Part shown: piece by piece, positions 1-64,000 of the stretch
Layout: every line of letters begins with the position of its first letter
How positions within the stretch are numbered: position 1 is the stretch's first letter
Origin: an uncultured Paracoccaceae bacterium
GTDB taxonomy: Bacteria; Pseudomonadota; Alphaproteobacteria; Rhodobacterales; Rhodobacteraceae
DNA length: 64,000 nt
Direction of reading: 5' to 3'
Assembly (NCBI GenBank): GCA_943787785.1
Contig: CALSNT010000008.1
Location: 1 to 64,000, forward strand
Notes under the pieces: model-generated
What the model was told of the DNA's origin: nothing
Databases searched by the model: none
The model's input: the letters and a program-made list of their open reading frames with translations, nothing else
Made by a program: the position numbers and the translations under genes

Positions 1-48
1 TGAACCGCCCCTTGTTTGCCGGAGACCCAGAAGTAAGGATACTGGGTT

Positions 49-381
49 ATGGAAAAGAACAAATGTGGAAACAGATATTCACCTGAGGTGCGCGAACGTG
101 CTGTGCGGATGGTGTTCGAGCATCAGGGCGAATTTGACAGCCAGTCAGCTGCGATCAAATCGATTGCGCCCAAGATTGGTTGTGGGCCTGATACGCTTCG
201 GGCGTGGGTTCGGCGTGCTGAGACGGACAGCGGTCGACGTGATGGTGTGACGACCGCTGAACGGGATCGGATCAAAGCCTTGGAGCGCGAGAACCGCCAG
301 CTTCGGCAAGCCAATGAGATCCTGAAGAAAGCATCTGCGTATTTTGCGCAGGCGGAGCTCGACCGCCCGTTTCGGAAATGA
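49..381 (+). CDS. IS3-family transposase OrfA
   Basis: This 110-residue protein is the DNA-binding subunit of an IS3 transposase. Residues 8-60 form a helix-turn-helix ([14 protein letters not shown], then a [13 protein letters not shown] recognition helix). Residues 73-100 form the leucine-zipper-like coiled coil usual for OrfA. Its stop overlaps the orfB start (378) with orfB in the -1 frame, so a programmed -1 frameshift would normally give the OrfAB fusion. No obvious A-rich slippery heptamer is visible at the overlap. OrfA itself is intact, but its partner is broken by an IS256 insertion, so the element should be unable to move by itself. Confidence 0.85.
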
Positions 382-441
382 TTGCTTTTATCAAAGAACA
401 TCGTGGGGTGTGTGGGGTCGAGCCAATTTGCCGCGTTTTGC

Positions 442-1774
442 GGGAGTGTCCTGAACTCTGTGTATCTGGTCCGGCCCATGTGGGTTTCAGATACGTTCAC
501 GCATTGAAGCGCTCGTCGAACATGATAGCGAATTGATTGCGGGCGGCAAACCATTCGCGGACATTCCGTCCTCCTTTCTCGAAGTTGCGGATGGCCAGAT
601 AGATCAGCTTTGTTGCGGCTTCTTCGGTCGGGAATGATCCTCTGGTCTTGATCGATTTTCGGATCACCCGATTGAGGCTCTCAATCGCGTTAGTGGTGTA
701 GATGATCTTGCGGATCGCCGGATCGAAGGCGAAGAACGGGATCACCTCCTGCCATGCCCGCCGCCAGGCCGGGGCAATCGAGGCATATTTTCCGGCCCAC
801 TTTTTCTCGAACGCATCCAGTTCAGCGGCGGCCTGATCGGCGGTCGGGGCCCCGTAAATCAGCCGTAGATCGGTGGCCACGGCCTTGCGGTCCTTCCAGG
901 CGCAGAAGTTCAGAGAATGGCGCACCAGGTGGACGATGCAGGTCTGCACCGCTGCTTCCGGGAAGGCCGCTGTGATGGCGTCAGGAAAGCCCTTGAGACC
1001 GTCCACGACGGCGATCAGCACATCCTGAACCCCACGGTTCTTCAGCTCATTCATCACTGATAGCCAGAACTTTGCGCCCTCGTTATCGGCGATCCAGAGG
1101 CCGAGAACCTCACGGACGCCGTCTTTGCTGACGCCGAGGGCTACATAGACGGCCTTGTTCTTCACCATGCGACTGTCCGCGTCCCGGATTTTGACCCGGA
1201 GCGCGTCGAAGATCACGATCGGATACATCCGCTCCAGCGCCCGGGATTGCCACTCGCGCACCTCGTCCAGCACGGCGTCGGTGACACGGCTGATTAAATC
1301 AGGCGAGACCTGCAGGCCGTAAACATCCTCTAAATGGGCGCGAATATCCCGCACTGTCAGACCGGCGGCGTAGAGCCCGATAATCTTGTCATCCATGCCG
1401 TCAATCCGGGTCTGGCCCTTCTTGATCAGTTCAGGCTCGAAGCTACCGTCACGGTCACGGGGAACCGAAATCGGCACTTCGCCGTCCTGACCCTTCAGGT
1501 GCTTGCTGGACGTGCCATTGCGCCGGTTGGTCTGACTTGGCGGCGCGTCCTTGCCTTCGTCATAGCCAAGATGCGCGGTCAGTTCCGCACCCAGCATTCG
1601 CTCCATCAGCTTGATCCTGAGCTCTTTCATCAGCCCGGCTTCGCCAAGCAAATCCTCAGGCCGCTCGCAGCCCTTCAGCAGTTCGTCCAGTAATTCCTTG
1701 GAAATCGTCATCGTCCTTGCTCCTCTCAGGAAGCATGAACCAGATCACAGATACACAGAAGATCGGACACTCTC
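442..1774 (-). mobile_element. IS256-family insertion sequence nested in IS3
   Basis: The 1333-base element is flanked by a perfect 8-base target duplication, CGTTTTGC, at 434-441 and 1775-1782. Terminal inverted repeats start GGGAGTGTCC on the left and GAGAGTGTCC on the right (read inward), and both contain a CTGTGTATCT block. It holds a single leftward transposase gene. The intact duplication and the exact restoration of the host orfB frame show a simple, probably recent, transposition. Confidence 0.93.
497..1711 (-). CDS. IS256-family (mutator-type) transposase
   Basis: This 404-residue protein has the full length of IS256 transposases and shows no frameshift. Visible family landmarks are the N-terminal Zn-independent DNA-binding part (AELTAHLGYDEG), a catalytic D in IVIFDALRVK, a second D in IAVVDGLKGFPDA, a histidine-bearing insertion (TCIVHLVRHS) and a catalytic E in TTNAIESLNR. 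These support an active DDE enzyme of the mutator/IS256 group that moves its element by cut-and-paste or copy-out-paste-in and leaves 8-9-base duplications, matching the flanks. It starts at ATG 1711 after a GGAG-like ribosome site. Confidence 0.93.
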   Translation of the reverse strand: MTISKELLDELLKGCERPEDLLGEAGLMKELRIKLMERMLGAELTAHLGYDEGKDAPPSQTNRRNGTSSKHLKGQDGEVPISVPRDRDGSFEPELIKKGQTRIDGMDDKIIGLYAAGLTVRDIRAHLEDVYGLQVSPDLISRVTDAVLDEVREWQSRALERMYPIVIFDALRVKIRDADSRMVKNKAVYVALGVSKDGVREVLGLWIADNEGAKFWLSVMNELKNRGVQDVLIAVVDGLKGFPDAITAAFPEAAVQTCIVHLVRHSLNFCAWKDRKAVATDLRLIYGAPTADQAAAELDAFEKKWAGKYASIAPAWRRAWQEVIPFFAFDPAIRKIIYTTNAIESLNRVIRKSIKTRGSFPTEEAATKLIYLAIRNFEKGGRNVREWFAARNQFAIMFDERFNA

Positions 1775-2793
1775 CGTTTTGCAGATTGCCCCGTCGACAT
1801 TCTACGCGCACCTGGCCGTGGAGAATGATCCGGATAAAGCATCGGATCGCGCCAAGCGGGATGCCGAATTGCGCCCTGAAATGAAGCGTGTTTGGGACGA
1901 TAACAGGTCTGTCTATGGTGCACGCAAGCTGTGGCACGCGATGAAACGAGAGAAGTTTGACATCGCACGCTGCACCGTTGAACGACTGATGCGAGACATC
2001 GGTATCGAAGGTGTCCGTCGCGGCAAGAAGGTCAAAACAACTTGGCCGGACAAAGCCCTGCCATGCCCGATGGACCGAGTGAACAGGCAGTTCCGCGCAA
2101 CGATGCCCAACCAACTCTGGGTGTCAGACTTCACCTATGTCTCAACCTGGCAAGGGTTCGTCTATGTTGCCTTTGTCATCGACACCTTTGCCAACAAGAT
2201 CGTCGGTTGGCGCACCTCCAGATCTCAGCAAACACAGTTTGTTTTGGATGCGTTAGAACAGGCGCTCTATGAACGGCGACCTGCGGATAGTCTGATCCAC
2301 CACAGCGACCGGGGCAGTCAATATCTGTCGATCAAATACACAGAACGGCTGGCTGATGCGGGCTTGGAACCCAGCGTTGGAACCGTCGGCGACAGTTATG
2401 ATAACGCGCTGGCTGAGACCATGATCGGCCTGTTCAAAGCCGAAGTCATCCACAGATTGGGACCGTGGAAATCCGCAGACGCCGTTGAATGGGAAACCCT
2501 CAAATGGGTCGACTGGTTCAACAATCGTCGTCTGCTTGAACCAATCGGATACATTACACCAACTGAGGCAGAGGAGGCATACTATGCAAACATGAACGCA
2601 TTCGATAAAGTCGCTTGAGACGAACTAAACAGTCTCCGGTAAAACCGGGGCGGTTCAGTGCTTTGGCGGTGCTTGCGTTAGAAAGCGAACCCGTCGATCC
2701 AAGGTTGTGATCTCTATACGTGTCATTCGGACATGGTGCAGCATCAGTCACAATGGGCTCAATTCTGCCATTCGCGCACATTGCACCTCCCCC

Positions 2794-2822
2794 TTCACAA
2801 ACGCCAACAACCCCTCTAAACG
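2794..2822 (+). promoter_or_regulatory. candidate sigma-70 promoter for rplJL
   Basis: TTCACA (2794-2799), a 17-base spacer and TAAACG (2817-2822) lie 219 bases upstream of rplJ. The -10 match is weak by itself. The same layout and spacer occur before rplB, rpmC, rplO, rpsL and rpsM in this window. It would supply transcription now that an IS3 copy separates rplJ from the usual upstream rplKA genes. Confidence 0.45.
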
Positions 2823-3040
2823 CACCCCTGCACATCCGGGCGCGATTCGTCGCACCTCGTGCATTCGTCCGAGACGGTGGGTGACCTCAAGGTCATAAAT
2901 CCTGCCCGAGACGGGAACAGAGACATTCGCGCTCGGGCCACTAATCCTGAGGGCGCATCCACTGACCCCGTAAGGACTCGTAGGGCCTCGGCCCTGAACT
3001 GAGCCGGAGGGGGAGACCCCTCCAAATTTGGAGTGAAACT
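2823..3040 (+). promoter_or_regulatory. rplJ leader RNA (probable L10-type autoregulatory leader)
   Basis: The 218 bases before rplJ contain no open frame of interest but hold several short GC-rich inverted segments (for example the GGGCGC / GGGCCTCGGCCC area at 2951-2993 and GGGGGAGACCCCTCC at 3008-3022). In bacteria L10-(L12)4 represses its own translation by binding the rplJ leader. Position and structure fit this role, but the binding kink-turn was not demonstrated here. Confidence 0.4.
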
Positions 3041-3559
3041 GTGGATAGAGCCCAGAAAGAGAAAGTGGTCGAAGAACTCGGCCAGATCTTTGAAAGCTCT
3101 GGCGTTGTAGTGGTTGCCCACTACGCGGGTCTGACAGTTGCCGAAATGCAGGATCTGCGCGCGCGCATGCGTGAAGCGGGTGGATCTGTGCGTGTTGCCA
3201 AAAACAAGCTCGCCAAGATCGCCCTTGAAGGTAAACCGGTTGCGTCTATTGCCGACTACCTGACGGGCATGACCGTTCTCGCCTATTCCGAAGATCCTGT
3301 GGCTGCGGCCAAGGTTGCGGATGGGTTCGCCAAGGACAACTCGAAGTTCGAGATCCTGGGCGGCGCCATGGGCGAGAATGCGTTGGACGTCGCCGGTGTG
3401 AAAGCCGTTGCCGGGATGCCAAGCCGCGAGGAGCTTATCGCTTCCATCGTGGGTTGCATCGGGGCACCAGCCGCAAACATCGCCGGGGCCATTGGCGCGC
3501 CTGCAAGCAACATTGCCAGCATTCTCTCGACGATCGAGGAGCGCGCCGAAGCGGCGTGA
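3041..3559 (+). CDS. rplJ: 50S ribosomal protein L10
   Basis: This 172-residue protein is the L7/L12 stalk base, which binds 23S rRNA through its N-terminal globular part and holds L12 dimers on its C-terminal helix. The sequence shows the L10 signature [20 protein letters not shown], a conserved [10 protein letters not shown] rRNA-contact segment and an Ala/Glu-rich C-terminal tail. The start is GTG at 3041 with GGAG seven bases upstream, and no ATG fits better. It is co-transcribed with rplL (70-base gap). The length is standard for Rhodobacterales. Confidence 0.97.
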
Positions 3560-3629
3560 GGCAATTGGAAAATTCGCGTGGGGTCAATGACTTCATCGTT
3601 GGAACACATCTAGGAACGGAAACGAAACA

Positions 3630-4010
3630 ATGGCTGATCTGAAAAAACTGGCTGAAAGCATCGTGGGTCTGACCCTGCTGGAAGCCCAGGAGCTGAAAAC
3701 CATCCTGAAAGACGAGTACGGCATCGAGCCCGCCGCTGGCGGCGCTGTGATGATGGCTGGTCCTGCTGGCGGCGACGCCGGTGGTGCCGCTGAAGAGCAG
3801 ACCGAATTTGACGTGATCCTGAAGGCCGCTGGCGCTCAGAAAATCAACGTCATCAAAGAGGTCCGCGCGATCACCGGTCTTGGCCTGAAAGAAGCCAAGG
3901 ACCTGGTCGAAGCCGGCGGCAAAGCCGTCAAAGAAGGCGTCGACAAAGCCGAAGCCGAAGACATCAAGGGCAAGCTGGAAGCAGCTGGCGCCGAGGTGGA
4001 ACTCAAGTAA
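3630..4010 (+). CDS. rplL: 50S ribosomal protein L7/L12
   Basis: This 126-residue stalk protein recruits and stimulates the translational GTPases. The N-terminal dimerisation domain (1-33), Ala/Gly-rich flexible hinge (about 36-57) and C-terminal factor-binding domain (60-126, with [23 protein letters not shown]) are all present. A strong hairpin terminator follows directly, so in this genome rplJL is a closed unit and rpoB must have its own promoter, unlike the classic rplJL-rpoBC read-through arrangement. Confidence 0.98.
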
Positions 4011-4033
4011 TCACCGGGGTTATCCTCGGATGG

Positions 4034-4067
4034 AAAGGCCGGGCAGCGATGCCTGGCCTTTTTTTTT
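4034..4067 (+). terminator. Rho-independent terminator after rplL
   Basis: A 12-base-pair stem (4034-4045 with 4050-4061, one G-T pair) with loop GCGA is followed by a run of nine T. It ends the rplJL transcript 24 bases after the rplL stop. Confidence 0.92.
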
Positions 4068-4173
4068 GATTCAGAATGTCCAGTCTACGGACAATGCGGA
4101 CGTTGGCGACACCGGATCAAATGGCCGGTCGAGGCGCGCCAGCAACTTCTGGTCGCGTTTCACCGGTCTTCGT

Positions 4174-5187
4174 TCAAGGCGAGGTCCGTACCCGGATACG
4201 TTCGCCATGATCGTCAAACATCAGCGCGTCCTCGTCGTCGAAATCCAATACGACTGGAGAGCCGAGTGTAAATTCTTGCTGTCCGACGAGCCGCGCAACC
4301 AGTGTTGTGTCCTGTCCGATATCCGCAATCAGGTGCGTATCACTGCCGAGCCGTTCAAAATGAACGACCGTGCCGTTCAATCGGCCAGATGTGGCCAATC
4401 GCAAATGCTGCGGCCGAAGCCCGACCAACGTTGCATTCGAAATAGATAGAACATCGGGCTTAATAAAATTCATCGCCGGAGTGCCGAGGAAACCGGCCAC
4501 AAACCGGTTGACCGGGTCGTTATAAAGCTCCAGCGAAGGTCCCACCTGTTCGATCCTACCCTCGCGCATCACGACGATCTTGTCGGCCAGCGTCATCGCT
4601 TCGGTTTGATCATGGGTGACATAGATAATGCTGGTTCCGAGCGTCCGATGAATGTTCGCGATCTCGACGCGAGTGTTCATCCTGAGCGCAGCGTCCAGAT
4701 TGGACAGCGGCTCGTCAAAAAGGAAAATCTTTGGTTTCCGGACCAGGGCTCGGCCAAGAGCCACCCTTTGGCGCTGGCCCCCCGACAATTCGGACGGTTT
4801 TCGATCGCCATATTGCTCCAACGACAACATCTTGAAGACCTCGTCGATGCGGGCATCGATCTCATCCTTGGAGATGTCTTCCAGACGTAGCGAGAAGGCC
4901 AGATTGTCTGTCACCGTCATGTGCGGATAGAGCGCATAACTTTGAAAGACCATCGCCACCTCGCGGCTGGCAGGTGGCATGTCGTTTACGACGACCCCAT
5001 CCATCTCAATGGTGCCGGCATCTATCCGTTCGAGGCCGGCAATGACCCGCAGCATCGTCGTCTTTCCGCAACCCGACGGCCCTACTATGACGACGAATTC
5101 CCCCCCCGGGACCGTCATGCTGACGTCACGCAAGACGTGATTGGCTCCAAAATACTTATCAATCCCGGTCAAACGCAGGTCGGTCAT
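4174..5187 (-). CDS. ABC transporter ATP-binding protein, MalK/UgpC type
   Basis: This 337-residue ATPase would power a carbohydrate or glycerol-phosphate-type ABC importer on the inner face of the membrane. It has Walker A GPSGCGKTT (36-44), a Q-loop glutamine (82), signature LSGGQ (134-138), Walker B IFLFDEP (154-160), the switch histidine (192) and a C-terminal TOBE-like regulatory domain (about 240-337, with VGLRPQHLRL). I start it at ATG 5187; a 28-residue in-frame upstream extension lacks family similarity. No permease or binding protein is nearby. It lies inverted between rplL and rpoB, so it is an orphan that must serve permeases encoded elsewhere. Its substrate cannot be told from sequence. 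Confidence 0.88.
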   Translation of the reverse strand: MTDLRLTGIDKYFGANHVLRDVSMTVPGGEFVVIVGPSGCGKTTMLRVIAGLERIDAGTIEMDGVVVNDMPPASREVAMVFQSYALYPHMTVTDNLAFSLRLEDISKDEIDARIDEVFKMLSLEQYGDRKPSELSGGQRQRVALGRALVRKPKIFLFDEPLSNLDAALRMNTRVEIANIHRTLGTSIIYVTHDQTEAMTLADKIVVMREGRIEQVGPSLELYNDPVNRFVAGFLGTPAMNFIKPDVLSISNATLVGLRPQHLRLATSGRLNGTVVHFERLGSDTHLIADIGQDTTLVARLVGQQEFTLGSPVVLDFDDEDALMFDDHGERIRVRTSP

Positions 5188-5480
5188 GGCGACGTGTGCC
5201 AGTGCGCATCGTGCCCAAGTGGACCGAACGCGCGGTCTGCATCCTGTTTTACGGCGATTTGTGTCGCGCAACTATTGCCGCAGAGCTGCCTTCGGCCTGG
5301 GTGGATTCACATCGACAACATTCAGTAAGGGTGGTCGTCTCGGTACTGTCTGTCAAGACTGACGCACAGCTGAAATTGGTGCTCGTATGCTACTGAGTGC
5401 GCATCGGCTCCTGGCGGTCTTTGGTCTTGGACTTCGTTCTTCGGGACATCATTCTCGGGCCGAACGCCGGGTTCAACGCC

Positions 5481-5509
5481 TTGAAACCTGTCCCTATCGC
5501 GGTTACATA
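5481..5509 (+). promoter_or_regulatory. candidate promoter for rpoBC
   Basis: TTGAAA (5481-5486), a 17-base spacer and TACATA (5504-5509). The -35 is good and the -10 is weak. It is the best match in the region where a promoter must exist. An AT-rich stretch around 5541-5560 is an alternative. Confidence 0.35.
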
Positions 5510-5570
5510 CGCCCTCGTGATTCGGCGCGCAGGCAACTTGGCAATATAAACACTGGCAAAAACTACTCTC

Positions 5571-5600
5571 TCAAAGCGGGATGCGTCCCGCTTTGACAGG
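5571..5600 (+). terminator. hairpin in rpoB leader, possible attenuator
   Basis: A perfect 11-base-pair stem, 5571-5581 with 5586-5596 around loop TGCG, is followed by CAGGG and then a T-rich stretch. It lies about 130 bases upstream of rpoB. The stem is as strong as the true terminators in this window, but the T-tract is delayed, so partial termination (attenuation) or simple mRNA structure are both possible. Confidence 0.5.
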
Positions 5601-5729
5601 GTTGTTTTCTGTTTCGGGAGGGGCGTTCGGGCGACGCCTCAGGCATTGAAACGGGATGATCCAAATCTGGTCCGACAGCGGTTCGCCCCAGCCGCTTCGG
5701 TCCGTGATTGAAACGGAGTTATGTCCCCT

Positions 5730-8700
5730 ATGGCATCGACCTTCCTCGGCCAGAAACGCATCCGCAAATATTATGGCAAAATCCGCGAAGTGCTGGAAAT
5801 GCCGAACCTTATCGAGGTTCAGAAATCCAGCTATGACCTGTTCCTGAACTCGGGCGACCAGCCCGCGCCGATGGACGGCGAAGGCATAAACGGCGTCTTC
5901 CAGTCGGTCTTTCCTATCAAGGACTTCAACGAGACCGCCATTCTGGAGTTCGTGAAATACGAGCTTGAGCATCCGAAATACGATGTTGAGGAATGCCAGC
6001 AGCGCGACATGACCTATAGCGCACCGCTGAAAGTCACCCTGCGGCTGATCGTGTTCGATATCGACGAAGATACCGGTGCGAAGTCTGTCAAGGACATCAA
6101 GGAACAGGACGTCTTCATGGGTGACATGCCCCTGATGACCCCGAATGGCACGTTCATCGTGAACGGGACCGAGCGCGTAATCGTGTCTCAGATGCACCGC
6201 TCACCGGGTGTGTTCTTCGACCACGACAAGGGCAAGACGCATTCCTCGGGCAAGTTGCTGTTCGCTTGCCGGATCATTCCCTATCGCGGATCTTGGCTGG
6301 ACTTTGAGTTCGACGCCAAGGATCTGGTCTTTGCGCGCATCGACCGTCGCCGGAAACTGCCTGTTACCACGTTGCTGTATGCGCTGGGGCTGGATCAGGA
6401 AGGCATCATGGATGCCTATTACAATACGGTTTCCTTTAAGCTGAAGAAGAACAAGGGCTGGGTCACACCGTTCTTCCCGGAACGTGTGCGGGGCACCCGT
6501 CCGGTCGCCGATCTGGTGGCCGCCAAGTCCGGCAAAGTGATTGCCGAGGCGGGCAAGAAGGTCACGCCGCGCGCGGTCAAGAAACTGATCGACGAAGGCA
6601 AGGTCACCGACCTGCTGGTTCCTTTCGACCAGATCATCGGGCGCTACGCTGCCAAGGACATCATCAACGAAGATACCGGTGCGATCTATGTCGAAGCCGG
6701 TGATGAGTTGACCTGGGAGCTGGACAAGGACGAAACCGTCATTGGTGGCACCCTGAAAGAGCTGATGGATGCCGGTGTCACCGACATCCCTGTGCTTGAC
6801 ATCGATAATGTCACGGTTGGCCCCTATATGCGCAACACTTTGGCGGCCGACAAGAATATGGGCCGCGAAACCGCGCTGATGGACATCTACCGTGTTATGC
6901 GCCCGGGCGAGCCGCCCACCGTTGATGCGGCCTCGGCGCTGTTCGACACGCTATTCTTTGACAGTGAGCGTTATGATCTGTCCGCCGTTGGTCGGGTCAA
7001 GATGAACATGCGTCTGGATCTGGACGCTGAGGATACTCAGCGCACACTTCGCAAAGAAGACATCGTCGCTTGCATCAAAGCGCTGGTCGACCTGCGCGAC
7101 GGGCGTGGCGACATCGACGACATTGACCACCTTGGCAACCGCCGGGTGCGCTCGGTCGGTGAGCTGATGGAAAACCAGTACCGCGTTGGTCTGCTTCGGA
7201 TGGAGCGTGCGATCAAGGAACGCATGTCATCGGTCGAGATTGACACGGTGATGCCGCAGGACCTGATCAACGCCAAGCCGGCGGCAGCCGCTGTGCGTGA
7301 ATTCTTCGGCTCCAGCCAACTGTCCCAGTTCATGGACCAGACCAACCCGCTGTCGGAAGTCACTCACAAGCGCCGCCTGTCGGCCCTTGGACCGGGCGGT
7401 CTGACACGTGAGCGGGCCGGTTTTGAGGTCCGCGACGTACACCCGACCCACTATGGCCGTATGTGTCCGATTGAGACGCCGGAAGGCCCGAACATCGGCC
7501 TGATTAACTCGCTGGCGACCTTCGCGCGCGTGAACAAATACGGCTTCATTGAAACCCCGTACCGGATCGTCAAAGAAGGTCAGGTCACGGACGAAGTCCA
7601 CTACATGTCCGCGACCGAAGAAATGCGCCACACCGTGGCGCAGGCGAACGCGAACCTTGATGGCAAGGGCAAGTTCGTCAACGATCTGGTCTCGACCCGG
7701 AAGTCGGGCGAGTACACGCTGCAGCCGAACGAGAATGTCGATCTGATCGACGTCTCGCCGAAACAGCTGGTCTCGGTCGCGGCATCGCTGATCCCGTTCC
7801 TTGAGAACGACGACGCGAACCGGGCGCTCATGGGCTCGAACATGCAACGTCAGGCGGTTCCGCTGTTGCAGGCCGAGGCTCCGTTTGTGGGCACCGGGAT
7901 CGAGGAAGTCGTGGCACGGGATTCCGGCGCTGCGATCACCGCGAAACGGGCAGGGGTCATCGACCAGGTCGACGCGCAGCGCATCGTTGTGCGCGCGACG
8001 GCTGATCTGGAACCCGGCGATCCGGGCGTCGATATCTACTCGCTTCGCAAGTTCCAGCGTTCCAATCAGAACACCTGCATCAACCAGCGCCCGCTGGTGA
8101 AAGTTGGCGACACGGTTTCCAAGGCCGAGGTCATCGCCGATGGCCCCTCGACCGATCTGGGTGAACTGGCGCTGGGCAAGAACGTGGTCGTCGCCTTCAT
8201 GCCGTGGAATGGCTACAACTATGAGGACTCGATCCTGATTTCCGAGCGGATCACCCGCGACGACGTCTTCACCTCGATCCACATTGATGAGTTTGAAGTC
8301 GCCGCCCGCGACACCAAGCTTGGCCCGGAAGAAATCACGCGCGACATCCCGAATGTAGGCGAAGAGGCCCTGCGCAATCTGGATGAGGCCGGGATCGTCT
8401 ATATCGGTGCGGAAGTTGGCCCGGCGGATATTCTGGTCGGCAAGATCACCCCCAAGGGCGAAAGCCCGATGACGCCGGAGGAGAAACTGCTCCGCGCCAT
8501 CTTTGGCGAGAAAGCGAGCGATGTGCGCGACACGTCGCTGCGTCTGCCGCCGGGTGATTTCGGTACGGTCGTCGAAGTGCGCGTCTTTAACCGCCACGGG
8601 GTGGAAAAAGACGAACGCGCGCTTCAGATCGAACGTGAAGAGGTTGAGCGTCTGGCCCGTGACCGGGACGATGAGCTTGGCATTCTTGAGCGCAACATCT

Positions 8701-9866
8701 ACGCGCGCCTGTCCGGCATGATCCTTGGCAAGACGGCAGTAAAAGGCCCGAAAGGCGTTAAGCCGAAGTCGAAGATCACCGAAGAACTGCTCGACAGCCT
8801 GTCGCGCGGCCAGTGGTGGCAGTTGGCGATTGCCGAAGAGGATGAGGCCAAGCAGGTCGAGGCCCTGAATGAGCAGTATGAGCTGCAGAAACGCGCGCTT
8901 GACGCGCGGTTCGAGGACAAGGTCGAGAAGGTCCGCCGTGGCGACGATCTGCCGCCGGGTGTCATGAAGATGGTTAAGGTCTTCGTCGCGGTGAAGCGCA
9001 AGCTGCAGCCGGGCGACAAGATGGCCGGACGGCATGGCAACAAGGGCGTGATCTCGAAGGTCGTGCCGATGGAAGACATGCCGTTCCTAGGCGACGGAAC
9101 GCCGGTCGACTTCGTTCTGAACCCGCTGGGCGTGCCGTCGCGCATGAACGTCGGGCAGATCCTTGAGACTCACATGGGTTGGGCCGCGCGCGGTCTGGGG
9201 GAACAGATTTCCGACGCGCTGGGCGAGTACCAGCGCAAGGGTGATCTGACTCCGGTGAAAGATGCCATGAAAATCGCCTATGGCGATGACGTCTGGAACG
9301 ACGGCATCAAGGGGATGAGCGACGATCAACTGCTGGAAGCGGCGGGCAACGTTACCAAAGGCGTTCCGATCGCAACTCCGGTGTTTGATGGCGCGAAAGA
9401 GGCCGACGTGAACGACGCGCTGGTCCGCGCAGGTTTCAGCGAAAGCGGTCAGTCGGTGCTGTTCGACGGTCGCACGGGTGAGCAATTTGCCCGCCCCGTG
9501 ACGGTCGGCATCAAGTACCTGCTGAAACTGCACCACCTTGTGGACGACAAGATCCACGCCCGTTCGACGGGTCCGTACTCCCTCGTCACCCAGCAGCCGC
9601 TGGGCGGTAAAGCGCAGTTCGGCGGTCAGCGCTTCGGTGAGATGGAGGTCTGGGCGCTGGAAGCTTACGGCGCCGCCTACACCTTGCAGGAAATGCTGAC
9701 GGTCAAGTCGGATGACGTGGCCGGACGGACGAAGGTCTACGAAAGCATCGTCAAGGGCGAGGACAACTTCGAGGCCGGCGTACCGGAATCGTTCAACGTG
9801 CTCGTGAAAGAGGTCCGCGGCTTGGGCCTCAACATGGAACTGCTGGATGCGGAGGAGACGGAGTGA
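5730..9866 (+). CDS. rpoB: DNA-directed RNA polymerase subunit beta
   Basis: This 1378-residue beta subunit forms half of the polymerase active-centre cleft. The rifampicin pocket (about residues 523-560) reads [15 protein letters not shown]...[13 protein letters not shown], the wild-type drug-sensitive form. Other landmarks are [13 protein letters not shown], the [10 protein letters not shown] switch segment near 1090-1100 and the C-terminal [24 protein letters not shown] clamp segment. I prefer ATG 5730 ([16 protein letters not shown], as in relatives). ATG 5721 adds three residues but sits only two bases from the GGAG site. The gene is intact, in contrast to rpoA below. rpoC follows after 99 bases containing a REP-like repeat pair. 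Confidence 0.98.
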
Positions 9867-9876
9867 GGGAACAGGT

Positions 9877-9930
9877 GCCGGGCTGAAGCCCGGCCTACGC
9901 CCCTTCGGTAGGGCGGGTTTCACCCCGCCA
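9877..9930. repeat. REP-like palindrome pair between rpoB and rpoC
   Basis: Two facing palindromic units lie 10-64 bases after the rpoB stop: 9877-9900 (TGCCGGGCTGAAGCCCGG then CCTACG) and 9908-9930 (CGGTAGGGCGGG then TTTCACCCCGCC). The same family recurs at five other sites in the window. Paired, inverted units resemble bacterial BIME/REP arrays. Confidence 0.8.
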
Positions 9931-9965
9931 CGCCGCCCCCTTCCGCGAAATGCAAGGAACATAAA

Positions 9966-14222
<4,257 letters not shown>

Positions 14223-14246
14223 GGCCTCTGCACTAGCTGATTCAAG

Positions 14247-14275
14247 AAGGGCCTCGCTGCGAAGCGGGGCCTTGT
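14247..14275 (+). terminator. probable terminator after rpoC
   Basis: An 11-base-pair stem with two G-T pairs (14248-14258 with 14263-14273, loop GCGA) starts 25 bases after the rpoC stop. The T-tract after it is poor, so efficiency is uncertain. Confidence 0.6.
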
Positions 14276-14481
14276 ATCTTGCAGGCAGAATGACGGCTTT
14301 AAGCCCAGACCGCTTGAATGCTGCACGAACACATTGCGACGTGAAGCGCCGAAAGCTGACATTTATAAACAAAAGGGCGACCCAAACCGAACTTTCGTCT
14401 CTGTTCGATTTGTCGTTGTTCGGTCCGTCAAAGCGGCCATTCGAGGCGGTCTTAAAGTTTACACAGGCCGGCCTTACCCAC

Positions 14482-14628
14482 CTAGTCCAAAGAACTACCG
14501 ATCAACGCCGTTGAAGATCTAAGCAATCGATTTCTAAGGCTTGAAACAACAGTAGGCAATTCTGATGCGAGCTCTTCATCTTTGAGATGCTTCACTCCGA
14601 TATTTTGGACGCACAAAAGAGCATTCAA
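14482..14628 (-). pseudogene. probable C-terminal fragment of the TPR-protein gene, cut off by IS1380
   Basis: Leftward from the IS1380 edge an open frame of about 48 codons runs NALLCVQNIGVKHLKDEELASELP... to a TAG at 14482. It has the same lower-GC codon style as the TPR gene on the far side of the IS (17698 onward). The 5-base target duplication TTCAA on both edges shows the two sides were once joined. The joined frames differ by one base, as in other places in this gene. A small independent gene starting near 14693 is a less likely reading because it would cross the IS end. Confidence 0.45.
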
Positions 14629-14793
14629 CCCGCATTCCCCAAGTAAATCTTTGATTTCGCTGTCCTGATCTCGTTATTTTCTATATAAATCATAGTGTTG
14701 TTGGCTGTTATGGGCGTGTTCTATGGATCACCCGGAGGGTGCAAGTTTGGATCGGGGTGATCGGGTTGATTTTGACCGTCGGGTGCGGCTGGA

Positions 14794-16182
14794 GTGAGCT
14801 ATGACTGAATCTGGTGTTTTGGCGGTTTGAAGGTTGGCGGCGTATCTGGTTGATTTGTTGTTGCGAGACAGCAGCCCAACCGAAGGAGATACACCACCAT
14901 GGAAACGACTAACATTGTTGATTTTTCGCGTCGAGACGGGATCACGGACGCGCTGACGGATTTGCTGAGAACGGGGGCGCAGCAATTGATCGCATCAGCC
15001 GTTGAAGCTGAACTTGCCGGTTACCTGGCTCAATTTTCCGACTTGCGCACTGAAGCAGGTCACGCGGCTGTCGTGCGCAACGGGCATCATCCGGCCCGGC
15101 CCCTCCAAACGGGCATTGGCCCTGTGAGCGTACGGATTCCGAAGGTTCGATCCATGGACGGCACACCGGTGACATTCCGGTCTGCCTTGGTGCCACCCTA
15201 CGTGCGCAGAACCAAGACGTTGGAAGCAGCTTTGCCCTGGCTATACCTCAAAGGGATTTCCAGTGGCGAAATGGGCCCGGCCCTCAAGGTTCTTCTGGGC
15301 CCTGATGCGGCGGGACTGTCGGCGAATACGGTCTCGCGGCTTAAACGTGATTGGGCCAAAGAATACGACGGCTGGAGAGAAGCGGAGTTGGACGATGAAC
15401 CTTTGGTCTACATCTGGGCCGACGGCGTCCACAGCGGCCTTCGGGGCGAGGATGACAAGCTCTGCGCCCTTGTCATTGTTGGCGTCACAGCCCGTGGTAA
15501 GAAGCTGTTCTTGGCAATTGAGGACGGGGTGCGCGAGTCCACACAGAGCTGGCGTGAGGTTCTGCTCAGCCTCAAAAGCCGTGGCATGAATGCTCCCAAA
15601 CTGGCCATCGGAGACGGTGCTATGGGGTTCTGGGCCGCGATGGATGAGATCTACCCCACTACCCGCCAGCAACGCTGCTGGCAGCACAAAACGATGAACG
15701 TGCTCAACTGCCTGCCCAAGCTGTCGCAGCCGAAAGCAAAGGCCGCGATCCACGATATCTGGCAGGCCGAGACCAAGGATGATGCAATCAAGGCCTTTGA
15801 TTTGTTCATCAAAACCTATGAGGCAAAGTACCCCAAGGCGACTCTGTGCCTACAAAAGGACCGTGAGGAGCTCATGGCATTCTTCGACTTTCCAGCCCAG
15901 CATTGGCAAAGCATCCGCACCAGCAATCCGATTGAATCCGCCTTCGCAACGATCCGGCACCGCACCAAGCGCTCAAAGGGCTGTCTGATCACGCGATGGC
16001 ATGCTGCACATGATGTTCAAGCTGGGCCAATGCGCTGAGCAAAACTGGAGAAAATTACGCGGCTTTGATTACCTTGCCAAAGTCATCACAGGCGTCACGT
16101 TCAAAGACGGAATTGAAGCCACAAAACCCGACCAGATCGCCGCATGACCGACAAGCCTCAAACACCAGACTCGACAATAGCT
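14794..16182 (+). mobile_element. IS256-family insertion sequence nested in IS1380
   Basis: It is bounded by a perfect 8-base duplication CGGCTGGA (14786-14793 and 16183-16190) and by related ends: AGCTATGACTGAATCTGGTG on the left, and AGCTATTGTCGAGTCTGGTG on the right read inward. It is 1389 bases long with one rightward transposase gene. The left end carries three extra bases (GTG) not matched on the right. It belongs to a different subgroup from the IS256 copies at 442 and 21175. Confidence 0.88.
14899..16147 (+). pseudogene. IS256-family transposase with C-terminal frameshift
   Basis: The frame is open for about 363 codons and shows the mutator-type DDE residues: D in VYIWADGVHS, D in LAIGDGAMGFW and E in RTSNPIESAFATIRHRT. 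Near 15988 one extra base (CTGATCACG where CTG-TCA-CGC is expected) throws it out of frame. The correct ending (CLSRDGMLHMMFKLGQCAE...TGVTFKDGIE...) continues in the next frame to TGA 16147. Without the extra base the protein would be full length (about 415 residues). Because of similar one-base errors elsewhere, the enzyme may be intact in the cell. Confidence 0.87.
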
Positions 16183-17697
16183 CGGCTGGAATTTCGTGGC
16201 ACGCAGATCAGTTCGGACGGCGGCCTGCTGGTGATGCGCGAGCTTGACGATGCGCTTGGGCTGTCCAATCTGGCATCAGCTTCGCTGCGCGACAATCGTA
16301 TCGGAAGGAACACGGTCCATCGTCTTGACGGGCTGTTCCGGCAATCGGTGTTCGGGCGGCTGGCCGGATATGGGGATGTGAACGATGCTGACCGTCTCGC
16401 GCTCGACCCGGTGATGCGTCAGGTTGTCGGCGGCAGGGCCGTCGATGCGCAAGCAGCTTCAGCATCGCAGATGGGGCGGTTCGAGACCGAGACACTGGCC
16501 TTGCCTGAGAACCGGGCGGCGCTGGCCGACCTGAATGGCCGATGGATTGACCGGTTTCATGACCGCAACGGGCTCAAGTATATCGTGCTGGACATGGACA
16601 GCTCGGTCAGCCCGACGCATGGCGATCAGGAAGGAGCGGCGTGGAACGGGCATTTCGACTGCAACTGCTATCATCCCAACTTCTTGTTCAACCAGTTCGG
16701 CATGCTGGAACGCTGCGCCCTGCGCAATGGCAACGTCCACAGCGCCGACGGCTGGCGGAACGTCCTTGATCCGGTGATCACCCGCTACGCTGGTCGCAAC
16801 CTTGGTGGCCGCTTCTTCCGGGCCGATGCCGCCTATGCGATCCCGGCACTCTATGAGCGACTGGAAGGGGCAGGCTATTTCTACGCCATCCGGATGAAGA
16901 AGAACGCCGTTCTCGAAGGCTGCATCGCTCATCGGTTAACCCGCCCCGTTGGGCGGCCGTCAAAGACCAAGGTGAAGCGGTTCTACGAGGACTTCCAGTA
17001 TCAGGCTCAGAGTTGGGACAAGCCACGCCGCGTGATCGCCAAGATCGAATGGCATCCGGGCGAACTGTTCCCCAAGGTCGGCTTCATCGTCACCAACCTG
17101 CCGATGGAGCCGGACGAGATCACCCGCTTTTACAATCGCCGCGGCACCGCCGAGCAGCATATCAAGGAAGGCAAGCATGCCTTTCACTGGACGCGGCTGT
17201 CATGCCGGAAGTTCCGCGACAACGAGGTGCGGCTGCAGTTGCACGCACTGGCCTACAACCTGGCCACCTTCCTGCGCTGCATCGAGCTACCCGAGGCGAT
17301 GGCCGACTGGTCGCTAACCAGCCTGCAGCTCAAGCTGATCAAGATCGGGGCACGCGTCGTGCGCCACGCCCGCGCCATTACCTTCCAGTTGGCCGAGGTG
17401 GCCGTCACCGGCCCGATGGTGCGCGCCATCCTCGCCGCTATCCGCCGATTGCGAGCGCCACCGCTATGCGCATGACCGCGATCCGGACCCAAACTGAACG
17501 AAAGCGGCAGGACAGGTCTATCCACTGCGCTGAAAAACACCGCCGCCTGGGCCAGGACACTGCGGCTTCCCGGTCTGATCCGCCACTGTTCAGCAGCCTG
17601 CGCGACCCCAGACGCCGCTCGGGGCGGAAAACGCTTGTCCAGAGGTCGGATTCAGGCGATCTTCACGTCAGTCGGCACGCCACTTGGGGAATGTCGG

Positions 17698-19280
17698 TTC
17701 AAAGCTTCGAACCAATTTTCGCCTCACATGAATGGTTGAATAGCGTCATCATAACCTTGACTGTGGACTCTTTGTCATGGTCATTCAATTGACTGGTGTC
17801 GATAACGATTTCTTTGAGGGTTGCGATGGCCTTTGAGGTAAGATCCATTTCGTAGTAGGCAGTTGCAAGATTGCCGCGTCTGCGTATTAATGAAGGGTGC
17901 CATTCTGGCAGGTATTCCTGAGCTAGTTGAATAGAATATCGTAGTAACGGTTCTGCCTGTTCCGGCTGGTTTTGCCGCGTTAAGAAATCACCAAGATTGT
18001 TTAGTCTGATTCCATAGTGGTATCGAGCGAGCTCACCTAACTCTGCTAGCCCTTCAACGCATTCAGTCATTAGAGGTATCGCTTTTTCGAGCTGGACCCA
18101 ACTCACCCAATGCCGACGCCACGTTCCCCTTTATTCGAAGAATAAAAACGAGGTCCTGATCATCCAATTTCCTCTACTAGACTAATGGTTTTCTTGCCAT
18201 ACGAAACACACATCGTGATGCTTGTGCTCCATCGCTGCCAAAGAAGCCTGAGTGGCTGAGACCGCGATCGAGCATGCACTCCCCTATCTCCCCTGAACGT
18301 TCCACAAATTTTTCGAGGTCGCGCATCAAGTTCTTTGCAAGCTTCATTTCGCCAAATTCTGCCTCTACCACGATTTCAGTGGCAATCAATCTAACCCATT
18401 CATCAGAGCCGTCAGGGGCATTGATTTGAAGTTTTCCTTCCTGAAATTCAGACAAAGTCTGTGAGCGTCCTGTCGCCTATCTCCAAATGATCCAAAAGAC
18501 CGTTGAGTCGATCAATGGTTGGGTCAAGATAAAAGGCTCGCTTTGCACGGCTCTCTGCTTCACCCAAGCGAAGTCTAAGAAAAGCAAGAGATGATTGCGC
18601 ATCTAGAAGCTCTGCCTCCATTTTCGAACTAAGCTCAAAACGTTCAAATACAAAGTCGATTTTCGCTTCCGCAGCTGCTAGCTTCCCTGAATTTATTTCG
18701 GATTTAATCTGCGTTACTTCTTCGTGAAACTTCTCTGCTAACTCACCCGTAAGCGCAGACGATAGCGTTGCGGTCGCATCCGAGGCCAATTCAAAATACA
18801 GGCCCGGATTCTGGCGCAGCTCCTTTAATTTTTTCAGTTCCAGCTTTGCAGCTTCCAATCGCTCGGAAAGCAATTCCTTCTCGGCACTATGAAGCCGCTC
18901 CAACTGCGCTTGAATCTCCTGTTGGGATGTTGTCGCTTGATTTACAGCTTCCCTCAAGTCTCTTGAAATGTTCAGCATGGGGAATGCCAATCTCAAGAGT
19001 ACCTACATCCCCTGCAATCTGAACGTTGCCATCACCATTTTTGACTTGATTATTCGCACGACGGAAAGAACACTCAACCACTCTGCTGGTTGTCATCACC
19101 ACTGGAGATGCCTGTTCTCAACATCATTGTCGCCACCGCGCTGAACGTTTCGCGAGCCACCTACGATAGTGTTCTTAGTCTTTGGACCCACTTGACCTGC
19201 GAATAAACAGGGAAAACCAGTCCAATCAAAGCACAAACCGTTCCTATTAGAGTCGCCCAATCCATCAGGGTTTCCGGCAT
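17698..19280 (-). pseudogene. membrane-anchored coiled-coil/TPR protein, multiply frameshifted and IS-truncated
   Basis: Reading leftward from ATG 19280 there is a transmembrane segment (WATLIGTVCALIGLVFPVY, about residues 8-26). A Gly/Asn-rich stretch follows with the repeated pattern GSRNVQRGGDN and NGDGNVQIAGDVGTLEIGIP. Next comes a Gln/Glu/Leu coiled coil (18700-18960), then tetratricopeptide repeats (18106-17760, e.g. ALGELGQLEKAIPLMTECVEGL and QPEQAEPLLRYSIQLAQEYLP). The frames join only if about five single-base changes are allowed, near 19220, 18948 (extra G in GGG), 18460, 18150 and 18090. IS1380 removes the C-terminus. The function is unknown; the architecture suggests a membrane-tethered scaffold. 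Codon use is less GC-rich than neighbours, suggesting transfer. Confidence 0.65.
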
Positions 19281-19607
19281 GGAATTCCTCTATACGCTAA
19301 ATTCTATTGCGCCAATAAGTGTCAGTGCCATGCGTTGCCGTCGACACAAATTCTTCTAGCTTGCCAAAGTGACTGTTTCTTGGTGGAGCTTCGTTCCACA
19401 AGAAAGAGAGCCTCGGATTGGGAAGTCAGCTTTTCCGCCGTGCTGCATTCATTTGCGATCACAGCGGACTTCCGCTATCCGCCCATGGTGCTTTTACGGC
19501 TGTCGCGCAGCGCACATAGCGGACATTAGGGCCTTAAGAACATATATCCGCTTCGTCCGCTTTCCTTGTCCGTCGTCAGGGTTTTTGGCACCGAAGGCGG
19601 CCTAAAC
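19281..19607. other. gene-free stretch between the TPR gene and IS3
   Basis: This is 327 bases without a supportable frame on either strand, and no clear terminator or promoter was seen. It may contain the promoter of the leftward TPR gene. It shows no similarity to the glycosyltransferase fragment on the other side of the IS, so the IS insertion was probably accompanied by a deletion. Confidence 0.5.
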
Positions 19608-19640
19608 TAAGAGAGAGTTCGGCTCATCTGGTTGGTTGCA

Positions 19641-20621
19641 TTATGCGGCGGGTTGTCTGTGATGCAAGCGTCGGGTTTCGAGCGTCTTTCGTTTGATCCT
19701 TTCCCTTTGCTGTAGAATGGCTTTGTCGCGACCGAAGTAGACGTCGGCGGGTGTGACGTTGCTCAGGCTCTCGTGGTAGCGCTGATGGTTGTAATGATCG
19801 ACGAAGGCTTCGATCTGGGCTTCGAGATCGCCGGGCAGGAAGTAGTTTTCCAGCAAGATGCGGTTCTTGAGGGTTTGGTGCCAGCGCTCGATCTTGCCTT
19901 GGGTTTGCGGGTGATACGGCGCGCCGCGTGAGTGCTTCATGCCTTTGTGCTGCAACCATTCCGCCAACTCACCAGAGACGTAGCTGGAGCCGTTGTCGCT
20001 GAGTAGGCGCGGTTTGTGGACGACATGAACCTGATCGCAACCGGATGTCTGCAAGGCCAGATCAAGCGTGTCAGTAACATCTTGAGTCCTCATGTTGGTG
20101 CAAAGTTTCCACGAGATAATGTAGCGGCTGTAGTCGTCGAGGATCGTGCTGAGATAGAACCACCCCCAGCCCAGAACTTTGAGATAAGTGAAGTCTGTCT
20201 GCCACAACTGGTTGATGGCTGTGGTTTTGTCTTTGAACTCGCTCGCCGCCTTTATAACGATGAAGGCAGGGCTGGTGATCAGATCGTGTGCCTTCAATAT
20301 CCGATACGTCGAAGCTTCTGATACAAAATAGCTTTCTTGATCTGTGAATGTGACCGCCAACTCTCTCGGCGACAGCTCGGTCTCTTTCAACGCTAGCTTA
20401 ACGACCTTGCGCCGCACCTCGTCGGGAATGCGGTTCCAGACGTGTTTTGGTTTGGGAGATTGATCCTGCAGGCCGGCCTCGCCACGCTGGAGATAGCGAT
20501 CATACCAGCGATAGAATGTGGTGCGGGGGATGCCTAGTTTGGCCAGTGTTTGGCGCGCCGACAGGTGGCCTTCTTCGACCAAACGGATGATCTCCAGCTT
20601 CTCAGATGCGGCATACCTCAT
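19641..20621 (-). CDS. IS3-family transposase OrfB
   Basis: This 326-residue protein begins with an extra helix-turn-helix (residues 5-45, SEKLEIIRLVEEGHLSARQTLAKLGIPRTTFYRWYDRY), followed by the integrase core. Catalytic residues are visible as D in LWQTDFTYLKV, D in LLSDNGSSYVSG and E in QGKIERWHQTLKNR. The start overlaps the orfA stop by four bases (ATGA), implying translational coupling. The frame is intact, so with orfA this element could be active. Confidence 0.88.
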   Translation of the reverse strand: MRYAASEKLEIIRLVEEGHLSARQTLAKLGIPRTTFYRWYDRYLQRGEAGLQDQSPKPKHVWNRIPDEVRRKVVKLALKETELSPRELAVTFTDQESYFVSEASTYRILKAHDLITSPAFIVIKAASEFKDKTTAINQLWQTDFTYLKVLGWGWFYLSTILDDYSRYIISWKLCTNMRTQDVTDTLDLALQTSGCDQVHVVHKPRLLSDNGSSYVSGELAEWLQHKGMKHSRGAPYHPQTQGKIERWHQTLKNRILLENYFLPGDLEAQIEAFVDHYNHQRYHESLSNVTPADVYFGRDKAILQQRERIKRKTLETRRLHHRQPAA

Positions 20622-20992
20622 TCGTGGTCGCCCCCATCGCCCAGCATGCTTTTTTTGAGCAAACGGAGTTCGAGCGTTTGTTCCGCCACAACTTCCTTCA
20701 GATCACGCGCTTCACGGCGCAGGTCCTTCACCTCGTCGGTGTTTGCGGCACGGGCTGTGTCGCCAGCAAGGCGCCGCTTTCCTGCTTCCATGAAGTCCTT
20801 AGACCATTTGTAGTAAATGCCCTGAGAGATGCCCTCACGGCGGCACAGTTCAGCGATGCTATCCTCGCCCCGCAGCCCGTCCAACACGATCCTGATCTTC
20901 TCTTCAGATGAATAATGCTTGCGGGTCGCTCGCTTGATGTCTTTGACGATCTTCTCGCCAGGGCTTTTGCGTTTTCCAGTTGCCTGTCTCAT
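20618..20992 (-). CDS. IS3-family transposase OrfA
   Basis: This 124-residue DNA-binding subunit has a helix-turn-helix at about 28-65 (YSSEEKIRIVLDGL...ELCRREGISQGIYYKW) and a C-terminal coiled coil (about 88-118) with heptad leucines. A basic N-terminal extension of about 25 residues is present. It overlaps orfB by ATGA. No damage is seen. Confidence 0.85.
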   Translation of the reverse strand: MRQATGKRKSPGEKIVKDIKRATRKHYSSEEKIRIVLDGLRGEDSIAELCRREGISQGIYYKWSKDFMEAGKRRLAGDTARAANTDEVKDLRREARDLKEVVAEQTLELRLLKKSMLGDGGDHE

Positions 20993-21037
20993 CTTCCACT
21001 CCTCAGTGGTTACTGATGAGCCAAGAACTCTCTCTTA

Positions 21038-21163
21038 TCAAATAACGCTATTTGGTCCCATAGGCGCTGACGTCAGACAGTGGGCGATCCAGTCGAGAGC
21101 GTAAGGACCTTCATTCTTCATCGTGCTGATGACGGTGAACGACGCTTCGTCGAGTGGTTTCAT
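21038..21163 (-). pseudogene. N-terminal fragment of a family-2 glycosyltransferase
   Basis: ATG 21163 opens MKPLDEASFTVISTMKNEG..., which continues PYALDWIAHCL and then stops at the IS3 edge. The TMKNEGP-x4-WIAxH pattern is the N-terminus of the Glyco_tranf_2_4-type domain and closely matches the internal TTMKNEGPFILEWIAYHR of the larger damaged gene just upstream (22653-24927). This is the remnant of a paralogous second gene. Only about 30 residues survive; the last ten look unrelated and may belong to junction DNA. Confidence 0.7.
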
Positions 21164-21174
21164 CCTGTGCCTTT

Positions 21175-22573
21175 GGTTGTGTCTCGAAAGTGGTGGAAAT
21201 TCTCCGGCGGCGTTCTCCGAGCGTTTTGATTTGCGCCTGATCAGGCGACGAGGTCAAGTGTCATTGGTTCAATTGGTTGCGCGAGCGTTTCCCAGCCCGT
21301 CGACCTTGCGCATCTGGATTTGGCCTGAGGCGAGGAGCGCCCAAAGCAGCATCGGCACGGTTGCAGCGCAGGCAGCACGGTCTGTGTTTTGATCCGGCGG
21401 CGAAACTCCGCTTCAGGCGCTCGATAGCGTTGGTTGTGCGAGCTGACTTCCACTGCGCACGGATCGAGGGCGGGTGAAGGTGAACAGCCGATCCCCGGCC
21501 TCTTCAAGGCTGTCTGCGACCGCTCGACACTTGAGCTGCCATTTGCGTAGAAAGGATTTGCGCTGCTTCTCAACTTCATCGGCGGTTTCAGCGTAGATCA
21601 GGCGCGATAATCGTCGCCCAGCTCCTCGTGCATATGTTTTGGGCGGTGGGCCAGCAGGTTGCGATGCTTGTGAACAGTGCAGCGTTGATCGGCAAGTCTT
21701 GGCCCCACAACCGGACCCAGCGCGGCCTCCAATCCCGGCGCGCCATCAACCATCACGAACTCGGGCCGCTTGAGGCCCCGCGCATCGAGGTCGTCAATGA
21801 ACTGACGCCAGGCGGCTGTGCTCTCCCCGCCCCATATTCATGATGGAAAGCAATACTTTCTGCCCATCACGGACGCACGCCAATGGCAGCCAGAACCGAG
21901 ATGTTCTGCGCTTTTCCGATCAAGACGCGTCGTGATGACGGTGCCGTCAAGGATGAGCCGAACGATGTCCTCATCAGCAAGCGTGCGGGCGCACCAGGCG
22001 TCCCCAGTCGGTCTTCACCTTGCGCCAAGCGCGGCTGACAGCGTCCTTTGCCGACAGCCCCCCTTGAACAGCGCAAACAGCGCGCGCTTCACACGCCGCG
22101 TGTTGGTGCCCGAGAGATAAACCGACGCAATCAACGCTTCGGCCGTCTTGGTCAGGCGCTGGTAGCGCGGCAACGCTTTTGAGCGCCATTCACTAGCCTT
22201 ACCGACTTCATCTTCAACCCGGGCGCGGGGTACGCTGATCGTCTCGGTGCCAAATGTCCCGGTGATCTGACGGACCCGGTGCCGTGGCGATAGCCTTTCA
22301 CCGCCTCGGCGTCCCGGCCATACCGCAAACGGCCAAGAAAGCCGTCCCAGTTCTTCCTTGAAAACGCCTCGATCGTGCCGCGGATGTTGGCGCGCAGCCG
22401 ATCTTCGATCGGATCAAAGCCTTCTTCACATGCAAGTAGCGAAATGGGGCTCGTGTCTGTAGTCTTGGTCATGGCGTGATCTCCTAAGGCGGTACCAGCC
22501 GCCGATTGGGTGGGTTTGATTCACCCGGAGATTACGCCCACCTTCAAATTTCCACCAACTTCCCGACACGACC
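21175..22573 (-). mobile_element. third IS256-family insertion sequence
   Basis: The element is flanked by a perfect 8-base duplication GTGCCTTT (21167-21174 and 22574-22581). Its ends match over about 26 bases with a few differences; left GGTTGTGTCTCGAAAGTGG and, read inward from the right, GGTCGTGTCGGGAAGTTGG, both followed by TGGAAATT. It inserted 11 bases upstream of a glycosyltransferase start codon, separating it from the upstream gene. The transposase is frameshifted in several places. Confidence 0.88.
21241..22472 (-). pseudogene. IS256-family transposase, multiply frameshifted
   Basis: Reading leftward from ATG 22472 (MTKTTDTSPISLLACEEG...), recognisable transposase pieces appear in changing frames: FLGRLRYGRDAEAVKGYRHG, KDAVSRAWRKVKTDWG, AQNISVLAAIGVRP and the C-terminal EFRRRIKTQTVLP and GWETLAQPIEPMTLDLVA. 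All segments of a roughly 400-residue protein are present in the correct order, so there is no large deletion, only several small indels. Either the gene is decayed or this is the same base-calling problem seen in the ribosomal genes. Confidence 0.8.
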
Positions 22574-22652
22574 GTGCCTTTCCCGCGGTCTGTCTCGCGT
22601 CAGGCGGCGACCTGACATAAGCCCAAGTCTTTGGCGCAAATGGTGGCTCCGA

Positions 22653-24927
22653 TCAACTGCGTTCAACAGCGATCACCCGGGTTGGGCTGGTGTATTGGTG
22701 GGTTGAAAGAAGTAACCTTTCGGATGATCCAATCGGACAACTTCGTCCGGGATCACCTCCGGACCCCGCGGTGTAGGTCGCGCGACCAAAGATGTAGTGC
22801 AGGCGCGAGAGTGTCTCCATGCGTTCGCTGGTTAGTTCGGCATAGAACGCGGCATAGTCGTCACGCGCCTTCAATTCCTCGATCTTTGAACGGTGGCAGG
22901 CGACCGAGTATTCGTGCGCCTCGGCCATGCCATCAAGTGCAAACAGACGATCCAATTCGGGCCTGGCATGGCCGGGATCATCCGTTGAATCGAGCGCTCC
23001 TCCTCAAAGTTGTTGTTCATCCGAAACCAGTAGTTCGAGCCCTGATCCCGGTCCACATGGTTCACCCGGCCCCCGGTCACGCTTGACCAAAAAGCTTTCG
23101 GCCGAGCGAACGGCGTAGTGGTTCAGCGTTACAAGATCATAGCCATAGGTCGCCGAATTCGACCGCCAAGCGTTGCGGTACATCGATTTGGGAAGCCGGT
23201 ACACCTGATCCGTTGACCCAAGCGATCTCATCCACCAATTGCGGCTTTAGCCCCTTGGGGCGATGTACGCCGAGTTTCTTGAACAGCGCCGATATTGCGG
23301 AACAGGGTTTTGAAGCCCCAGGCCTGATGCGGCTTGCGGATAACCTGCGGTGCGCAACGGTCGAATTGGCCTATGATCGGGCTGTCTTCGAAGGCGTGCC
23401 GGTCTGAATTTCCGAACAACCGCCAAGTCATTGAAATAAGATTGGCGCCGTCGATCGCTGCGAACAGATCCCGCAGCGTCCCGTTCCCGACGTGAATGTT
23501 GATGAACTCGTCGACGTCGATGCAGGCGACCCCAGTTGGCTGAGGTCACCAGCACCTCATCGTCTGCGGCGGCGAGCGCTGCGTGTTGTGGTTTCTGGGT
23601 CGTGGAACGGAACGGGTTTTCGCGGTGCTGCACAATGCCGTGTTGATCCAGAAGTTTCAACATGTCGTCGGTGCCGTCGGTGCAGTCGTTAGTGTAGACC
23701 AGAAAATCGTCGACCCCGATTGCACGGTGATAAGCGATCCATTCCAGAATGAAGGGGCCTTCGTTCTTCATTGTCGTGACGATCACGGTGTGTTGGCCTG
23801 CGTCGTCCGCGCTTGTCTCGACGCTAGGTGCTCGCAGGGGCGACGCCCCGAAATCGCGTTTGGCGCGCGCGATCAGCGCTTCGTTTTCGATCAGGCTGGC
23901 TTTGGGTACGATTTTCGAGACTTTGCGTCCGGGATGGCGCAGAGCCATGCAGCGGTCATAGACGATGGGTTTGCTGGTTGGGGGTAACGCCGCCCACGCG
24001 AATATGTTGCCCAGTTTGCGGCCGGGTCTACTTTGGCCGGCGCAAGGCACCAGCGCGGGTTGGCGGGTATGCCATCGAACCGGCGGCAGATGTGATCGCC
24101 GAAGGCGGCGCGCTTGCCCTTGCGCAGTCCCCCAAGGATAAATCCGCTCTCCGATCAAGGGGATCATACCGACGTCCGAAGTGACGGCCAGGTCAAAAAA
24201 CGTTCGCGGGGACAGGGGGGCGCAGCAGATCGTGCGCCTCGATATTGAGCACCGCGCGGGCGTGTCCAAGGAACCAGGCAAACGGATCAGCTCGAATATC
24301 ACCGGCTCTGCGAACGGCGCGGCCCATGGGTCCGGATCAGGCGGCGCCATGCGATCCTTGCCAGGCGCGTCCGGGGCGTTGAAGGGATGCGCTTCGGGGG
24401 CCACGTCCCTCTCGGCCAAGGGGCTCATCACAGCTGAGAACGACAAGGGTTGCAAGCCCCTTCTGCCGGCGTCTTTTCGAGCGTCCGCCTCAACCGGCGA
24501 CTGAACGTGTCGTCCACATCTGGCCCGGCGCGATCAATGATGACAGCGCCTTGCAGCCCGTGCAGACGCGCATGATACCGCAGCCATTCCGCTACGATTA
24601 CAGCACCCTTCGCCATTGCGCATGACGATGGCGCTGTTCAGCCCTGCAAACAGGTCAAGTTCGGCGGCCACGGTGGAAATCTTGCATGGTGCCCCATCGA
24701 CAGTCAGTTCGGCCATCCGCGCTGGTCCGCTCCACCGCCCCGAAATTCTGGCACCACCGCCGAGGGTACGTACCGGCTCGGGATCGAAATCCGACCCGGT
24801 GATCTCCGGGACAGCTTCAAGTCGCGAGCGGAAAACAAGGTCCAGCCGATCATCGCCCGCAATGGCGGCCAACAGGCAATACTGCCCGATGGTCTGCGCT
24901 TGGATTCGCCCGATCTTCGAATTTCAC
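22653..24927 (-). pseudogene. large family-2 glycosyltransferase, multiply frameshifted
   Basis: Coding similarity runs leftward from GTG 24927 (MKFE, then with one G removed IGRIQAQTIGQYCLLAAIAGDDRL) to about 22653. The N-terminal third resembles a first glycosyltransferase-like segment (AVIVAEWLRYHARLHGL). The central TVIVTTMKNEGPFILEWIAYH...VYTNDCTDGTDDML and the metal-binding DVDEF (on the minus strand near 23503-23517) define a Glyco_tranf_2_4-type catalytic domain. The C-terminal part contains MTWRLFGNSDRHAF. At least six frame changes are needed. The likely role is surface polysaccharide assembly. The product is probably lost unless the indels are sequencing errors. Confidence 0.7.
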
Positions 24928-25088
24928 ATCGTTGCCTCGTCCGTCGTGTCGGTTGTCCCGACCTTGATCCAATGTGACACAGAATGAATGGCTGCGGAAT
25001 GAGCGCATTGCATTAATGCCCGACCCTCACCTCCGCAAGGTTTCACCCCATCTGGTCATCGCGCTCCACGCCCTGATAGCGCAATGCG

Positions 25089-25997
25089 ATGACCCGCCTG
25101 AGCGATAATATGAGGGGCGCGCTGCTGATGATGGCGTCGATGGCGGCGTTCACCCTGAATGACGCCTGCATAAAAGCCTTGTCTGGTACGGCACCGTTCT
25201 TTCAGATCGTGTTCCTAAGGGGCCTCATCACTCTCCCCATGTTCCTTGCACTGGGGTGGTCGATGCGCGCAATCAGATTACCTCAGAACGCGCGCGACCG
25301 CCGCCTGTTGCTTGCCCGCACCGGCGCCGAGATCGGCGCGGTGTATTTTTTCCTGAACGCCCTGTTCAACATGCCGATTGCAAATGCGACTGCGATTCTG
25401 GCCATACTACCGCTGGCTGTCACATTGGCCGGAGCGCTTTTCTTGGGAGAGCCGGTCGGTTGGCGGCGACTGGCGGCAATTTGCGTTGGCATGGCAGGAG
25501 TTCTGCTGATCATCCGGCCTGGCGCCGAGGGGTTCACGATCTACTCGATCTATGTGGTGGTCGCAGTTGTGTTTGTCGTCGCGCGTGATCTGACGGCGCG
25601 ACGGTTGGGCAATGACGTCCGCTCGATTTTTGCCGCAATTGTCGGGGCCGTCGGTGTGACTATTTTCGCGGGCATCGGTAGCCTGAGCGAGACTTGGGTT
25701 GCATTTGGCACCGGTGACGTCCTGCTGCTGACAGCGGCGGGCGTGTTTATCCTCGTGGCCTATGTCTGCTCGGTCATGACCATGCGCGTGGGCGAGATCG
25801 GGTTTGTCACCCCATTTCGCTATACCAGTTTGCTCTGGGCATTGGTGCTGGGGCTGGTTTTCTTTGGCGAATGGCCTCAACCGTTGACCTTGCTTGGGGC
25901 AGGGATTGTTGTCGCCACCGGCATATTTACGTTGGCCCGTGAACAGGCTTTGCGTCGGCGAAGTGCGAGTGAAGTTGCGATGCGCCGTTCAGGGTAA
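25089..25997 (+). CDS. DMT-superfamily (EamA) membrane transporter
   Basis: This 302-residue integral membrane protein has about ten hydrophobic segments arranged as two EamA repeats (about residues 8-140 and 150-285), the hallmark of drug/metabolite exporters. The motifs AAFTLNDACIKAL and LGEPVGWRR at the repeat ends are typical. No specificity can be inferred. It is intact and faces the str operon. It ends the IS island, with no terminator visible before the rpsL promoter region. Start is ATG 25089. Confidence 0.88.
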   Translation: MTRLSDNMRGALLMMASMAAFTLNDACIKALSGTAPFFQIVFLRGLITLPMFLALGWSMRAIRLPQNARDRRLLLARTGAEIGAVYFFLNALFNMPIANATAILAILPLAVTLAGALFLGEPVGWRRLAAICVGMAGVLLIIRPGAEGFTIYSIYVVVAVVFVVARDLTARRLGNDVRSIFAAIVGAVGVTIFAGIGSLSETWVAFGTGDVLLLTAAGVFILVAYVCSVMTMRVGEIGFVTPFRYTSLLWALVLGLVFFGEWPQPLTLLGAGIVVATGIFTLAREQALRRRSASEVAMRRSG

Positions 25998-26305
25998 GTT
26001 TAGCGTATTGCTGTGGCGCGGCAGAACCGCCCGAACGCGCCGTTTACCCCCTGTTGACAGCCTCAGCGACTCCGCCTATATCGCGCCCACTTGGACCGAT
26101 GAGTTGATCGTTGTGCCCATGCCACATAACCGAAGCGGCCACGATCCGGGCCTTACCGCCCCGATCCTCTGAATGCCCACCGTTGCGATCCCAAAAGGGG
26201 GCCGTTGCGGTGTTTTCGTTTTGCGGACGCGCAAGGCGGGAGTGATGAATTAAAGACTGGGGGCCGTCCCCGACAACATGTTGAAACGAGGGGGTTTACC
26301 GCCCA
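25998..26305 (+). other. rpsL upstream region and leader
   Basis: The 308 bases hold no gene. They contain the strong promoter at 26054-26082 and then a leader of about 215 bases before rpsL. No clear hairpin terminator was found between the transporter and the promoter. Confidence 0.6.
26054..26082 (+). promoter_or_regulatory. sigma-70 promoter of the str operon
   Basis: TTGACA (26054-26059) matches the -35 consensus fully. A 17-base spacer and TATATC (26077-26082) follow. This is the strongest promoter match in the window, and it drives rpsL-rpsG-fusA-tuf and probably onward to rplW. Confidence 0.8.
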
Positions 26306-26677
26306 ATGCCAACGATCCAGCAGCTGATCCGCAAACCGCGGCAGCCCAAAGTCAAACGCTCCAAGTCGCTGCACTTGGAAGGATGCCCGCAGAAGCGCGG
26401 CGTCTGCACGCGCGTCTATACCACGACGCCGAAGAAGCCGAACTCGGCCATGCGGAAGGTTGCCAAGGTGCGCCTGACCAATGGTTTCGAGGTTATCAGC
26501 TATATCCCGGGTGAGTCGCACAACCTTCAGGAGCACTCGGTGGTTCTGATCCGTGGTGGTCGTGTGAAAGACCTTCCCGGTGTTCGCTATCACATCCTGC
26601 GCGGTGTTCTGGATACTCAGGGCGTCAAAGACCGCAAGCAGCGCCGTTCGAAATACGGCGCCAAGCGTCCGAAGTAA
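26306..26677 (+). CDS. rpsL: 30S ribosomal protein S12
   Basis: This 123-residue protein lies at the decoding centre and controls accuracy. The conserved [10 protein letters not shown] loop (about 39-48) and [13 protein letters not shown] (84-96) are present. Lysines 43 and 88, whose changes give streptomycin resistance, are the wild-type residues here. It is the first gene of the str operon, 12 bases before rpsG. Confidence 0.98.
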
Positions 26678-26689
26678 GAGGAAGACGAT

Positions 26690-27160
26690 ATGTCCCGCCG
26701 CCACGCCGCTGAAAAACGCGAGATCCTGCCCGACGCCAAATTTGGCGACAAGGTTCTGACGAAGTTCATGAACAACCTGATGATCGACGGCAAGAAGTCG
26801 GTCGCCGAACGCATTGTCTACAATGCCTTCGACCGGGTTGAGGAAAAGCTGAAGAAGTCGCCCGTTGAGGTCTTTCACGAGAGCCTCGACAACATCAAAC
26901 CGTCGGTCGAGGTTCGCTCGCGCCGGGTTGGTGGTGCAACCTACCAGGTACCGGTCGAAGTCCGCCCAGAGCGCCGTGAGGCACTGGCGATCCGCTGGCT
27001 GATCGAAGCGTCCAAGAAGCGCAACGAGCACACGATGGAAGAACGTCTGGCCGGGGAACTGGTTGATTCCGTTCAGGGCCGTGGCTCAGCTGTGAAGAAG
27101 CGCGAAGACACCCACAAAATGGCAGACGCAAACAAGGCGTTCAGCCACTACCGCTGGTAA
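26690..27160 (+). CDS. rpsG: 30S ribosomal protein S7
   Basis: This 156-residue primary binder nucleates the 30S head on 16S rRNA and contacts mRNA and tRNA at the exit side. The N-terminal [15 protein letters not shown], the long beta-hairpin area [24 protein letters not shown] and the C-terminal [20 protein letters not shown] are all conserved. In enteric bacteria S7 is the str-operon translational repressor; the 12-base rpsL-rpsG gap here leaves little room for that site. Confidence 0.98.
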
Positions 27161-27196
27161 CCCGGCAACAGTTAAAGATTTTCAGGAGCAGCCCCG

Positions 27197-29314
27197 ATGG
27201 CACGCGACTATCCCCTCGAGCGTTACCGCAACTTCGGCATCATGGCCCACATTGATGCCGGGAAAACCACCTGCACGGAACGCATTCTGTTTTACACCGG
27301 CAAAAGCCACAAAATCGGCGAAGTGCATGATGGCGCTGCGACGATGGACTGGATGGAGCAGGAGCAGGAACGCGGGATCACCATCACCTCGGCTGCGACC
27401 ACGACCTTCTGGGAGCGCACTGTCAACGGCACCGATGCGCTGACGCCGAAGCACCGCTTCAACATCATAGACACCCCCGGCCACGTGGACTTCACCATTG
27501 AAGTCGAACGCTCGCTGGCCGTTCTGGACGGCGCAGTTGCCGTGCTGGACGCAAACGCCGGTGTCGAACCGCAGACTGAGACCGTTTGGCGTCAGGCTGA
27601 CCGCTACAAAGTTCCGCGCATTGTCTTCGTCAACAAGATGGACAAGATCGGCGCTGATTTCGACAACTGCGTCTTCATGATCAAAGACCGCACTGGCGCA
27701 ACGCCAGCGCCGATCCAATTCCCGATCGGGGCCGAGGACGAGCTGGAAGGTATCGTCGATCTGGTCACCATGAAGGAGTGGGTCTGGAAGGGCGAAGACC
27801 TTGGGGCGTCCTGGGTGGTTCAGGACATCCGCCCGGAACTGCAGGACCGTGCCAATGAAATGCGCGCCAACCTGATCGAGATCGCCGTCGACATGGACGA
27901 CGACGCCATGGAAGCTTACCTCGAAGGCACCGAGCCGACCGAGGAAAAGCTGCGTGAGATGATCCGCAAGGGTACTCTTTCGATGTCGTTTGTGCCGGTT
28001 CTGGCTGGGTCCGCGTTCAAGAACAAAGGCGTCCAGCCGCTGCTGAACGCTGTCATCGACTATCTGCCGGGTCCGCTGGACGTTCCCGCCTACATGGGCT
28101 TCAGCCCCGATGATGAGACCGAAGAGCGCAACATCCCGCGTCATGCCGACGACACCGAGCCGTTCTCGGCACTGGCGTTCAAAATCATGAACGACCCCTT
28201 TGTCGGCTCCCTGACGTTCACCCGGATCTACTCGGGCACGATCAAAAAGGGCGACGGCATCCTGAACACGACCAAAGGCCGCAAAGAGCGGATTGGCCGG
28301 ATGATGATGATGCACTCGATCAACCGCGAGGAAATCGACGAGGCATTCGCCGGGGACATCATCGCGCTTGCCGGTCTGAAGGATACGACCACGGGCGACA
28401 CGCTGTCTGATGCTCAAAAGCAGGTCGTTCTGGAAACCATGACCTTCCCCGACCCGGTAATCGAGATTGCGGTCGAGCCGAAGACCAAAGCCGACCAGGA
28501 AAAAATGTCGCAAGGCCTGCAGCGTCTGGCGGCAGAAGATCCGTCGTTCCGCGTTGAAACCGATCTGGAATCGGGTCAGACGATCATGAAGGGGATGGGG
28601 GAACTTCACCTCGATATCCTCGTCGATCGCCTGAAGCGCGAATTCAAGGTCGAAGCCAACATCGGTGCGCCGCAGGTTGCGTATCGTGAGACGATCAGCC
28701 GTGAGACCGAGCACACATACACCCACAAGAAACAGTCGGGTGGTTCGGGTCAATTCGCCGAGGTGAAGATGATCATCACCCCGACCGAGCCTGGAGAAGG
28801 CTATTCGTTCGAAAGCCGCATCGTTGGCGGTGCGATCCCGAAGGAATACATTCCAGGCGTCGAAAAGGGTGTGAAATCGGTTATGGACTCCGGTCCGCTG
28901 GCTGGCTTCCCGGTTATCGACTTCAAAGTCGCATTGGTGGACGGCAAGTTCCACGATGTTGACTCGAGTGTTCTGGCATTTGAAATCGCCGCCCGTCAGT
29001 GGATGCGCGAAGCGATGAAGCTGGCTGGTGCCAAACTGCTGGAACCGATCATGAAGGTCGAAGTGGTGACCCCGGACGAATACACCGGTGGCATCATCGG
29101 TGACCTCACCAGCCGTCGCGGTCAGGTTCAGGGGCAGGATAGCCGTGGCAACGCGGTCGTCATCAACGCCTTTGTGCCGCTGGCCAACATGTTCGGCTAC
29201 ATCAACAACCTGCGCTCGATGAGCTCGGGCCGGGCGAACTTCTCGATGCAGTTCGATCACTACGAGCCGGTTCCGAACAACATCAGTGACGAGATCCAGG
29301 CGAAATACGCTTAA
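27197..29314 (+). CDS. fusA: elongation factor G
   Basis: This 705-residue GTPase drives tRNA-mRNA translocation. G-domain motifs are AHIDAGKTT (about 17-25), RGITITSA (switch I), DTPGHVDFT (about 92-100) and NKMDKIGAD. Domains II-V follow, with the domain IV loop [15 protein letters not shown]. Full length and intact. The next gene, tuf, is separated by 89 bases holding a REP-like pair. Confidence 0.98.
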
Positions 29315-29317
29315 CCG

Positions 29318-29377
29318 GGTGGCGGGGAAATCCCCGCCCTACCCACCATCCGTAGGGCGGGGTTGACCCCGCCGTCC
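29318..29377. repeat. REP-like palindrome pair between fusA and tuf
   Basis: Unit 29318-29342 (GGTGGCGGGGAAATCCCCGCCCTAC) and inverted unit 29351-29377 (CGTAGGGCGGGG then TTGACCCCGCC) start 4 bases after the fusA stop. Core bases are GCGGGG...CCCCGC with the family's flanking CCTAC/GTAGG. Confidence 0.78.
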
Positions 29378-29403
29378 GACCAAAGACCACTAAGGAGGCC
29401 ATC

Positions 29404-30579
<1,176 letters not shown>

Positions 30580-30583
30580 TGGT

Positions 30584-30607
30584 GCGCCGGGCTGAAGCCC
30601 GGCCTAC
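30584..30607. repeat. single REP-like palindrome after tuf
   Basis: GCGCCGGGCTGAAGCCCGGC plus CTAC starts five bases after the tuf stop. One unit only; the expected inverted partner is absent or too degraded to recognise. Confidence 0.72.
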
Positions 30608-30705
30608 CAAAACTCGTCGGTCGGATTTCGATCCGGCACACACCAACAAGTTCGACGTGGAGGCGGATTGTTCGCCTCCACCTCTCAACGCGAAAGGCTT
30701 TAACA

Positions 30706-31020
30706 ATGGCAATCGCCAGCCAGAACATCCGCATCCGCCTGAAGGCGTTCGATTACCGCGTACTGGATGCCAGCACGCAGGAAATCGTCTCGACCGCCAA
30801 GCGGACAGGGGCCACCGTTCGCGGGCCGATCCCGCTGCCCAACAAGATCGAGAAATTCACCGTTCTGCGCGGTCCGCACGTCGACAAAAAGTCGCGCGAC
30901 CAGTTCGAGATCCGGACGCACAAGCGCCTGCTCGATATCGTGGACCCGACGCCGCAGACCGTGGACGCGCTGATGAAGCTCGACCTGGCTGCCGGTGTTG
31001 ACGTCGAAATCAAAGTCTGA
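30706..31020 (+). CDS. rpsJ: 30S ribosomal protein S10 / NusE
   Basis: This 104-residue protein sits in the 30S head and, as NusE, joins transcription antitermination complexes through NusB/NusG. Conserved [49 protein letters not shown] and the C-terminal [16 protein letters not shown] are present. First gene of the S10 segment; rplC begins 14 bases later. Confidence 0.97.
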
Positions 31021-31034
31021 GGGAGGGCGAGCCG

Positions 31035-31895
31035 ATGCTACGCTCAGGCGTAATCGCAAAAAAAGTCGGGATGACCCGGCTATTCATGGACGATGGACGG
31101 CAAGTGCCGGTCACCGTTCTGCAACTGGATGAGCTGCAGGTCGTTGCCACGCGCACGGCCGATAAGGATGGCTATTCTGCTGTTCAGCTTGGTGCGGGCA
31201 CTGCCCGTGTAAAGCGGGTCAGCAAAGCTATGCGCGGCCACTATGCGGCGGCCAAGGTTGCCCCCAAGCGCAAAATCGCGGAATTCCGGGTTGCCCCGGA
31301 AAACCTGATCGGCGTGGGTGAGGAAATCACCGCGAACCACTACTTCGAGGGTCAATTCGTTGATGTCAGCGGCACCTCGATCGGTAAGGGTTTTCAGGGC
31401 GCGATGAAGCGGCACAACTTCGGTGGCCTGCGGGCCACCCACGGTGTGTCGATCTCGCACCGCTCGCACGGGTCCACCGGCCAGTGTCAGGACCCCGGCA
31501 AGGTGTTCAAAGGCAAGAAAATGGCTGGCCACATGGGGGCTGCGCGGATCACTACTCAGAACCTGCAAGTGGTGCGTACGGACGCAGACCGTGGCTTGAT
31601 CATGGTCAAGGGTGCGGTTCCGGGTTCCAAGGGTGGATGGGTTACAATCAAGGACGCGGTGAAGAAGCCGACGCCCGAGAACGTGATTTACCCCGCCGCA
31701 CTGAAATCCGCTGCCGCCGAAGCCGAAAAGCTGGCACAAGCTGCTGCCGATGAAGCCGCCGCCGCCGAAGCCGCCGAGGCCGAGCGTCTGGCAGCCGAGG
31801 CTGCAGAGCAGGAAGCCGCTGCACTGAAAGAGGCCGAGGCTGAGATTGCCGCTGAAGGCGATGCCGGTGAAGGAGACAAGTCCGATGAAAGCTGA
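31035..31895 (+). CDS. rplC: 50S ribosomal protein L3 with long Ala/Glu tail
   Basis: This 286-residue protein binds 23S rRNA early and reaches the peptidyl-transferase centre. The core (1-215) holds [15 protein letters not shown] and SHGSHRSTG-like [27 protein letters not shown], the N5-glutamine methylation region. After about residue 222 a tail of some 65 residues is almost only Ala and Glu, predicted to be helical or coiled. Such tails are known in Rhodobacterales L3. The last 11 bases overlap rplD. Confidence 0.97.
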
Positions 31896-32505
31896 TGCGA
31901 TCAAACTCGATGGCAAAAAGGCCGGATCGGTTGATCTGGATGACGCCATCTTCGGGCTGGAGCCGCGTGCCGACATCCTGCACCGCGTGGTCCGCTGGCA
32001 GCGCAACAAGGCGCAGGCCGGCACCCACAAGGTCAAGACCCGGTCCGAGGTGAAGTACTCGACCAAGAAGATCTATCGCCAGAAAGGCACCGGCGGCGCA
32101 CGCCACGGCGCGCGTTCGGCGCCGATCTTCCGCGGTGGTGGTATCTACAAGGGTCCCGTCGTTCGCAGCCACGGTCACGAGCTGACAAAGAAGTTCCGTG
32201 CGTTGGGCCTGAAACACGCCCTGTCCTCGAAGGCCGCCGACGGCAGCCTCGTGGTGCTGGACAATATCGAGATGAAGGACGCCAAGACCGGTTCGCTGGC
32301 CAAGGCGGTCAAAGATCTCGGCTGGAAGCGCGTGCTGGTCATCGACGGCGCCGATGTGAACGAGAACTTTGCGAAGGCGGCGGCGAACATCGACGGCGTG
32401 GACGTCCTGCCCTCGATGGGCGCGAACGTCTACGACATCCTGAAGCGCGACACTCTGGTCATCACCAAAGCCGGTGTCGAAGCATTGGAGGCACGCCTGA
32501 AATGA
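31885..32505 (+). CDS. rplD: 50S ribosomal protein L4
   Basis: This 206-residue protein binds 23S rRNA and lines the exit tunnel. The extended loop [13 protein letters not shown]...[25 protein letters not shown] (about 45-85) is the tunnel loop. I start at ATG 31885 ([18 protein letters not shown]) after AAGGAGAC. An in-frame ATG at 31846 would overlap L3 by 50 bases and has no family support. rplW overlaps its stop by four bases. Confidence 0.97.
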
Positions 32506-32798
32506 GCGTTGAAGCCAAGCACTACGATGTGATCCGAAAACCGATCATCACCGAAAAAGCGACCATGGCCTCTGAGGCGAATGCAGTTGTTTTCGAAGTG
32601 GCAATTGACGCGGCCAAACCGCAGATCAAAGAGGCGATTGAAGGCCTGTTTGGTGTGAAGGTGAAGGCTGTGAATACCTCGATCACCAAGGGCAAAACCA
32701 AGCGGTTCCGGGGCAAACCCGGTAAGCGCAAGGACGTCAAGAAGGCCTATGTGACCCTGGAAGAGGGTAACACGATCGACGTGACGACTGGGTTGTAA
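32502..32798 (+). CDS. rplW: 50S ribosomal protein L23
   Basis: This 98-residue protein sits at the tunnel exit and docks trigger factor and [17 protein letters not shown] at the N-terminus and the exposed loop [15 protein letters not shown] (about 65-80) are typical. The start overlaps rplD (ATGA). Unlike the standard S10 order, the transcript appears to end here: a REP unit and a strong terminator follow, and rplB is 1.5 kb away. Confidence 0.97.
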
Positions 32799-32800
32799 CC

Positions 32801-32825
32801 GGGTGCCGGGGTGAACCCGGCACCT
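32801..32825. repeat. single REP-like palindrome after rplW
   Basis: GGGTGCCGGGGTGAACCCGGCACCT, a variant unit with GTGAACC at its centre, lies between the rplW stop and the terminator. Confidence 0.65.
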
Positions 32826-32842
32826 CGGCAAAACTTGATCTG

Positions 32843-32877
32843 AAAGCCCCGCCCGATCCGGCGGGGCTTTTTCTTTG
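32843..32877 (+). terminator. Rho-independent terminator after rplW
   Basis: A perfect 11-base-pair stem (32843-32853 with 32860-32870, loop CGATCC) is followed by TTTTTCTTT. It breaks the S10 operon between rplW and rplB. Confidence 0.93.
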
Positions 32878-32983
32878 TCAGATTACCGCAACCCGATACT
32901 TGATCGGTTTTGCAATCCCCATCAGTCTGTTTCATGTCGGCAGCCTTCTGTTTGCCGGTCAACGGCAACGGATGGGGCAAAGC

Positions 32984-34030
32984 ATGGGTGCATCGGTTAA
33001 CGCAATTTTCGGGGGCGCTTTCCTGCTGCTCGCGCTGTTTCTGACGTTCCTGATGTATTACCTCTGGGGGTTTCCCTTCAATAAGAAGGAAAACCGGAGC
33101 GCCGCGCCAAGATCGCTGATGAACCTGCACCGGGTTTTCGGCTGGGTGTTCGTGGCGATCTACATTGTGCTGATGTGGGATATGGTGCCACGCCTCTGGT
33201 CCTATCAGATCGAGTTGCCAGCCCGCACCGTGATCCACCTTACGTTGGGCATAGCGGTCGGGGCGATCCTGATAATAAAGATCATGGTTGTGCGGTTCTT
33301 CAAGCACATGGAATCGACGTTGGCACCACTTCTGGGAACGTCACTCCTGATCTGCACCTTATTGTTGACCGGACTGGCACTTCCCTATGCTGCACGCGAG
33401 GCGTATCTGCGCGCGACGGCGCAGGACGGCGAGAATTTCGCGCAGGACCGCATCGACCGGGTGACTAGGTTTCTGCCGATGATCGGATTCGAGGATGAGG
33501 CGGGGCTGGAGCAACTCGCATCCAGTGAAGGACTTGCGGCGGGTCGTACTGTGCTGACCCGCAGTTGCACCCAATGCCATGACCTGCGGACGATATTGGT
33601 GAAGCCGCGCGAACCTGCGGACTGGCACAACACGGTCGTCCGAATGGCCAACCGCGCGACCGCGTTAAACCCGATCAGCGAAAGCGACCAATGGCATGTC
33701 ACAGCCTATCTCATCGCAATCTCGCCCACGTTGCGCGAAAGCGTCAGTGAGCGCCGCCGAACTGATCAGACGACCGAGGACGCCCGAACGGCGGCTCGCC
33801 AGCCCGACATCGGGCAGCCAGAGAGCTACGATACCGAACAGGCGATGGCGGTATTCGAGGCGAAATGCTCGCAATGCCACTCTCCCCAACTGGTTCTGGG
33901 GACGACGCTGACCAGCCGCGACGATGCTGTGGCACTGGTGAAACGCATGGTTGGCAACGGGCTGACGGCGGCGGAGGAGGAGTTGAGCCAGATCATGGCT
34001 TATCTGACGGAGACATATGTGGAGGGGTAA
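32984..34030 (+). CDS. membrane cytochrome: four-helix b-type-like domain fused to a diheme cytochrome c
   Basis: I do not recognise a named family. Four hydrophobic helices (about residues 5-28, 51-72, 84-105 and 113-135) carry histidines 49, 85 and 108 that could ligate b-type heme. The soluble C-terminal half has two heme c sites, CTQCH (195-199) and CSQCH (295-299). Each is followed 21-25 residues later by an Arg-Met (M221, M322), a probable sixth ligand. This suggests quinol or intramembrane electron transfer to a periplasmic acceptor. The start is uncertain: ATG 32984 has GGGG upstream; ATG 32972 and TTG 32900 (which adds a further hydrophobic segment) are alternatives. It sits alone inside the S10 gene cluster. 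Confidence 0.72.
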   Translation: MGASVNAIFGGAFLLLALFLTFLMYYLWGFPFNKKENRSAAPRSLMNLHRVFGWVFVAIYIVLMWDMVPRLWSYQIELPARTVIHLTLGIAVGAILIIKIMVVRFFKHMESTLAPLLGTSLLICTLLLTGLALPYAAREAYLRATAQDGENFAQDRIDRVTRFLPMIGFEDEAGLEQLASSEGLAAGRTVLTRSCTQCHDLRTILVKPREPADWHNTVVRMANRATALNPISESDQWHVTAYLIAISPTLRESVSERRRTDQTTEDARTAARQPDIGQPESYDTEQAMAVFEAKCSQCHSPQLVLGTTLTSRDDAVALVKRMVGNGLTAAEEELSQIMAYLTETYVEG

Positions 34031-34035
34031 GTGGG

Positions 34036-34099
34036 TGCCGGGCTGAAGCCCGGCCTACGCGGCTCGCGGTTTTCTGTAGGCCGGGCTTCAGCCCGGCAT
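34036..34099. repeat. REP-like palindrome pair after the cytochrome gene
   Basis: Unit 34036-34059 (TGCCGGGCTGAAGCCCGGCC then TACG) and its inverted copy 34075-34099 (TGTAGGCCGGGCTTCAGCCC then GGCAT) form the cleanest pair in the window, five bases after the gene's stop. The two units could fold into one long hairpin. Confidence 0.85.
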
Positions 34100-34140
34100 T
34101 TCGGCTCATCGTACTTCGTCGTGCATCAGTACGCTCCCCC

Positions 34141-34169
34141 TTGCCACCCTCCCAACCCTTCGCTAAACA
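34141..34169 (+). promoter_or_regulatory. candidate promoter for the rplB segment
   Basis: TTGCCA (34141-34146), a 17-base spacer and TAAACA (34164-34169). It stands 156 bases before rplB, just after the REP pair. The leader in between holds a GGCCCA/TGGGCC hairpin (34271-34289) and may be structured. It explains how rplB-rplP can be transcribed after the break. Confidence 0.5.
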
Positions 34170-34324
34170 CCCCCATCTTCACCACCTCGGATTCGTCCGG
34201 GGTGGCTTACTTTTGGGGATACCCAAGCCGGGGACCTTCGGGGCCCTATACACCTGCGGTCGCTGCGTGCGGCCCAAACATAGTGGGCCTCAAGGTCCGC
34301 AAAGCAAACGGAAGACAGTTAAAC

Positions 34325-35167
34325 ATGGCACTCAAGTCGTACAAACCGACGACGCCGGGCCAGCGTGGGCTGGTTCTGATCGACCGTTCGGAGCTTTGGA
34401 AAGGCCGCCCGGTCAAATCCCTTACCGAGGGTTTGACCAAGAATGGCGGACGGAACAACACCGGACGGATCACGATGCGTCGCAAAGGTGGGGGTGCCAA
34501 GCGCCTTTACCGTATCGTCGATTTCAAACGCACCAAGCACGATATGGCTGCGACGGTTGAGAGGATCGAGTACGATCCCAACCGCACCGCATTCATCGCG
34601 CTGATCCGTTACGAAGACGGCACCCAGAACTACATCCTCGCGCCCCAGCGGATTACGGTCGGTGACCAGGTGATCTCGGGTCAGAAGGTCGACATCAAGC
34701 CCGGCAACGCGATGCCGTTCCAGGGCATGCCGATCGGCACTATCATCCACAACATCGAGTTGAAGCCGGGCAAGGGCGGGCAGATTGCGCGTTCCGCCGG
34801 AACCTACGCTCAGTTCGTGGGTCGTGACGGTGGCTATGCGCAGATCCGGTTGAGCTCGGGAGAGCTTCGTTTGGTTCGCCAGGAATGCATGGCAACGGTT
34901 GGTGCGGTGTCGAACCCGGATAACTCGAACCAGAACTTCGGCAAGGCAGGCCGCAACCGGCACAAGGGCATTCGCCCAAGTGTTCGCGGTGTTGTCATGA
35001 ACCCGGTCGATCACCCGCACGGTGGTGGCGAAGGGCGGACATCGGGTGGTCGCCACCCTGTCAGCCCCTGGGGCAAGCCGACCAAGGGTGCGCGCACCCG
35101 CAACAAGAACAAGGCGTCGTCGAAGCTGATCCTGCGTTCGCGTCACGCCAAGAAGAAGGGCCGTTAA
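34325..35167 (+). CDS. rplB: 50S ribosomal protein L2
   Basis: This 280-residue protein is needed for subunit association and peptidyl-transferase activity. The rRNA-binding folds and the C-terminal [27 protein letters not shown] segment (about 222-248, including the key histidine) are present. Start ATG 34325 ([15 protein letters not shown]); the open frame reaches back to 34031 but that part is REP repeat and leader. It begins the second S10 segment. Confidence 0.98.
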
Positions 35168-35170
35168 AAT

Positions 35171-35449
35171 ATGGCACGTTCCGTCTGGAAAGGCCCGTTT
35201 GTGGACAGCTATGTCCTCAAAAAGGCCGAGAAATCCCGCGAGTCGGGTCGCAACGAGGTCATCAAGATCTGGTCGCGCCGCTCAACCATTCTGCCTCAGT
35301 TCGTTGGCCTGACCTTCGGGGTCTACAACGGCAAGAAGCACATCCCCGTCAACGTCAGCGAAGACATGATTGGCCAGAAGTTCGGTGAGTATTCGCCGAC
35401 ACGGACCTATTACGGTCATGCCGCCGACAAAAAAGCGAAGCGGAAGTAA
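35171..35449 (+). CDS. rpsS: 30S ribosomal protein S19
   Basis: This 92-residue protein sits in the 30S head and contacts S13 and the A-site tRNA. Conserved [43 protein letters not shown] and [23 protein letters not shown] cover the whole length. Three bases separate it from rplB and from rplV. Confidence 0.98.
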
Positions 35450-35452
35450 GCC

Positions 35453-35833
35453 ATGAGCAAGGATAAAAATCCCCGCCGCGTGGAAGACAACGAAGCGCTG
35501 GCGAAGACCCGGATGCTGCGCACCAGCCCTCAGAAGCTGAACCTGGTCGCCCAGATGATCCGTGGCAAGAAGGTCGAGAAGGCTCTGTCCGATCTGACCT
35601 TTTCGAAGAAGCGCATCGCCATCGACGTGAAGAAGTGCCTTCAGTCGGCCATCGCGAACGCCGAGAACAACCATAACCTGGACGTCGACGAGCTTGTCGT
35701 CGCCGAGGCCTGGGTTGGCAAGAACATGACCATGAAGCGCGGACGTCCGCGGGCTCGTGGCCGGTTCGGCAAGATCATGAAGCCCTTTGCCGAGCTTACC
35801 ATCAAGGTCCGTCAAGTTGAGGAGCAAGCGTAA
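35453..35833 (+). CDS. rplV: 50S ribosomal protein L22
   Basis: This 126-residue protein has a globular surface domain and a long beta-hairpin lining the exit tunnel ([27 protein letters not shown], about 83-108), the macrolide-sensitive site. [27 protein letters not shown] is the conserved core. Its stop codon shares one base with the rpsC start (TAATG), indicating coupled translation. Confidence 0.98.
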
Positions 35834-36546
35834 TGGGACATAAAGTTAACCCGATCGGCATGCGCCTGCAGGTCAATCGCACCTGGGACAGTCGGTGGTA
35901 TGCCGACACCAAGGATTATGGTGACCTCTTGATGGAAGACATCAAGATGCGCGAATTCATCAAGGAAGAGTGCAAGCAGGCCGGTGTGTCAAAGATCATC
36001 ATCGAGCGCCCGCACCGCAAGTGCCGGGTAACGGTTCATGCCGCTCGCCCCGGTGTCGTGATCGGCAAGAAAGGCGCAGACATCGAAACCCTGCGCAAGA
36101 AGCTGGCCGCGATGACCGAAAGTGAGCTGCACCTGAACATCGTTGAGGTTCGCAAACCCGAGCTGGACGCCGCCCTGGTGGCTGAAAGCATTGCGCAGCA
36201 GCTAGAGCGTCGCGTCTCGTTCCGTCGTGCGATGAAGCGCGCGGTTCAGAACGCCATGCGGATGGGCGCGCTGGGTATCAAGGTCAACGTCGCGGGCCGC
36301 CTTGGCGGTGCCGAGATTGCGAGGACCGAATGGTATCGTGAAGGCCGGGTGCCGCTGCACACGCTGCGCGCCGACATCGATTATGCCGCGTATGACGCGA
36401 AAACCGCGTATGGCATCATCGGTATCAAGGTCTGGATCTTCAAAGGTGAGATCATGGAGCACGATCCCGCAGCCCGTGATCGCCGCCAGCAGGAACTGCA
36501 AGACGGTCCCGCACCCCGTGGTGCCGGTGGCGGTCGGAGGAACTAG
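35833..36546 (+). CDS. rpsC: 30S ribosomal protein S3
   Basis: This 237-residue protein forms part of the mRNA entry tunnel and helicase. [24 protein letters not shown], the KH domain ([28 protein letters not shown], about 58-86) and [33 protein letters not shown] are conserved. The tail is Gly/Arg-rich. Overlaps rplV by one base; rplP follows after three. Confidence 0.98.
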
Positions 36547-36549
36547 GAT

Positions 36550-36963
36550 ATGCTACAGCCAAAACGCACCAAATTCCGCAAGATGCACAAGGGCCGCATC
36601 AGCGGTCAGGCCAAAGGTGGTTCCGACCTGAACTTCGGCACCTATGGCTTGAAGGCGATCGAGCCCGAGCGGATCACCGCGCGGCAAATCGAAGCCGCCC
36701 GTCGTGCCATGACGCGCCACATGAAGCGTCAGGGCCGCGTCTGGATCCGTATCTTCCCGGACACGCCGGTCACGGCCAAGCCCATCGAAGTGCGAATGGG
36801 TAAGGGTAAGGGCTCGGTTGACCGTTGGGTCGCCAAGATCAAGCCTGGTCGCGTGATGTTCGAGATCGACGGTGTCGACGATGTTGTTGCGCGTGAGGCC
36901 CTGCGCCTTGCCGCAATGAAATTGCCGGTCAAGACACGGACGATTCAGCGTGAGGACTGGTAA
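36550..36963 (+). CDS. rplP: 50S ribosomal protein L16
   Basis: This 137-residue protein contacts the A-site tRNA and organises the peptidyl-transferase region. [24 protein letters not shown] and the central [25 protein letters not shown] (about 72-96, including the arginine that is hydroxylated in some species) are clear. In most bacteria rpmC follows directly; here a terminator and 4.4 kb of other genes come first. Confidence 0.98.
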
Positions 36964-37002
36964 AACCTGCGCGTGCGTCAGCGCGTCTTGGTGATCTTCA
37001 GG

Positions 37003-37032
37003 GGCCCCGTCGCGAAAGCGTCGGGGTCTTTT
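37003..37032 (+). terminator. Rho-independent terminator after rplP
   Basis: The GC-rich stem 37003-37013 / 37018-37028 closes on a GAAA tetraloop with one T-T mismatch, then TTTT. It ends the rplB-rplP segment 40 bases after the stop. Confidence 0.85.
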
Positions 37033-37501
37033 CGTCATGTGCCAGATTGTGTTTGAAAACCGGTCTGCGCCGTGAATGTCATCGCTGACTGGGCGTCGAT
37101 CTTGGAACTTCGCCCGGGACGAGCCTGAAATGCGCCGGCCGAGCGCCTGACCGTCCCGAAACCGGGCGCATTTGATGCGTCGCGCAACTCCGCGAAGTGG
37201 AAGTGACGCGCGCAACGAAGTCAGACGAATGACCCGCGCGGCACCAGCCGAGGCGATGGCGCTTGCCCGACTTGCGCCCAGTCAGACCAACGTCTGATCC
37301 ACGCCAATCGCGCACCACCGAAGACAACCGTTGTCTGACGGGTATTTGTGCAGTGGCGCAACTGACACTCCCCGCTTGCGGTCAAGAGTACGTACCTCTG
37401 GGCCAATGTTGGTCCCCGTTACCGACGTGCCAACGTCTTTCCGATCCAACGCTTTGGCCGGCTTGAGCGGCCTAGTCTGGCGTCAGTTGGTGCTGCACGG
37501 A
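37033..37501. other. gene-free region between rplP terminator and a leftward gene
   Basis: No coding frame is supportable. The region holds one copy of palindrome family 2 (37129-37169) and a cluster of the half-site GTCAGAC/GTCTGAC at about 37220, 37281, 37292 and 37333. These form the inverted repeats CAGAC-N4-GTCTG and AGACAAC-N-GTTGTCT. They look like regulator sites, but the flanking genes do not have their promoters here. Confidence 0.5.
37129..37169. repeat. palindrome family 2, copy 1
   Basis: TGCGCCGGCCGAGCGCCTG followed by ACCGTCCCG and CCGGGCGC. Copies at 40783-40831 and 45798-45842 share GCGCCG, then a pyrimidine/purine-varied AGCGCC-Y-G-N-C-N-G-N-CCC block and a closing GGGC/GGCGC arm. 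Confidence 0.5.
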
Positions 37502-37789
37502 TCAGTCGCGTGTTTTTTCCGCGTGCGAATAGGACGTGACTTCCGGTGGCGCGGTCAGAAGATCAGCCAACCCGCCCCAGATCGCCTGAATCTGTGGCCC
37601 GGCGGCAATGGCTGCTGCTTCATCTTCGTAAACCGCGATTGCGACGCCCGACCCGTCGTCATTCCACATCGCCCAGTTTGCAACACCACCGGCAATCTGA
37701 TTGACGCCGGCCCGAATATCCGGAATGCGACCAACCATTTCGTCCAGCCGTGCCGGATCCCCCTGGAACTTCGTAATTCTACCAAACAT
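37502..37789 (-). CDS. conserved small protein, probable ferredoxin-like alpha/beta-barrel fold
   Basis: This 95-residue protein starts at ATG 37789 after a clear AGGGGACAGGA ribosome site. The pattern ITKFQGDPARLDEMVGRIP, WAMWNDDGSGVAIAVYEDEAAAIAA and IWGGLADLL suggests the dimeric alpha/beta barrel seen in ABM-type or stress-responsive small proteins. No catalytic residue is evident and function is unknown. It runs against the ribosomal genes within the 4.4-kb insert. Confidence 0.62.
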   Translation of the reverse strand: MFGRITKFQGDPARLDEMVGRIPDIRAGVNQIAGGVANWAMWNDDGSGVAIAVYEDEAAAIAAGPQIQAIWGGLADLLTAPPEVTSYSHAEKTRD

Positions 37790-38031
37790 TCCTGTCCCCT
37801 TTATTGTGAATCGAGCCAGCCTAGCCGAGCACTTTGAATAACGATAGCGTCAACCTGGCCCGGCCTGGATAAGACGCGGACTTTGAAAACGGGCTGGCGA
37901 TGAGGGATGGAGGGCGGGCACATGGCGGGGCTTTCCCTTTTCTGCGCGCCTCGGGTAGAGATACTGACAATAGCGGCCCCACAGTCGTCACGGGCCGATT
38001 GCACATGATCTCATCGTTGTAAGGACACTCT

Positions 38032-38652
38032 ATGACCACACTCTGCTACGCCAAGAAAACCTGCTCTGTCGGCATTCATGTCCTGATGGAAGAGGTCGGA
38101 GAGCCCTTTGAAGTCCGCGTGGTGGATTTCTCGAAGAAGGAACAGAAAACGCCAGAGTATCTGGCGCTGAACCCGAAGGGCAAGGTCGCCGCTCTGGTGC
38201 GCGACGATGGCTCGGTTCTGACTGAATATGCCGCCATCGCGATCTGGCTGGCGATGACGCACCCGGAGAAGAACCTGATGCCGACCGATCCGGAAGGGTT
38301 TGCGCGCACGTTGGAAGCGATGGATTTCGTTGTCGGCACGGTGCACATGCTGTCCTGGCGGATGTTCCGCCGCCCAGACGCCTATACCGACGACCCGGCC
38401 GAGCAGGAAAAGCTGAAAGTGCGCGGTAAGGCGGCGATGCTGGATGCCTTTGCGGTTGTTGACGAGCAGATCGCCGGCAAAGATTACATGATGGGCGACT
38501 TCACCGTCGCGGACACAGCCCTCTATTACTGCGAATACTGGGCCAGGGATGTCGCGGGTTGGGACCTGCCGCCCAACGTCGAGGCGCATTATCAGCGGAT
38601 GCTGACGCGCCCCTCGGTACAGGCAAATCGCAAGCTGGAAGGTGTGGCTTAA
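38032..38652 (+). CDS. glutathione S-transferase family protein
   Basis: This 206-residue cytosolic protein has an N-terminal thioredoxin-like domain (1-80) with a TCSVGIHVLMEE glutathione-site helix, LNPKGKVAALV with the conserved cis-Pro region and LTEYAAIAIWLA, plus an all-helical C-terminal domain (90-200) with MMGDFTVADTALYY. These are the standard features of bacterial beta-class-like GSTs. Substrate is unknown; detoxification or redox roles are usual. Start ATG 38032 follows AAGGAC. Confidence 0.88.
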   Translation: MTTLCYAKKTCSVGIHVLMEEVGEPFEVRVVDFSKKEQKTPEYLALNPKGKVAALVRDDGSVLTEYAAIAIWLAMTHPEKNLMPTDPEGFARTLEAMDFVVGTVHMLSWRMFRRPDAYTDDPAEQEKLKVRGKAAMLDAFAVVDEQIAGKDYMMGDFTVADTALYYCEYWARDVAGWDLPPNVEAHYQRMLTRPSVQANRKLEGVA

Positions 38653-38804
38653 GTTTGCTGCGGTTCGAGCACGGGACGATCTTGGGCTTCGGGGCGAAAC
38701 CTCACACAGAAGTGACGGACTGACGGCCCGATTTCCACCCTCAACGCTCCGCTCAATCCGGCGTTGACGCTACCATGGCGTCGATTGACCGTGGGGAGTG
38801 GCTC

Positions 38805-39404
38805 ATGTTGCTGGAATATCGAGTGGCGATCAGCGCCGCAGTTCTGGCGCTCGCAGTGGCAACGCCAGTGTTCGCCAACGATATCGCCAACTGTAATCAA
38901 AGCGCTGATGCGGACCTGCGCATTCAGGGCTGCACCGGATTTATCCACACCGGGGTGAGCGGCAGGAACCTGGCAATAGCCTTGGTCAACCGAGGCATTG
39001 CACTGGACGTGAAGAACGAAACGCGGCGCGCGATCAAAGACTTCGATGCTGCCATCGTTGCCAATCCCGACTACTCCATCGCCTTTTACAATCGCGGCAT
39101 CGCGCATTCAGACCTTGGGCTGCTGGATCAGGCCATCGCGGATTTCACCAGCGCCATCGAAATCGACCCCACGGATGCGGATGCCTATGACGCCCGCGGG
39201 TTTGCGCTTGCCAACCTTCGGGAGTTCCACGCAGCCATTGACGATCTGACGAAAGCGATCGAGCTCGATCCGGAGTTTTCCTCTGCCTACTACCACCGCG
39301 GTATTGTCTACGGGAAAATGGGTGAGTTCGACCTGGGCATCGCGGATTACGACAAGGCGCTGTCGATGGGCTGCCTGCGCCACGGCTGGTGTCCGGCGCG
39401 GTAG
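38805..39404 (+). CDS. exported tetratricopeptide-repeat protein
   Basis: This 199-residue protein has a signal peptide (MLLEYRVAISAAVLALAVATPVFA, cleavage near residue 24) and then a short Cys-containing stretch (CNQSADADLRIQGC). About four TPR units follow, e.g. AIKDFDAAIVANPDYSIAFYNRGIAHSDLGLLDQAIADFTSAIEIDP. The two spaced cysteines may form a disulfide in the periplasm. ATG 38805 is preferred over ATG 38775 because it has GGGGAG seven bases upstream and puts the signal peptide at the very N-terminus. It ends with a third cysteine pair region (GCLRHGWC). Confidence 0.8.
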   Translation: MLLEYRVAISAAVLALAVATPVFANDIANCNQSADADLRIQGCTGFIHTGVSGRNLAIALVNRGIALDVKNETRRAIKDFDAAIVANPDYSIAFYNRGIAHSDLGLLDQAIADFTSAIEIDPTDADAYDARGFALANLREFHAAIDDLTKAIELDPEFSSAYYHRGIVYGKMGEFDLGIADYDKALSMGCLRHGWCPAR

Positions 39405-39444
39405 CGGCACTTCCCAATCGGCGCGCGCTCAGTTAACTGGCCCC

Positions 39445-40068
39445 ATGTCCGATATCCGATCCCTGTTTGTCACTCGTCTTTATCACGCCACGCTGTCCGA
39501 GCTGGGAAAGCCGGTAGATGCCGATGAACTCCATAAATCTTGCCTGGCGATTGCTGAGGATGATGAAGCCGGGCAGGCGTGGTGCGCCGAGAACGACTTT
39601 CCCGGCTACACCAGCTATGCCAGCCTGACCGACCTGCCGTGGCGCTTCCCGATCTTCAAGGACCTGAAGAAGGCGCTGGATAAACACGTGAAGGCCTTCG
39701 CGAAGGATCTGGCGTTTGATCTGGATGGCAAGAAGTTGAAGCTTGACAGCCTGTGGATCAACATCCTGCCCGAAGGCGGTATCCACACCGGGCATCTGCA
39801 CCCGCACTCGGTGATTTCCGGTACGACGTATGTCGCGATGCCGGGCGGAACCAGCGCGATCCGGTTCGAGGACCCGCGCCTACCGATGATGATGGCCGCT
39901 CCGACGCGGGCGAAGGACGCGCCTGAGGAGTTGCGGACGTTCAGTTATGTCGCCCCAGCGATCGGAGACGTCTTGCTATGGGAAAGCTGGCTGAGGCACG
40001 AGGTGCCGATGAATATGGTCGAAGATGATCGGATTTCGGTGAGCTTCAACTACGGCCTGTCTGACTAA
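39445..40068 (+). CDS. putative 2-oxoglutarate/Fe(II)-dependent oxygenase (TIGR02466-like)
   Basis: This 207-residue protein has the core LWINILPEGGIHTGHLHPHSVISGTTYVAMPGG (about 111-144) and the later VLLWESWLRHEVPMN, fitting the double-stranded beta-helix of the TIGR02466 group of putative oxygenases. The histidines in HLHPHS and RHEVP are plausible Fe ligands. The N-terminal half has alpha-helical content of unknown role. Start ATG 39445 gives the conserved SDIRSLFVTRLY opening; the frame extends further upstream without support. Substrate is unknown. Confidence 0.75.
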   Translation: MSDIRSLFVTRLYHATLSELGKPVDADELHKSCLAIAEDDEAGQAWCAENDFPGYTSYASLTDLPWRFPIFKDLKKALDKHVKAFAKDLAFDLDGKKLKLDSLWINILPEGGIHTGHLHPHSVISGTTYVAMPGGTSAIRFEDPRLPMMMAAPTRAKDAPEELRTFSYVAPAIGDVLLWESWLRHEVPMNMVEDDRISVSFNYGLSD

Positions 40069-40091
40069 GTCGACAGACCGACCGGGGTGTA

Positions 40092-40114
40092 GCGGGAAAT
40101 CAAAGATTTCCTGC
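40092..40114 (+). terminator. hairpin after the 2OG oxygenase gene
   Basis: Stem GCGGGAAATC / GATTTCCTGC (one G-T pair, loop AAA) lies 24 bases after the stop. No T-tract follows, so it may be a weak terminator, an mRNA-end stabiliser or a small intergenic repeat. Confidence 0.4.
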
Positions 40115-40229
40115 GGGCCACGCCCATTAGCAATCCGGACACTTAAACACCCGGTTCTTCACAGATCGGTCCAAATGCGCCACTCTGAACGCCAGCGAGC
40201 CTACCGATGTGTGACAGATTGGAACCGAA

Positions 40230-40697
40230 ATGCTCAAAACAATAATTGTTGCGATGGCAGCAGGGCTGGCAATCTCCGGGCCGCTCTGCGCACAGGAACG
40301 ACTCGAGATCAACAACATCTATCCGATCACGCAGGAAATGATTCAGCTGTCCGACCGAATGTTCTTCACGCAGGACAACCAGGGTTATTACGACGTTGTC
40401 GAAGGCCCGCTGGAGGACGGCACTGCGCGTTGCATCGGCTCGGGCTTTGGCTTCCGGGACGGCGCCAGCACCATCAACGGCATCTGCATTTTCACCGAAG
40501 GCGACAACACCTTCACAATGTCATGGAAAGCGGGCGAGAAGGGTGCGGCCAATACTTGGGAAATCATTGACGGAACGGGTCGGTTCAAGGGCATGACCGG
40601 AGACGGCATCGCAACCACCGGAATAGAAGTCGTGTACCGGGCGAGGCCCATGCGTCAATCGCACATCGTCGGAACGGTGATCATTCCGGGCGAGTGA
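40230..40697 (+). CDS. secreted protein of unknown function
   Basis: This 155-residue protein has a signal peptide (MLKTIIVAMAAGLAISGPLCA, cleavage after about residue 21). The mature part shows beta-strand-rich segments: VVEGPLEDGTARCIGSGFGF, GICIFTEGDNTFTMSW and WEIIDGTGRFKGMTGDG. The last phrase, plus the two cysteines, resembles the small beta-barrel secreted proteins related to allene-oxide-cyclase-like folds, but this is inference only. No enzyme motif is seen. Confidence 0.68.
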   Translation: MLKTIIVAMAAGLAISGPLCAQERLEINNIYPITQEMIQLSDRMFFTQDNQGYYDVVEGPLEDGTARCIGSGFGFRDGASTINGICIFTEGDNTFTMSWKAGEKGAANTWEIIDGTGRFKGMTGDGIATTGIEVVYRARPMRQSHIVGTVIIPGE

Positions 40698-41249
40698 CAA
40701 GCGATATCATTGGTTGCAGGGAAATGGCTGCATCGCCATAGCGGTCGATGGCACATGAAAACCGCATGGAATCAAGCCCGAAGAGCGCCGGGCAAGCGCC
40801 TGTCTGCCCCCCGGGGCAGGCGCTTCCGCGAAGAGGCCATTAGCTGCGCAACTCGTCAGGAATAACCGTAGAAATGGCGTAGGTATGGTAAAAACTTGAT
40901 TCAGAAAGGGGCCTCTGCGTCAATTGTTCCATTCATCATGGCTTTTGATTTCTCCAATTGGCATTCCGCTTTCAATGATCGCAATGCACGTTCTTGGTCT
41001 TCGCCATGGAGCAGTAGGTTCCGGTGTCAATTGCACATTGGGTCCGTTAAGCGGGTATTTTGAGTTTTTACGTGATGTGGTAACTGCTTTTAATCATTGG
41101 GTATTTCATTATCTGGTCGCTGGTTTCGGTTGCAGTTTTTCTGGCTTTAGTCTTCAGCTTGGCGTCAATCCTCTACCGGTTTGTTTACAAACTACCCTAC
41201 GACTAAGTATTGGACGCTGGAGCATCACATATCGTCACTAGTTTTGTGC
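40698..41249. other. gene-poor stretch with a low-GC patch before rpmC
   Basis: There is no confirmed gene. 40783-40831 is a family-2 palindrome. 40920-41210 is clearly lower in GC than its surroundings and contains a strongly hydrophobic 38-codon frame ending at about 41206 (IIGYFIIWSLVSVAVFLALV...YKLPYD) that lacks a start codon. This could be a decayed or frameshifted small membrane-protein gene. Confidence 0.45.
40783..40831. repeat. palindrome family 2, copy 2
   Basis: GAGCGCCGGGCAAGCGCCTG, then TCTGCCCCCC and GGGGCAGGCGCTTCC. The inner arms GCGCCTGTCTGCCCC / GGGGCAGGCGC make a strong hairpin. Confidence 0.55.
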
Positions 41250-41278
41250 TTGTCTTGTGAACGACCACCCCCTATACG
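41250..41278 (+). promoter_or_regulatory. candidate promoter for the rpmC (spc) segment
   Basis: TTGTCT (41250-41255), a 17-base spacer and TATACG (41273-41278), 80 bases upstream of rpmC. It follows the 4.4-kb insert and would restart transcription of the remaining S10/spc genes. Confidence 0.5.
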
Positions 41279-41357
41279 CGCCACTTCACTACCCACTCCA
41301 CTGGAATCAGGGTAACCCGTCGCGGGCCCTCCGGTGATGTTGAAAGGACGAAACGGC

Positions 41358-41567
41358 ATGAATGCCAATGAGTTGCGTGAGAAAACGCCGGACCAGCTCA
41401 AAGACGAACTGGCCAATCTGAAGAAAGAATCGTTCAACCTGCGCTTCCAGCAAGCCACCGGCGCGATGGAAAGCACCGCGCGTATGCGCTCGGCGCGTCG
41501 TGATGCGGCCCGGGTTCTGACGATCATTAACGAAAAAGCTGCCGCAGCAGCCAAGACGGAGTCCTGA
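41358..41567 (+). CDS. rpmC: 50S ribosomal protein L29
   Basis: This 69-residue protein forms the helical hairpin near the tunnel exit beside L23. [35 protein letters not shown] and [20 protein letters not shown] are standard. Start ATG 41358 follows AAAGGAC; the open frame begins eight codons earlier without a ribosome site. rpsQ follows after three bases. Confidence 0.96.
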
Positions 41568-41570
41568 AGA

Positions 41571-41801
41571 ATGCCCAAGCGTATCCTGAACGGCACCGTG
41601 ACCAGCGACAAGAACGAGCAGACCGTGACGGTTCTGGTCGAACGTCGCTATGCCCACCCGCTGCTGCACAAGACCGTGCGTGCGTCGAAGAAGTATCGCG
41701 CCCACGACCCGAAAAACACCTTCAAGACCGGTGACAAAGTCCGCATCCAGGAATGCGCGCCGATCTCGAAAACCAAACGCTGGGAGGTTTTGGCCCAGTA
41801 A
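41571..41801 (+). CDS. rpsQ: 30S ribosomal protein S17
   Basis: This 76-residue OB-fold protein binds 16S rRNA helices 7 and 11. [74 protein letters not shown] matches throughout in pieces. rplN follows after 66 bases. Confidence 0.97.
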
Positions 41802-41867
41802 GCCTTAACCTTCCGGTTCGACGAAACCCTGGGGCGATGAAAGTCCCCAAAGGTCGGGAGAACCTAA

Positions 41868-42236
41868 ATGATCCAGATGCAAACCAATCTGGATGTCGCT
41901 GACAACTCCGGCGCGCGCCGGGTACAGTGCATCAAAGTCCTCGGTGGGTCGAAACGGCGCTATGCGTCCGTTGGCGATGTCATCGTGGTAAGCGTAAAAG
42001 AGGCGATCCCGCGCGGTCGCGTCAAGAAAGGCGATGTCCGCAAGGCCGTCGTCGTGCGCACCGCCAAGGAAGTCCGCCGCGAAGATGGCACCGCCATCCG
42101 CTTTGACGGCAACGCCGCCGTCATCCTCAACAACAACAACGAGCCGATCGGCACCCGCATCTTCGGGCCGGTGGTGCGTGAGTTGCGCGGCAAGAACTTC
42201 ATGAAAATCATCTCGCTGGCGCCGGAGGTTCTCTGA
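41868..42236 (+). CDS. rplN: 50S ribosomal protein L14
   Basis: This 122-residue protein lies at the subunit interface and binds 23S r[36 protein letters not shown] and [13 protein letters not shown] are conserved. It is directly followed by rplX with no gap. Intact. Confidence 0.98.
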
Positions 42237-42542
42237 ATGGCTGCGAAACTGAAAAAGGGCGACAAGGTCGTCGTGCTGGCCGGTAAAGACAAAGGCAAAG
42301 AGGGCGAGATTTCCGCCGTCATGCCCGCGAAAAACAAGGCCGTCGTGGAAGGCATCAACATTGCCATCCGTCACACGCGTCAAAGCCAGACAAGCCAGGG
42401 GGGCCGTGTGCCGCAAGCCACGCCCATCGACCTGAGCAATCTGGCGCTGATTGATGCCAAGGGCAAACCCACCCGCGTCGGCTTCCGCATGGACGGCGAC
42501 AAGAAAGTGCGTTTTGCCAAGACCACGGGGGATGCAATCTGA
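42237..42542 (+). CDS. rplX: 50S ribosomal protein L24
   Basis: This 101-residue assembly-initiator protein has an N-terminal KOW motif ([21 protein letters not shown], residues 4-24). The start abuts the rplN stop, and its own stop overlaps the rplE start by one base. Length is normal. Confidence 0.97.
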
Positions 42543-43123
42543 TGTTGGATAATGCCGACTACACCCCGCGCCTGAAGGCGCATTATTTCGGGGCCGCTCG
42601 TGCCGCGCTCAAGGAAGAGTTCGGTTACAAGAACGGGATGCAGATCCCGCGTCTGGAAAAGATCGTGCTGAACATCGGTTGCGGTGCCGAGGCTGTGCGT
42701 GACAGCAAGAAGGCCAAATCGGCGCAGGAAGACCTGACGACGATTGCCGGCCAGAAGGCACTGGTCACCACGGCGAAGAAGTCCATCGCTGGGTTCCGGG
42801 TTCGCGAAGAAATGCCGCTGGGAGCCAAGGTAACCCTGCGCGGTGACCGGATGTATGAATTCCTCGACCGTCTGATCACCGTGGCTCTGCCGCGGGTTCG
42901 TGACTTTCGCGGTGTAAAGCCAACCTCGTTCGACGGGCGCGGCAATTACGCCATGGGTCTGAAAGAACACATCGTGTTCCCGGAAATCGACTTTGATAAA
43001 ATCGACGAGACCTGGGGCATGGACATCATCATTTGCACCAACGCGGCGACTGACGCCGAGGCGAAGGCTTTGCTGACGCATTTCAACATGCCATTCACCG
43101 ACGCAGCCGGGGGAGACAAGTAA
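42542..43123 (+). CDS. rplE: 50S ribosomal protein L5
   Basis: This 193-residue protein binds 5S rRNA in the central protuberance. [59 protein letters not shown] and [19 protein letters not shown] are present. The frame is intact, but the next three genes downstream are not. It overlaps rplX by one base (TGATG). Confidence 0.97.
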
Positions 43124-43124
43124 C

Positions 43125-43435
43125 ATGGCCAAGAAATCCATGATCGAGCGCGAGAAGAAGCGCCAGAAGCTGGTCGCGCAATACGCCGAGAAGCGCGCTG
43201 CGCTGAAAGCGATTCGTCAACGACGAGAAGCAGCCGATGGAAGAGCGTTTCGCGCGCTTCGCTGAAACTGGCGAAACTGCCGCGCAACTCGTCGGCAACC
43301 CGGTTGCACAACCGCTGCCAGCTGACCGGTCGTCCGCACGCCTACTATCGCAAACTTGAAAATGCGCCGGATCGCAGCTGCGCGACCTGGGTTCGCAAGG
43401 CCAGATACCCGGCCTGTGTCAAGTCAAGCTGGTAA
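43125..43435 (+). pseudogene. rpsN: 30S ribosomal protein S14 (five single-base insertions as sequenced)
   Basis: The expected 101-residue S14 is recognisable from [28 protein letters not shown] to GQIPGLVKSSW, but only when single extra bases are ignored near 43214, 43265, 43356, 43376 and 43416. The span is 311 bases; removing five gives exactly 306, the normal 102 codons. Conserved pieces in the shifted frames include [24 protein letters not shown]. It lacks the zinc CxxC form. S14 is essential, so sequencing error is much more likely than true loss. Confidence 0.88.
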
Positions 43436-43449
43436 GGGGGAGGCGAGGT

Positions 43450-43844
43450 ATGAACGATCCTATCGGCGATATGCTGACCCGCATCCGCAACGCGCAATTG
43501 CGTGGCAAGTCGACGGTGGAAACACCAGCGTCCAAGCTGCGCGGCTGGGTTTTGGATGTGCTGGCCGACGAAGGCTACATCCGTGGCCACGAAGCGACGA
43601 CCGGCAAAGATGGCCACCCGGCCATCGAAATCAGCCTGAAATACTACGACGGCACCCCCGTCATCCGCGAATTGAAGCGCGTCTCCAAGCCCGGCCGCCG
43701 GGTTTACATGGGCACTCGTGACATTCCGCAGGTGCGTCAGGGTCTTGGCGTCGCAATCGTCTCGACGCCGCAAGGGCGTCATGTCAGACACTTCCGGCTC
43801 GCTCGGCCAATGTCGGCGGCGAAGTGCTCTGCACGGTCTTCTGA
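43450..43844 (+). pseudogene. rpsH: 30S ribosomal protein S8 (frameshifted near its 3' end as sequenced)
   Basis: The first 107 codons are normal ([46 protein letters not shown]...[26 protein letters not shown]). One extra G at about 43772 and one at about 43803 shift the frame. Correcting both gives the expected end [21 protein letters not shown] and 130 residues. S8 binds 16S rRNA centrally and represses the spc operon in enteric bacteria. Read literally, the open frame continues to 43872 with an unrelated tail. Confidence 0.88.
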
Positions 43845-43855
43845 GGGGAACGGCG

Positions 43856-44397
43856 ATGTCACGTATTGGTAAAAAACCGGTCGCGCTGCCTTCGGGCGTG
43901 TCGCGCCCAGGTTTCGGGCCAGACGGTCGAGGTCAAGGGCCCCAAAGGGCACCCGTAGCTTCACCGCTCGTGATGACGTTACCATCAAGCTGGACGGCGA
44001 TGAGATCACCGTCAGTGCCCGCGCGGCAAATCCAAGCGCGCGCGTCAGCAGTGGGGCATGTCGCCGCACCCAGGTGGCCAATCTGGTGACCGGTGTGACC
44101 GAAGGCTTCAAGAAAGAGCTGGAGATCACCGGCGTTGGCTATCCGCGCACAGATGCAGGGCAACACCCTGAAGCTGGCGCTGGGCCTCAGCCACGACGTG
44201 AATCTTCGAGGTTCCCGACGGGGTCACGGTCACCGGCCCCCAAGCCGACCGAGATCATCGTCGAGGGCATAGATCAGCAGCTCGTCGGTCAGGTTGCGGC
44301 CAACATCCGCGAATGGCGCAAGCCCGAGCCCTACAAGGGCAAGGGCATCCGCTATAAGGGCGAGTTCATCTTCCGCAAGGAAGGCAAGAAGAAGTAA
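43856..44397 (+). pseudogene. rplF: 50S ribosomal protein L6 (at least seven indels as sequenced)
   Basis: The gene starts [15 protein letters not shown] at ATG 43856 and ends with the normal [32 protein letters not shown]. In between, extra bases near 43901, 43953, 44025, 44061, 44145, 44206 and 44234 keep changing the frame. In order, the pieces [61 protein letters not shown] and [16 protein letters not shown] cover the whole 177-residue L6. The density of errors (about one per 70 bases) is the highest in the window. Confidence 0.87.
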
Positions 44398-44409
44398 GGA
44401 CGCGAGATC

Positions 44410-44769
44410 ATGGCGAACACCAAACGACAGCTGTTCCTCAAGCGCCGCATGCGCGTCCGGAACAAACTTCGCAAGATGGGAACCGGGCGTCCGCGCCTGA
44501 GCATCCATCGCTCGAACAAGAACATCCATGTCCAGCTGATCGACGATCTGGCTGGCAAAACGCTGGCCAGTGCCTCGACGCTGGAAAAGGCGCTGGGTGT
44601 TGTTGGTAAGAACAACAAGGACGCTGCTGCCAAGGTTGGCACGGCGATTGCCGAACGGGCCAAGAAGGCTGGCGTCGAAGACGTCGTCTTCGATCGTGGC
44701 GGTTTCCTGTTCCACGGCAAGGTCAAAGCATTGGCCGATGCAGCCCGCGAAGGCGGTCTGAAGTTCTAA
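44410..44769 (+). CDS. rplR: 50S ribosomal protein L18
   Basis: This 119-residue protein binds 5S r[49 protein letters not shown] and [26 protein letters not shown] are intact. It is notable as an undamaged gene between the broken rplF and rpsE. Confidence 0.97.
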
Positions 44770-44869
44770 GACGCAGGCGAGCATTTGTCGCCTCGATGAT
44801 CGGGGGGCCTTGGGTCCACTGCGATTGAGATAACCAGCGCGGGGACGCGCGATCGAAAGGATGCCAAAA

Positions 44870-45473
44870 ATGGCTCGTGAACCTAATCAACGAGGCGGCG
44901 GACAGCGCGGCGGTGGCCGTGGCCGTGGCCGTGAGGAAACACCGGAATTCGCCGACCGCCTGGTGGCGATCAACCGCGTCTCCAAGACCGTGAAGGGTGG
45001 TAAGCGCTTCGGCTTTGCCGCCCTCGTCGTCGTCGGTGACCAGAAGGGTCGCGTCGGCTTTCGGCAAGGGTAAGGCGAAGGAAGTGCCCGAGGCCATCCG
45101 CAAAGCAACGGTGAAGCCGCCAAGCGCGCAGATGATCCGCGTGCCGCTGCGTGAAGGCCGCACGCTGCACCACGACATGGAAGGCCGTCACGGGGCAGGG
45201 CGCGTTGTGATGCGCACAGCTCCGCAAGGTACCGGCATCATCGCCGGTGGTCCGATGCGCGCCGTGTTCGAGATGCTGGGCATTCAGGATGTCGTTGCCA
45301 AGTCGATTGGTTCGCAGAACCCCTACAACATGATCCGGGCCACGATTGACGGCTTGAACAAAGAGGCCAGCCCCCGCTCGGTCGCGCAGCGTCGCGGCAA
45401 GAAGGTGGCTGACATTCTTGGTGCCAAGCCGGAAGAGAAAACCGAAGACGCCGCCGAAGCGGCAGACGCGTAA
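44870..45473 (+). pseudogene. rpsE: 30S ribosomal protein S5 (frameshifted as sequenced)
   Basis: S5 helps decoding accuracy and mRNA entry. ATG 44870 ([11 protein letters not shown]...) has AAAGG nine bases upstream. The frame is correct to [12 protein letters not shown]. There one extra T (GGCTTTCGG near 45060) forces a stop; after correction [16 protein letters not shown] follows and the gene ends at 45473 with 200 residues. Around 45107-45131 the residues VKPPSA replace the usual EAAKR-type helix, which suggests a pair of compensating indels. The rest ([24 protein letters not shown]...[15 protein letters not shown]) is normal. Confidence 0.88.
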
Positions 45474-45485
45474 GGGAGCGGGAAT

Positions 45486-45674
45486 ATGGCAAAAACCATC
45501 GTCGTCAAGCAGATCGGCAGCCCGATCCGCCGCCCCGCCAAACAGCGTGCCACGCTGGTCGGCCTGGGCCTGAACAAAATGCACCGCACGCGCGAGCTGG
45601 AGGATACTCCGAGCGTGCGCGGCATGGTGAACAGCATTCCCCATATGGTGGAGATCATTGAAGAAAAGGGCTGA
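45486..45674 (+). CDS. rpmD: 50S ribosomal protein L30
   Basis: This 62-residue small protein has the conserved [41 protein letters not shown] region and matches family length. It starts 12 bases after rpsE. A terminator follows, so the spc transcript is broken between rpmD and rplO. Confidence 0.96.
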
Positions 45675-45703
45675 ACGCCACTTTCTTCAATGCTGAGATC
45701 AGG

Positions 45704-45739
45704 AACGCGCCGGTGCATCCAGTACTGGCGCGTTTTTTA
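45704..45739 (+). terminator. Rho-independent terminator after rpmD
   Basis: Stem AACGCGCCGGT / ACTGGCGCGTT (45704-45714 with 45724-45734, one G-T pair) is followed by a T-rich run ending at 45739. Confidence 0.88.
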
Positions 45740-45797
45740 TTCGGCGCGCGCAGCCAGACGTCGGCGAAATGTCCGCTCCGCCCGGTATCGAGCCCGC

Positions 45798-45842
45798 AGG
45801 GCGCCGAGCGAGCGCCCGACCGTCCCGCGGCCTGGCGCTTGG
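45798..45842. repeat. palindrome family 2, copy 3
   Basis: AGGGCGCCGAGCGAGCGCCC then GACCGTCCCG and CCTGGCGCTT. It is closest to copy 1 at 37129 (shared AGCGCC-Y-GACCGTCCCG). Confidence 0.5.
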
Positions 45843-45974
45843 GCAATGTCGCACGTCCTTCATCGTAGACGGGCAAGCCAAAAAATTAACCGCATTCAAT
45901 CACCGTTGAAACGCCGTCCCCCGGTCAGACGCTTGCCCGGCTTGCGCTACGATGCCGCGATGCGCCAATCCCCC

Positions 45975-46003
45975 TTGATCCCTGCGTTCCCCCCGTCTAT
46001 ACG
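45975..46003 (+). promoter_or_regulatory. candidate promoter for rplO-secY-adk
   Basis: TTGATC (45975-45980), a 17-base spacer and TATACG (45998-46003), 94 bases before rplO. The -10 is identical to the rpmC candidate. Confidence 0.5.
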
Positions 46004-46096
46004 CCGCCGGTGGCCCATTCCGGGCCGCTCACATCTGAAAACGCCGTGGTCGGCCGCTCCCGTCGCTGGGGGCCGCATCCGGCAAGGAGAAGCGAC

Positions 46097-46570
46097 ATGA
46101 AATTGAACGAACTTTCCGACAATCCGGGGGCAACCAAGTCCCGCAAACGCATTGGCCGCGGTGTCGGCTCGGGCACGGGTAAGACCGGTGGCCGGGGTAT
46201 CAAGGGCCAGAAATCGCGCTCGGGCGTGGCGATCAAAGGGTATGAAGGCGGCCAGATGCCGCTCTACCAGCGTCTGCCGAAGCGTGGCTTCAACATGCGC
46301 ACCCGCAAGAAATATGCTGTCGTGAACCTGGGCCTGATCCAGAAGTTGATCGACGCCAAGAAGCTGGATGCCAAGGGTGAGATCACCGAGGACGCGCTGA
46401 TCGAAAGCGGTCTGGTGCGGCGCAAGCTGGACGGTGTGCGCATCCTCGCCAAGGGCGAGTTTTCCGCGAAGGTGAAGCTGGCCGTTACCGGTGCATCCAA
46501 GTCCGCGATTGACGCGGTTGAGAAGGCCGGTGGCTCTCTTACGGTCACAACGGCGGCAAAGGCCGACTAA
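46097..46570 (+). CDS. rplO: 50S ribosomal protein L15
   Basis: This 157-residue late-assembly protein has the Gly-rich N-terminus [48 protein letters not shown]. Start ATG 46097 ([22 protein letters not shown]) follows AAGGAGAAG. The frame is open back to 46010 but overlaps the promoter there. secY begins 105 bases later. Confidence 0.97.
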
Positions 46571-46619
46571 AAGGTTGTTTGCAGCCTCCGCGCTGCTTAC
46601 ATCTCCTTGAGGTTTTCTG

Positions 46620-46651
46620 GCGCCGCCGACCGGGACCCGGTCTGGCGGCGC
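46620..46651 (+). promoter_or_regulatory. strong hairpin in the rplO-secY gap
   Basis: GCGCCGCCGACCGG pairs with CCGGTCTGGCGGCGC around GAC with one bulge. No T-tract follows and it ends 23 bases before the secY start, so it could limit secY translation or stabilise mRNA ends more likely than terminate. Confidence 0.45.
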
Positions 46652-46674
46652 TGACATGAAAAAAGGCGCTTTCC

Positions 46675-48048
46675 ATGGCATCAGCCGCAGAACAAATGGC
46701 CGCAAACATGAGCTGGAGCGCGTTCGGCAAAGCCACCGAACTGCGCCAGCGTATTATCTTCACCCTTGGTCTTCTGATCGTCTATCGCCTCGGCACCTAC
46801 CTGCCGGTTCCGGGCATCGACGGTTCGGCGCTGAGGAGCTTCATGGAAGACGCAGGGGCCGGCATCGGCGGCATCCTCAACATGTTCACTGGCGGCGCGA
46901 TCTCTCGCATGGGCATCTTCGCCCTTGGGATCATGCCCTACATCTCGGCCTCGATCATCATTCAGTTGATGACGGCGATGGTACCAAAGCTGGAACAGTT
47001 GAAGAAAGAGGGCGAACAGGGCCGCAAGAAAATCAACCAGTGGACCCGCTATGGCACGGTATTCTTGGCGACGTTCCAAGCCTATGGCCTAGCTGTCAGT
47101 CTGGAAGCGGGTGACCTCGTCACTGATCCCGGCTGGTATTTCCGCGCCGCGACGGTGATCACGCTGGTCGGCGGCACGATGTTCCTGATGTGGCTGGGTG
47201 AGCAGATCACCGCACGCGGCATCGGCAACGGTATCTCGCTGATCATTTTCGTCGGCATCATTGCCGAGGTTCCCGCAGCACTCGCGCAATTCTTCAGCCA
47301 GGGCCGCAGTGGTGCAATCAGCCCGGCCATCATCGTTGGCGTGATCCTGATGGTGGTCGTGGTGATCGGCTTCGTGGTCTTCATGGAGCGGTCTTTGCGC
47401 AAGATCCACATTCAGTATCCGCGCCGTCAGGTGGGCATGAAGGTCTATGACGGTGGCTCGTCTCACCTGCCGATCAAGGTGAACCCCGCAGGCGTGATTC
47501 CGGCGATCTTCGCCAGTTCGCTTCTACTGCTGCCGACCACGATCAGCACTTTTTCTGGCGCGCAGACGGGTCCGGTGATGTCGGTTATTCTGGCGTACTT
47601 TGGACCCGGACAGCCGCTCTATCTGTTGTTCTTTGGCGGCATGATCATTTTCTTCACGTACTTCTACACCTTCAACGTTTCGTTCAAGACCGAGGATGTG
47701 GCCGACAACCTGAAGAACCAGAACGGTTTTGTGCCCGGCATCCGTCCCGGCGCCAAGACGAAGGAATACCTCGACTACGTGGTGAACCGCGTCCTTGTGC
47801 TCGGCTCGGCGTATCTGGCTCTAGTGTGTTTGTTGCCTGAAATCCTGCGAAGTCAGCTGGCGATTCCGTTCTACTTCGGTGGTACCTCGGTACTAATCAT
47901 CGTCAGCGTGACGATGGATACAATCCAGCAGGTGCAAAGCCACCTTCTGGCACATCAATACGAAGGTCTGATCGAGAAATCTCAGCTGCGTGGCAAACGG
48001 CGCGGTAAGTCCGGCAAGACCGGCAAGAAAGCCCCCGCGCGTCGCTAA
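46675..48048 (+). CDS. secY: protein translocase subunit SecY
   Basis: This 457-residue channel of the Sec translocon has ten predicted membrane helices. Key segments are RLGTYLPVPGIDGSAL (near helix 1 and the plug), ALGIMPYISASIIIQLM (helix 2), GNGISLIIFVGI, PLYLLFFGGMIIFFTYFYT and the cytoplasmic loop NLKNQNGFVPGIRPGAKT. The basic C-terminal tail is KRRGKSGKTGKKAPARR. An AAAAGG site is 8 bases upstream. Intact. Confidence 0.97.
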   Translation: MASAAEQMAANMSWSAFGKATELRQRIIFTLGLLIVYRLGTYLPVPGIDGSALRSFMEDAGAGIGGILNMFTGGAISRMGIFALGIMPYISASIIIQLMTAMVPKLEQLKKEGEQGRKKINQWTRYGTVFLATFQAYGLAVSLEAGDLVTDPGWYFRAATVITLVGGTMFLMWLGEQITARGIGNGISLIIFVGIIAEVPAALAQFFSQGRSGAISPAIIVGVILMVVVVIGFVVFMERSLRKIHIQYPRRQVGMKVYDGGSSHLPIKVNPAGVIPAIFASSLLLLPTTISTFSGAQTGPVMSVILAYFGPGQPLYLLFFGGMIIFFTYFYTFNVSFKTEDVADNLKNQNGFVPGIRPGAKTKEYLDYVVNRVLVLGSAYLALVCLLPEILRSQLAIPFYFGGTSVLIIVSVTMDTIQQVQSHLLAHQYEGLIEKSQLRGKRRGKSGKTGKKAPARR

Positions 48049-48090
48049 GGCCAAAGGCCAGCGCGCAGCGGAAGAAAGAGGGACAGGGAC

Positions 48091-48732
48091 ATGAACATCA
48101 TTCTACTTGGCCCGCCGGGTGCGGGAAAGGGCACGCAAGCCATGCGGCTGGTTGAGAAACGCGACATGATCCAGCTTTCCACCGGCGACATGCTGCGCGC
48201 GGCCCGCACCAGCGGCACCGCCATGGGCAAGATGGTCGCCGATGTGATGGACCGGGGCGATCTGGTCACGGACGAGATCGTGATCGGCCTGATCGAAGAA
48301 CAGCTGGAAGGCGACGCCAAGGGCGGTTTCATTTTCGACGGCTTCCCTCGCACGCTGGCCCAAGCTGACGCGTTGGGCGATCTGCTTGCCAAACACGGTC
48401 AGGCGCTGGACGCCGTGATCGAAATGCAGGTCGACGACGACGCGCTGGTCGCCCGCATCACCGGCCGTTTTACCTGCGGCAACTGTGGTGAAGTATATCA
48501 TGACGTCACCAAGCGCCCGAAGGTCGAAGATGTCTGCGACAACTGCGGGGAAAGCCAGATGAAGCGCCGCGCCGACGATAACGAGGAAAGCCTGCGCAAC
48601 CGGCTTATGGAATACTACAAGAAGACCTCTCCGCTGATCGGGTACTACTATGCCAAGGGTGATCTGAGATCGGTGGACGGGCTGGCCGCGATGGATGTGG
48701 TCGAGGCGTCTATTGCGGGGGCGCTGGGCTGA
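48091..48732 (+). CDS. adk: adenylate kinase
   Basis: This 213-residue enzyme interconverts AMP + ATP and 2 ADP. P-loop GPPGAGKGT (7-15), AMP-site STGDMLRAA and FDGFPRT (82-88) are present. The LID domain has four cysteines (129, 132, 149, 152), the zinc-binding form. It sits 42 bases after secY as in most bacteria. Confidence 0.97.
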
Positions 48733-48802
48733 TGGTGGAGCCCAGATTTCCCACCGAATATTCTCGCTTGACGCAGTTGTCAGTTTCTAACACCATTGAC
48801 CC

Positions 48803-48831
48803 TTGACGCCCTAGTCAAACCCCCCTAAATT
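48803..48831 (+). promoter_or_regulatory. promoter of the alpha operon (rpsM-rpsK-rpoA-rplQ)
   Basis: TTGACG (48803-48808), a 17-base spacer and TAAATT (48826-48831), followed by a 150-base leader. The leader includes an AGCCCGA/TCGGGCT hairpin (about 48911-48938) before the GTG start of rpsM. Confidence 0.68.
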
Positions 48832-48988
48832 ACCACATCCCGCAAGGGAATCGGCGCATTTGGGGTCGCACCCCGCCGCGTTACAGCACGAAACGAACCA
48901 GCAGCCCGATGGCATTTCACGCCTCGGGCTTGCGTTGTGAAAAAAGGGTCTGGAACCACGGATCCGCAACGAAGAAGGAAGTCCAAAC

Positions 48989-49357
48989 GTGGCACGTATT
49001 GCCGGGGTTAATATCCCCACTGGAAAGCGCGTTCCTATCGCGCTGACCTATATCACCGGAATCGGCCCCTCATCGGCCAAATCGATTTGCGAGGCCGTGG
49101 GCATCGACCTGACCCGCCGCGTGAACGAACTGTCGGATGCCGAGGTTCTGTCGATCCGCGAACATATCGACGCCAACCTGACTGTCGAAGGTGACCTGCG
49201 CCGTGAAGTGCAGATGAACATCAAGCGCCTGATGGACCTTGGCTCGTACCGCGGCCTGCGCCATCGTCGGAGCCTTCCGGTTCGTGGCCAGCGCACCCAC
49301 ACCAACGCTCGCACCCGCAAAGGCCCCGCAAAGGCCATTGCCGGCAAAAAGAAATAG
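48989..49357 (+). CDS. rpsM: 30S ribosomal protein S13
   Basis: This 122-residue protein lies in the 30S head and bridges to the large subunit. [26 protein letters not shown] and [27 protein letters not shown] are conserved. The start is GTG 48989 with AAGGAA nine bases upstream; no ATG is possible. First gene of the alpha operon. Confidence 0.97.
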
Positions 49358-49369
49358 GGGGGCTGACTG

Positions 49370-49759
49370 ATGGCACGCGAAACCAAGCGCGTTAAGAAGA
49401 AGGTCTCCAAGAACATCGCCGCTGGCGTTGCTCACGTGAACTCTTCGTTCAACAACACCAAGATCCTGATCTCGGACGTGCAGGGCAATGCTATTGCCTG
49501 GTCGTCGGCCGGGACCATGGGCTTCAAAGGCTCGCGCAAATCTACACCTTATGCCGCACAGATGGCGGCTGAGGATGTGGGCCGCAAAGCCGCGGAACAC
49601 GGCGTCAAAACGCTGGAAGTCGAAGTGCAGGGCCCGGGGTCGGGTCGTGAATCGGCGCTCCGCGCGCTGGCCGCTGCCGGGTTCAACATCACATCGATCC
49701 GTGATGTCACCCCGATGGCGCACAACGGCTGCCGCCCGCCAAAGCGCCGCCGCGTCTGA
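49370..49759 (+). CDS. rpsK: 30S ribosomal protein S11
   Basis: This 129-residue protein forms part of the platform by the E-site m[40 protein letters not shown], the [16 protein letters not shown] helix and C-terminal [18 protein letters not shown] are intact. Twelve bases follow rpsM. Confidence 0.98.
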
Positions 49760-49877
49760 TACGAACTGAATCTTGGCCGGGTCGCGGAGATTGTCCGGCG
49801 GCTCGGCTTCGTCATTTGAACCTCGGGCGTCTGCCAGCCTCGGACATGGGCAGCAGGCAAGGATTGAGGAGACACAC

Positions 49878-50895
49878 ATGATCCACAAAAATTGGGCCGA
49901 ACTGATCAAGCCGACACAGCTTGACGTGAAACCGGGCAACGACGCGATGCGTCAGGCAACCGTGATTGCCGAACCGCTGGAGCGCGGCTTTGGCCTTACG
50001 CTGGGCAACGCCCTGCGCCGGGTCCTGATGAGCAGCCTTCAGGGTGCGGCCATTACCTCCGTTCAGATCGATAATGTCCTGCACGAGTTTTCCTCGGTCG
50101 CGGGGGTGCGCGAAGACGTCACCGACATCGTGCTGAACCTCAAAGGCGTTGCGATCCGCATGGAAGTCGAAGGGCCTAAGCGCCTGTCGATATCCGCTAA
50201 GGGTCCGGCGGTCGTCAAAGCCAGTGATATCTCGGAAAGCGCGGGCATCGAAGATCCTGAACAAGGATCACGTGATCTGTCACCTCGACGATGGTGCCGA
50301 CCTGTTCATGGAACTGACCGTCAACACCGGCAAGGGCTATGTCGCCGCCGACCGCAACCGCCCGGAAGATGCGCCCATCGGCCTGATGCCGATCGACGCA
50401 ATCTTCTCGCCCGTGCGCAAGGTCAGCTATGACGTTCAGCCGACCCGCGAAGGTCAGGTTCTGGACTACGACAAACTGACGCTGAAGCTGGAAACGGATG
50501 GCTCTCTGACGCCCGATGATGCGGTCGCCTACGCCGCCCGCATCCTGCAGGATCAGCTGAGCATCTTCGTGAACTTCGACGAACCGGAAAGCGCGCGCAC
50601 TGAAAGCGACGACGACGGTCTGGAATTCAACCCGCTTCTGCTGAAGAAGGTTGATGAGCTGGAACTGAGCGTCCGTTCAGCCAACTGCCTGAAGAACGAC
50701 AACATTGTTTATATCGGCGATCTGATCCAGAAGACCGAAGCCGAGATGCTGCGCACCCCGAACTTCGGCCGCAAATCCCTGAACGAGATCAAAGAGGTTT
50801 TGTCGGGCATGGGGCTGCACCTTGGCATGGACGTCGAGGAATGGCCGCCAGAGAACATCGAGGATCTGGCCAAGAAGTTCGAAGACCAGTTTTGA
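49878..50895 (+). pseudogene. rpoA: RNA polymerase subunit alpha (one-base insertion as sequenced)
   Basis: Alpha dimerises to nucleate polymerase and its C-terminal domain contacts UP elements and activators. The N-terminal domain ([26 protein letters not shown]) and C-terminal domain ([26 protein letters not shown]...[16 protein letters not shown]) are normal. One extra G at about 50253 (ATCGAAGATCCTG where GAA-ATC-CTG is expected) shifts the frame between AGIE and [14 protein letters not shown]. Without it the gene is 338 codons plus stop, the usual size. Since cells cannot lose rpoA, this is almost certainly an error in the sequence. Confidence 0.92.
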
Positions 50896-50900
50896 CGTGG

Positions 50901-50963
50901 TGCCGGGCTGAGGCCCGGCCTACGGCATTAAGAATGAAGGGTAGGCCGGGTTTCACCCCGGCA
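50901..50963. repeat. REP-like palindrome pair between rpoA and rplQ
   Basis: Unit 50901-50924 (TGCCGGGCTGAGGCCCGGCC then TACG) and inverted unit 50941-50963 (GTAGGCCGGG then TTTCACCCCGGCA), six bases after the rpoA stop. Confidence 0.8.
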
Positions 50964-51066
50964 CATCCAACCCCGGGCATCCCGCCCCAAGGAGAGCAGC
51001 TGACACGCATCGGCTGCCGGACAAAGTAAAACAGCCCGTAGAGGGCACAAAATTGGAGTAAGACAC

Positions 51067-51486
51067 ATGCGTCACGCACGGGGCTATCGCCGCCTGAACC
51101 GCACCCACGAACACCGCAAAGCGCTGTTCGCGAACATGGCCGGATCGCTGATCGAACACGAACAGATCAAGACGACGCTGCCAAAAGCCAAAGAGCTCAA
51201 GCGGATCGCTGACAAGCTGGTCACGCTGGGCAAACGCGGCGACCTGCACGCCCGCCGTCAGGCCGCCTCGCGCCTGAAACAGGACATGCACGTCGCAAAA
51301 CTGTTCGAGGTTTTGGGACCGCGCTACAAGGAACGTTCGGGCGGCTACGTTCGCGTTCTGAAGGCTGGTTTCCGCTATGGAGACATGGCTCCAATGGCGA
51401 TCGTCGAGTTTGTGGATCGCGACCTGGATGCCAAAGGCGCCGCTGATCGCGCTAGGGTTGAAGCCGAGGCCGAATCAGAGGCTTGA
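51067..51486 (+). CDS. rplQ: 50S ribosomal protein L17
   Basis: This 139-residue protein sits beside the tunnel exit. [44 protein letters not shown] and [28 protein letters not shown] are conserved; the tail is Glu/Ala-rich. It closes the alpha operon. Start ATG 51067 follows TTGGAGTAAG. Confidence 0.97.
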
Positions 51487-51522
51487 GGCCACCGAATCCC
51501 ACCTGATTATATGTGATTTTGG

Positions 51523-51549
51523 AAACGGTCGGCGAGTTGCCGGCCGTTT
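51523..51549 (+). terminator. terminator after rplQ
   Basis: Stem AAACGGTCGGC / GCCGGCCGTTT (one G-T pair, loop GAGTT) is followed by a short T-containing stretch. It is likely the end of the alpha operon. Confidence 0.72.
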
Positions 51550-51561
51550 GTCTATGAAAAT

Positions 51562-51744
51562 TCAGTTAGCGCGCTGCTCGGAATCAATATTTTTCAGCGT
51601 GAGAGAAACCAACAGCGATTGCGTCGTTTCCGCCTCGTTTTCGCCCTCTCGGCTGCTTAACTCCATAAAACTAAGGAGATCGGCACAAGCCTGCGATGCA
51701 AGCGACTCCGGCAAAAGCGTGTTTTTTCCTTTAGTTTCCGTCAC
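51562..51744 (-). CDS. small hypothetical protein
   Basis: A 60-codon frame starts at GTG 51744 on the strand opposite to rplQ and luxR. The product is acidic and hydrophilic (LPESLASQACADLLSFMELSSREGENEAET). I recognise no family. It lies in the lower-GC gap before luxR and could be chance; no strong ribosome site is seen. Confidence 0.3.
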   Translation of the reverse strand: MTETKGKNTLLPESLASQACADLLSFMELSSREGENEAETTQSLLVSLTLKNIDSEQRAN

Positions 51745-52016
51745 GTCAGCCCCCGTACGCCCAACCCACTATTCGCAATTTAAGGTTGAAACACACAAAC
51801 GCAACCTGTCTAAATGGGCACGTCGGCGGCCAACTGGGTGGTTACGTCGACGTAAACGAAAGGGTACGGTAGCGAAACGGTGATGTTCGAAATGGCCAAT
51901 ACGCGGTGGTTGCTGCGCTAGGCTGAACGTCTTCGTATCGTTGAACAGATATGTGGCATTACGATGAAAGCCAGTTCAAGACGACATCCGCCGACGGCGG
52001 GGGGTCTAATGATGGC

Positions 52017-52628
52017 ATGACAAAATCGAGGGAGCTTAATGCTCTTTTCGAGGAGTTGGGCGCGATGTCCCCGAAAGGGTTCTCGGCCGGGCTTCACATT
52101 CGTTTTGCCGCACCGTTGGTCTTTGTTCAGACCTACTGTTCGGAATGGATCAAGCTCTACACCGAAAATGCATATGCCTTGCGCGATCCCCTAGTGTTCT
52201 GGGGTCTAGGGGTCAAAGGCGCTACTCGGTGGAGTGCGATCAAGCTTCCTGACCCTTTCAATATCATTGGTCAGGCTCGCAAACACGGGCTGGAGTATGG
52301 TGCAGTGTTCTCCTTCGGGCCGATCACATCACGTACCATCGTCGGCATTGCGCGCGATGACCGGGAGTTCAGTGACGAGGAGATTGCCAAGGCAGCTGAT
52401 CTGGTGACACGACTCCATGTCGCCGCCGAGCCTCCGTCAGAATTGACGGGCGCTCAGGTCGAAGCTTTGCGTCTGCTCGCCGAGGGGGACCGGCACACAG
52501 CGGCCGCGGCAAAGCTAGGAATTTCCGAAAGTGCGCTGAAAGCAAGGTTAAGTTCGGCACGGACGCGTTTGGGAGCGCGCACCACTGCTGAGGCTCTGCG
52601 GAAGGCACGGGAGTTCCGCCTCTTGTAA
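52017..52628 (+). CDS. luxR: LuxR-family quorum-sensing transcription regulator
   Basis: This 203-residue regulator has an N-terminal autoinducer-binding domain (1-135) with the usual W44, Y48, D57-P58 and W62 (SEWIKLYTENAYALRDPLVFW). The C-terminal GerE-type helix-turn-helix (about 142-203) reads LTGAQVEALRLLAEGDRHTAAAAKLGISESALKARL. I prefer ATG 52017 (MTKSRELNALFEELGAMSPKG), which matches the short roseobacter LuxR opening; ATG 51951 adds 22 residues without support. luxI starts 61 bases after its stop. It probably senses the acyl-homoserine lactone made by that enzyme. No clear lux box was found. Confidence 0.88.
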   Translation: MTKSRELNALFEELGAMSPKGFSAGLHIRFAAPLVFVQTYCSEWIKLYTENAYALRDPLVFWGLGVKGATRWSAIKLPDPFNIIGQARKHGLEYGAVFSFGPITSRTIVGIARDDREFSDEEIAKAADLVTRLHVAAEPPSELTGAQVEALRLLAEGDRHTAAAAKLGISESALKARLSSARTRLGARTTAEALRKAREFRLL

Positions 52629-52689
52629 AACAGTAGCTTGCACCATCCCCTCCGTTTTTTGTAACCAATGCAAACTAGCGGGGGCTAAT

Positions 52690-53277
52690 ATGCAAACCAC
52701 AACTCTATCGTTCAACAATATGCATAAACATGGCGAGCTGTTTCCGAACATGCTTCGGGCACGCCATAACACCTTTATCGGCAGGAAGAACTGGGATCTC
52801 CCAGAAGCCGATGGTATGGAATTCGATCAGTATGACACCCCGGCAAGCCGCTGGATCGCCGTGCACGAATTTGGTCGTGTGCTGGCCGGTGTCCGTCTGA
52901 CCCCGACAACCAATCGGGTCGGTATCTACACATATATGATCCGCGACGCTCAGCGCGGATTGCTGGATACGATTCCCAAAGATCTGATGTGGGAAACCGC
53001 CCCGGTGGCGTCCCACGTCTGGGAAAGCAGCCGCGTGTTCGTCACCCAGGACGTCCCGAGCAAGCTGCGACTGCGCGTTCAGATGGCGCTGATCGGCGAA
53101 ATGGTCGCCTCGGCGCGTAAACTGGGTGCGTCAACTGTGCTTGGTATGATCCCTGAGAACTCGCCGCGCTTGGCGCGGCGGACCGGTATCGATTGCCGCC
53201 CCTGTGGCCCGGTGATGGAGATCGAGGGATCGCGTAGCGTTGTGGTGAATATCAACCTGGCGACCAAGCTCCACTAA
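52690..53277 (+). CDS. luxI: acyl-homoserine-lactone synthase
   Basis: This 195-residue enzyme makes N-acyl-homoserine lactone from S-adenosylmethionine and an acyl-carrier thioester. The catalytic and fold-determining residues of LuxI enzymes are recognisable: R25, F29, W35, D46, D49, R69, E112 and R115 (RARHNTFIGRKNW, EFDQYD, GVRLTP, WESSRVFV). Acyl-chain length cannot be predicted. It is translated from ATG 52690. It likely forms an autoregulated unit with luxR. Confidence 0.92.
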   Translation: MQTTTLSFNNMHKHGELFPNMLRARHNTFIGRKNWDLPEADGMEFDQYDTPASRWIAVHEFGRVLAGVRLTPTTNRVGIYTYMIRDAQRGLLDTIPKDLMWETAPVASHVWESSRVFVTQDVPSKLRLRVQMALIGEMVASARKLGASTVLGMIPENSPRLARRTGIDCRPCGPVMEIEGSRSVVVNINLATKLH

Positions 53278-53368
53278 CCCCAAGACGGGGCCCTGGGGCA
53301 GTTCCCCCGCTCTCAGGGTCCCATAATTCCTGCTTCCAACGGGCGCGGCCCGCACCTATGTCATTTGC

Positions 53369-54679
53369 ATGGCGGATTTATTCGACACAGCAGGCGACAC
53401 CCCCGCAGGTGCACCCCGCCCGTTGGCTGACAGGCTCAGACCGAAGTCTCTGGCCGAGGTTGTCGGGCAGGACCATGTTTTAGGACCCGAGGCTCCGCTT
53501 GGCGCAATGCTGGCGGCGGGTAGCCTGTCGTCGCTGATCTTCTGGGGGCCGCCCGGAGTCGGCAAGACAACCATTGCGCGGCTGCTGGCGGATGAGACCG
53601 ATCTGGCATTCGTCCAGATCAGCGCGATCTTCACCGGCGTGCCGGAACTTCGTAAAGTGTTCGAAGCGGCCCGGATGCGGCGCACCAATGGGCAGGGCAC
53701 GTTGCTGTTCGTTGATGAGATCCATCGCTTCAACAAGGCGCAACAGGACGGTTTCTTGCCGCACATGGAAGACGGCACGATCCTTCTGGTCGGAGCGACT
53801 ACCGAGAACCCCAGTTTCGAGTTGAACGCCGCATTGATGAGCCGCGCAACCGTGTTGGTTCTGGAACGCCTAACCTTGGCGCATCTGGAATTGCTGGCGC
53901 AGCGCGCCGAAAAGGAAATGGGTGTGTCCCTGCCGCTGGACGGTCCGGCGCGCGAGGCGTTGTTGGAGATGGCCGACGGCGACGGGCGCGCGTTGTTGAA
54001 CCTGATTGAACAGGTCGCGGCATGGAAGGCGCAAGACAAGCTGGACGTGACCGCCCTGACCAAGCGGCTGCAGAGACGCGCGGCGCAATATGACAAGTCA
54101 GGCGACTCGCATTACAACCTGATATCCGCCCTGCACAAATCAGTTCGCGGCTCGGACCCGGACGCGGCGCTCTACTGGTTTGCGCGAATGCTGGAAGGCG
54201 GCGAAGACCCCCGCTATCTGGCGCGAAGGATCACCCGGATGGCGGTCGAGGATATCGGTCTGGCGGACAGCCACGCGCAGCAGGTCTGCCTGGATGGCTG
54301 GCAAACATATGAGCGCCTTGGCAGTCCAGAGGGGGAGTTGGCGCTGGCGCAGGCGGTAATTTACCTGGCTCTGGCTCCGAAATCGAACGCTGCCTACGCG
54401 GCCTACAAGAACGCACGGCGGGCGGCGGCCAGCACCGGCTCGGAACCGCCGCCCAAACATATCCTGAATGCGCCGACCGGGCTGATGAAGGAACAGGGTT
54501 ATGGCGACGGGTATGAATACGACCACGATGCCGAGGGCGCGTTTTCGGGCCAGAATTATTTCCCTGACGGGATGAAGCGCGGCGTCTACTATCAACCTGT
54601 CGAACGTGGCTTTGAGCGTGAACTGAAAAAGCGCCTCGACTGGTTCGTCCAGCAGCGCGAAAAGAAGGCCCGCGGTTGA
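53369..54679 (+). CDS. rarA: replication-associated recombination protein A (RarA/MgsA)
   Basis: This 436-residue AAA+ ATPase acts at stalled replication forks with SSB. Walker A GPPGVGKTT (60-68), Walker B LLFVDEIHR (112-120) with D116/E117, sensor-1 region GATTENPSFEL and a C-terminal tetramerisation part (LHKSVRGSDPDAALYW...NAPTGLMKEQGY) are present. Full length. It starts the run rarA-crcB-rluC-like-HAD-atp12 with short gaps or overlaps, suggesting an operon. Confidence 0.95.
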   Translation: MADLFDTAGDTPAGAPRPLADRLRPKSLAEVVGQDHVLGPEAPLGAMLAAGSLSSLIFWGPPGVGKTTIARLLADETDLAFVQISAIFTGVPELRKVFEAARMRRTNGQGTLLFVDEIHRFNKAQQDGFLPHMEDGTILLVGATTENPSFELNAALMSRATVLVLERLTLAHLELLAQRAEKEMGVSLPLDGPAREALLEMADGDGRALLNLIEQVAAWKAQDKLDVTALTKRLQRRAAQYDKSGDSHYNLISALHKSVRGSDPDAALYWFARMLEGGEDPRYLARRITRMAVEDIGLADSHAQQVCLDGWQTYERLGSPEGELALAQAVIYLALAPKSNAAYAAYKNARRAAASTGSEPPPKHILNAPTGLMKEQGYGDGYEYDHDAEGAFSGQNYFPDGMKRGVYYQPVERGFERELKKRLDWFVQQREKKARG

Positions 54680-54709
54680 CAGCCGCGCCGGGGCAGGGGA
54701 CATGGGCCC

Positions 54710-55084
54710 ATGTTTGCAACCTTGATCCAAGTGGCCGCCGGTGGCGCGTTGGGGGCCTCTGCCCGCTATCTGACCGGTGTCGGGGCTGTACGGCTACTTG
54801 GCCTCGGTTTTCCCTGGGGGACGTTGACCGTCAACGTTGTCGGCTCGTTCCTGATGGGCGTCTTAATCGTCGCACTGGCCGAACGCGGCGGAATGCGGTT
54901 CGCGCCGTTCCTAACCGTCGGTATCCTCGGCGGCTTCACCACCTTCTCGGCCTTTTCACTGGATGCGGTCACACTGTTTGAGCGCGGGCAGGTCAGCGCT
55001 GCGGCGGGCTATGTGGCCGCCTCGGTCATCCTGTCGATCACCGCGCTGTTCCTTGGTCTTTGGATTGCACGGGGCGCGCTATGA
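54710..55084 (+). CDS. crcB: fluoride channel CrcB/Fluc
   Basis: This 124-residue protein has four membrane helices and would export fluoride as a dual-topology dimer. GGALGASARYL (about 11-21), NVVGSFLMGVL and GILGGFTTFSAFSLD (about 71-85, central Na-site region) are conserved. No fluoride riboswitch was recognised in the 30 bases upstream. The stop overlaps the next gene (ATGA). Confidence 0.94.
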   Translation: MFATLIQVAAGGALGASARYLTGVGAVRLLGLGFPWGTLTVNVVGSFLMGVLIVALAERGGMRFAPFLTVGILGGFTTFSAFSLDAVTLFERGQVSAAAGYVAASVILSITALFLGLWIARGAL

Positions 55085-56121
55085 GCGGCGTTCAGACCCT
55101 TACAATAGGTCCGGACGAAGGCGACCAACGTCTCGACCGCTGGTTTCGTCGCCAGTTCCCGCAAGTCGGGCAAGGGCGGATCGAAAAACTGTGCCGCAAG
55201 GGTGAAATCCGGGTGGATGGCGGTCGGGTCAAAGCTGCGACCCGCGTCGAAGCCGGGCAGGTTGTACGAGTACCGCCCCTGCCGGACACAGCCGCACCGA
55301 AACCGCGCCGGACGTTCACTGTCTCGGACGAAGATGCGCAGATGATCCGCAATTGCGTCCTCTACCGCGATGAGCATCTGATCGCGCTGAACAAACCTGC
55401 CGGACTGGCGACCCAGGGCGGCAGTGGTCAGACACGACATATCGACGGTATGGCCGAGGCGCTGACATTTGGCTTAGAGGATGCGCCGAAACTGGTGCAT
55501 CGGCTGGATAAGGATACCTCGGGCGTTTTGCTTCTGGCGCGAACGCGGGCGTCGGCCAAGGCGCTTTCCGAGGCGTTTCGCCATCGCAATACCCGCAAGA
55601 TCTACTGGGCGGCTGTCGCTGGTGTGCCGCACCCCCGGATGGGAACGATCAAATACGGGCTGGTGAAAGCGCCGGGGGCAAGGGGCGAGCGGATGCTCTG
55701 CGTTCATCCCGATGACATCGCTGCGACCCCTGACGCCAAACGCGCCACGACAGATTACGCGGTTCTGGCCAACCTCGGTCAGCGTGCCGCATGGGTGGCG
55801 CTTGCTCCGATCACCGGGCGCACCCATCAGTTGCGCGCGCACATGGCCGAGATCGGGCATCCGATTGCGGGGGATGGTAAATACGGCGGCAGCGGGCAAG
55901 AGAACCTGGGTGATGGCTGGGGCGCTGGGCTGGGCGGTGCGCTGTCCAAAAAGTTACATTTGCACGCCCGCAGCCTGTCGTTCCGACACCCGTTCACCAA
56001 GGCCGATCTGACAATCACCGCCCCGCTGCCCGACCACATGGCGAGAACCTTTGAAATGTTGGACTGGAACGCCGCGGACGTACCACCTGATCCGTTTGCG
56101 GAGGCCGCATGGCCAAGCTGA
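55081..56121 (+). CDS. RluA/RluC-family pseudouridine synthase
   Basis: This 346-residue protein isomerises uridines in rRNA (RluC type is likely). An N-terminal S4 domain (about 17-60, QRLDRWFRRQFPQVGQGRIEKLCRKG) precedes the synthase domain with VHRLDKDTSGVLLLAR, whose aspartate 143 is the nucleophile. Later RTHQLRAHMAEIGHPIAGDGKYGG is typical. ATG 55081 overlaps crcB by four bases; the frame is open seven codons earlier. Overlaps the HAD gene by 13 bases. Confidence 0.92.
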   Translation: MSGVQTLTIGPDEGDQRLDRWFRRQFPQVGQGRIEKLCRKGEIRVDGGRVKAATRVEAGQVVRVPPLPDTAAPKPRRTFTVSDEDAQMIRNCVLYRDEHLIALNKPAGLATQGGSGQTRHIDGMAEALTFGLEDAPKLVHRLDKDTSGVLLLARTRASAKALSEAFRHRNTRKIYWAAVAGVPHPRMGTIKYGLVKAPGARGERMLCVHPDDIAATPDAKRATTDYAVLANLGQRAAWVALAPITGRTHQLRAHMAEIGHPIAGDGKYGGSGQENLGDGWGAGLGGALSKKLHLHARSLSFRHPFTKADLTITAPLPDHMARTFEMLDWNAADVPPDPFAEAAWPS

Positions 56122-56765
56122 TTCTGTTCGACGTTGACGGCACGCTGGTCGACAGTCAGGCGCATATCATGGCGGCGATGGAGGTTGCTTTCGCAGATCA
56201 AGGGCTGGTTGTCCCGGATCGGGCTAAAGTCCTGTCAATCGTCGGCCTGTCTTTGCCGCAGGCCATGCAGCAGCTGGCGCCCGGCGCTGATACCGAGGCT
56301 CTGAGCGACGCCTACAAAGCTTCCTTCGCCAGTTCGCGCGCGAAGGCTGCAGATCCCGCACCGCTCTATCCCGGCGCACGCGCGGCGTTGGACCAGTTGC
56401 ACGCCGATGGGTTCATTCTGGGCACCGCCACGGGGAAATCCCGGCGTGGGCTGGATCACATGATTGCCCATCACGGGCTTGAGGCGCATTTCGCGACGTT
56501 GCAATGCGCTGACGACCATCCGTCCAAACCGCACCCATCGATGGTTCTGACGGCAATGGAAGACGCCGGTGTCGCACCGGCCGGCACCGTGATGATCGGC
56601 GACACGACGTTTGATATTCAGATGGGCCGCTCCGCCGGGGTCGCGACCATTGGCGTCAGCTGGGGCTATCACCCGGTTCGCGATCTTGAGGACTGCGGCG
56701 CTAATGAAATCGTCGATGATTTTGCCGCCCTTATGGACAACTTGCTGGCGCGCGGTGCGGCATGA
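56109..56765 (+). CDS. HAD-family hydrolase (phosphatase)
   Basis: This 218-residue protein has motif I FDVDGTLVDS (D8 nucleophile, D10 acid/base), a helical cap (about 18-88), motif II/III (TGKSRRG with catalytic Lys) and motif IV GDTTFDIQMG. It resembles phosphoglycolate-phosphatase-like members, but substrate is not defined. Position after the pseudouridine synthase gene and before atp12 is typical for Rhodobacterales. Overlaps atp12 by four bases. Confidence 0.9.
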   Translation: MAKLILFDVDGTLVDSQAHIMAAMEVAFADQGLVVPDRAKVLSIVGLSLPQAMQQLAPGADTEALSDAYKASFASSRAKAADPAPLYPGARAALDQLHADGFILGTATGKSRRGLDHMIAHHGLEAHFATLQCADDHPSKPHPSMVLTAMEDAGVAPAGTVMIGDTTFDIQMGRSAGVATIGVSWGYHPVRDLEDCGANEIVDDFAALMDNLLARGAA

Positions 56766-57475
56766 GCGATTGGGCCGCGAAACGCTTCTGGAAAGCTGCA
56801 TCGGTCGTCGTAGTCGAAGACGGCTGGACGATACATCTGGATGATCGCCCGGTCCGCACACCGGCCAAGGCGACGCTGATCCTGCCGACCGAGGCGATGG
56901 CTCACGGCGTGGCTGCAGAATGGGACGCGCAGGATGGTCTGATACAGCCGCTGTCCATGCCGCTGACCCGCGCGGCCAACGCCGCCATCGACAAGGTGAC
57001 ACCGCAGCGCGCCGAGGTTGCCGCGATGATCGCGGGTTATGGCGCGACCGACCTGCTGAGCCACCGCGCCGAGGAGCCAATGGAACTCATCGCGCGCCAG
57101 GCAGAAGCCTGGGACCCGCTCTTGGATTGGGCGGCGGACACGTATGATGCCCGTCTAATGGTCGGCACGGGGATTATGCCGCTGGACCACCCACCCGAGG
57201 CGCTGGAACGGCTGGCTGGTGAGGTCGCGGCTTATGACCCGTTCCGCCTGACAGCGCTCCACGACCTCGTCAGCCTCAGCGGTTCGCTGATTATTGGCCT
57301 TGCCACGATCCATAAAGTGCAACCGCCTGAAGCGCTTTGGGTGGCCTCGCGAATCGATGAGGAGTGGCAGATCGAACAGTGGGGGCGCGACGATCAGGCC
57401 GACTCGGACGCCGAATTGAAGCGCGCCGGGTTTATGCAAGCGTTTGCACTGTGGGATCTGACGTTACGTCGTTAA
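56762..57475 (+). CDS. ATP12-family F1-ATPase assembly chaperone
   Basis: This 237-residue protein belongs to the ATP12 family that helps F1 alpha-subunit assembly in mitochondria and alphaproteobacteria. Conserved AAKRFWKAASVVVVEDGWTIHLDDRPVRTPAK, TDLLSHRAEEP and WDPLLDWA are seen. It ends this operon. Its presence is a lineage marker for alphaproteobacteria. Confidence 0.9.
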   Translation: MSDWAAKRFWKAASVVVVEDGWTIHLDDRPVRTPAKATLILPTEAMAHGVAAEWDAQDGLIQPLSMPLTRAANAAIDKVTPQRAEVAAMIAGYGATDLLSHRAEEPMELIARQAEAWDPLLDWAADTYDARLMVGTGIMPLDHPPEALERLAGEVAAYDPFRLTALHDLVSLSGSLIIGLATIHKVQPPEALWVASRIDEEWQIEQWGRDDQADSDAELKRAGFMQAFALWDLTLRR

Positions 57476-57657
57476 AGAAATCCCGTTTAAGTGAAGTAGT
57501 TTAGATCCGAAGTGGCCCTTGTCCTCTTGACCTAATCCAACCTCATCTTGCATGTTGCGCGACACGAATAGATCAAAATCTGTTCGTTTAACCACGGGCT
57601 GCTTTTTGGCCAAAAAAACGTCGCCTTGATGCGACGAACCATCAGGAAGAGGTAAAA

Positions 57658-58677
57658 ATGAAAAACGCAATATTTTTTGGCGCGCTAACCATTGCTGGGC
57701 TGGCCGCTGGTGCAGCTGCTGCCGGCACACTTGACGACGTGAAAGCGCGCGGCAAGCTGAACTGCGGTGTGTCAACCGGCGTTGCCGGGTTCGCACAGCC
57801 TGACGCCAACGGTGAATGGCAGGGTTTCGACGTGGCGGTATGTCGCGCCGTTGCAGCTGCCGTTCTTGGTGACGCAACCGCAATCGAATTCGTTCCGACC
57901 ACCGGCAAGACCCGCTTCACAGCACTTGCTTCGGGCGAGATCGACATGCTGGCCCGCAACACCACCTGGACCTTCAGCCGCGATGTCGACCTGAAGTTCG
58001 AATTTGTCGGCGTGAACTACTACGACGGTCAGGGCTTCCTGGCCCCGAAAGAGCTGGGCGTGACCTCGGCCAAGGATCTGGATGGCGCGACCATCTGCAT
58101 CCAGACCGGCACCACGACCGAGTTGAACCTTGCGGACTATTTCCGTGTGAACAACATCGCCTATGAGCCGGTTCCGATCGAAACCAACGCGGAAGCCCTT
58201 CAGCAACTTGGTGCCGGTGCTTGTGACAGCTACACCACGGATGCGTCCGGTCTGGCCGCAAGCCGTGCAACCTTCGAAAATTCGGCCGATTGGGTCATTT
58301 TGCCAGAGATCATCTCGAAAGAGCCGCTTGGACCGCTGGTTCGCCACGGCGACAGCGAATGGGGTGATGTTGTGCGTTGGACGCTGAACGCGCTGATCGC
58401 CGCTGAAGAGCTGGGCGTGACTTCGGCGAATATGGCCGACCTGGCTTCGGCCCCTGGTGACAACCCGGAAATCAACCGTATGCTGGGCACCGAAGGTACC
58501 CTGGGCGAAATGCTGGGTTTGGACGCCGATTGGGCGCAGAAAGCCATCGGTGTTGCTGGAAACTACGGTGAAATCTTCGAGAAGAACATCGGAGAGAATA
58601 CACCGATCGGTTTGGCGCGCGGTCTGAACGCGCAGTGGACCGAAGGCGGGCTGCTTTACGCTCCGCCGTTCCGGTAA
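57658..58677 (+). CDS. aapJ: general L-amino-acid ABC transporter, periplasmic binding protein
   Basis: This 339-residue solute-binding protein has a signal peptide (MKNAIFFGALTIAGLAAGAAAA, cleavage near 22). Binding-protein landmarks are GTLDDVKARGKLNCGVSTG, GFAQPDANGEWQGFDVAVCRAVAAAVLGD, TRFTALASGEIDMLARNTTWTFSRD and CDSYTTDASGL. In Rhizobium and roseobacters AapJ delivers a broad range of L-amino acids. A hairpin terminator follows, which would favour high aapJ over aapQMP expression. Confidence 0.95.
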   Translation: MKNAIFFGALTIAGLAAGAAAAGTLDDVKARGKLNCGVSTGVAGFAQPDANGEWQGFDVAVCRAVAAAVLGDATAIEFVPTTGKTRFTALASGEIDMLARNTTWTFSRDVDLKFEFVGVNYYDGQGFLAPKELGVTSAKDLDGATICIQTGTTTELNLADYFRVNNIAYEPVPIETNAEALQQLGAGACDSYTTDASGLAASRATFENSADWVILPEIISKEPLGPLVRHGDSEWGDVVRWTLNALIAAEELGVTSANMADLASAPGDNPEINRMLGTEGTLGEMLGLDADWAQKAIGVAGNYGEIFEKNIGENTPIGLARGLNAQWTEGGLLYAPPFR

Positions 58678-58692
58678 GAGACGAACAGGAAT

Positions 58693-58719
58693 GGGCGCGG
58701 GTTGATCCCGCGCCCTTTT
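58693..58719 (+). terminator. intra-operon terminator after aapJ
   Basis: A perfect stem GGGCGCGGG / CCCGCGCCC (58693-58701 with 58707-58715, loop TTGAT) plus TTTTC. Partial termination here is a common way to make more binding protein than permease. Confidence 0.85.
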
Positions 58720-58810
58720 CGTATCTGCCACGACCGAACGAAAATCCGGGGCTGCATCGCGTGACGAACACGCGGGCTTGGGACGCACCGGACCCAAGGG
58801 GATACATGAC

Positions 58811-60067
58811 ATGACAACTGTGACCGACCCGCCAAAAGCGGCCTTCCGGCTGTCGATGTTGATTTACGATACACGCTACCGCTCGATGACGATCCAGGTG
58901 ATTGCCCTGATCGGGTTTATGTTGCTGGCTGCGTTCATAATCAACAACACCATTCAGAACCTGGCCAATCTGGGCAAAGAGCCGGACTTTGGCTTCCTGA
59001 GCGAACCTGCTGGCTATGACATCAACCAACGCCTGATCGAGTATACCTCGCAAAGTACGCACTTGCGCGCAGCCTTCGTTGGTTTGCTCAACACGCTGGT
59101 CGTGGCGGTGCTGGGCTGCATTACCGCCACGGTTCTTGGCGTGATAATCGGTGTGCTGCGCCTGTCTTCGAACTGGTTGGTCGCGCGGATCATGACCGTC
59201 TATGTCGAGATGTTCCGCAACGTCCCTGTCCTGCTTTGGATCGTGTTTATCATGGCGATCTTGATCGAAACCTTACCGGCCCCAAGGGCCTTCCGAGGTG
59301 ACGATCCCGAAGCGACGATGAAGCTGTTCGATACTGTCGCCGTCACTAACCGCGGAGTTTACATCCCGGAACCACTTTTTTCACGCGGGCTCGGCGACTT
59401 CTCGGTCTTCGGCGCATTCGAGGTATCCTGGGACCTGTTGGCGATCATCGCCGTGCTGGTCGCGGGTTTCTGGGCTGCGCGGCGCGTGAAACTCAATGCC
59501 GATGCCACACAGGAAGCGACCGGTGTGCGTCCGACGACATGGCACATGCGTCTGGCGCTGATGTTCGGCCCTGTGCTCTTTTTGCTCGTCGCGCTGGGCT
59601 TCCATCTGGGCTACCCGGAACTGAAGGGCTTCAACTTCGCCGGCGGCACGCATATGCGCAATTCGTTGATTGCGCTCTGGCTGGCGCTCAGCCTCTATAC
59701 CGCCGCATTCATCGCCGAGATCGTGCGCGCCGGGATTATGGCGATTTCGAAGGGTCAGTCCGAAGCGGCATTCGCCCTTGGCCTGCGACCGAACCGGACG
59801 ATGAACCTGGTCATCTTGCCGCAAGCGCTGCGGGTCATCATTCCGCCGCTGATCTCGAACTACCTGAACCTGACCAAGAACTCGTCGCTGGCGATTGCGG
59901 TCGGCTACATGGACATCACCGGCACGCTGGGTGGCATCACGCTGAACCAGACGGGCCGCGAGCTTGAGACCTTGCTGCTGCTGATGCTGGTCTATCTGAT
60001 CATTTCACTCAGCATTTCAGCGGTGATGAACTGGTACAACAACAGCGTCAAACTGGTGGAGCGGTAG
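58811..60067 (+). CDS. aapQ: general L-amino-acid ABC transporter permease AapQ
   Basis: This 418-residue inner-membrane permease has N-terminal helices and a C-terminal binding-protein-dependent transport domain. The permease EAA loop is SKGQSEAAFALGLRPN (about 314-329). LIAIWLALSLYTAAFIAEIVRAGI-like helices surround it. ATG 58811 (MTTVTDPPKAAFRLSMLIYD) is preferred over an in-frame upstream codon at 58778. aapM starts one base after its stop. Confidence 0.94.
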   Translation: MTTVTDPPKAAFRLSMLIYDTRYRSMTIQVIALIGFMLLAAFIINNTIQNLANLGKEPDFGFLSEPAGYDINQRLIEYTSQSTHLRAAFVGLLNTLVVAVLGCITATVLGVIIGVLRLSSNWLVARIMTVYVEMFRNVPVLLWIVFIMAILIETLPAPRAFRGDDPEATMKLFDTVAVTNRGVYIPEPLFSRGLGDFSVFGAFEVSWDLLAIIAVLVAGFWAARRVKLNADATQEATGVRPTTWHMRLALMFGPVLFLLVALGFHLGYPELKGFNFAGGTHMRNSLIALWLALSLYTAAFIAEIVRAGIMAISKGQSEAAFALGLRPNRTMNLVILPQALRVIIPPLISNYLNLTKNSSLAIAVGYMDITGTLGGITLNQTGRELETLLLLMLVYLIISLSISAVMNWYNNSVKLVER

Positions 60068-60068
60068 G

Positions 60069-61391
60069 ATGAGCAACACACATTCCGATACTGTCCGTTT
60101 CGTTCGAGAGACGATGCTAACCGAACAGGCTCCGCCGATCACGGCCGCAGGTCCGGTGGGTTGGGCAAGGGCGAACCTGTTCGACGGTTGGTTCAACAGC
60201 GCGCTGACCATCATCTCACTGGTGTTGATCTACATGGTCCTCGCAGCAATCCTGCCTTGGGTGATCTCGCCCACATGGAATGCAGGTTCACTGACCGAGT
60301 GCCGCGAGATACTGGTGGCTGCCGGGAGCGTGGGCGAGCATGGAGCCAGCGGCGCTTGCTGGGGTGTTATCCGGGAACGCTGGCTGCAATTACTATTCGG
60401 CTTCTACCCGTCCGAGCTATACTGGCGGCCCATCCTGGCCTTCTTGCTGACCGGTGCGGCCCTTGCACCCGTCTTGTTCAGCGGGGCGTCGCGCAAGCTG
60501 TTCTACGTGACCGCCGCGATCCCTTTCGTGATGCCCTGGCTGCTGTGGGGTGGCACGATCTGGGGGCCGATCAGCATTGCCGTCGGTTTCGTGATCGGAT
60601 TTTTCGCCAATCGCTACCTCAGTGACGTTTTCGGCTCGCTGGGCGGGATCATTGCTGGCGTAGCCTTGGCGTTGATCTGGTGGTTGTTCCTCAGCGGATC
60701 GGTTGCCGATGTCTTGTCCGGGATCATTCCCATCGGCATCGAACCCGTCGCCAGCCGGGACTTCGGTGGCTTCATGCTGTCGATCACCATCGGCCTCGTC
60801 GCCATCGGACTGTCGCTGCCGCTGGGCATCGTGCTGGCCCTTGGGCGGCAATCGGATTTGCTGATCGTCAAAGCCATCTGCGTCGGCTTTATCGAGTTCA
60901 TTCGCGGCGTGCCGCTTATCACACTGCTGTTCGTCGCCTCGACATTGCTGAATATCTTCCTGCCGCCGGGAACGAATTTTGACATCATCCTGCGGGTGCT
61001 GATCATGGTCACCCTGTTCGCCGCGGCCTATATGGCCGAGGTGATCCGGGGTGGCCTCGCAGCACTTCCGAGGGGCCAGTACGAGGGGGCCGACAGTCTT
61101 GGCCTCGACTACTGGCAGTCGCAGCGGCTGATCATCATGCCGCAGGCGCTGAAGATCTCGATCCCTGGCATCGTCTCGACTTTCATCGGCGTGTTCAAGG
61201 ACACGACGCTGGTGTCGATCATCGGCTTGCTGGACCCTCTGGGCCTGTCAAATGGCATTCGGGCGGACACCAACTGGAACGGCATCGTGTGGGAGCTTTA
61301 CGGCTTTATCGCCCTGCTCTTCTTCGTCTTCTGCTTCTCGATGTCCCGCTATTCCATGTATCTTGAGCGCAAGCTCAAGACCACCAACTGA
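60069..61391 (+). CDS. aapM: general L-amino-acid ABC transporter permease AapM
   Basis: This 440-residue permease partners AapQ. It has several N-terminal hydrophobic helices, then the transport domain with the loop PRGQYEGADSLGLDYWQSQRLIIMPQAL (about 332-359), which docks the ATPase. FIRGVPLITLLFVAS is the usual first core helix. aapP starts 15 bases after its stop, preceded by AAGGAGG. Confidence 0.94.
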   Translation: MSNTHSDTVRFVRETMLTEQAPPITAAGPVGWARANLFDGWFNSALTIISLVLIYMVLAAILPWVISPTWNAGSLTECREILVAAGSVGEHGASGACWGVIRERWLQLLFGFYPSELYWRPILAFLLTGAALAPVLFSGASRKLFYVTAAIPFVMPWLLWGGTIWGPISIAVGFVIGFFANRYLSDVFGSLGGIIAGVALALIWWLFLSGSVADVLSGIIPIGIEPVASRDFGGFMLSITIGLVAIGLSLPLGIVLALGRQSDLLIVKAICVGFIEFIRGVPLITLLFVASTLLNIFLPPGTNFDIILRVLIMVTLFAAAYMAEVIRGGLAALPRGQYEGADSLGLDYWQSQRLIIMPQALKISIPGIVSTFIGVFKDTTLVSIIGLLDPLGLSNGIRADTNWNGIVWELYGFIALLFFVFCFSMSRYSMYLERKLKTTN

Positions 61392-61406
61392 TAAGGAGGT
61401 CACCCC

Positions 61407-62198
61407 ATGGCCGACACAGCAACCGCTGAAACCATCGACCGTTCGAAGATGCAGGTCAGCGACGAAATCGCGATCCAGATCACCAATATGAACAAGTGGT
61501 ACGGCACGTTTCACGTGCTGCGCGACATTGATCTGACGGTGAACCGGGGTGAGCGGATCGTGGTCTGTGGCCCTTCGGGGTCCGGCAAATCAACCCTGAT
61601 CCGCTGCATCAACCGGCTGGAGGAACACCAGCAGGGTCAGATCATCGTTGACGGAACCGAGCTGACAAGCGACCTCAAGAACATCGACAAGGTCCGCTCC
61701 GAGGTTGGCATGTGCTTCCAGCACTTCAACCTGTTCCCGCATCTGACGATCCTGGAGAATTGTACCTTGGCCCCGATCTGGGTTCGCAAAACGCCCAAGA
61801 AGGAAGCCGAGGAAACGGCGATGCATTTCCTCGAGAAGGTGAAAATCCCGGAACAGGCGGGCAAGTTCCCCGGTCAGCTGTCGGGCGGTCAGCAGCAGAG
61901 GGTCGCCATCGCACGTTCGCTTTGCATGAAGCCCCGGATCATGCTGTTCGACGAACCAACCTCGGCCCTTGACCCCGAGATGATCAAGGAAGTCCTGGAT
62001 ACGATGATCGAGTTGGCCGAGGAAGGCATGACGATGATCTGCGTCACCCACGAGATGGGCTTTGCCCGTCAGGTAGCAAACCGGGTGATCTTCATGGATC
62101 AGGGCCAGATTGTTGAACAGAACGAACCCGAAGAGTTCTTCAACAACCCCAAGTCCGAGCGGACTCAGCTATTCCTGAGTCAGATTCTGGGGCACTGA
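61407..62198 (+). CDS. aapP: general L-amino-acid ABC transporter ATP-binding protein AapP
   Basis: This 263-residue ATPase powers the AapJQMP importer. Walker [10 protein letters not shown] (55-63), Q-loop [10 protein letters not shown], signature LSGGQQQR, Walker [16 protein letters not shown] and switch VTHEMGFA are complete. The N-terminal 20 residues are a variable lead. The last gene of the operon; the convergent sixA-like gene ends 15 bases away. Confidence 0.95.
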
Positions 62199-62213
62199 GG
62201 CTCGAACACGACT

Positions 62214-62717
62214 CTACTCTAAATCGCGCGGTTTCACGAAATCGACGAACTGGCCGGCGCCGAAATTGGTGCCGGACCAAGCGTCGTTCTGAAACCGGAT
62301 TACGGTGGTCGCTCCGCTCGGATAGCGTAGAAACCCCGGTAGGTTCGGAGCCTGATCCAGCAACCGGGTAGCGAAATCGGCGATGCTGGGATTGTGGCCT
62401 AGCATTAGTACGGTGCCGCCTTCGGCTTGCCGCAAGACTTCCAGCATGGCTTGTGCGTCCGCGTGATAGAGCGCAGCCAGCCAGGTTGGTTCGGGCGGCT
62501 TGGCGAAGGCTGGCGCAATACCTTCCCACGTTTCCCGCGTGCGTTGGGCTGTCGACGAAAGCACCGTATCGGGCACATAGCCACGGCTTTTCAGCCAATC
62601 ACCTATCGCTGCCGCTGCGCGCCGTCCCCGGTCGTTCAGCGGGCGGTCGTGATCATCCAGGCCGGGGTCGTCCCAGGCAGATTTCGTATGGCGGGTCAGG
62701 ATCAGGGTGCGGGTCAT
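62214..62717 (-). CDS. SixA-type histidine phosphatase family protein
   Basis: This 167-residue phosphatase has the catalytic RHT motif (LILTRHTKSAW, H10), a conserved R in STAQRTRETW and the second histidine in LMLGHNPSIADF. Such proteins remove phosphate from phosphohistidine or small substrates; the target is unknown. ATG 62717 gives this canonical start; 29 in-frame upstream codons are unrelated. It overlaps the upstream 4Fe-4S gene by four bases. Confidence 0.9.
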   Translation of the reverse strand: MTRTLILTRHTKSAWDDPGLDDHDRPLNDRGRRAAAAIGDWLKSRGYVPDTVLSSTAQRTRETWEGIAPAFAKPPEPTWLAALYHADAQAMLEVLRQAEGGTVLMLGHNPSIADFATRLLDQAPNLPGFLRYPSGATTVIRFQNDAWSGTNFGAGQFVDFVKPRDLE

Positions 62718-63358
62718 GGATGAAATATCCTCATATGCCAGGCGGATTGAGTTTCGTTGCGACCATAGCCTTGACTGACCGGACAGCCGCGCCGCGCGGC
62801 GCAACCGCGCATCATGCAGTCCTGGCCTGCTTCAGTGTCGAGATAAGCATGACAGGTGGCAACATCATAGCCCTCAGCCGATAATGCATTGACCGGGCAG
62901 GTAGAGCGGCAGGGTTGGCTTGCGCAGGTGGCACATGGCGGATCAACTGAGGGCGCATCCGGTATGGCCTGCGGCAGTGCGACTGCTCCGCGATAAGACA
63001 CCATCAATCCGGCACGATCATGCACCAGAAGGGTGACGGGTGATTGCCAGGCCCGCCCGCTGCGCCTGGCCCATTGAATGAACGGATGCCACGGCGGTCC
63101 GCCAAACGGCATGATCGCCTGCCCGCCAACTTCGGTCGCCAGCGCACCGATCACCCGAGCCGACCAACGGTCCAGCGGATCGGGCGCGCCGTCCAGGAAT
63201 TCGGGTTCAGCTGTCACGTGCTGCCAAAACCCCGGTTCAGACGGTCCCAGCAAGACCAGAGACCGCGCGCCTTTTAGCCCGTCACCGGGGACAGTCTCGC
63301 AAATGCCGAAAATGCCGAGGAAATGTGCCGCCGCCGCTTGCTTCAGGCGCGCAAGCAT
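62714..63358 (-). CDS. 4Fe-4S ferredoxin-like protein (QueG-like C-terminal part)
   Basis: This 214-residue protein has a cysteine cluster CATCASQPCRSTCPVNAL (about 135-152) and a second set CHAYL...CMMRGCAARRGCPV, fitting two iron-sulfur centres as in the QueG / ferredoxin-type family. The N-terminal half (LKQAAAAHFLGIFGICETVP...VLLGPSEPGFWQHV) may be a partner-binding domain. It lacks the full cobalamin-binding length of QueG, so enzymatic assignment is open. Start ATG 63358 shares one base with the argB stop (TAATG), suggesting coupling. Confidence 0.8.
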   Translation of the reverse strand: MLARLKQAAAAHFLGIFGICETVPGDGLKGARSLVLLGPSEPGFWQHVTAEPEFLDGAPDPLDRWSARVIGALATEVGGQAIMPFGGPPWHPFIQWARRSGRAWQSPVTLLVHDRAGLMVSYRGAVALPQAIPDAPSVDPPCATCASQPCRSTCPVNALSAEGYDVATCHAYLDTEAGQDCMMRGCAARRGCPVSQGYGRNETQSAWHMRIFHP

Positions 63359-64000
63359 TAGCCCTCGGCGCGGATCAGCGATCCTGCGCCGTGGTCGGTG
63401 AACAGCTCCAACAGGCAAGCGTTGGGCGCGCGTCCGTCGAGGATCACCACCGCCCGCACGCCGCCCGCGATGGCCGCCAGCGCGGTTTCGGTCTTTGGGA
63501 TCATGCCGCCTGCAATGGTGCCTTCGGCGGTCATCGACGTGATCTGATCCGGCGTCATCTCGGTCAAAACTTCGCCGTTGCTATTCTTCACGCCGGCCAC
63601 ATCGGTCAGCAACAATAGACGATCGGCTTGCAGCGCCGCAGCGATTGCCCCGGCGGCGGTGTCACCGTTGACGTTGAATGTTTCACCCGAACGGCCCGCG
63701 CCGATTGGCGCAATCACTGGAATCATGCCTTGATCGGCGATTTGGTGCAGAACCGACGCATCAACCTCGACGGGATTGCCGACATAACCGAGTGCTTCGT
63801 CGGCCGGATCACAGACCATCAGATTGGCGTCCTTGCCGGACAGGCCAATCGCGCGCCCACCCTGATTGTTGATCGCTTGGACCAGTCCCTTGTTGACGCG
63901 GCCTGAAAGCACCATCTCGACCACTTCGACCGTTGCTTCGTCGGTGATACGTTTGCCATCAACGAAAGTGCTTTCGACGCCCAGTTTGGCCAGCATCTCG
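63358..64000 (-). CDS. argB: acetylglutamate kinase (partial, N-terminus beyond window)
   Basis: The visible C-terminal 213 residues belong to the amino-acid kinase that phosphorylates N-acetylglutamate in arginine synthesis. [96 protein letters not shown] and [14 protein letters not shown] are conserved. The start lies past base 64000. It is the first of three leftward coupled genes. Confidence 0.95.

Follow-up and report, generated by a model that had tools for sequence, protein, structure and literature searches.

The gene at positions 32984 to 34030 of the window (the whole stretch of 64,000 nucleotides that was analysed) encodes a membrane-anchored cytochrome, which we propose to be an inner-membrane relay from a DUF6529-like domain via two periplasmic class I c haems to a soluble cytochrome c. 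The probability of this reading is put at about one half. Here, electrons would enter the four-helix DUF6529-like domain either within the bilayer or from the cytoplasmic side, donated by a quinol or by a small cytoplasmic carrier of the iron-sulphur or flavin type. From there, they would reach the pair of class I c haems, which the membrane domain would hold in the periplasm. These could in turn reduce soluble cytochrome c, with peroxidases or oxidases among its clients. The gene, its domains, their conservation and the relatives are read from the sequences; the donor and the way in which the electrons flow are inferred. The initial annotation of this DNA had suggested a one-protein quinol-to-periplasm electron-transfer module. 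The one-protein membrane module is supported, its diheme c domain being probably periplasmic, and quinol is a possible donor.

The gene and its surroundings comprise the following features:

32502–32798, + strand: rplW, upstream neighbour
32842–32871, + strand: terminator-like hairpin 3' of rplW (hairpin scan)
32984–34030, + strand: cytochrome gene, membrane-anchored diheme c-type, 348 amino acids (open reading frame, relatives, dN/dS)
32996–33070, + strand: membrane helix 1, residues 5–29, N terminus probably outside (hydropathy, low-confidence helix assignment, family alignment)
33110–33202, + strand: membrane helix 2, residues 43–73, with invariant H49 (33128–33130), G53, Y60 and M67 (33182–33184) on one helical face (hydropathy, model, family alignment)
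33221–33304, + strand: membrane helix 3, residues 80–107, with invariant H85 (33236–33238) and K99
33320–33421, + strand: membrane helix 4, residues 113–146, running into the haem domains (hydropathy, model, family alignment)
33566–33580, + strand: haem-c site 1, CTQCH, residues 195–199 (motif); probable sixth ligand M221 (33644–33646), in W-x(6)-M
33866–33880, + strand: haem-c site 2, CSQCH, residues 295–299 (motif); probable sixth ligand M322 (33947–33949)
34037–34097, no strand assigned: inverted REP-like palindrome pair 3' of the cytochrome gene (palindrome search)
34325–35167, + strand: rplB, downstream neighbour

The longest in-frame open reading frame starts from a TTG at 32900. The ATG at 32984 is favoured as the start because all five aligned Rhodobacteraceae proteins begin with MGAS, and from here the frame runs to its stop at 34030, giving a product of 348 residues. 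Between this gene and its nearest relative, which is 86% identical and present in the only other genome of the same genus searched (G001), dN/dS is 0.10. Therefore, 32984–34030 is no chance reading frame but an intact gene under purifying selection.

As annotated initially, the gene stands alone between rplW, which ends at 32798, and rplB, which starts at 34325. The terminator placed in front of it is present as the hairpin at 32842–32871, yet such hairpins occur about as often as in shuffled sequence (two in the 1.7 kb scanned vs. 1.3 expected), which makes it statistically weak. The REP pair behind the gene was recovered with its two members at 34037–34054 and 34080–34097, the palindrome having 10 matches on both strands of the window at up to two mismatches where 0.01 are expected. 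This REP-like palindrome, GCCGGGCTGAAGCCCGGC, is dispersed in the window (9877, 30586, 34037/34080, 50902/50945), and at two places it forms an inverted pair or near pair with a spacing of 43 bases.

The hydropathy profile displays four hydrophobic stretches with peak windows at residues 5–23, 51–69, 88–106 and 116–134, in agreement with the four membrane helices described earlier. A profile of this membrane domain found it in at least 19 of 294 Planctomycetota genomes (E ≤ 1e-7), and an earlier full-length profile in at least 7 of 149 (E ≤ 1e-8); for the Pseudomonadota, the membrane-domain profile matched at least 1 of 239 genomes at E ≤ 1e-6, which is the genome of the window itself. Among the 19 planctomycete proteins, three carry three CxxCH motifs, 11 carry two and five carry none. 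The latter are L029, L030, L057, L066 and L062, of which L062 lies at a contig end and L030 and L057 contain an identical degenerate remnant of the haem domain. The identity of the membrane domain to that of the window protein is 23–29% in the Planctomycetota and 54% in L003, a contig of 6.6 kb that binning assigns to the Planctomycetota and whose protein is 46% identical.

In the alignment of 23 membrane domains (A7, which omits L057 as a duplicate of L030), the residues H49, G53, Y60, M67, H85, K99, L113 and G118 are invariant. Four of these 23 proteins lack a CxxCH motif and still have the same invariant membrane residues, therefore the membrane domain has a role of its own. On helix 2, the residues H49, G53, Y60 and M67 fall inside 40 degrees, and on helix 3, G89 and K99 lie within 40 degrees on either side of H85.

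For DUF6529 (PF20139), the window protein scores 15.8 bits (E 0.012) at full length and 19.1 bits (E 0.0011) with the domain alone, which is below the gathering score of 23.3 bits. This cut-off is passed by at least L029 (24.5 bits), L025 (25.6 bits) and L059 (23.7 bits) and not by L063 and L068, and a match at E ≤ 1 is present in 19 of 23 family members, the best being 4.4e-8. The membrane domain of the window protein has all residues that are invariant in the relatives passing the cut-off.

Regarding the topology, the loop between helices 1 and 2 contains five K+R against one D+E, while loops 2–3 and 3–4 each hold two against one and are non-discriminating. The charge suggests that loop 1–2 is cytoplasmic, in which case both the N terminus and the haem domains would lie on the outer side. 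Together with the arrangement in L003, this makes a periplasmic location of the diheme c domain probable. The structure models are poor, with a mean pLDDT of 59 and of 64, the latter for the membrane domain alone, and their quality is insufficient for haem placement.

In L003, helix 1 appears to have moved between two neighbouring genes, the cytochrome (3300–4370) and a Rieske-TPP gene (4375–6585). The cytochrome carries an N-terminal rubredoxin (PF00301, 4e-9; 32 against a cut-off of 90 for the NCBIfam rubredoxin model) in place of helix 1, and the Rieske-TPP enzyme encoded next to it starts with the helix-1 sequence, scoring 37.5 bits with a profile of 22 sequences. This score was reached by none of 2000 shuffles (best 9.9), and the next non-family reading frame gave 5.0. 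Since helix 1 is lost and the c domains would lie outside, the N terminus of the L003 protein and its rubredoxin would be cytoplasmic; a helix 1 starting outside would likewise leave the Rieske-TPP part in the cytoplasm. The exchange thus predicts both topology and docking side and lends support to the proposed topology. Furthermore, it is the strongest hint that, in L003 at least, the electrons could be supplied by iron-sulphur or flavin proteins of the cytoplasm. The arrangement may also be an assembly or binning fault of a short contig.

A rubredoxin-type protein or reductase is fused to the cytochrome or encoded within 2.4 kb at 12 of the 19 planctomycete loci. An NADH:rubredoxin-reductase-like gene on the same strand, with its match starting within 2.4 kb upstream, is present at nine loci, a rubredoxin-like/FMN (Glu_synthase) gene at two, its stop codon overlapping the start of the cytochrome by a single base, and a fused rubredoxin at one. 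Superoxide reductase, di-haem cytochrome c peroxidase and rubrerythrin are each found at 10 of the 19 loci and at least one monohaem cytochrome c at 13, and these counts are non-independent, since most of the loci with partner genes look closely related to each other. Of the partner genes searched for, L025 and L026 contain just the rubredoxin-like/FMN one (L025 7081–8421; L026 7330–8670, −), in which a rubredoxin-like domain is fused to an FMN glutamate-synthase-like one and which overlaps the start of a three-haem cytochrome. L068 and L003 have no separate gene of this set, and on the short stretches (L030 3.3 kb, L003 6.6 kb, L062 7.0 kb) absences say little. The reference proteins were identified by Pfam as reductase (PF07992 and PF18267), peroxidase (PF03150) and superoxide reductase (PF01880), and PF01645 together with the rubredoxin-like PF21349 identified the L026 FMN protein, while rubrerythrin, phosphofructokinase, SDR, cysteine dioxygenase and glutamate dehydrogenase were named by eye.

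For one anammox genome, superoxide reductase (Nlr) and NADH:rubredoxin reductase are listed as HBSAPP01_09840 and HBSAPP01_09890 (PMC10156729). The neighbouring locus numbers are in keeping with the planctomycete cluster. Judged by their gene content, the planctomycete carriers may be anammox bacteria. A limited literature set contained no publication on the combination of rubredoxin, transmembrane c-type cytochrome and neelaredoxin in Kuenenia.

The initial annotation had named candidate haem-b histidines. The membrane region of the window protein contains histidines at positions 49, 85 and 108, and in the 23-row alignment H49 and H85 are invariant but H108 is not. The invariance of these two and the weak b561 matches given below are suggestive of haem b. 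On the other hand, H49 and H85 lie near opposite membrane ends, and none of the histidines in helix 4 is conserved across the 23 domains. From the geometry of the hairpin, M67 is expected at about the depth of H85, near the outer side, and H49 near the inner side. Binding of haem b at H49 and H85, at opposite membrane faces, is plausible; that a symmetric dimer, or H85 together with M67, makes the haem sites is speculation.

Weak matches to the b561 family (PF01292) occur in 17 of the 23 membrane domains, with 5e-5 as the best value and scores under the cut-off throughout, among the matches listed. They would fit a superoxide-oxidase-like domain of the CybB type, which would transfer electrons from superoxide to cytochrome c and a peroxidase. 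The superoxide reductase and cytochrome c peroxidase genes, each at 10 of the planctomycete loci, would be in line with this, as would an alignment with CybB that is non-significant and places H85 on CybB H45. However, the unrelated model DUF998 reaches 1.3e-5 in 2 of the 23 domains and is thus better than the best b561 match, therefore such values arise among membrane proteins. An hhalign comparison with three E. coli b561 proteins (CybB, YodB and YceJ) gave a probability of 1.4% and an E-value of 0.037, which is similar to the control with an unrelated chemoreceptor (E 0.059). In hhalign with single-sequence controls, too, homology to b561 was non-significant. In addition, seven histidines are common to CybB, YodB and YceJ (H13, H45, H87, H137, H151, H158 and H159), against which helix 4 of the family offers no conserved one. 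In PMC11869295, His151 is located beside a modelled quinone. Overall, a superoxide-oxidizing function is very improbable.

The two CxxCH domains with likely methionine ligands, noted at the outset, were found as the conserved pairs 195/221 and 295/322. Both sites display the class I c-type pattern of CxxCH with a downstream methionine as predicted ligand, and the motifs make haem c attachment and methionine ligation probable. Pfam PF13442 (Cytochrome_CBB3) recognizes haem 2 barely above its cut-off (27.5 vs. 27), and haem 1 is under every Pfam cut-off. Within the 24 proteins, 19 of which contain CxxCH sites and five none, W-x(5–9)-M follows 32 of 41 sites. Six of the remaining nine have a methionine without the tryptophan, namely haem 2 in L003 and in each of the five proteins from Rhodobacteraceae, and three have a tyrosine, namely the middle haem of the three-haem proteins.

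Among the NCBIfam models, SorB (NF052246) is the top match for the window protein and for six of the seven relatives scanned, the seventh being without c haem. For the window protein, it covers two stretches (1.2e-10) with 41.3 bits against an equivalog cut-off of 93. This likeness would fit a membrane part that serves as an anchor only, with the diheme domain being fed by a periplasmic dehydrogenase as SorB is from SorA. We consider this unlikely. The neighbours of the gene are rplW and rplB and not sorA, no sulfite dehydrogenase gene was recognized by eye adjoining the copies read, and the genome has a single Oxidored_molyb match (E ≤ 0.001), which lies on another contig. Membership in SorB was rejected on the score, which is below half of the cut-off, and on the ribosomal neighbours. 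Moreover, the membrane domain is better conserved than the whole protein (mean column identity 81% vs. 74% for the same six sequences), and even proteins that lack CxxCH show no change at its key residues, which argues against a mere anchor.

A tentative yet serious alternative is a quinol:cytochrome c oxidoreductase without haem b, in which a helix anchor would provide a quinol pocket by the first c haem, in the manner of NapC/CymA or ImcH. ImcH, as described in PMC6295460, has the same order of helices followed by CxxCH motifs, and the position of H49 and H85 near opposite membrane faces with no other conserved membrane histidine would suit a protein without haem b. The haem region of L025 shows a weak match to NapC/NirT (PF03264, E 0.0012), with 19.1 bits against a cut-off of 24.1. 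Nevertheless, matches of the NapC/NirT type stay below the cut-off and may reflect the CxxCH motifs alone, and the window protein reaches NrfH at E 0.12 only. The invariant residues H49, Y60 and M67 together with H85 and K99 exceed the needs of an anchor, and for the Planctomycetota, the rubredoxin-type partner at 12 of the 19 loci points to a donor in the cytoplasm.

The relay through the DUF6529-like domain is preferred here. A more far-reaching form of it, rather doubtful as a whole, would be a conduit from cytoplasmic rubredoxin-type or flavin donors to the periplasmic c haems that bypasses the quinone pool. Within this conduit, b haems on both membrane sides would be held by H49 and H85 of two chains, or by H85 and M67 of one. 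In anammox bacteria, it would supply electrons to the cytochromes c and the cytochrome c peroxidase encoded nearby, whereas Rhodobacteraceae would have acquired it without its donor.

The Rhodobacteraceae form of the cytochrome is rare. Counting the genome of the window itself, full-length relatives are present in 3 of 61 relatives (E ≤ 0.001) and in 4 of 394 genomes of the family (E ≤ 1e-20), and in the class sample (1 of 385) and the phylum sample (1 of 398) only the own genome was detected at E ≤ 1e-12. A further full-length relative (75%) was identified in L002, an uncultured Rhodobacteraceae bacterium. L004, the weak second matches of G1117 and the matches of G1119 concern the haem part only and were omitted from the family counts. 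Plasmids contained no match to the whole protein at E 1e-5 and one Nocardia match (E 7) to the membrane part, and none of 46 pattern matches on viral contigs was confirmed.

By eye, the gene stands alone at three other places in G016, G255 and L002, and the Rhodobacteraceae copies are solitary, without recognized partner genes. A rubredoxin match was obtained in 6 of 49 genomes. One of the six is the planctomycete G1117, and G255 is the sole one among the five carriers from Rhodobacteraceae. Rubredoxin as a general partner in Rhodobacteraceae is thus unsupported, with none found in four of five carrier genomes. Since the copies are solitary and rubredoxin was not found in these four, the planctomycete donors are not simply transferable. 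The patchy presence at unrelated sites fits either acquisition by transfer or a history of repeated losses and relocations.

The location within the S10 operon is explained by a recurrent insertion site and means little. Among 20 genomes searched with rplB, the gap between rplW and rplB is longer than 1 kb in eight and 27–380 bases in 10, and in the other two rplW was not found upstream of rplB within the roughly 10 and 7.3 kb read. Seven long gaps were measured at about 1.1 to 5.5 kb; the eighth belongs to G001, which alone of the 20 holds the cytochrome gene at this junction, while G016, G255 and G1118 carry it elsewhere. The loci on which this is based include the window (32798–34325), L072, L080, L090, L092–L095, L097 and L098. 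By eye, the inserts are mostly other, unrelated genes, which we take to be prephenate-dehydrogenase-like, flavin-oxidoreductase-like and an ArsR plus SRPBCC-like set. Given this unrelated cargo and the long gaps in 8 of 20 genomes, the junction is a permissive, recurrent insertion site. The cytochrome gene would have been inserted there and would not owe its place to working with the ribosome. A functional link to the S10 operon was rejected on the varied inserts and on relatives of the gene lying elsewhere.

The initial annotation had raised the question of whether relatives keep the gene at this junction; among the carriers, the position is common only to the one genome of the same genus. 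In that genome (L010, 13618–17070), two transposase-like gene pairs were seen by eye among the ribosomal-protein genes downstream of rplB. For an insertion between rplW and rplB, the limited literature set yielded only unrelated-looking publications.

The architecture as a whole had not been recognized initially, and a homology search for the same domain order had been proposed. This search returned no family in Pfam, NCBIfam or the PDB sequences; what changes the earlier picture is the broader Planctomycetota family with the same membrane domain and two to three haems. The whole protein gave nothing below E 0.1 among the PDB sequences, and profile searches of solved structures gave nothing below E 0.5. 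A hit to 6nyr (E 6e-4, single-sequence search) was discarded, since it covers 34 residues only and is absent from the profile searches. A fold search with the poor model produced 64 matches at E ≤ 10 and none at E ≤ 0.001. No publication on DUF6529 or on any member of the cytochrome family was found in the limited literature set.

The wider family with its rubredoxin-type and peroxidase neighbours is of more interest than the operon position. It gives a lead to the function of a membrane domain whose role is not known, and possibly links cytoplasmic rubredoxin-type carriers to periplasmic cytochromes. If true, this would bear on oxygen handling in anammox and other planctomycetes.

Compared with known systems, the Planctomycetota proteins (L025–L030, L057–L068 and L003) are the ones that share the membrane domain with invariant H49 and H85, although, unlike the window gene, many of theirs lie in rubredoxin- or peroxidase-linked clusters. 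DUF6529, a domain of unknown function, spans helices 1–4 as in the window protein, which differs from it in adding two c haems and in scoring under the cut-off. SorB, the cytochrome subunit of sulfite dehydrogenase, shows haem-c similarity across both haem domains, in contrast to which the window protein has two tandem haem domains, is membrane anchored and has ribosomal genes as neighbours. CybB and the b561 family (PF01292) resemble the cytochrome family in an H-x3-G at a helix start and in weak family-level matches, yet the E. coli proteins have seven conserved histidines where the membrane domain described here has two. Finally, the Geobacter inner-membrane multihaem cytochromes CbcL and ImcH, likened to it here by their published descriptions, also combine helices and c haems in one chain. 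CbcL has nine c haems followed by six helices with a diheme b domain (PMC9129911), and ImcH has three helices followed by seven CxxCH motifs (PMC6295460). According to these descriptions, the window protein would follow the helices-first order of ImcH, with two c haems instead of seven motifs in ImcH or nine c haems in CbcL.
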